Source: Actinomycetota bacterium (lineage in GTDB: Bacteria > Actinomycetota > Acidimicrobiia > Acidimicrobiales > CADCTF01). Taken from it: a stretch of DNA of 36,155 nucleotides. The notes under the pieces were generated by a model, which worked only from the letters and a program-made list of their open reading frames with translations, made no database searches and had not been told where the DNA came from. Every line of letters starts with the position of its first letter. Within the stretch, counting starts at the first letter, position 1. The DNA lies in the NCBI GenBank assembly GCA_019348255.1, contig JAHWJU010000012.1, positions 1 to 36,155 of the forward strand. Direction: 5' to 3'. Below, piece after piece: positions 1 to 36,155 of this stretch. The position numbers and the translations under genes were made by a program.

Positions 1-7
1 ATCCGCC

Positions 8-1123
8 TCACCGGCATCTCTCTGCCGTGACAGCCGGCAGGCCGTCGCCTGCCGCCCCCCGATCCGGCTCTGCCGGGCGCTCGCTCCTTCGTCCGCTCAC
101 GGGGACCGGGATCTGCAACTGGAACCCGCCGGCGCGGTACACCAGCGATCCCCCGTGCGCTTCGACAGCGGCGCGGGCGATGGCCAGACCGAGCCCGCTG
201 CCGCCGCGGCCGTCGAGGCTGACGAAGCGGTCGAAGATGACTTCCTCTGCTCCGAAGGGGACGCCTGCTCCGTCGTCGACCACGGTGAGGAGGAGCCGAC
301 CGCTCTCCGAGCAGACGACGACGTCCACGACACTTCGTGCATGCCTGCCGGCGTTGTCCAAGAGGTTGGCCACGGCCTCTGCCAGGCTGTGGCCGTCGAG
401 CGGTACCAGGGGGAGGTGCTGGTGATCGAGGCGGAAGGCGACCGCGGGATGATGCAGGGCGACGAGTTCCACCTCACGCTCCACGATCTCGTCGAGCCGC
501 GTGGGACGGAGTTGCAGCCCACCTCCCTGGTCGAGCCGGGCGACCTGGAGGAGCAGGCCCAAGAGCCTGGACACCCTGGCCGTCGAAACCGCCAGCGTGT
601 CGGCGAGGCGGGCGCGGCGAGCGGGATCTGGCTCGGCCACGACGGCTTCGGCAGTGACCACGAGGCCGGTCACGGGGGTGCGCAGTTGATGGGCCGCGGT
701 GGAGAGGAACGCCTTGGCAGACTGGCTCGAAGCCTCGGCGTCGGTGACGGAGTGCCGTAGCGCGCCCAGCAGGACGACCACCACCGACAGAGTGGCGGCT
801 CGAACCGCGCCGTTGGCGGCGGATGCGGCCACGCCAGGTTGGTGCTGGAGCAGCGCTTCGGCGGCAACCCAGACGACGGCGCTCCCGATGGCGAGCAGAT
901 AGGCAGCGGTACTGCCGACCAGGGTGGCGACGACCATCACCGGCAACAGGTAGAAGATGGCGAGCGACAGCTTCTGGCCGGAGACGTAGTCGACCACTCC
1001 GATCCCGAAGACGGCTGCGGTGGACACCACCACGATGGCAGCACGGGTGGCCGCGCCCGGGGGTCGGGCCAGCACGACCCTCGACATCCAGCGCTCGACG
1101 ACGCCCTTGCGGCTCGCTGTCAT
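8..1123 (-). CDS. Membrane-bound sensor histidine kinase (about 4 TM, HisKA + HATPase_c)
   Basis: H-box FLSTAAHQLRTP, N-box VANLLDNAGRH, G-boxes DDGAGVP and GGSGLGLAIA. ATG at 1121-1123 overlaps the response-regulator stop (ATGA), so the ORF-track start at 1279 is too long. Confidence 0.93.
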   Translation of the reverse strand: MTASRKGVVERWMSRVVLARPPGAATRAAIVVVSTAAVFGIGVVDYVSGQKLSLAIFYLLPVMVVATLVGSTAAYLLAIGSAVVWVAAEALLQHQPGVAASAANGAVRAATLSVVVVLLGALRHSVTDAEASSQSAKAFLSTAAHQLRTPVTGLVVTAEAVVAEPDPARRARLADTLAVSTARVSRLLGLLLQVARLDQGGGLQLRPTRLDEIVEREVELVALHHPAVAFRLDHQHLPLVPLDGHSLAEAVANLLDNAGRHARSVVDVVVCSESGRLLLTVVDDGAGVPFGAEEVIFDRFVSLDGRGGSGLGLAIARAAVEAHGGSLVYRAGGFQLQIPVPVSGRRSERPAEPDRGAAGDGLPAVTAERCR

Positions 1124-1893
1124 GGAGAGACGACGTAGCCGATGCCACGGGCGGTCGAGAGCAGCCGGTTCCCGTTCTGTTCGATCTTGCGGCGAAGCGA
1201 GCTCACGTGAACCTCCACGAGATGTGGCGCGTAGCGTTCGAGGCCCCAGACGTGGGCGAGGAGGTCGCGTTTCGACCACGGTCTCCCGGGTGTGCTCGCC
1301 AGTGCCGCCAGGATGTCGAACTCGAGCGGGGTCAGCGGCACGAGGGCCCCGTTCCGGCGGACTTCTCGATCGACGAGGTCGATGACGAGGTCTCGCACCC
1401 GGAGCGAAGATCCGGCGGCGATACCGGCTCGGCGCAGCACGACCTGGAGCCGGGCCATCAGCTCACGGACGGAGAACGGCTTCACCACGTAGTCGTCGGC
1501 TCCGAGGTCGAAGCCACGAAGGCGGTCCTCCTCGGCGTCGGCGGCCGTGAGGAAGATCACCGGCGTCCCGCGGCCGGAGCGCAAGCGTGCCGCGATGGCG
1601 AACCCGTCAGGGCCGACGGGAAGACCGACGTCGAGGACGGCGACGTCGGCAGGCCGAAGCCGCATCGCCTCCACTACGCGCGTCCCATCGGACAGGGCGA
1701 CGACGTCGTAGCCGTTGGCGGTCAGGGCTGCCGCCACGCCTTCGCGCACCGTGTCGTCGTCTTCCACCAGCAGTACCCGGGGGTGCTCGAAGCCACTGGC
1801 CACAGGGGCAAAGCCTGCCGCAAATGCCGACCGGCCGGCGGCTCCTGGCACATCAGGCTCAGAAGGTAGTGGCGTGCCACTGAGGATGCTCAA
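1120..1893 (-). CDS. OmpR/PhoB-family response regulator
   Basis: Receiver PRVLLVEDDDTVREG, DVAVLDVGLP, DDYVVKPFS and winged-helix C-terminus (VHVSSLRRKIEQ..ARGIGYVV). True start may be GTG 1803 (VASGFEHPRVLLVEDD) rather than TTG 1893. Confidence 0.93.
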   Translation of the reverse strand: MSILSGTPLPSEPDVPGAAGRSAFAAGFAPVASGFEHPRVLLVEDDDTVREGVAAALTANGYDVVALSDGTRVVEAMRLRPADVAVLDVGLPVGPDGFAIAARLRSGRGTPVIFLTAADAEEDRLRGFDLGADDYVVKPFSVRELMARLQVVLRRAGIAAGSSLRVRDLVIDLVDREVRRNGALVPLTPLEFDILAALASTPGRPWSKRDLLAHVWGLERYAPHLVEVHVSSLRRKIEQNGNRLLSTARGIGYVVSP

Positions 1894-1907
1894 GAATGCT
1901 CAAGAAT
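1886..1907. promoter_or_regulatory. Perfect tandem 10-bp direct repeat, candidate response-regulator binding site
   Basis: (ATGCTCAAGA)x2 followed by AT at 1886-1907, at the 5' edge of the response-regulator ORF, facing the divergent mannosyltransferase gene. Confidence 0.5.
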
Positions 1908-1945
1908 CCCCTCTGCCCCGGGCAGGCGCGGGTGAGGATCCGAAC

Positions 1946-3244
1946 ATGTCCGCGACGCCCACTCTGGACGGCTCCGCTGGTGACGACGGCGGGAGCCGGC
2001 TCCGGGTCCTGAGCGGTGGCCGGCGGGGTACGGGCCACAGAGCGGGAATCGCCTTTTCGTTGACGACCTACCTCGCGGTGCTCGCCGGCGTATTCGTGGT
2101 GGCGCAGCTCTCGTGGAGGTACCTGCCTTCTACCGTGCAACCCCACCGGTGGCCCGACCATCCGTGGCTCGGCACCTTCGCCCGATGGGACACCGGGTGG
2201 TACTGGCACATCGCCAACGACGGCTACTACTACGACGGGCCGGGGAGACAGTCGGCGGTCGCATTCTTCCCCGCCTACCCGCTCGCGATGCGCGCCGTCG
2301 GCTTCGTCGTGAGGGACCTCATCGTCGCCGGCGTGCTGATCAGCTGTGCGGCCGGAGCCAGCTACGTGTGGCTCTTCTACCGGTGGTGCCGCTCCGCCCT
2401 GGGCGAGCGGGCGGCCAGGGCCAGCGTGCTGCTCCTCGTGCTCTACCCGTTCGCCTACTTCCTCTTCGGCGCCGTCTACTCCGACGCTCTCTTCGCCGCC
2501 GCCGCACTGGCTGCCTTCGTGCTCGTAGAGCAGCGGCGACTGCTGCTGGCCACTGTCGCCGGTGCCGTGGCCGCCGCCGCCCGACCTGTCGGCGTGGCCG
2601 TGGTGATCGGGTTGCTCCTCCGTGCCTTCGAGCTTCGTGGGGTCCTCCCGGGCAGCCTCGGGGCCCTCGTCTGGTCTAGGCGCGGCCACGCCGGCAGACG
2701 GATCGACCTGCTCCCTCGCCGCCTCGACCTGAGCCGCTTCCGCTGGCGGGACTGCACGGTGGCACTCTCAGCCTTGGGCTTTGCCGCCTTCTGCGGCCTC
2801 CTGTGGTGGCGGTTCGGGGAGCCGCTCGCCTTCACGAAGGTCGAGCGAGCCGACGGATGGAACCGCCACCTGGGCCCTGACGCCCTGTTGATGGTCGATT
2901 ACTTCCGCCGCCTGGCCGACCACGGGTGGACGCTCGTGAACGTCGTGCTCACGCTCCAGGGGCTGCTCTCCATCGGAGCGGTCGCCCTCATCCCCGCCGT
3001 CGTCCGCCGCTTCGGCTGGGCCTACGGCGCCTACACGTTGATACTCGTCGGAGCGCCGCTGCTCACGTCCTCGGACTTCCTCGCCATGGGCCGCTACCTG
3101 CTGCCCGCCTTCCCCTGCTTCGCCGTTGCTGGTGCCGCCCTGGCCGACCGGCCGTGGCCCGCTCGCGTCGCGGTGCTGGCGGCAAGCGCGGCCGGGCTGG
3201 GGCTCATGACGTCCTTCTTCGCCCGGTGGTACCTCCTGTCATGA
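1946..3244 (+). CDS. PIG-V-like integral membrane mannosyltransferase
   Basis: Polytopic membrane protein with ARWDTGWYWHIANDGYYYD and AFFPAYPL, typical of the PIG-V-like family; ATG 1946 preceded by a gaggat SD-like stretch. Confidence 0.75.
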   Translation: MSATPTLDGSAGDDGGSRLRVLSGGRRGTGHRAGIAFSLTTYLAVLAGVFVVAQLSWRYLPSTVQPHRWPDHPWLGTFARWDTGWYWHIANDGYYYDGPGRQSAVAFFPAYPLAMRAVGFVVRDLIVAGVLISCAAGASYVWLFYRWCRSALGERAARASVLLLVLYPFAYFLFGAVYSDALFAAAALAAFVLVEQRRLLLATVAGAVAAAARPVGVAVVIGLLLRAFELRGVLPGSLGALVWSRRGHAGRRIDLLPRRLDLSRFRWRDCTVALSALGFAAFCGLLWWRFGEPLAFTKVERADGWNRHLGPDALLMVDYFRRLADHGWTLVNVVLTLQGLLSIGAVALIPAVVRRFGWAYGAYTLILVGAPLLTSSDFLAMGRYLLPAFPCFAVAGAALADRPWPARVAVLAASAAGLGLMTSFFARWYLLS

Positions 3245-3322
3245 CCCCTGGGCACCCCCCGCGACGGCCGGAGCATCCGCCTGGATCTTGATTGGCTGGC
3301 CCCGGCGCGAACATGGCACCAC

Positions 3323-4495
3323 ATGCGATCCGGCTCACACCCAGCCGCTTCGGCGGGCAAGGCGTCTCGAGGGATGCGGCTGTACGACACCGCCCGCCAG
3401 GCGGTCGTGCCCTTCGAGCCGGGCCAGAGGGTGAAGATGTACACCTGCGGCATCACCCCCTACGACTCCGCCCACCTCGGCCACGCCGCCACCTACCTCC
3501 TGTACGACGTGCTGCAGCGCCGGCTCCGCGACCGCGGCCATCGCACCCAGTGCGTTCGCAACATCACCGACATCGACGACCCGCTGTTCGCCAAGGCCCG
3601 CCAGCTCGAGGTCTTCTACCTCGACCTGGCGGCCGAGGAGATGGCCCGCTTCGACTCCTGCATGAGGGCCCTCAACCTGCTGGAGCCCTTCAGCGAGCCC
3701 CGCGCCACCTCGGCCATCCCCGACATCCTGGGCTTCATCGGCATGGTTCTCGACGCCGGCCACGCTTACCAGGCCGGCGGGTCGGTCTACTTCTCGGCCA
3801 GCAGCTTCGAGGGGTTCGGCAAGGTGTCCCACCTCGACCGCCCGACGATGTTGCGGCTCGCGGCCGACAACGGCGGCCACCCCGAGGACCCGGTGAAGCG
3901 TGACCCGCTCGACTTCGTGCTGTGGCAGCCGTCGGCGCCGGACGAGCCGGCGTGGGAGTCGTTGTGGGGGCCGGGCCGTCCCGGTTGGCACATCGAGTGT
4001 TCGGCGCTGGCCCTGCGCGAGCTCGGTACGACCATCGATGTGCACGGTGGTGCCACCGACCTGATCTTCCCGCACCACGAATGTGAGTCGGCGCAGTCCG
4101 AGGCGGCCACCGGCGAGCCGTTCGTGCGCCACTGGTTGCACGCGCCGCTGGTGAGCTACCGGGGGACCAAGATGTCCAAGTCCCTGGGAAATCTCGTGTT
4201 CGTGAGCGACCTGTTGAAGGAATGGGACCCGCCAGCCATCCGATTGGCCGTGCTCGCCCACCACTACCGCCATCCCTGGGACTGGACCGACGATCTGCTG
4301 GCCGACGCGGCCGAGCGGCTCGAGCGATGGCGCCGGGCCGGCTCGGCCTCTGGTGGTAGCGGCGTTCTCGAGGCGGTCCGGTCGGCCCTCGACGACGATC
4401 TCGACACGCCCACCGCGCTCGCGGCTGTGGACGGCGCCGCCGCCGCCGGGCGTCCGGTCGGTGAGGCGGCCGCGCTGTTGGGCGTCGAGCTGTAA
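3323..4495 (+). CDS. mshC: Cysteine--GlcN-Ins ligase (mycothiol biosynthesis), MshC
   Basis: CysS-like fold with MYTCGITPYDSAHLGHAATYLLYD, NITDIDDPLFAKA, WHIECSALA, KMSKSLGN; the motif spellings and shorter length match MshC rather than CysS. Confidence 0.87.
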   Translation: MRSGSHPAASAGKASRGMRLYDTARQAVVPFEPGQRVKMYTCGITPYDSAHLGHAATYLLYDVLQRRLRDRGHRTQCVRNITDIDDPLFAKARQLEVFYLDLAAEEMARFDSCMRALNLLEPFSEPRATSAIPDILGFIGMVLDAGHAYQAGGSVYFSASSFEGFGKVSHLDRPTMLRLAADNGGHPEDPVKRDPLDFVLWQPSAPDEPAWESLWGPGRPGWHIECSALALRELGTTIDVHGGATDLIFPHHECESAQSEAATGEPFVRHWLHAPLVSYRGTKMSKSLGNLVFVSDLLKEWDPPAIRLAVLAHHYRHPWDWTDDLLADAAERLERWRRAGSASGGSGVLEAVRSALDDDLDTPTALAAVDGAAAAGRPVGEAAALLGVEL

Positions 4496-4499
4496 GAGG

Positions 4500-5072
4500 A
4501 TGGAGCCCGAGGATCTGGGTCCCGACCCGATCGCCGCATTCCGGGACTGGCACGCACGGGCCGGTAGCGATGCCGTCTGTCTGGCCACCGCCTCCGGCGA
4601 CGGCGCCCCCAGCGGCCGGATGGTCTTGCTGAAAGGTGCCAGCGCCACCGGCTTCGTCTTCCACACCAACCGGACGAGCCCCAAGGCCCGCGACCTGTCG
4701 GGCAACCCCCGGGCCGAGCTCGTCTTCTTCTGGCCACCGGACCGTCAGGTGCGGGTGAGGGGACCGGTGGAGGTGCTCTCAGATGCCGACTCCGACGCCT
4801 ACTGGGCCACCCGCCCCCGCGGCAGCCAGCTGGGGGCGTGGGCTTCGCAGCAGTCGCAGGTGATAGCCGACCGCCCCGTGCTCGAGGCCGCGCTGGCGGC
4901 GGCAGTCGAGCGGTTCGCCGGCCAGGAGATCCCCCGGCCCCCGCACTGGGGCGGCTACCGGGTGGTGCCGGCGACCATCGAGTTCTGGCAGCACGGCGAG
5001 GACCGGCTGCACGATCGGATCCGCTACGTGCGAAGGCCGTGGGGATGGGCTCCAGAGCGCTTGTCGCCCTAG
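4500..5072 (+). CDS. pdxH: Pyridoxine/pyridoxamine 5'-phosphate oxidase-like protein
   Basis: GRMVLLKGASATGFVFHTNRTSPKARDLSGNPRAELVFFW, RGSQLGAWASQQSQ, PPHWGGYRVVPATIEFWQ. Confidence 0.9.
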   Translation: MEPEDLGPDPIAAFRDWHARAGSDAVCLATASGDGAPSGRMVLLKGASATGFVFHTNRTSPKARDLSGNPRAELVFFWPPDRQVRVRGPVEVLSDADSDAYWATRPRGSQLGAWASQQSQVIADRPVLEAALAAAVERFAGQEIPRPPHWGGYRVVPATIEFWQHGEDRLHDRIRYVRRPWGWAPERLSP

Positions 5073-6283
5073 CGCTCATGGCCGCTCTGGCCGCCGCCGC
5101 CCCCGGGGCACAGGCGACTCGGCACACCGCTCGGGCGGCACAGGGCAGCGGCGACCGGCTGGCTGCCGTCCAGGCGGTGCTGGACGCCCGGGTGGCTGCC
5201 CTCGGCTCGGGTGACCGCGCCGGCTGGTTGGCCACAGTCGACCCTCAGGCGCCGGCGGAGTTCCAACGAGCGCAAGGTCGTTCGTTCGACGGGCTGCGGT
5301 CCCTCCCGCTCGAGCGCTACGGGTTGCAGGCCCGCCTCGACGACAGCGGCGATCTCTCCGCCGGCCTCGACCGGCGCTACGGCGGGGCCGTGTTCCTGCC
5401 CGAGACCCGGCAGCGGATGCGCCTCCGCGGCTACGACGACCGCGACGCCGTGGACACTCTCTGGCTGACCTTCGTCCAGCGCGACCGCCGCTGGTACGTG
5501 GCCGGCGACGACGACCTCGCCGGCCTCGGGCTCGACACGTTCAGGGGGCTGTGGGACTTCGGTCCGGTGGAGACCCTCGCCGGCGAGCACCTGTTGACCC
5601 TCTACCACCCGGCTCAAGCCGAGCGGGCCAAGGCGCTGGCCGCCATCGCGGAAGAGGCTCTGGGCGTGCTCCGGCAGCGGTGGGACCAGCCCTGGTCCGA
5701 GCGCATCCCCCTCATCCTCCCCGGCTCCACCGAGGAGCTCGAAAAGCTGCTGCAGTCGACCCTAGACCTCGACAAGTTCGTGGCCTTCGTCTCCTATGGC
5801 GCCGTGCGCGACACCGGCTGGGAGACGACGGCTGCCCGCATCTACATCCAGGACAAGAACCTCTCGGGCTACGGCCGGGCGTACCAGGTCGAGACCCTGG
5901 TGCACGAGCTGGTGCACGCCGCCGGGGCGCCCATCGCCGGGCCGCAGATCCCGGCCTGGGTGCACGAGGGCGTCGCCGACTGGATCGCCACCGGCCGGCC
6001 GCACCGCGAGCGCAGGCCCAAGGGCGGTGACGGACGGCTGCCCCGCGACTTCGAGTTCACCACGGGCACTCAACCCGAGATCCTGCGGGCCTACCGCGAG
6101 AGCCGCTCGGCCATCTCGTTGCTGGCCTCGCGCTCGGGTGGTGCGGCTCCCACCGCGCTGTTCCGAGCCCTGGGCGAGGCCAAGGTGGCGCCCGGCAGCG
6201 TCGACTTCCACAGCGACGCCGCCCTCCGCAGGACCGCCGGCCTCGGCTTGGCCGAGTTCGAATCGGGCTGGGCCGGCCGCTGA
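5045..6283 (+). CDS. Secreted zinc metallopeptidase-like (gluzincin, HELVH) with N-terminal NTF2-like region
   Basis: Signal peptide [37 protein letters not shown] plus downstream [11 protein letters not shown]; overlaps the pdxH-like end. Confidence 0.75.
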
Positions 6284-6291
6284 CCCGCCGG

Positions 6292-6297
6292 TAACCT
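6292..6297 (+). promoter_or_regulatory. Putative -10 element (TAACCT) 8 nt before thrS ATG
   Basis: TANNNT hexamer with spacing compatible with a leaderless start. Confidence 0.4.
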
Positions 6298-6305
6298 CGG
6301 GCGCC

Positions 6306-8261
6306 ATGGCCGACCGGATCTCCATCCGCCTCCCCGATGGCTCCACCCGGGAGCTGCCGGCGGGCGCAACCGCCGCAGACCTGGCGGCGGCCATCGGGGC
6401 CCGACTGGCCAAGGCGGCCGTCGCCGCCGACGTGAACGGCGGGGAAGTGGATCTGCAGGCGCCCCTGCCGGACGGGGCGGAGGTGGCCATCATCACCGCC
6501 GACACACCGCGCGGGCGCCACGTCCTGCGCCACTCCACGGCCCACGTGATGGCCCAGGCGGTGACCCAGCTCTGGCCCGGCGCCAAGTTCGCCATCGGGC
6601 CACCGATCGACGACGGCTTCTACTACGACTTCGAGCTGCCGGGCGGCGCCACCTTCACCGACGACGACCTGGGCCGGATCGAGGACCGCATGCGGGAGTT
6701 GGTGGAGGCCGACCAGCGGTTCGTGCGGGAGGAGCACTCCCTCGACGAGGGGCTCGAGCTGTTCGCCGACCAGCCCTACAAGCGCGAGATCATCCAGGGC
6801 GTCGACGCCAGCGAGGGGGCGGGCGGCGGCGTGGTGACCGCTTACCGCAACTCCGAGGACTTCGTCGACCTCTGCCGGGGGCCCCACGTGCCGTCCACCG
6901 GAAGGTTGAAGGCGTTCAAGCTCATGAAGGTGGCCGCCGCGTACTGGCGGGGCGACGAGCGCAACCAGCAGCTCCAGCGCATCTACGGCACCGCCTGGGA
7001 GGACGAAAAGGCGCTGAAGGCCCACCTCACCATGCTGGAGGAGGCGGAAAAGCGCGACCACCGAAGGCTCGGGGCGGAGCTCGACCTGTTCTCCTTCCCG
7101 CCCGAGATCGGGAGCGGCCTGCCCGTGTTCCATCCCAAGGGCGGAATCATCCGCCGGGTCATGGAGGACTACTCGAGGCGCCGGCACGAGGCCGCCGGCT
7201 ACAGCTTCGTCAACACCCCCCACATCGCGAAAGGCGGCTTGTTCGAGACCTCCGGCCACCTGGAGTGGTTCGCCGAGAGCATGTACCCGCCCATGGAGCT
7301 CGAGGGCGCGTCCTACTACGCGAAGCCCATGAACTGCCCCTTCCACCTGTTGATCTACCGGTCGAGGGGTCGCAGCTACCGGGAGCTCCCCTTGCGCATG
7401 TTCGAGTTCGGCGCGGTGTACCGCTTCGAGAAGTCGGGGGTGGTGCACGGGCTGACCCGGGTCCGGGGCATGACCCAGGACGACGCCCACATCTTCTGCA
7501 CCCGCGACCAGATGGCGGGCGAGTTGTCGTCGCTGCTCACCTTCGTGCTCGACCTGCTGCGCGACTACGGGCTCGCCGACTTCTACCTGGAGCTGTCGAC
7601 CAAGCCCGAGGGCAAGGCCGTGGGCACCGACGAGGAGTGGGCGGAGGCGACCGAAGTCCTGCGATCGGCAGCCTCCGACATGGGTCTCGACCTCGTGATG
7701 GACGAGGGGGGCGGCGCCTTCTACGGCCCCAAGATCTCGGTACAGGCCAAAGACGCCATCGGGCGGACCTGGCAGATGTCGACGATCCAGGTGGACTTCC
7801 AGCTCCCGCAGCGCTTCGACATCGAGTACTCGGCCTCCGACGGCACCCGCCAGCGGCCGATCATGATCCACCGGGCGCTCTTCGGCTCGGTGGAACGGTT
7901 CTTCGGCGTGCTCACCGAGCACTACGCCGGCGCCTTCCCGGCCTGGTTGGCTCCGGTGCAGGTGCGGGTTCTGGGCGTTCGCAACGATCACGACGCACAC
8001 GCCGACAAGATCGCCGAGCGCCTGCGCTCGGAGGGCTTCCGAAGCGACTGGGTGGAGGCGGACGAACCGCTGGGGGGCCGCATCCGACGGGCCAAGCTGG
8101 ACAAGATCCCCTACGTGCTCGTGGTCGGAGACGACGACGTGGCCGCCGGTACCGTAGGGGTCAACCGGCGCGGTTCCGACCGGCCCCAGCGGGGGGTGCC
8201 TCTCGACGACTTCGTGTCCCGCCTGCGGGAGGAGGCGCTCCCTCCGGACCGGGCCAGCTGA
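6306..8261 (+). CDS. thrS: Threonine--tRNA ligase
   Basis: TGS domain ([16 protein letters not shown]), class II core ([46 protein letters not shown]), anticodon-binding C-terminus. Confidence 0.98.
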
Positions 8262-8262
8262 G

Positions 8263-8775
8263 GTGACGCTGGAGCGTCTGTGGGCCGGTTGGCGCAGCGA
8301 CTACATCACCGGCAGCGCGCCGCCCGGTGACCCGCAGGCGCAATGCGTGTTCTGCCGCATCCTCGACAGCGGCGAGCCGGACTCGGTGACGAAGGTGGTC
8401 GTGAGGAAGCGGGGCGTCGTCGCCCTCCTCAACGCCTTCCCCTACACCAGCGGCCACCTGATGGTCCTGCCTGAACGGCATCTGGGCGAGATGGAGGACC
8501 TCGACGCGCAGGAACACTCGGTGCTGTGGCGGACGGTGACGGACGGGGTGCTGGCCCTTAAGTCGGCCTATCGGCCCGAAGGGATCAACCTGGGGGCCAA
8601 CCTCGGCCGGGCCGCCGGCGCCGGCCTGCCCGGCCACCTGCACGTGCACCTGCTGCCCCGGTGGGTGGGCGACACCAACTTCACCACGACGGTGGCCGAG
8701 ACCCGGGTCCTGCCGGAGTCACTCGACGTCACATGGCAGAAGCTCCGGGACGCCTGGCCCACGGCTGCCGGTTAG
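8263..8775 (+). CDS. HIT-family nucleotide phosphorylase/hydrolase (AP4A-phosphorylase-like)
   Basis: CVFCRIL zinc-site-like motif and GHLHVHLLPRW HIT triad; directly downstream of thrS as in mycobacteria (Rv2613c-like position). Confidence 0.88.
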   Translation: MTLERLWAGWRSDYITGSAPPGDPQAQCVFCRILDSGEPDSVTKVVVRKRGVVALLNAFPYTSGHLMVLPERHLGEMEDLDAQEHSVLWRTVTDGVLALKSAYRPEGINLGANLGRAAGAGLPGHLHVHLLPRWVGDTNFTTTVAETRVLPESLDVTWQKLRDAWPTAAG

Positions 8776-9446
8776 CCGACGGCGGCGGCGACGAAGCCGT
8801 CCTCCCACGCCCAGTCCCGCTGGAAGTGCCGGTTGGGCTCGACCATCAGGTCGTACAGCCACCACAGGCCGTAGATCCCGCACGAGCCGAACAGCGCCAG
8901 GATGCGCAAGGCGTACTGATGGGCGGACTTGGGAGCGGCCGGCATCAGGTGGCCGAGCGGCGTTCCCAGCTCGCCGAAGATGGCGGACAGCTCCCACTCC
9001 GCCGTCGCCTCAGCGGCCCCGTGCTTGACCAGGTCGCCGTCGAGCAGGACGTAGAGAACGAGCTGCGCGATACCGCTTCCGACCAGGACCAGGGCCAGCC
9101 AGATGCCCGGGTCGCGGAAGTCGGTCGTCATCTGGCGCAGCACCTGCAGTGATCCCGCCACCCGTTCGAAACGGGGTCTCAGCTCCGCCTCCCTTCCGGC
9201 TGCCACCGCCCGTTGCCAGGCCAGCGTGTTGGCGGCGTCGAGCAGCTCGAGACGGCGGAGGTTGTGGTCCCGCATCCGGCGCGCCAGCTGGTACACCACG
9301 TAGAAGGAGAAGAACCCGCAGGACAGCAGCGTCCATCCCAGCGCCGTCCAGAAGTCGAAGATGTAGTCCGATTCGCCACGTCGCTGCCATGCCCAGCGAA
9401 CGCGATCCGCCGGGCTGGGTGGCGAGTAGGCAGACGGCGCGGTCAC
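8772..9446 (-). CDS. Membrane protein of unknown function (DUF4234-like)
   Basis: Several hydrophobic segments (FWTALGWTLLSCGFFSFYVVYQLARRMRDHN; SCGIYGLWWLYDLM); convergent with the HIT gene, stop codons overlap. Confidence 0.65.
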   Translation of the reverse strand: MTAPSAYSPPSPADRVRWAWQRRGESDYIFDFWTALGWTLLSCGFFSFYVVYQLARRMRDHNLRRLELLDAANTLAWQRAVAAGREAELRPRFERVAGSLQVLRQMTTDFRDPGIWLALVLVGSGIAQLVLYVLLDGDLVKHGAAEATAEWELSAIFGELGTPLGHLMPAAPKSAHQYALRILALFGSCGIYGLWWLYDLMVEPNRHFQRDWAWEDGFVAAAVG

Positions 9447-9453
9447 CCCGGCT

Positions 9454-10011
9454 TTGTACCAGACGGCGCCTGCGGCGCATCATGAGGACGTGGGCGAAGC
9501 GGGGCGCGACGACGGGGGCGACGAGCTACCCGAGGAGCTCGACGTCAGCGCCTACGTCGGCCCGTACTCCTTCCCCGACAACCGGCGTCGCCGGTTCCCG
9601 GGCCTGCTCTACCTCCTGGTCGGCGCCGGCCTGGTCGCCCTGTTCGTGGTGCGGGGCGACGGCGTGCTCGTGAACGAAGGTCTTCTCGTAGCCGGCCTGG
9701 GACTGTTGGCAGTGGGCGGCTACCACTGGCTGGCGGCGTACCCCCTGCGGGTGGACGAGACGGATGCGCTGGCAGCGGCGGGCCGTACGGTCGGCTTCGC
9801 CGTCGGCCACGCCTCCGCCCAGCTCGGTTGGCGCGGCCTTCGCAGCCGTCCCACATGGCGCCTGCTGCTCTACTCGGCCGAGGATCCCCCGGTGTCGCGG
9901 GGACTGGTGCTGGTGGACGCGGTGGACGCCGGCGTCGTCGCCCACTTCGTCGAGGAGAACCCGGAGGACTGGAGCGAGTTCACCCCGGAGCAGCGCAAGA
10001 CGACGGGCTAG
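9454..10011 (+). CDS. Conserved-type hypothetical membrane protein (2 TM)
   Basis: Two hydrophobic helices (LLYLLVGAGLVALFVV; LLVAGLGLLAVGGYHWLAA). Start may be GTG 9490. Confidence 0.65.
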   Translation: MYQTAPAAHHEDVGEAGRDDGGDELPEELDVSAYVGPYSFPDNRRRRFPGLLYLLVGAGLVALFVVRGDGVLVNEGLLVAGLGLLAVGGYHWLAAYPLRVDETDALAAAGRTVGFAVGHASAQLGWRGLRSRPTWRLLLYSAEDPPVSRGLVLVDAVDAGVVAHFVEENPEDWSEFTPEQRKTTG

Positions 10012-10014
10012 CCG

Positions 10015-12081
10015 TCACGTCTCGGTTGTGCGGGTGACCTTGTTGTAGAGGTGCGTGGGCAGCACGTCGTAGTGGTCGTGGCGCACGGTGAAGCGGCCCC
10101 GGCCGCCGGTGAGGGAGCGCAGTTCGACGGCGTAGCGCACGATCTCCGACGTCGGCACCATGGCGACGATCACCTGCTCCCCGTCGTTCCCGCTGTCGGT
10201 GCCCTGCACCCGTCCCCTGCGGGCGTTCAGATCGCCCATCACGTCACCCTGGCTGGACGCGGGGACCGTCACCTCGAGCAGCGAGATCGGCTCCAGGATC
10301 ACCGGGTTGGCCTTGGCCATGGCCTCCTGGAAACCGAGCGAGCCGGCCATCTTGAAGCTCATCTCCGACGAGTCCACCGAGTGGTACTTGCCGTCGAGAA
10401 GGGTGACCTTCACGTCCACCACCGGATGGCCGTAGTGGCCGCCGCGGTTCATCGTCTCCAAGATCCCCTTTTCCACGGCCGGGATGAACTGGCGGGGGAT
10501 GGCGCCGCCCACGATCTGGTCGACGAAGGCGAAGCCCTGGCCCCGTTCCATGGGCTCTATGCGGATGTGCGCCACTCCGAACTGGCCGTGCCCGCCGGCC
10601 TGCTTCTTGTACTTCCCCTCGGCTTCGGCCGTTCCGGTGATGGTCTCGCGATAGGGGACCCGCACCTCCTCGGTCGACACCTCGACGCCGAACTTTCGCT
10701 GCAGGCGTTCGAGGGTGATGGTGAGGTGGGTCTCGCCCATGCCCGACAGCAGGGTCTGGTGGGTGTCGTCGTCGCGACGCACGACCAGGGAAGGATCCTC
10801 GTCCTGCAGGCGGTGCAGGGCAGTCATCAGCTTGTCCTCGTCGCCCTTGGAGCGGGGGGTGATCGCCACGGCGAGCTGCGGCACCGGGGGCGGCAACGGG
10901 GGGATCACCACCGGGGTGCCCTTGGGGGCCAGCGTGTCCCCGGTGCGGGCGTCGGCCAGCTTGGCGACGGCCACGATGTCGCCGGCGGGAACCTCGGACA
11001 CCGGCTCCTGTTCCTTGCCCCTGAGGGTGAACAGCACGTGCAACCGCTCGTCGCCATGGGTGCGGGGGTTGTTGAGCACGGCGTCGGGACGGACGGTGCC
11101 CGACAGCACCTTGAACAGCGAGACCTTGCCCACGTGGCGGTCGACGATGGTCTTCCATATGTAGGCCAGCGGGGGCCCGTTGGGATCGCACGGCACCTCT
11201 TGCAAGCTGCCCGCAGCCTCGACCTCGACGGGGGGCCGGTCGAGGGGAGAGGGGCCGATCTCGCAGATGAACTTGGCCAGCAGATCGACGCCGATGTCCT
11301 TGGTGGCGGAGCCGCAGATGACGGGGAAGACGCTGGCCGCCGCCACCCCCTTGGCCAGCGTCTGCTCCAACTCCTTGGCGGTGGGCACGTCCCCCTCCAG
11401 ATAGCGCTCCATCAGCGCATCGTCGGCCTCCACGATCCCTTCCACCAGGCTCTCGTGCACCTCCTGCTCGTGGGGCGCGAGCTCCGCAGGGATGGGTTCG
11501 GTGTGGTGGTGACCCTGGTCGTCGTCGTACACGATGGCGGTGTCGGTCAGGAGGTCGGCCACACCCTGCAGTGCCGCCTCCTCACCCAGTGGCAGCTCGA
11601 GGGGGGCTATGCCGCGGCCGAACAACTCCTGCAACTGGGCCAGCACCCGTTCGAAGTCGGCGCGGTCGCGGTCTTCTTTGTTCACGAAGATCATCCGGGG
11701 CAGGCCCAGCGAGTCGGCCAGCTTCCAGACGACCTCCGTCTGCACCTCGACACCCTCGACGGCGCTGACGACGAACACGGCCAGGTCGGCCACCCGCAGG
11801 GCCGCCTCCACCTCGGGCATGAAGTCGGCGTAGCCGGGGCAGTCGAGCATGTTGATCTTGTGGCCGTCGTGTTCGAACGACGCCAGCGAGACGGCCACCG
11901 AGATGCCGCGCTTGACCTCCTCGGGGTCGAAGTCGCAGACGGTCGTGCCGTCCTCCACCCGGCCCTGACGTGACGTCTTGCCCGATATGAACAGCAGCGA
12001 CTCGGCCAGGCTCGTCTTGCCCGAGCTGCCGTGCCCTACCAGCGCGACGTTGCGGATCTTGGCGGACGGGAACGTGTTCAC
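10015..12081 (-). CDS. EF-G-like GTPase (FusA2/EF-G2 type)
   Basis: P-loop GHGSSGKTSLAE, DCPGYADF, NKED, EF-G C-terminal domains (MGDLNARRGRVQG, SLTGGRGRFTV); GTG 12081 preceded by gaggag. Confidence 0.9.
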   Translation of the reverse strand: MNTFPSAKIRNVALVGHGSSGKTSLAESLLFISGKTSRQGRVEDGTTVCDFDPEEVKRGISVAVSLASFEHDGHKINMLDCPGYADFMPEVEAALRVADLAVFVVSAVEGVEVQTEVVWKLADSLGLPRMIFVNKEDRDRADFERVLAQLQELFGRGIAPLELPLGEEAALQGVADLLTDTAIVYDDDQGHHHTEPIPAELAPHEQEVHESLVEGIVEADDALMERYLEGDVPTAKELEQTLAKGVAAASVFPVICGSATKDIGVDLLAKFICEIGPSPLDRPPVEVEAAGSLQEVPCDPNGPPLAYIWKTIVDRHVGKVSLFKVLSGTVRPDAVLNNPRTHGDERLHVLFTLRGKEQEPVSEVPAGDIVAVAKLADARTGDTLAPKGTPVVIPPLPPPVPQLAVAITPRSKGDEDKLMTALHRLQDEDPSLVVRRDDDTHQTLLSGMGETHLTITLERLQRKFGVEVSTEEVRVPYRETITGTAEAEGKYKKQAGGHGQFGVAHIRIEPMERGQGFAFVDQIVGGAIPRQFIPAVEKGILETMNRGGHYGHPVVDVKVTLLDGKYHSVDSSEMSFKMAGSLGFQEAMAKANPVILEPISLLEVTVPASSQGDVMGDLNARRGRVQGTDSGNDGEQVIVAMVPTSEIVRYAVELRSLTGGRGRFTVRHDHYDVLPTHLYNKVTRTTET

Positions 12082-12191
12082 GCGTGCGCACTCCTCGCTC
12101 GAGGGCCCTGCCGGTGGCCGTATTCGCCAGCCTATCCGGGGTCTGCGATAGCTTGGGAGGGAACTTCGCGCCACGAGGAGCCCGCAGAACA

Positions 12192-12935
12192 GTGTTGGAT
12201 GGCCGTTGGCGGACGAACCTGGAGCAGGGCGTCAAGCCCGCGGGCGCGGCGTTGGCGAGAACCGGGCTGCGAGCCGATCACCTCACCGTTGCCGGGCTGG
12301 TCATGGCCACCGCCACGGCCGTGGCCGTGGCCTCGGGTCGCCTCCTGCTCGGCGTGGTCCTCCTCGCCCTCGCGGGCATACCCGACCTGCTCGACGGGGC
12401 AGTGGCCAAGGCCACCGGCACCGCTTCCTCGCGGGGCGCCTTCTTCGACTCCGTGGCCGACCGGGTCACCGACTGCCTGGTCCTCGGTGGGATCGGATGG
12501 CATCTCGCCGTGTCCCGCGGCGGGCTCGCGCCGATGCTGCCCTTCGCGGTGATGGGCGCCTCGACGCTGATCTCCTACGAGCGGGCGCGGGCGGAGTCGC
12601 TCGGCTACTCGGCCAGAGGCGGGCTCATGGAGCGGGCCGAGCGGTTGGTGCTGATCGGTTTCGGGTTGGCCTTCCCGGCTCTGCTCCTGGGGGTGCTGTG
12701 GCTGATGCTGCTGGCGACGGTGCTCACGGCGCTCCAGCGCTTCGTCATGGTGTGGCGTCAGGCGAGCGTGCCCCGGCCGGCTCGTCGCCAGCGTCCGATG
12801 ATGGGCGAGCGGTGGCGGGCGTGGCGGGAGCAGACGGCGACCCGACCTTCCATCGCCGAATGGCGGAGCGCGACAGGCCGGCGGCCCAACCGTGATCGGC
12901 ACCGGCGGCCGTCGCCGGCCTGGCGGCGCCGTTGA
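12192..12935 (+). CDS. CDP-alcohol phosphatidyltransferase, phosphatidylinositol-phosphate-synthase-like (PgsA1)
   Basis: CDP-AP motif DLLDGAVAKATGTASSRGAFFDSVAD; position between HIT and acyltransferase/PimA genes as in mycobacterial PIM cluster. GTG start assumed. Confidence 0.85.
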   Translation: MLDGRWRTNLEQGVKPAGAALARTGLRADHLTVAGLVMATATAVAVASGRLLLGVVLLALAGIPDLLDGAVAKATGTASSRGAFFDSVADRVTDCLVLGGIGWHLAVSRGGLAPMLPFAVMGASTLISYERARAESLGYSARGGLMERAERLVLIGFGLAFPALLLGVLWLMLLATVLTALQRFVMVWRQASVPRPARRQRPMMGERWRAWREQTATRPSIAEWRSATGRRPNRDRHRRPSPAWRRR

Positions 12936-12971
12936 TCTCGCCCTTGCTGCGCTCGGGCCACGGTCGGGGCG

Positions 12972-13886
12972 CTGCCGACCGCTAGGGCGGCGCAGCGCGC
13001 GGCGTATCTCGGCTACCGGGGCGCATCGGCCGTCTTCAACTTCCTTCCCGGCCCTCTGGCCTCGGGTCTGGCCCGGGGGCTGAGCGTGCCGATGGCGCTG
13101 GCGCTGAGAGGGCGCCGGCGGATGATCACCCGCCATCTCCAACGCGCCTACGGCGGTCGTCTGTCCGGCCCGGCCCTCGAGCGGAAGGTGCAACAGGCCT
13201 TCCGCTCCTACGCCCGCTACTGGATGGAGTCGTTCCGGCTCGCTTCCGCGGACCATGCCGCGCTGGAGGCGGGCATGTCCTGGGAAGGGGTGGCCCACGT
13301 CGAGGACGCGCTGACCGCCGGCAACGGCGTCATCATGGCCCTGCCCCATCTGGGCGGGTGGGACTTCGGCGGTGCCTGGTTCGCCTCGGCCGGATACCCG
13401 GCCACGGTGGTGGTGGAGGCCCTCGACCCGCCGGAGCTGTTCGAGTGGTTCACCCGCCTCCGCCGCGCCAGCGGCCTCAGCGTCGTCCCCCACGGCCCGG
13501 CCGCGGGGGGCGCCGTCCTGCGGGCCCTGCGCCGCAACGAGCTGGTGGGCTTGCTGTGTGACCGCGACCTCGCCCGGACTGGGGTCGAGGTGGAGTTCTT
13601 CGGTGAGCGCACCACGCTGCCGGGAGGGCCGGCCACCCTGGCGCTGCGTACCGGAGCGGCGCTGCTGCCCACAGCCGTGTACTTCGAGGGTCGGCGCCAC
13701 CGCGGTGTCGTGCGGCCCCCCGTCGCCACCGACCGTCGCGGGCGGCTGCGCGACGACGTGGTCAGGGTGACCCAGGACCTGGCCGACGAGCTCGAGGCGC
13801 TCATCAGGCGGGCGCCGGAGCAATGGCACCTCCTCCAGCCCAACTGGCCCTCCGACTACGGAGAAGCGCCGACTTCGGGGCGATGA
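12972..13886 (+). CDS. PatA-like PIM acyltransferase (LPLAT/HtrB family)
   Basis: Motifs GVIMALPHLGGWDFGG and ELVGLLCDRDL, EQWHLLQPNWPSD. ORF track starts at GTG 13086, but family-like N-terminal sequence (RAAYLGYRGASAVFNFLPGPLASGLARGLSVP) extends upstream with no canonical start; CTG 12972 given tentatively. Confidence 0.8.
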   Translation: MPTARAAQRAAYLGYRGASAVFNFLPGPLASGLARGLSVPMALALRGRRRMITRHLQRAYGGRLSGPALERKVQQAFRSYARYWMESFRLASADHAALEAGMSWEGVAHVEDALTAGNGVIMALPHLGGWDFGGAWFASAGYPATVVVEALDPPELFEWFTRLRRASGLSVVPHGPAAGGAVLRALRRNELVGLLCDRDLARTGVEVEFFGERTTLPGGPATLALRTGAALLPTAVYFEGRRHRGVVRPPVATDRRGRLRDDVVRVTQDLADELEALIRRAPEQWHLLQPNWPSDYGEAPTSGR

Positions 13887-13902
13887 GCGAGCGACCGGCA
13901 GC

Positions 13903-13908
13903 TACCTT
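13903..13908 (+). promoter_or_regulatory. Putative -10 element (TACCTT) 6 nt before pimA GTG
   Basis: TANNNT hexamer with leaderless spacing. Confidence 0.4.
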
Positions 13909-13914
13909 GGCCCG

Positions 13915-14988
13915 GTGCGCATCGCCCAGGTCTGCCCCTACAGCCTGACGCCTCCGGGCGGCGTGCAGGCCCAGTCGCTCGGGTTGGCCCGGGCGCTGCG
14001 CAGCCTCGGCCACCACGTACGGGTGTTGGCGCCCTGCGACGGCCCGCCGCCCGACGCGGGCGTGACGCCGCTGGGAAAGTCGGTGCCCTTGGCCGCCAAC
14101 GGGTCGGTGGCCCCCATCGCCCCTGATCCAGCTTGTGTGCTGCGAACGATCCGGGTCCTGCGGGACGAGGAGTTCGACGTGGTGCACCTGCAGGAGCCGC
14201 TGGTTCCCGGGCCCACCCTCACCAGCCTGGTCGTGAGCGACCAACGCCTGGTCGGCACGTTCCACCGGGCCGGCGCGAGCTCGGCCTACCACGCGTTCCG
14301 CCCGGCAGCCCGGGCGCTGGCGCGACGCCTGAACGTGCGCTGCGCCGTCTCCGAGGATGCCCGCGACACCGCTTCGAGGGCCCTCGGGGGGTCCTATGAG
14401 CTCGTCTTCAACGGCATCGAGGTGGACCGGTTCGCCAAGGCCGACCCGCTGGTCGTCGACGGCCCCGCCATCTTGTTCATCGGCCGCCACGAGCCCCGCA
14501 AGGGGCTGGTGACCCTGCTCGGGGCACTCTCGCAGCTGCCCGGCGACGTCCGGTTGCTGGTGGCCGGCGACGGTCCGCAGACGGCCGAGCTTCGCCGGCG
14601 CTTCGGGCGCGACGACCGGGTCAGCTGGCTGGGCCGGATAACCGACGAGGAGAAGGCGAGATACCTCCGCAGCGTCGACGTCTTCTGCGCACCCTCCGTC
14701 AGCGGCGAGTCCTTCGGCATCGTCCTGCTCGAAGCCATGGCCGCGTCCGTCCCCATCGTGGCCAGCGACCTTCCCGGGTACCGCAACGTGGCCCGTCCGG
14801 ACGAACACGCCCTGCTGGTGCCCCCGGGGAACCCGGCGGCGCTGGCCCGAGGGCTGGCTCTGGTGCTGGGGGACGGATCGCTGCGCCGGCGGCTGGTGGA
14901 GGGTGGCGACGCCCGAGCCGCCGAGTTCTCCATGGACCGCCTGGCCGAGCGCTACCTGGAGCTGTACGCCCTCACCGGCGCCGGCTGA
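13915..14988 (+). CDS. pimA: GT4 glycosyltransferase, PimA-like phosphatidylinositol mannosyltransferase
   Basis: MRIAQVCPYSLTPPGGVQAQ, GKSVPLAANGSVAPI, LFIGRHEPRKG, CAPSVSGESFGIVLLEAMA; close to mycobacterial PimA as remembered, and syntenic. Confidence 0.87.
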   Translation: MRIAQVCPYSLTPPGGVQAQSLGLARALRSLGHHVRVLAPCDGPPPDAGVTPLGKSVPLAANGSVAPIAPDPACVLRTIRVLRDEEFDVVHLQEPLVPGPTLTSLVVSDQRLVGTFHRAGASSAYHAFRPAARALARRLNVRCAVSEDARDTASRALGGSYELVFNGIEVDRFAKADPLVVDGPAILFIGRHEPRKGLVTLLGALSQLPGDVRLLVAGDGPQTAELRRRFGRDDRVSWLGRITDEEKARYLRSVDVFCAPSVSGESFGIVLLEAMAASVPIVASDLPGYRNVARPDEHALLVPPGNPAALARGLALVLGDGSLRRRLVEGGDARAAEFSMDRLAERYLELYALTGAG

Positions 14989-15001
14989 CGGCCCCCGCTC
15001 G

Positions 15002-15556
15002 TCAACGGTTCGGGAGCTGGAAGTCGATCACGACCCGGGAAGGCTCCCGAAGCGCCTGGACCCGGAACGGCACCTCCTGCGCGAGTCCCACGGCCCAGTC
15101 CAGGTTGGCCTCGAAGTCGCTCACCCGCACCATCTCGGTGACCATCGACAGACCGGCCCGGACCCGCCTCGGCCCGGTGTAGGTGGTGCGTACCTGGTCC
15201 CCCGACAGCTCCACCCCCGAAGCCGGCTCGAAGTGCACGGTCAGCACCGCCGCCCCTTCGACCGGAACCTCGTCGCCGGAGCCGTCCTCGACCAGCGGTC
15301 GCTCCCCGTAGGCCACCCGGTACCCCGGTAGCGCCCCCTCGAAGGTGAAGGTGACGCGCTCGTGCTGGCCCGTCGACTCCGCGGTGACGGTGGCCAGGAG
15401 GCCCCGCTGCGCACCGGCGACCGACACCGGGGTGGTGGCGAAGCGGTCGTCGCCGGCAGAGGTGGTGCCCGAGGCCGGATCCGGCGATCTCCCGTCGTCG
15501 CCGCACGCCCCGAGGAGGATCAGGCAGGAAGCGGCGAGTGATCGCAGGAGGCGCAC
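15002..15556 (-). CDS. AMIN-like domain lipoprotein
   Basis: Lipobox LILLGAC after short signal peptide; C-terminal REPSRVVIDFQ typical of AMIN-like domains; GTG start. Confidence 0.72.
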   Translation of the reverse strand: MRLLRSLAASCLILLGACGDDGRSPDPASGTTSAGDDRFATTPVSVAGAQRGLLATVTAESTGQHERVTFTFEGALPGYRVAYGERPLVEDGSGDEVPVEGAAVLTVHFEPASGVELSGDQVRTTYTGPRRVRAGLSMVTEMVRVSDFEANLDWAVGLAQEVPFRVQALREPSRVVIDFQLPNR

Positions 15557-15571
15557 AGGGGATCCACCGTA

Positions 15572-15608
15572 CGCGAAGAGGAGGGCCCCGAAGGACCCTC
15601 CTCTCGCG
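15572..15608 (-). terminator. Strong hairpin downstream of the LPXTG gene
   Basis: AGAGGAGGG (15577-15585) pairs with CCCTCCTCT (15596-15604); CGCG/CGCG outer stem after a single A bulge; no U-tract. Confidence 0.55.
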
Positions 15609-15618
15609 CTGGGGGACG

Positions 15619-17304
15619 TCAGCCCTTGTTGTTGTTGTTGACCCGCACGGGCTGCGGCGCCGGCGTTTGCATCAGGCGTCGCAGGGCCAGGCCCATGACT
15701 GCGGCGAGGCCGGCGATGGCGGCGATGCCCACCGGGCCCCCGGTGCGGGGCAGCTCGCCGCCGGGGCTGCTCGTCGGTGCGCCCGGCCGGGCGAACTCCG
15801 AGGAGGCCACGATCGATCCGGCCTGCACCTTGGCCGGGCTGCTCAGGGCGCCGGCGCCGAGGTTCAGGATCCGGCTGAGCTCGTCCATGGCGCCTGACAA
15901 GCCGAGGCTCTTCACCGTCGAGGCGGGCAGCAGGGTGTCGATGCCGCCGGCCTGGTTGGTGATGGCGGAGACGATCTCGGCCAGCCTCGCCGGGGGAGTG
16001 ATGGCGGCGGAGGCGCCGGTGATGCCGGCGCGACTGCGGGTGTAGCCGCCGGACTGGGTCACGCTGGTGACCTTCTCGAGCACGGACACGTCGACCAGGT
16101 TGGCCAGGTCGGGGCTGACGAGGGCCAGTGTCTGGCCGACCTTGTCGTTGATCTGCGCGACTGCGGCGTTGAGGGCGGTGGCGCCGGCGGCGGCGTCGAT
16201 GCCGGGCAGGGCGAGGTTGCCGACCTTGATCCTTCCGATCTTGCCGGTGACCTCGGCCACCGAGCCCTCGACCGAGTCCACGGCCTTGGTGGTGACCCCG
16301 ACCTCGACTCCCTCCAGGCGCAGCAGGGCGAGGTCGTCGAGGACCTTCAGGCTGTCACCCAGCAGACCGTCGATCTGGTCCTGCAGCTGGTCCACGGCGG
16401 CGTTGATGGCCGCGACCGAATCGCCCACGACGGCCGAACCCGGTAGTGGAGTGGTCAGGTTCACCGTGCCCAGCACGGTCTCGGTGGCAGGCTCGATGGC
16501 CTGGTCGATGGTGGAGGTGGCCTCGTTGGCCACTGCGTCCTGCAGGTCGTCGATGGCGCCGTTGACCGACTTCACCGTTCCCGCCAGCGTCGTCTGGCCG
16601 GCCGGCAGATCGAGCCCGGTTGTGGCCTTGAGGGTGTCGAGCAGGGCCGAGACCTGTGCCACCGACAGGTCCGTCAGCGAGATGCCCAGGCCCTCGAGCA
16701 GGGCCCCGAGGTCCACCAAGGTGATGTCGGTCACCTTCGCCCCGCGGCTCGCACCGGCGGCGTCGCCGGCGCTGGAAGCAGACAGGTTCGAGCTCAACGA
16801 CCCGATCCCGAGGAGGCCACCCACGGAGCGGACGTTGGTCAGGCCCACGTCGAGGGCGGAGGAGGCCACACCGTTGTCCACGACAGCCGAGAGCTTCCCG
16901 GTGCCGAGGGTGCCCGACAGGACCGGACCGAGAGCGGCCGGCAGGGACCCGCCGACGATGCTCTGGGGAGCGACGGCCTGCTCCGTCGGGCCCGTGCTGC
17001 GGGCCTCGTAGACCCCCACGGTCTGGTTGAGGGCGCTGATGACACCCGACTTGGTGGACAGGGCGGTGAGGCGGGTGAGGGCTTCAGGCGAGGCCACTGA
17101 GGGGTCGATGGTCGAGCGGCCCTCGTCGCCCAGCAGCACCAGGTCGAGGATGTTGCCCTTGTCGCCCAGCTGGGCGGCGAGGACCTTCGTCTCGGTGAGC
17201 GATGTGCCCACGCCGGGCGATTGAGCCGTGGCCGGCCCGGCGAAGACGGCGGCGGCGACGACGGAGGTCGCCACCGCGGCGGATACAGGTCGGAAGAAGC
17301 GCAT
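15619..17304 (-). CDS. Secreted LPXTG-type surface protein (Ala/Val/Leu-rich)
   Basis: Signal peptide MRFFRPVSAAVATSVVAAAVFAGPATAQ; C-terminal LPRTGGPVGIAAIAGLAAVMGLALRR sorting-like signal. ORF-track start at 18153 is spurious. Confidence 0.75.
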   Translation of the reverse strand: MRFFRPVSAAVATSVVAAAVFAGPATAQSPGVGTSLTETKVLAAQLGDKGNILDLVLLGDEGRSTIDPSVASPEALTRLTALSTKSGVISALNQTVGVYEARSTGPTEQAVAPQSIVGGSLPAALGPVLSGTLGTGKLSAVVDNGVASSALDVGLTNVRSVGGLLGIGSLSSNLSASSAGDAAGASRGAKVTDITLVDLGALLEGLGISLTDLSVAQVSALLDTLKATTGLDLPAGQTTLAGTVKSVNGAIDDLQDAVANEATSTIDQAIEPATETVLGTVNLTTPLPGSAVVGDSVAAINAAVDQLQDQIDGLLGDSLKVLDDLALLRLEGVEVGVTTKAVDSVEGSVAEVTGKIGRIKVGNLALPGIDAAAGATALNAAVAQINDKVGQTLALVSPDLANLVDVSVLEKVTSVTQSGGYTRSRAGITGASAAITPPARLAEIVSAITNQAGGIDTLLPASTVKSLGLSGAMDELSRILNLGAGALSSPAKVQAGSIVASSEFARPGAPTSSPGGELPRTGGPVGIAAIAGLAAVMGLALRRLMQTPAPQPVRVNNNNKG

Positions 17305-17463
17305 GCAGTTGCCCCCAGGGAGCTCAAGTGGATAGTGGGGCACACGAAACGCCGAAAGTGGTCGCAACGCCATGCCTAGTGAGGGCCATTTGCCCGGTCC
17401 CGACCGGGCTAGCCCGGGCGTCCCGGCTGCGCCGACGCCGGGTGCGATAGCTTCAGAGGCCTC

Positions 17464-18417
17464 TTGCGCAACCAGACCACCACCGACAAGCGCCGGAGAA
17501 CGGCGCGGAACCTCGGGCAGATCTCCGCCAACGTGCGCCGTTCGGCTCTGCTGTTGGCGGGACTGGCGACGATGGTGGTGCTCGTGGGCTGGATCGGCCA
17601 CCTCGCCACTGGCTACGGCGTCCTGGGAATGTCGGCGGCCGCACTTGCGGCGGGCGCGGCGGCATCGGTCGCGTGGTGGAGGTCCGACGCCATCGTCCTC
17701 GCCGCCAGCCACGCCCGCCCCGCCGACGTCCGCGACCACGCCCGGCTGCACAACCTGGTGGAGGGCCTCTGCATCGGGGCCGGCCTCCCCAAGCCGCGCC
17801 TGTTCGTGATCGAGGACCCGGCGCTCAACGCCTTCGCCGTCGGCCGCGATCCCAGACATGCGGCGGTGGCGGTGACCACCGGGCTGCTCGACAAGCTCAC
17901 GAGGGTGGAGCTCGAAGCAGTGCTGGCCCACGAGCTCAGCCACGTCAAGAACTACGACATTCGGCTGTCGACGCTCGCCGTCACCACCGTGGGTGCGGTG
18001 GCCCTGCTGGCGGAGTGTGCGCTGCGGTTCCGGAGGTGGGGTGGACTCCGTCACCGCGACGAGCGCAGCGAGGGCAGCCGCCCCGCGGCGGTGCTGGGTC
18101 TGGTCGGTCTGCCCCTGCTGGCGCTGGCGCCGGTGGTGCCCAGGCTGATGCAACGGGTGGTGAGCCCACGGCGGGAGACGCTGGCAGACGTCACCGCCGC
18201 CGCCGTCACCCGCTACCCTCCGGGTCTGATCTCGGCGCTGGAGAAGCTACGCGACGACTCGACAGTGGTGCACTCGGCTTCGCCGGCCACCGCGCACCTC
18301 TGGATCGAATCCCCGACCGCACCCACCGCCCCGCAGGGTCGGCGGGGACGGCTCAACCAGTTGTTCAACACCCACCCGCCCATCGAGGAGCGCATTCAGG
18401 CGCTCCGGGAGCTCTGA
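17464..18417 (+). CDS. M48 family (HtpX-like) membrane zinc metalloprotease
   Basis: AVLAHELSHVKNYDIRLST, PRRETLADVTAAAVTRYPPGL, FNTHPPIEERIQAL; TM segments at N-terminus and mid-protein. Confidence 0.9.
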   Translation: MRNQTTTDKRRRTARNLGQISANVRRSALLLAGLATMVVLVGWIGHLATGYGVLGMSAAALAAGAAASVAWWRSDAIVLAASHARPADVRDHARLHNLVEGLCIGAGLPKPRLFVIEDPALNAFAVGRDPRHAAVAVTTGLLDKLTRVELEAVLAHELSHVKNYDIRLSTLAVTTVGAVALLAECALRFRRWGGLRHRDERSEGSRPAAVLGLVGLPLLALAPVVPRLMQRVVSPRRETLADVTAAAVTRYPPGLISALEKLRDDSTVVHSASPATAHLWIESPTAPTAPQGRRGRLNQLFNTHPPIEERIQALREL

Positions 18418-18419
18418 TC

Positions 18420-19457
18420 ATGACCGCATCAGCCCGCCGTGTACTCGCTGCCCTGGCCGTTGCCGCTCTCGCCGCCGGAGCCTGCGGCGGCGACGACAAG
18501 GCTGCGCCCAAATCGGAAGAACCGACCACGACCACGGCGCCGCCGCCGCCGGCGGCGCCAGGTACGGGTGCACCGCTCACCGGTCTCGACTCAGACCCGG
18601 CCAAGCTGGGGCGCCCGGCGTTGATCGTCAAGATCGACAACGCCCCCAAGGGCAGGCCCCAGGCCGGGATCAACCAGGCCGACATCGTCGTGGAGGAAGG
18701 CGTGGAAGGCGGCATCACCCGCTTCGCCGCCATCTTCCACTCCCAGGATGTGGCCGAGGTTGGGCCCGTGCGTTCGGCCCGCTCCACCGACATCGCCATC
18801 GCCTCCGAGCTGAACCGCCCGCTCTTCGCCTACTCCGGGGCGAACACCGCATTCCAGCAGTTGGTCGACAAGGCTCCCCTGGTGAACGTGGGCCAGAACG
18901 CCCGTCCCGGGGCGTACTTCCGCAAGAAGGGGCGGCCCAACACCTACAACCTGTGGGCACGAATGGGGGAGCTCTTCGCCGCTGCCCCCCAAGGTGCGGC
19001 GCCACCGCCGCCCCTGTTCACGTACCGCGCGCCGGGCGAGGCATCGGCGGGAGAGCCGGCGGCCGGGGTGAAGTTCGAGTTCCGCGACAAGGTGGTAACG
19101 GCCGTGGAGTGGCGGTGGGACAGCGTCGGCGGCGTGTGGCGGCGCACGCAGAACGGGACCGAGCACGTGGACGACACCGGGGCGCCGGTGACCCCGCGCA
19201 ACGTCGTCATCCAGTTCGTCGACTACAAGAACACGGGCCAGGTGGACCGGTCGGGGGCTGCGGTACCGGAGGCGCAGCTCATCGGTCAGGGGGAGGCTTG
19301 GGTGTTCGCCGACGGCAAGATCGTCAAGGGCAAGTGGATCAAGTCCGGCGCCGCAGAGGCGACGAAGTTCGTGGACGCGGCCGGTGCTCCCATCAAGTTG
19401 ACCCCGGGTCAGACGTGGCTCGAGCTGCCGAAGCCCGGCACCGCCAGGCTGCTCTGA
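18420..19457 (+). CDS. DUF3048 (YerB-like) secreted/lipoprotein, copy 1
   Basis: Signal peptide AALAVAALAAGACGGDD; VKIDNAPKGRPQAGINQADIVVEEGVEGGITRFAAIFHSQD; C-terminal NVVIQFVDYK. Confidence 0.88.
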   Translation: MTASARRVLAALAVAALAAGACGGDDKAAPKSEEPTTTTAPPPPAAPGTGAPLTGLDSDPAKLGRPALIVKIDNAPKGRPQAGINQADIVVEEGVEGGITRFAAIFHSQDVAEVGPVRSARSTDIAIASELNRPLFAYSGANTAFQQLVDKAPLVNVGQNARPGAYFRKKGRPNTYNLWARMGELFAAAPQGAAPPPPLFTYRAPGEASAGEPAAGVKFEFRDKVVTAVEWRWDSVGGVWRRTQNGTEHVDDTGAPVTPRNVVIQFVDYKNTGQVDRSGAAVPEAQLIGQGEAWVFADGKIVKGKWIKSGAAEATKFVDAAGAPIKLTPGQTWLELPKPGTARLL

Positions 19458-19486
19458 CCGACCCGAACCGGAAGCCTCCCTCGCTC

Positions 19487-20530
19487 ATGCACACCACGCG
19501 CGGTCTCGCCGTCGCGGTACTGGTCCTCACCCTGGCGGCCGGATGCTCCGAGGCCAAGGACGCCACCGACAAAGCCGCCGAACTGGTCGGGGACAAAGAT
19601 GCCCAGGCCACCACCACCACCGAGGAGCCCAAGTCGCCTGCTCCGCTCACCGGTAAGCCGGTGGCCGGCGACGTGGCCCGCCGCCCGGCCGTGAGCGTGA
19701 AGGTGGACAACTCGCCCGACGGTCGGCCCCAGGCGGGGCTGGACAAGGCCGACGTGATCTTCGAAGAAAAGGTCGAAGGCGGGGTGACCCGCTTCGTGTC
19801 CGTGTTCCAGAGCCAGGACAGCGAGCTGGTGGGGCCGATCCGGTCGCTCAGAACCAGCGACCCCGACATCGTCTCGGCTGTCGGGGGCGTGTTCGTCTTC
19901 TCAGACGGGGTCGCCATCAGCCTGCGCCGGCTCAAGGGGGCGCCGGTGAAGGTCGTCTCGGAGCGCGACGGAGCCGCTGCTTTCACCTATCCCAAGGGCC
20001 GCCGGCGCCCCTATGCGACCTTCGCGGCCACCGGGCGCCTGCGCAAGGAGGCCGCCCGGGACGCCCGAACTCCACCGGCGCTGTTCCCGTTCCTGGCCGA
20101 GGGCGAGGCCTTCGCACCCACCGGCGCCGTCCCCGCCTCGAAGGCCTCGGTCAACTACGGCGGTCGTACGACCGGTACGTTCGACTTCGACGCCACCACC
20201 GCCACCTGGCTGCGCTCCACCAACGGCACGCCTCACCTGCTGGCCGACGGCAGCCGGCTCGCCTTCAGCAATGTCATCATCCAGTTCGTCCCCTACAAGC
20301 GGGTCGGCTACAAGGACTCGTCGGGAGCCGCCGTCGACGAGGCGATGGTGGTGGGTGCGGGCGACGCCATCGTGCTGGTGGCTGGCAGGCAGGTCCGGGC
20401 CAAGTGGTCCAAGCCGACACCCACCGCCGTCACCACTTTCACCGACTCGACAGGGGCGCCCATCGAGCTGCTGTCCGGCAACACGCTGGTCGCTCTGCCG
20501 CCCGTGGGGGCCCCGGTAACCGTTTCTTAG
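19487..20530 (+). CDS. DUF3048 (YerB-like) secreted/lipoprotein, copy 2
   Basis: Signal peptide VAVLVLTLAAGCSEAKD; VKVDNSPDGRPQAGLDKADVIFEEKVEGGVTRFVSVFQSQD; tandem paralog of copy 1. Confidence 0.88.
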   Translation: MHTTRGLAVAVLVLTLAAGCSEAKDATDKAAELVGDKDAQATTTTEEPKSPAPLTGKPVAGDVARRPAVSVKVDNSPDGRPQAGLDKADVIFEEKVEGGVTRFVSVFQSQDSELVGPIRSLRTSDPDIVSAVGGVFVFSDGVAISLRRLKGAPVKVVSERDGAAAFTYPKGRRRPYATFAATGRLRKEAARDARTPPALFPFLAEGEAFAPTGAVPASKASVNYGGRTTGTFDFDATTATWLRSTNGTPHLLADGSRLAFSNVIIQFVPYKRVGYKDSSGAAVDEAMVVGAGDAIVLVAGRQVRAKWSKPTPTAVTTFTDSTGAPIELLSGNTLVALPPVGAPVTVS

Positions 20531-20546
20531 CGAGCCCCGGCAGCCG

Positions 20547-20552
20547 TAGACT
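20547..20552 (+). promoter_or_regulatory. Putative -10 element (TAGACT) 6 nt before pdxS ATG
   Basis: TANNNT hexamer with leaderless spacing. Confidence 0.4.
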
Positions 20553-20558
20553 GGCGCC

Positions 20559-21452
20559 ATGGCCTCCGACACCCCCGGCACCACTGGCACGGACCGCGTC
20601 AAGCGGGGCCTGGCCGAGATGCTGCGGGGCGGCGTCATCATGGACGTGGTCGATGCCGACCAGGCCCGGATCGCCGAGGACGCCGGGGCCGTGGCGGTGA
20701 TGGCACTCGAGCGGGTGCCCGCCGACATCCGCCGCGACGGGGGCGTCGCCCGTATGAGCGACCCCGCCCTCATCGAGGGCATCAAGGCCGCCGTCACCAT
20801 CCCGGTGATGGCCAAGGCCCGTATCGGCCATTTCGCCGAGGCCCAGGTGCTGGAGTCGCTGGGCGTCGACTACATCGACGAGTCGGAGGTGCTCACGCCG
20901 GCCGACGAGTTGCACCACATCGACAAGTGGCCGTTCACCGTCCCCTTCGTCTGTGGCGCCACCAACCTGGGAGAGGCCCTGCGGCGAATCTCCGAGGGCG
21001 CGGCGATGATCCGCTCCAAGGGCGAAGCGGGAACCGGTGACGTCTCCCACGCCGTGCGCCACCTGCGCCTGATCCGGGGCGACATCCGGCGCATCACCAT
21101 GGCCGATGCTGCCGAGCTCTACGGCTGGGCCAAGACCCTCCAGGCCCCGGTGGGGCTGGTGAGGGAGATCGCCGAGACAGCCAAGCTTCCGGTGCCGCTG
21201 TTCTGCGCGGGCGGGATCGCCACCCCGGCAGATGCCGCGCTGGTGATGCAGCTCGGCGCCGAGGCCGTCTTCGTCGGGTCGGGGATCTTCAAGAGCGAGA
21301 ACCCGCGAGCCACGGCCGGGGCCATCGTGGAAGCCACCACCCACCACACGGATGCGGCCATCGTGGCCAAGGTGAGCCGCGGCCTCGGCGGCGCCATGCG
21401 GGGCCAGGACGCGGGCTCGGTCGACCTCCGATTGGCCGAGCGGGGCTGGTAG
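20559..21452 (+). CDS. pdxS: Pyridoxal 5'-phosphate synthase lyase subunit PdxS
   Basis: [46 protein letters not shown]. Confidence 0.98.
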
Positions 21453-21472
21453 CGGCGTGAGGCCCCCAGGCC

Positions 21473-22048
21473 GTGGCTGCCAAAGTCGGGGTGCTCGCGC
21501 TCCAGGGCGACGTCCGGGAGCACGCGGCCGCGCTCACTGAGCTCGGCGCCCATCCGGTAGATGTCCGCCGTCCGGGCGACCTGGGCGGCATCGATGCTCT
21601 CGTGCTGCCGGGAGGGGAGTCGACCACGATGTCGTTGCTCCTCGAGTCGGCGGAGCTGTTCGAGCCGGTGGCCCGACGGCTGGCAGAGGGCATGCCCGCC
21701 TTCGGAACCTGCGCCGGCATGATCCTGCTGGCCCGGGACGTGGTGGGCGGACGGCCCGACCAGCGGACCTTCGGCGCCGTAGACATCACCGTGCGCCGCA
21801 ACGCCTTCGGCCGCCAGGTCGACTCCTTCGAGACGGCGCTGGAGGTCCCGGATCTCGGTCAACCGCCGGTGGACGCGGTTTTCATCAGGGCGCCGGTGGT
21901 GGAGCGGGTCGGACCGGAGGTCGAGGTGCTGGCGAAGGTGGGCGGGGCCCCGGTGCTGTGCCGGCAGGGGCCGGTGCTGGTGGCGGCGTTCCATCCCGAG
22001 CTCTCGCGGGACCTGCGCGTCCACGCCCTGTTTCTAGGAGACTTGTAG
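21473..22048 (+). CDS. pdxT: Pyridoxal 5'-phosphate synthase glutaminase subunit PdxT
   Basis: [45 protein letters not shown] start. Confidence 0.97.
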
Positions 22049-22050
22049 CC

Positions 22051-22800
22051 ATGTCCGGTCATTCCAAGTGGGCCACCATCAAGCACAAGAAGGGGGCCCA
22101 GGACAAAGCCCGCGGCAAGCTGTTCGCCAAGCTCATCCGCCAGGTCGAGGTGGCCGCCCGTGAAGGCGGGGGTGATCCGGACACGAACCCCACCTTGCGC
22201 ACGATGTTCCAGAAGGCTCGGTCGAGCTCGGTGCCACTCGACACCATCGAAAAGGCGATCAAGCGGGGAACCGGCGCCCTCGAGGGCGTGCGCTACGAGC
22301 CGATCAGCTACGAGGGGTACGCGCCCTGCGGCGTGGCCGTGATCGTGGAGGCCCTCTCCGACAACCGCAACCGCACGGGCGCCGACGTCCGCTCGATCTT
22401 CAGCAAGCACGGCGGCTCGATGGCCGAGCCGGGGGCGGTGGCCTGGCAGTTCGAGCGCAAGGGCGTCGTGATCCTGCCCAAGAAGGTGAGCGAGGACGAA
22501 CTGACCGAGGTCGCGCTGGAAGCCGGAGCCGAAGACCTCCAGGACGATGGCGACACGTGGCAGCTGACCTGCGCACCCACCGACCTGCACCGGCTGGAGT
22601 CGGCTCTCGATGAAGCCGGCATCGGGTACGACTCGGCCGAGCTCACCATGCTGCCCAAGCAGTCCGTTCCGCTCGGGGCGGAGGGGGACGCCCGCAAGGT
22701 GCTGCGCCTCGTGGACGCCCTCGAAGACCTCGACGACGTGCAGAACGTGTACGCGAACTTCGACATCCCCGACTCGATCCTGCAGCTGGTGGAGGCCTGA
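22051..22800 (+). CDS. YebC/PmpR family protein
   Basis: [30 protein letters not shown] signature. Confidence 0.97.
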
Positions 22801-22802
22801 CG

Positions 22803-23282
22803 ATGGCACCTCCCCGGCTGAGTGTGGGCGATCGGGCACCGGATTTCACCCTGGCCGGAACGGCTGGTGGCTCCTACGCCCTGCGGGATTTTCGGGGCCG
22901 GACCGTGGTGCTCGTCTTCTATCCGGGCGACCACACGCCGGTGTGCACGATGCAGCTCAACACCTACTCCACCGACATCGGGCAGTTCGAGAAGCTGGGG
23001 GCGCAGATCCTCGCCATCAGCCCCCAGAGCGTCGAGAGCCACGAGCAGTTCAGCGCGGTGCACAACTTCTCGTTCCCGCTCCTGTCCGACATCGACAAGT
23101 CGGTGGGACGGGCCTACGGCGTCCTCGGGCCCGTCGGCTTCTACAAGCGGTCGGTGTTCGTGGTCGATCCCAACGGGATCGTCCGCTACGCCCACCGGGC
23201 CACGGCCGGGCTGACCTTCCGGACCACGGCCGAGCTGGTGCGGGCGGTGCAGGAGGCACACGCAGCCCCCACTGGGGCCTGA
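22803..23282 (+). CDS. Peroxiredoxin (AhpC/TSA, BCP-like), single cysteine
   Basis: [23 protein letters not shown]; only one Cys in the translation. Confidence 0.9.
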
Positions 23283-23345
23283 GCCGCCCTGCTTCGCGGG
23301 AGGATCCGCCTCCGCCGGCGGCAGGCGAGCTAATCTCACGAACGC

Positions 23346-23846
23346 ATGTTCGTCCTAGGCATCGATCCGGGGGTGTCACGCTGCGGTTACGGCGCGGTCG
23401 TCCGTGAGCGGCCAGGGTTGCGGGCTGTCGCCTGCGGCGTGCTCACCACGCCGCCGTCGCAGCCCCTGCCGGACCGGCTGGCCTCACTGGCGCGAGAGCT
23501 GCGGGCACTACTGCATGAGCTGAGACCGGACGCGGTGGTGGTCGAGCGGGTGTTCTTCCAGACCAACGTGCGCACCGCGATGTCCGTCGGCCAGGCCAGC
23601 GGGCTCGCCTTGGCTGCGGCATCGGAGGCCGGCTGTGTCGTCGCCCAGTACACCGCCAACGAGGTGAAGCAGGCGGTGACGGGATATGGCGCCGCGACCA
23701 AGGACCAGGTGCAGCGAATGGTGCAGTCGTTGCTGAAGCTGGCAGCGGTCCCGAAGCCGGCCGACGCGGCCGACGCTCTGGCGCTGGCCCTCACGCACCA
23801 CGCGGTGGCCCCCGTCCTGGCCCGGGCGGCCCAGGCTCGACGATGA
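23346..23846 (+). CDS. ruvC: Crossover junction endodeoxyribonuclease RuvC
   Basis: VLGIDPGVSRCGYG, VVERVFFQTNVRTAMSVGQA, DAADALALALTH. Confidence 0.97.
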   Translation: MFVLGIDPGVSRCGYGAVVRERPGLRAVACGVLTTPPSQPLPDRLASLARELRALLHELRPDAVVVERVFFQTNVRTAMSVGQASGLALAAASEAGCVVAQYTANEVKQAVTGYGAATKDQVQRMVQSLLKLAAVPKPADAADALALALTHHAVAPVLARAAQARR

Positions 23847-24448
23847 TCGGGTCGCTCCGGGGCGCGCTCGTCGACCTGTCGCCCCGCGGCGAGGTGCTGG
23901 TGGAGGTGGCTGGGGTCGGGTACCGGGTCCAGGTACCGAGCGGCCGGCTGGGCCAGCTGGGCGAGCGGGGCTCGACCGTCTTCCTGCACGTGCACACCCA
24001 CGTCCGCGAAGACGCGATCGTCCTCTACGGCTTCGTCTCGTTGGACGAGCGGTCGTGCTTCGAAGCCCTCCTGGGCACCCACGGCGTAGGGCCCGCCGTG
24101 GCGCTGGCCATCTTGTCGGTCCACTCCCCGTCGTCGCTGCGTCGGGCGGTGGCCGCTGACGACGTCGATGCTCTCACCATGGTGCCCGGTATCGGCAAGA
24201 AGACAGCCGCCCGGCTTCTCCTCGAGCTGAAGAGCCGCCTCGAGGTCGCCGACGAAGGCCCGGAACTGGCGGTGGTGGGGTCGGGACCCGCCGGCACGGG
24301 CCCGGTGGGCGAGGTGCGGGCTGCGCTCGCGGCGTTGGGCTACGGCGTCGACGAGGTGCGGGTTGCGGTGCGGAGCCTGCCGGCGGAAGGCTCGACCGAG
24401 GAACTGCTGCGGCGGGCCCTGCGTGAGCTGGCGGTGGCGCGGCTGTGA
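23843..24448 (+). CDS. ruvA: Holliday junction DNA helicase subunit RuvA
   Basis: [29 protein letters not shown], HhH motif [21 protein letters not shown] overlap with ruvC. Confidence 0.97.
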
Positions 24449-25485
24449 GCCGGGAGGAGTTGCTGGCGCCCGAGCCCGATCCCTTCGAGGTGACCGAGGA
24501 GGTGTCGCTCCGCCCGCGGCGCCTGTCGGAGTTCGTGGGCCAACCGCAACTCAAGGAGCACCTCGGGATCATGCTGGAGGCGGCCCGTCGGCGCTCCCAG
24601 GAGATCGACCATCTGCTCCTTGCCGGTCCCCCCGGGTTGGGCAAGACGAGCATGGCCGGCATCGTCGCCGCCGAGATGGCTGTGGGCCTGCGGGTGACGT
24701 CGGGCCCGGCGCTGGTACGGGCCGGCGACCTCGCCTCCATCCTCACCGACCTGCAGGAAGGGGCGGTTCTCTTCATCGACGAGATCCACCGCCTCGGCAG
24801 GGCGGTGGAGGAGATCCTTTACCCCGCCATGGAGGACTTCGTCCTCGACATCGTTCTCGGCAAGGGCCCCGCGGCCCGGTCGGTCCGCCTCCCGCTTCCC
24901 CGCTTCACCCTCATCGGTGCCACCACCCGCACGGGACTCATCACCGGTCCGCTGCGCGACCGGTTCGGCTTCGTGGCCCGCCTCGACTACTACGGCCCAT
25001 CGGAGCTGCAGGCCATCATCCTGCGCTCGGCCCGCATCCTGGGCGTGACCCTCGACCCGGGAGGAGCCGAGGAGATCGCCGGCCGCTCCCGGGGCACCCC
25101 GAGGATCGCGAACCGCTTGTTGAAGAGGGTCCGGGATTTCGCCGAGGTGAGGGGCGACGGGGTCGTCAGCCAGGCAGTGGCGCGCGAGGGGCTCGCGCTG
25201 TTCGGCGTCGACGTCCTCGGTCTCGACAAGGTCGACCGCGCCATCCTCGATGCCGTCTGCCGGCGCTTCGGCGGCGGCCCCGTCGGGCTCTCCACACTGG
25301 CAGTGAGCGTGGGGGAGGAGACGGAGACGGTCGAAGACGTCTACGAGCCGTTCCTGCTGCAGCTGGGCCTGCTCATGCGCACCCCCAGGGGCCGCGTCGC
25401 CACGCCGGCTGCGTGGCAGCACCTGGGTCTGGACCCACCGGCGCCGCCAGCGGCGCTGCCCCAGTTGTTCGACACCGACGTCTGA
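24445..25485 (+). CDS. ruvB: Holliday junction DNA helicase RuvB
   Basis: [62 protein letters not shown]. Confidence 0.98.
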
Positions 25486-25508
25486 CGGCGTCCGCATGCG
25501 CCCGAGCG

Positions 25509-25649
25509 CTAGGGACCGATGCAGACGCCGACGTTGCTCGGGTACGCGACCACGCAGACCCAGTTGCCCGGCACCAGGCTGGCGCCGGCGGGAGCCCCGG
25601 TACCGAGCCAGCCGAGGACGAACACGACGGTGGCGACCTGGCGCTTCAT
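25509..25649 (-). CDS. 46-aa predicted secreted two-cysteine peptide (not in the ORF track)
   Basis: Translation MKRQVATVVFVLGWLGTGAPAGASLVPGNWVCVVAYPSNVGVCIGP; SD GGAGGGGG 5 nt before ATG; ATGA overlap with sigma-factor stop; AGA|S signal-peptidase-like site. Confidence 0.65.
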   Translation of the reverse strand: MKRQVATVVFVLGWLGTGAPAGASLVPGNWVCVVAYPSNVGVCIGP

Positions 25650-26719
25650 CGGGTCCCCCTCCGGGCCAGCCCCTCGGCGAAACCGGGGGCTTCGGAGGCT
25701 ATGTCTGCCGGATCGTCGACGTAGACGCCGACGACGCCGTCGACTTCCAGTGAATGGGGGCTTTCGGCGCCGCGGCGCTCGGCCTCCTCGGCGGAGGTGA
25801 TCACCAGGAGGTCCTCCTCCGGGGCGGCGCGCTCGGGGCCGGTGGTGTCCGGAGCGGCATCAGGCGTCCTGGCGCCGTCAGTAGGGCCGGTGGCGGCACC
25901 CACCGGTGCTGCCGGCGACGGAGCCGCCGGAAGGACGGCTTCGAGGTGCAGTGGTGCCCGGCGGGGCTGGTCGCGGCGGTCGAACGGCTGGTCACCGGGC
26001 CCGGCCGTGGCTGTGGCCGTGGCGACCACAGCCACGGCCACCGAGAGGGCCGGGCCGGCAAGGGGCGGCAGTGCCGCCGACCACACCTCGAGCCGCGCCC
26101 GCAGCGATGCCATCGGCCGGGCCAGCAGCCCCAGCACCGGAACCGTCACCCACCTGCGGTCGTCTCCGTTCAGGGCCAGGAACTCCCGCCGCAGGGCCCT
26201 TCGGGCCCGGAACAGCAGCGCCTCCACCGTCCCCAGCGTCACCCCGTAGTGGGTCGCGATCTGCTGGTAGGACCAGCTCCGCCGCTCGCGCAGGTCGAGG
26301 ACCTCCCGGTGGCGCGGCGCCAAGCGGCTCAGGGCGGTGGCGAGAACCGTTCCGTCCGCCGCTTCGACGATCCGGTCCTGGCCTCCGTCGGTGACGCCGA
26401 GGTCTACTTCCGCGGTGGGGTGGCTGCGCCCTCTCCTGCGGTGGGCGTCCACACACAGCCGGGCTGCGATCACCGTCATCCACGGGTAGAAGCGCCGCTC
26501 GCCTTCGAACGACGGCAGGGCTCCAAGGGCGCGGGTGAAGGCTTCCTGGGCTATCTCCTCGGCCTCGTCGGCGTCGCCCACCCGCTTCTGGCAAAACCGC
26601 TTCAGGCGGGGGAAGTACCGCCGGTACAGCACCTCGAAGGCAGCATCGTCACCTTCCTGGAACCGCTCGACCAGGGCGCGATCACGCACCAGATCGACGT
26701 CGTCGACACCCAGCGCCAC
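25646..26719 (-). CDS. ECF-type sigma-70 factor with C-terminal transmembrane and extracytoplasmic extension
   Basis: Sigma2 (FEVLYRRYFPRLKRFCQKRVGDADEAEEIAQEAFTRAL) and sigma4 (LAPRHREVLDLRERRSWSYQQIATHYGVTLGTVEALLFRARRAL), then LPPLAGPALSVAVAVVATATATA (TM) and a Pro/Ala/Thr-rich tail. GTG 26719 chosen for strong upstream GGAGGGGGG; ORF track extends to 26800. Confidence 0.87.
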   Translation of the reverse strand: MALGVDDVDLVRDRALVERFQEGDDAAFEVLYRRYFPRLKRFCQKRVGDADEAEEIAQEAFTRALGALPSFEGERRFYPWMTVIAARLCVDAHRRRGRSHPTAEVDLGVTDGGQDRIVEAADGTVLATALSRLAPRHREVLDLRERRSWSYQQIATHYGVTLGTVEALLFRARRALRREFLALNGDDRRWVTVPVLGLLARPMASLRARLEVWSAALPPLAGPALSVAVAVVATATATAGPGDQPFDRRDQPRRAPLHLEAVLPAAPSPAAPVGAATGPTDGARTPDAAPDTTGPERAAPEEDLLVITSAEEAERRGAESPHSLEVDGVVGVYVDDPADIASEAPGFAEGLARRGTR

Positions 26720-26809
26720 CGCCAACCCCCCTCCGCCTCGTCGTCCGCCGCTATTGAGGGTACCGGCTATTTCGGCCGCGACGGACTTTCCTGCTAGCAA
26801 CGAGCCGCC

Positions 26810-27877
26810 GTGCCGGTCTCAGCCTCCGACGAGTACCACTACCACCTCCCGGGCCCGGTTGTCGCGCAGCGACCAGCGGAGCCCCGCTCCGCGGCCCGGC
26901 TCCTGGTCGCCCTGGGCCGGGATGAAGGGGGAGGGCCCGAACCGGTCGACCACCGGCGGGTGGCGGACCTGGCCGACTACGTGGAGCGGGGGGACGTGGT
27001 GGTCGTGAACGACACGCGGGTCCTGCCGGCCCGCCTGCTCCTCAACAAAGAGACCGGAGGCTCGGCCGAGGTCCTCCTACTCGAACCTGTCGTGGACGGC
27101 CCGGCGGTCGAGGAACCGCCGGCGGCGCCGGAGGCGGGCGAGTGGCAGGCGCTGGTGCGGCCCAGCCGGCGCATCGCACCGGGTACGACCCTGTTCGGCC
27201 GCCAGGGCGAGCCGGTGGTCCTGGTGGGCGATCGGCTGGGCGACGACCGCCGGCGGGTGCGGCTCCTGGCCCCCCTGGATGCCCATGGGACGCTGCCCCT
27301 GCCGCCCTACATCCGCGAGCCGCTGGTCGAGCCCGCCCGCTACCAGACCGTCTATGCCCGTCGCCCCGGCTCGGTTGCGGCACCGACGGCCGGACTGCAC
27401 CTCACCCGGGAGATCCTGGCCCAGCTGCGGCAGAAGGGCGCCGAGGTGCACACGGTGGACCTCGCGGTGGGCCTGGGCACGTTCCGGCCCATCACCGCGG
27501 CCCACCTCGACGACCACGTGATGCACGAGGAGAGCTACCGGGTGCCGGCGTCCACCATGGCTGCCTGCGAGCGGGCCCGCAGGGTGCTGGCCGTGGGGAC
27601 CACGACCCTGAGAGCCCTGGAGGCGGCAGCGCTCACCGGCCACCTGCACGGCCGGACCGACCTGTTCGTCCGGCCGGGGTTCGAGTTCCGAGTCGTGGAT
27701 CTCCTGTTCACCAACTTCCACCTGCCCCGGTCGTCGTTGCTCGTCCTGCTGGCGGCCTTCGCAGGACAACAGCGGTGGCGTCCGCTGTATGAGACCGCTC
27801 TGGCCGAGGGCTACCGCTTTCTCTCCTTCGGCGACGCCATGTTGGTCTCCCGTGCCGCCGACAGGGCCGGCCCGTGA
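26810..27877 (+). CDS. queA: tRNA preQ1(34) S-adenosylmethionine ribosyltransferase-isomerase QueA
   Basis: VVVNDTRVLPARL, YQTVYARRPGSVAAPTAGLHLT, VGLGTFRPI, GTTTLRALE, FTNFHLPRSSLL. Confidence 0.97.
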   Translation: MPVSASDEYHYHLPGPVVAQRPAEPRSAARLLVALGRDEGGGPEPVDHRRVADLADYVERGDVVVVNDTRVLPARLLLNKETGGSAEVLLLEPVVDGPAVEEPPAAPEAGEWQALVRPSRRIAPGTTLFGRQGEPVVLVGDRLGDDRRRVRLLAPLDAHGTLPLPPYIREPLVEPARYQTVYARRPGSVAAPTAGLHLTREILAQLRQKGAEVHTVDLAVGLGTFRPITAAHLDDHVMHEESYRVPASTMAACERARRVLAVGTTTLRALEAAALTGHLHGRTDLFVRPGFEFRVVDLLFTNFHLPRSSLLVLLAAFAGQQRWRPLYETALAEGYRFLSFGDAMLVSRAADRAGP

Positions 27878-28968
27878 GCCTCCGGCTCGCCCTCACCGCC
27901 ACCGACGGATCGGCCCGCGCCGGCACCATCACCACTGCCCGTGGCACCTTCCGGACACCCTGCTTCATGCCCGTCGGCACCCGGGGAGCGGTAAAGGCCC
28001 TGTCCGGGGCCGACCTGGAGACGTTGGGCTTCGAGGTGGTGCTGGCCAACACCTACCACCTCATGCTCCGGCCAGGTGCCGAGATCGTGGCCGGTATGGG
28101 CGGCATCCACGGCTTCACGTCGTGGCCCGGTCACGTCCTCACCGACTCCGGCGGCTATCAGGTCTTCAGCCTGGGCCCCGAGGTCGATGACGACGGGGTC
28201 ACGTTTCGCAGCACCTACGACGGCAGCCTGCACCGCCTCACCCCCGAGACGGCGGTGGCCGTGCAGGAGCAGCTGGGCGCCGACATCCAGATGGTGCTCG
28301 ACGTCTGCCCGCCCCTGCCCTCGCCGCCGGAGGTCCTGCGGCTGGCCGTCGATCGCACCGTTGCCTGGGCCCACAGGGCCCTGCGGGCGCACCGGCGCCC
28401 CGAACAGGCACTGTTCGGCATCGTCCAAGGCGGGGTCGACCCGGTTCTGCGGCGGGAGAGTGCGGTGCGCACGGTGGAGCTGGGCTTCCACGGCTACGGG
28501 ATCGGCGGGCTGTCGGTGGGGGAGAGCCGCCAGGAGATGCTGCCGGCGCTGGCCGCCGCCCTCGCCGAGCTGCCCCCTGACGTCCCCCGCTACCTGATGG
28601 GGGTGGGCGATCCGATGGGCATGGTGGAGGCCATCGCCTTGGGCGTCGACCTGTTCGACTGCGTCCTGCCCACCCGGCTGGCGAGGCACGGCTCCGTGCT
28701 CACCAGCGTCGGCCGGCTGCAGCTCCGCAATGCGGCCTTCACCGGCGACGAAGGCCCACTCGACCCCTGTTGCCGTTGCCACGTGTGTCTGCGGTGGTCG
28801 CGTGGCTACCTGCGCCATCTCCTTCAGGTGGGGGAGCCGGGCGTGTTGCGCCTGCTCAGCTGGCACAACCTCTCGTGGACGCTGGCGTTGATCGAGCGGG
28901 TGCGCGGGGCCATCGAAGGCGCCGATCTCGACCGGGTCCGTCGCGAGATCGCAGACGTCTGGGAGTAA
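27874..28968 (+). CDS. tgt: tRNA-guanine(34) transglycosylase Tgt
   Basis: TPCFMPVGTRGAVKAL, LTDSGGYQVFSL, GIVQGGVDP, GIGGLSVGES, Zn motif CCRCHVCLRWSRGYLRHL; ATGA-type overlap with queA. Confidence 0.97.
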   Translation: MSLRLALTATDGSARAGTITTARGTFRTPCFMPVGTRGAVKALSGADLETLGFEVVLANTYHLMLRPGAEIVAGMGGIHGFTSWPGHVLTDSGGYQVFSLGPEVDDDGVTFRSTYDGSLHRLTPETAVAVQEQLGADIQMVLDVCPPLPSPPEVLRLAVDRTVAWAHRALRAHRRPEQALFGIVQGGVDPVLRRESAVRTVELGFHGYGIGGLSVGESRQEMLPALAAALAELPPDVPRYLMGVGDPMGMVEAIALGVDLFDCVLPTRLARHGSVLTSVGRLQLRNAAFTGDEGPLDPCCRCHVCLRWSRGYLRHLLQVGEPGVLRLLSWHNLSWTLALIERVRGAIEGADLDRVRREIADVWE

Positions 28969-28982
28969 GGTCTGCGGACGCC

Positions 28983-29276
28983 ATGGAACAGCTGTTGCCG
29001 CTCGCCTTCCTGCTCGTGGTCATGTACTTCCTGCTCATCAGGCCTCAGCAGCAGAGGGTCAAGGCGCAGCGGAGCCTGGTGTCATCCCTCACGGTCGGCG
29101 ACGAGATCGTGACGGTAGGCGGCTTGATCGGGCGCATCGTGGCCATCGACGACGAGACCGCCACCGTGGAGACGACCCCCGGGACGGTGTTGCGCTTTCG
29201 CCGGACGGCCGTCAGCGGGCGGATCATGCCCGAGCCGGCCGCCGAGCCCGACTCGTCCCCGATATCCGAGGACTGA
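28983..29276 (+). CDS. yajC: Preprotein translocase subunit YajC
   Basis: LLPLAFLLVVMYFLLIRPQQQRVK, GDEIVTVGGLIGRIVAID. Confidence 0.95.
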   Translation: MEQLLPLAFLLVVMYFLLIRPQQQRVKAQRSLVSSLTVGDEIVTVGGLIGRIVAIDDETATVETTPGTVLRFRRTAVSGRIMPEPAAEPDSSPISED

Positions 29277-30760
29277 TGCGCCGCTCCACGCTGCTGTGCC
29301 TGGCCTTCATCGTCGTTCTCGCCGTCGGCAGCTTCGGAGCGACGCTGTATCTCGACAAGCGCCCTCAACTGGGACTCGACCTCCAGGGCGGGGCCTACGT
29401 CGTCCTGCAACCGGATCGCAAGGTAGACGCCGGCGTGCTCAACCAGTCGGTGGAGATCATCCGCAGCCGGGTCGACGAGCTCGGTGTGGCCGAGCCCGAC
29501 ATCAGGCCCCAGGGCGACTCCATCATCGTGCAGCTCCCGGGGGTGAAGGAGCAGGCCAGGGCCCTGGAGATCGTCGGCCAGACGGCCGAGCTGCGGTTCC
29601 GGCCCGTGCTGCAGTCGCTGCCGCCCGAGCAGACGGCGGCCACCACCACGACTTCGGCTCCCGACCCGGCCACCACCACCACGGAGGTCGACCCCGCCGC
29701 GGCCACCACCTCGACCACGGTCGCCGCCGGCACCACCCCGCGGGAGCAGGACCTGCCCGACCAGGAAGTGGTGCTGCCGATGAAGGAGAAGGACCGGATC
29801 ACGGGTCGTCTACTACTGGGGCCGGCCAAGGCCACCGGCACCATCGTGCGCTCGGCGCGGGCCCAGCCGCCTCAGGGGCCGGGTGACTGGGCGGTCAGCG
29901 TCGAGCTCACCAGCAAGGGCAACGAGCTGTTCAACCAGATCGCGGCGGCGTGCTTCGACGCCACGCCCGAGTGCCCCACCAAGCAGGTGGCCATCGTCCT
30001 GGACGGCGTGGTGCGCTCGGCGCCCGCCGTGCAGGAGCGTTCCTTCAGCGGCAGGGTCCAGATCACCGGCCAGTTCAGCGAGAGCGAGGCCAAGGACCTG
30101 GCTCTGGTGCTGAAGTTCGGAGCCCTTCCGGTGGAGCTCACGCCCCAGAGCACCCAGACGGTGTCGCCCACCCTGGGCAGGGACTCCCTGCGAGCCGGCA
30201 TCACGGCCGGCCTGCTCGGCCTGGGCCTGGTGTTGCTCTACATGATCATGTACTACCGGGCGCTGGGAGTGGTGGTGGTGCTGGGCCTGGGGGTGTCGGG
30301 CATGCTTCTGTGGTCGTTCGTCTCCTTCCTCGGCGCTGCGCTCACCCTGGCCGGCGCCGTTGGCATCATCATCTCGGTCGGCGTGACCGTCGACTCCTAT
30401 GTCGTGTTCTTCGAGAGGCTGAAAGACGAGATCCGCTCCGGCAAGACGATCCGGTCCTCGGTCGACCGGGGCTTCACCCGCGCCTACCGCACCATCGTCG
30501 CCGCTGACATCTCCTCCCTCATCGGCGCCGGGCTCCTGTACGCCCTCACCGTCGGATCGGTGCGCGGCTTCGCCTTCTTCCTAGGGGTGTCGGCGTTGCT
30601 CGACCTGTTCGTCGCCTTCTTCTTCACCCGGCCGATGGTCTCCATCCTCGGCCGCAGCCGCCTGTTCACCGAGGCTCGCTTCTTCGGAGTCGCCCGCGGT
30701 CTCGGCGCCGGCGACACCACCGCCGTCCCGCGGCCGATGAGAGCCGGGAGCCCGGCATGA
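29276..30760 (+). CDS. secD: Protein translocase subunit SecD
   Basis: LGLDLQGGAYVVL, SGRVQITGQFSESEAKDLALVLKFGALPV, six-TM C-terminal domain; Thr/Ala-rich insert in extracytoplasmic P1. Confidence 0.97.
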   Translation: MRRSTLLCLAFIVVLAVGSFGATLYLDKRPQLGLDLQGGAYVVLQPDRKVDAGVLNQSVEIIRSRVDELGVAEPDIRPQGDSIIVQLPGVKEQARALEIVGQTAELRFRPVLQSLPPEQTAATTTTSAPDPATTTTEVDPAAATTSTTVAAGTTPREQDLPDQEVVLPMKEKDRITGRLLLGPAKATGTIVRSARAQPPQGPGDWAVSVELTSKGNELFNQIAAACFDATPECPTKQVAIVLDGVVRSAPAVQERSFSGRVQITGQFSESEAKDLALVLKFGALPVELTPQSTQTVSPTLGRDSLRAGITAGLLGLGLVLLYMIMYYRALGVVVVLGLGVSGMLLWSFVSFLGAALTLAGAVGIIISVGVTVDSYVVFFERLKDEIRSGKTIRSSVDRGFTRAYRTIVAADISSLIGAGLLYALTVGSVRGFAFFLGVSALLDLFVAFFFTRPMVSILGRSRLFTEARFFGVARGLGAGDTTAVPRPMRAGSPA

Positions 30761-31917
30761 GCAACGCAGGTCGCCGCAGCCTCTGGCAGCGCCTCTACCA
30801 CGGCGAGACTGCCTTCGACTTCGTCGGGCCCATCCGCCGGTGGCTGACCATCTCCGGCCTCGTCATCGTCGTCGGCCTCCTCTCGCTGGCCACCCGGGGG
30901 CTCAACTTCGGCATCGACTTCCGAGGTGGCACCGCCTGGGAGGTGCCCACCAGCGACCCCTCCGTCGAGAGGGCCAGGGACGCACTGAGGCCGCTGGGCC
31001 TCGACGATGCCGAGATCCAGGTGCTGGGCAAGAACATCCTGCGGGTCCAGGCCGACGCCGAGGGAGCCTCACCGGAGCAGCGCAAGGCCCGCCAGGAGGA
31101 GGTGGCCCGGGCGTTGGCGGAGTCCGAAGGAGTGGAGCCCAGCCTGGTGAGCGTCAACGAGGTCGGCCCGTCCTGGGGCAACGAGATCACCAAGAAGGCC
31201 CGCAACGCCTTGGCCGCGTTCTTGGTGGTGATCACCATCTACATCTCGTTCCGGTTCGAGCCGAAGATGGCGGTGGCGTCGCTGGCGGCCCTGGCCCACG
31301 ACATCCTGGTCACGGTGGGCGTCTACTCGTTGTCCGGCTTCGAGGTCACGCCGTCGACGGTGGTCGCCTTCCTCACCATCCTGGGCTACTCGCTCTACGA
31401 CACGATCGTGGTGTTCGACAAGGTGGACGAGAACACCAAGGGCCTGGCCGCGTCGGGGCGCATGACCTACACCGACGTGGTGAACCTGTCCATGAACCAG
31501 GTCCTCATGCGGTCGCTCAACACGTCATTGGTGGCCATCCTGCCGATCTTCTCGGTGCTCGTCGTCGGGTCCTTCATCCTCGGCGCCACCACGCTGCAGG
31601 ACTTCGGTCTGGCTCTGCTCGTCGGGCTGCTCACCGGCGCCTACTCCTCCCTCTTCATCGCCTCGCCGGTGCTGGCCATCCTGAAGGAGCGCGAGCCCCG
31701 TTACGCCTCGATCCGCCAGCGGCTCGAGAACCGGCCCGGCTCGGGCGGCCCCCTCACGCCGGCCGCGGCCGCAGCCGGGGGCGCGACGGTGGGGGGCGAG
31801 TCCCGTGACCAGGTTCCGGCTGCGGTCGGTGCCGCCGCCGGGCGGTCCGCCTCCTCCCGTCCCGCCACCAACCGCGGCACGCCGCCGCGCCCCCGCAAGA
31901 AGGGCCGCCGCCGGTAG
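30757..31917 (+). CDS. secF: Protein translocase subunit SecF
   Basis: LNFGIDFRGGTAWEV, ILGYSLYDTIVVFDKVDEN; follows secD with 4-nt overlap. Confidence 0.97.
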   Translation: MSNAGRRSLWQRLYHGETAFDFVGPIRRWLTISGLVIVVGLLSLATRGLNFGIDFRGGTAWEVPTSDPSVERARDALRPLGLDDAEIQVLGKNILRVQADAEGASPEQRKARQEEVARALAESEGVEPSLVSVNEVGPSWGNEITKKARNALAAFLVVITIYISFRFEPKMAVASLAALAHDILVTVGVYSLSGFEVTPSTVVAFLTILGYSLYDTIVVFDKVDENTKGLAASGRMTYTDVVNLSMNQVLMRSLNTSLVAILPIFSVLVVGSFILGATTLQDFGLALLVGLLTGAYSSLFIASPVLAILKEREPRYASIRQRLENRPGSGGPLTPAAAAAGGATVGGESRDQVPAAVGAAAGRSASSRPATNRGTPPRPRKKGRRR

Positions 31918-31925
31918 CCACCGCC

Positions 31926-31931
31926 TAAGGT
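31926..31931 (+). promoter_or_regulatory. Putative -10 element (TAAGGT) 6 nt before apt GTG
   Basis: TANNNT hexamer with leaderless spacing. Confidence 0.4.
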
Positions 31932-31937
31932 GAGCAG

Positions 31938-32465
31938 GTGGACGCGTCGGGATGGCTCAAGGAGCACATCCGCGACATCCCCGACTTCCCCAAGCCCGGG
32001 GTGGTCTTCAAGGACATCACGCCCCTACTGGGACACCCGGCCGCATTCCGCCACACCGTCGAGCGGATCGGTGACCACTTCGCCGACCACTCCATCGACA
32101 AGGTGCTCGGGATCGAAGCGCGCGGCTTCATCCCGGCCGCTCCCGTGGCCTACCGCTTCGCGGCCGGCTTCGTGCCGGTACGAAAGGCGGGCAAGTTGCC
32201 GTGGCGCATCGAATCGGAGGAGTACGCCCTCGAGTACGGCAACGACCTCCTCGAGATCCACTGCGATGCCATCAACCCCGGCGAGCGGGCCCTGATCGTC
32301 GACGACGTCCTCGCCACCGGCGGCACCGCCGCCGCGACCGTCCGGCTGGTGGAGAGGCTGGGAGGGGTGGTGGTGGGGCTGGGCTTCATCGTCGAGTTGG
32401 CGTTCCTCGCCGGCCGCGGGAAGCTCCAGGGCCACGACGTGGTTTCGTTGATCACCTACGACTGA
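31938..32465 (+). CDS. apt: Adenine phosphoribosyltransferase
   Basis: IRDIPDFPKPGVVFKDITPLL, VLGIEARGFI, PVRKAGKLP, LIVDDVLATGGTAAAT. Confidence 0.97.
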   Translation: MDASGWLKEHIRDIPDFPKPGVVFKDITPLLGHPAAFRHTVERIGDHFADHSIDKVLGIEARGFIPAAPVAYRFAAGFVPVRKAGKLPWRIESEEYALEYGNDLLEIHCDAINPGERALIVDDVLATGGTAAATVRLVERLGGVVVGLGFIVELAFLAGRGKLQGHDVVSLITYD

Positions 32466-32477
32466 GGAAGGGGGCAC

Positions 32478-34706
<2,229 letters not shown>

Positions 34707-34719
34707 ACCCCTCAGGCGG

Positions 34720-34731
34720 GCCGGCGCCGGC
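34720..34731. repeat. Perfect 12-bp palindrome GCCGGCGCCGGC upstream of hisS
   Basis: Read directly in the relA-hisS intergenic region. Confidence 0.5.
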
Positions 34732-34738
34732 GGGTAGG

Positions 34739-34744
34739 TAGCCT
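34739..34744 (+). promoter_or_regulatory. Putative -10 element (TAGCCT) 7 nt before hisS ATG
   Basis: TANNNT hexamer with leaderless spacing. Confidence 0.42.
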
Positions 34745-34751
34745 CGGGCCG

Positions 34752-36017
34752 ATGGCCCCCCAGCACCAGGCGCCGAAGGGCACCCTCGACATCCTCCCCC
34801 CGGGAGACGGCGGCGCCCCCTTCGACTCCGCCCGCTTCGCCCTCCTGGTCGAGCGCTACTCGGCGTGGATGTCCCGGGCCGGCTTCGGGCTCGTCGTCGG
34901 CCCCGCGTTCGAGGACCTCGCCGTGTACGCCCGGGTGGGAGCCACCACCGACATCGTGGGCAAGGAGATGTACGACTTCCACGACAAGGGCGGCCGGCAC
35001 CTCGCCCTGCGTCCGGACTCCACCCCCTCGGTGGTGCGGGCCTTCGTGGAGCACCGGCCGGTCACGCCGTGGAAGGTGTGGTACCTGGCCCCCCACTTCC
35101 GCTACGACCAGCCCCAGGCGGGTCGCTACCGCCAGCACCACTCGCTGGGCGTGGAGGTGCTGGGGGTCGAGGATCCCGACCTCGACGCGGAGCTGGTGGG
35201 GCTGTCGGCGGGCTTCCTGGCCGAGCTGGGCCTCGACCGGGTCGAGTTGCTGGTGAACTCCATCGGCGACGAGGCATGTCGGCCCGAGTACAGGCAGCGT
35301 CTCATGGCCTTTTTCGACCAACGGCAGGAGAAGCTGTGCGCCGAGCACCGCACCCGCTACCGCGAGAACCCGATGCGCATCCTCGACTGCAAGCGCGACG
35401 AGTGCCGGGTGGTGACCGAGGAGGCCCCCCGGATGCTCGACCACCTGTGCTCCGGTTGCGCCGCCCACTTCGACCGGGTCCGATCCGGCCTCAGCGCCCA
35501 GGGCATCGACTACGTGATCGACACCCGATTGGTGCGAGGGCAGGACTACTACACCCGCACCACCTTCGAGCTGGTGAGCCGGGCGCTCTCCTCCGCGCAG
35601 CTGGCTGTCGGGGGCGGGGGGCGCTATGACGGGTTCGTGGAAGCACTGGGGGGCCCCCCGACGCCGGGCATCGGCTTCGGGCTCGGCGTCGAGCGCATCC
35701 TCCTGGCGGCCGACGCGGAGGGCGTGTTGCCGGCGCCGGCCACCCGCCTCGACGTGTTCGTGGTCGATACCACCAGCGGAGAGGCGGCCCGGGAACAGGT
35801 CGTGCGCCTGCGGGCGGCGGGCATCAGGGCCGACCGTGCCTACGACCAGCGATCGTTCAAGGCCCAGATGAAGCAGGCGCTTCGCAGCACGGCCACCTTC
35901 GCGTTGGTGGTCGAAGAGACGGGGTGGACGATCCGCACGCTCAAGGAGAAGGGCGAACCGGTCCCGGTCGAGCCGGCCACCGCACTCGAGGCGCTGAGAG
36001 AGCGGCTTCGGCCATGA
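34752..36017 (+). CDS. hisS: Histidine--tRNA ligase
   Basis: [75 protein letters not shown]. Confidence 0.97.
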
Positions 36018-36155
36018 TGCGCACCCACAGCTGCGGCACCCTCACCAGCGCCGATGTGGGGCTCACCGTCACGATCTGCGGCTGGGTGGCGCGCCGGCGC
36101 GAGCACGGCGAGCACCTGGCCTTCGTCGACCTGCGCGACGCGAGCGGCGTCGTGC
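36014..36155 (+). CDS. aspS: Aspartate--tRNA ligase (5' part, truncated at window edge)
   Basis: [51 protein letters not shown] overlap with hisS. Confidence 0.93.

Follow-up and report, generated by a model that had tools for sequence, protein, structure and literature searches.

A 46-codon gene for a two-cysteine peptide overlaps the stop codon of a gene for an ECF sigma factor with a predicted membrane anchor in the window, the whole 36,155-nucleotide stretch of Acidimicrobiales DNA analyzed here. The gene pair, its overlap, the conservation of both cysteines, purifying selection on the peptide, and co-occurrence of the peptide with a short motif in the sigma tail are shown. A preliminary description, made from sequence alone, had read the pair as an exported peptide accompanying a membrane-tethered sigma factor, and this reading is supported; the choice it offered between ligand, modulator, and output of the sigma factor remains undecided.

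The peptide gene and its sigma factor

The peptide gene lies on the minus strand at positions 25509 to 25649 and comprises 46 codons plus a TAG (25511-25509), its product being MKRQVATVVFVLGWLGTGAPAGA followed, across the proposed cleavage site, by SLVPGNWVCVVAYPSNVGVCIGP. The minus strand reads ...CCCGGAGGGGGACCCG-ATG-A, and the start codon (ATG at 25649) shares a four-nucleotide ATGA (25646 to 25649, minus strand) with the sigma stop codon (TGA, 25648-25646). Within the sigma gene, a ribosome-binding-site-like GGAGGGGG (25655 to 25662, minus strand) ends 5 nt before this ATG, and SD-like sequence is found in 16 of the 21 members of the family described below. The 46-residue peptide occurs only once in its own 3.0-Mb draft genome. 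Residues 1 to 23 (25581 to 25649, minus strand) form a predicted Sec signal peptide, with inferred cleavage between APAGA and S; a basic N-terminal end and a hydrophobic core recur in every member. The predicted exported part (25512 to 25580, minus strand) carries Cys32 (25554-25556) and Cys43 (25521-25523), residues 9 and 20 counted from the proposed cleavage site. A signal-like N terminus combined with C-x8-11-C is present in 21/21 members and an A/V-x-A cleavage site in 18/21; the three without a clear site might remain anchored in the membrane. The reading frame, its coordinates, the ATGA coupling, the upstream GGAGGGGG, the product, and the placement of the two cysteines all held exactly as the preliminary description had given them. 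The signal peptide layout it reported held as a sequence pattern, export and disulfide formation being predictions only, and the tryptophan whose conservation it suggested testing is not strictly conserved: residue 30 is Trp in about 6 of 20 members and otherwise Phe, Ile, Leu, Val, His, or Ala.

Structure prediction (AlphaFold) from the peptide alignment was of low overall confidence (mean pLDDT, 63), with a predicted β-hairpin at residues 31 to 35 and 40 to 44 (local pLDDT, about 80) that places Cys32 and Cys43 on the two paired strands. No fitting family was found for the peptide in Pfam, NCBIfam, or PDB; one of 20 members gave a weak NCBIfam match to a protease inhibitor model (E = 0.0023), which may stem from the signal peptide. 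An ATP synthase subunit b (L255, genome G415) has an extracytoplasmic N terminus, LCVEILEKGGAVDDCQESPSPILP, that resembles the peptide core (C-x10-C then P-x-P; E = 3.5e-4), a resemblance that is probably coincidental.

The sigma gene (25646 to 26719, minus strand; 357 aa) encodes an ECF sigma factor with a tethered C-terminal extension, identified by orthologue alignment and by matches to Sigma70_r2 (PF04542, 3.6e-16), Sigma70_r4_2 (PF08281, 3.5e-11), and TIGR02937 (5e-25), which indicate regions 2 and 4 in the absence of region 3 and so meet the criterion for an ECF sigma factor. Comparison with orthologues, in which VALGVDDVDL aligns with MALRADDVDL, points to the GTG at 26719 as the most likely start codon. 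Right behind sigma4, a hydropathy maximum found in nearly all orthologues marks a predicted single membrane-spanning helix, AALPPLAGPALSVAVAVVATATA (26009 to 26077, minus strand), and this supports, as a prediction only, the earlier suggestion that the sigma factor is membrane tethered. Such a helix, followed by a tail of ~100 to 140 residues, is predicted in nearly all members, the exception being G004, where the best hydropathy window falls later. The tail carries a conserved, putatively extracytoplasmic motif, EEAERRGAESPHSLEVDGVVGVYVDDPADI (25700 to 25789, minus strand), aligned among peptide-bearing sigma factors. In the AlphaFold model sigma2 and sigma4 are confident, and the tail is poor and mostly of low confidence. 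The pair is flanked in the window by a convergent ruvB on one side and a divergent queA on the other. No ECF-type promoter common to members was seen upstream of the sigma gene in a scan for GAAC/CGT. M50 site-2-type proteases are encoded in the same genome.

Spread and conservation of the pair

A tblastn search with the 46-residue peptide alone returned only noise, with no relative in 98 other genomes, because the peptide diverges fast. The sigma factor itself has clear orthologues, and right at their stop codons a small open reading frame appears repeatedly, with a basic, hydrophobic start and two cysteines near its end. Thus, of the checks suggested in the preliminary description, the tblastn query with the peptide came back empty, and cysteine conservation was seen by way of the sigma orthologues. 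Twenty members were found by this position, directly downstream of sigma orthologues, and a peptide HMM built from them was used to scan 298 whole genomes. The strong hits all fell on loci already known, each beside a sigma gene and with a single one in each genome, and the next candidate, in G046, proved to be a 21st member, detected blind. Its contig begins inside the preceding gene, whose truncated frame ends in the sigma tail motif; the ATGA overlap is kept, and ruvB lies on the other side of the peptide gene. The peptide family thus comprises 21 members, drawn from 14 taxonomic families of a single Acidimicrobiales-like order, no genomes outside the class having been covered. Borderline HMM matches in G612, G486, G488, G415, G589, and G593 proved on inspection to be different proteins. 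A contig scan with the sigma alignment, which carries generic sigma2/sigma4 patterns, returned mostly unrelated ECF sigma factors, along with one sister-clade relative in Acidimicrobiales.

The same 4-nt overlap with the sigma stop codon is found in 19/21 members. The exceptions are G322, with a 4-nt gap, and G043, in which the peptide gene lies 133 nt past the sigma stop and has its own start region (L049, about 1455-1690); the latter indicates that the pair can persist without the overlap. The overlap flag in our member table checks only for TGA after the start codon, and the G322 and G043 rows were excluded from the overlap count. Most members come from draft assemblies, and the pattern recurs in long contigs (e.g., G015, G008, and G058). 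Thirteen of the 21 pairs lie beside ruvB and/or queA; for the remaining eight, the DNA examined, which in some cases extended only about 2 kb to each side, contained neither a ruv gene nor queA. The occurrence of the pair both inside and outside this neighborhood suggests that its two genes move together.

Both cysteines are invariant (21/21), spaced C-x10-C in most members, with x8, x9, and x11 also present, and beyond them the loop conserves only a V-x-V...N/D-x-G pattern. Two close pairs of relatives gave dN/dS values for the peptide of 0.13 (6 synonymous and 2 nonsynonymous changes; Fisher P = 0.009) and 0.117 (P = 1e-6), demonstrating purifying selection. Between the distant G058 and G098, pN/pS is near 1, reflecting quick divergence. 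As a control for chance, about 4,900 distinct open reading frames of 40 to 90 aa starting at NTGA were collected from the DNA examined; only 16 entries outside the family (0.3%) combined a signal-like N terminus with C-x8-11-C. The 46-codon frame with its ATGA coupling is therefore more than a chance occurrence. The preliminary description held that loss of the frame or its cysteines in relatives that keep the sigma factor would refute the idea, and had proposed dN/dS as a check; the idea survived the former in 21 genomes of 14 families, and dN/dS was low in the close pairs.

The peptide and the sigma tail as one unit

The sigma tree resolves two main groups. In group 1 (24 rows), the tails are long and of low complexity, and the peptide is absent; group 2 holds all peptide-bearing sigma factors, most with a short motif near the tail end, roughly A-x4-A-x3-P-V-x4-V-x-G-x4-G-L-D-P. 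In a simple form, this motif is present in 18/20 sigma factors with the peptide compared to 1/25 without it (Fisher P = 2e-9, a value that overstates independence, the rows being related). The control set for peptide absence is the sister sigma clade with low-complexity tails. Within group 2, the sigma gene of G271 occupies the ruvB/queA site seen in the window but has lost motif and peptide together, and both are likewise absent from G096 and G206. With the sigma domain controlled for, distances between peptide cores track distances between tails (partial rho = 0.35, P = 0.0005), and signal peptide distances, used as a control, do not (P = 0.37). The core-tail correlation is based on very short regions, and removal of six rows, which leaves the smallest subset, lowers it to 0.22 (P = 0.03).

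Other tethered sigma factors keep different company. The sister clade (L041, 2806-3705; L044, L045, L047, and L051) consists of tethered ECF sigma factors with long Gly/Ser/Thr/Pro repeat tails, and at the loci examined an MlaF-like ABC ATPase gene comes next in place of the peptide. On contig C56 of the window's own genome (L217, 2708-3829), a paralogous tethered ECF sigma factor is followed by a gene for a secreted subtilase (PF00082), another pairing of a tethered sigma factor with an exported protein (see also L058/L216), and G010 has a similar arrangement.

Proposed mechanism, rivals, and known systems

We propose that the pair is a two-gene module in which an exported, disulfide-closed hairpin partner binds the sigma tail outside the membrane and controls proteolytic release, a hypothesis for which belief and doubt are evenly balanced; translation coupling, export, disulfide, binding, sign of control, and proteolysis are all inferred, and there are no expression or binding data. 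The first gene would supply an ECF sigma factor with a one-helix anchor behind sigma4 and an extracytoplasmic tail bearing the short conserved motif. The second would be translated by stop-start coupling and its product exported by a Sec-type signal, the mature end folding into a disulfide-closed β-hairpin that binds the tail outside the membrane. There, the hairpin would control, and most likely restrain (the sign is a guess), the first cut, from which intramembrane proteolysis and release of the sigma domain would follow. Proteolytic release has been proposed for tethered actinobacterial ECF sigma factors (PMC8999054, PMC5826349). In ordinary ECF operons, the gene that overlaps or immediately follows the sigma stop codon encodes the anti-sigma factor; the mini-protein, whose gene occupies that position, may exert from outside the control that an anti-sigma factor would exert from inside. 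It is possible that the two cysteines confer redox sensitivity on the peptide. In a bolder reading, which we consider unlikely, the peptide would diffuse as a rapidly diverging signal, and its direct sensor would be the extracytoplasmic tail of the sigma factor with which it is cotranslated. If true, this would be a one-step pathway from outside to promoter, with ligand and receptor-sigma encoded by overlapping genes and with neither kinase nor anti-sigma factor.

A possible alternative to the hairpin-partner hypothesis is that the peptide is an output, secreted as an intercellular signal or antimicrobial and coupled to the sigma factor merely for joint production. The rapid divergence of residues other than the cysteines (pN/pS about 1 in G058 versus G098) and the small size, predicted export, and predicted disulfide of the peptide would suit such a role. 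However, the gene is single copy beside the sigma factor, our scans found no conserved immunity or transport gene adjoining it, and the peptide is lost where the tail motif is lost, a motif that an output would not need; the overlap with the sigma factor's own stop codon also better suits a stoichiometric partner. Less likely is a protease-directed modulator, whose hairpin loop would inhibit or guide the site-1 protease that cuts the tail without binding the tail itself. Inhibitors built on a disulfide-closed loop of roughly this size are known, and the weak protease inhibitor match points the same way, but that match is confined to one of 20 members and perhaps derives from the signal peptide, and the loop is unconserved beyond V-x-V...N/D-x-G.

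It is similarly doubtful that the peptide is an assembly or stability factor, a constitutive subunit that the tethered sigma factor needs in order to insert or remain stable, with no part in signaling. The overlapping genes and the joint occurrence of peptide and tail motif would fit this role, but related tethered sigma factors exist without the peptide (24 testable controls). That the frame is spurious, an untranslated chance product of GC-rich DNA, is supported by its very short length and by the absence of tblastn relatives for the peptide alone; it is all but ruled out by the unvarying cysteines and gene position across 21 genomes, by dN/dS of 0.12 to 0.13, and by the 0.3% background.

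Among known systems, the tethered actinobacterial groups ECF48, ECF52, and ECF53 (e.g., SCO4117; PMC5826349, PMC8999054) likewise have a sigma domain followed by a membrane helix and then a Pro/Ala-rich tail outside the cytoplasm, and the present sigma factor meets the criterion of helix plus extracytoplasmic tail by prediction only. It differs in having no match to a zinc finger (ZAS-like) family (Pfam, E ≤ 1), no cysteine between sigma4 and the helix, and a separately encoded exported two-cysteine peptide. Membership in ECF52 (SCO4117 type) was rejected, the Pfam scan having shown no C-terminal carbohydrate-binding domain. As in canonical sigma/anti-sigma operons (RseA and RsiV types), the second gene begins right at the end of the sigma gene, with an overlap, and in the case of RsiV an extracytoplasmic protein, lysozyme, can trigger proteolysis (PMC4183432). 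In contrast to a canonical anti-sigma factor, however, the peptide has few cytoplasmic residues and cannot hold the sigma factor from inside, and the sigma factor anchors itself. Identity as a class I anti-sigma factor was likewise rejected, with few residues before the hydrophobic core and no match in Pfam or NCBIfam. In Pseudomonas putida, IutY (ECF243) is a sigma factor fused to a membrane-bound regulator and activated by proteolysis (PMC8999054). It resembles the proposed module in joining a sigma factor to a membrane-bound part and in its mode of activation, but it serves siderophore cell-surface signaling, and no exported peptide partner is described in the relevant sections of PMC8999054. 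RseB-type exported coregulators act on the extracytoplasmic domain of an anti-sigma factor and gate the first cleavage. The peptide would be similar in being a separate exported protein that gates first cleavage through an extracytoplasmic domain, but RseB is a large periplasmic protein, whereas this mini-protein has a mature part of ~23 residues and no family match. No description of a sigma factor paired with an exported two-cysteine peptide was found in the open-access literature searched.

How tethered ECF sigma factors without an anti-sigma factor are switched off and on is largely unknown, and the peptide provides a specific candidate partner, a mini-protein encoded on the sigma factor's own stop codon across many families of one actinobacterial order. 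With fewer than 50 codons, this conserved gene fell below the open reading frame cutoff used and was missed by ordinary similarity search; it was recovered by position and cysteine pattern. Its conservation suggests an undescribed form of outside-the-cell control over a membrane-anchored transcription switch.
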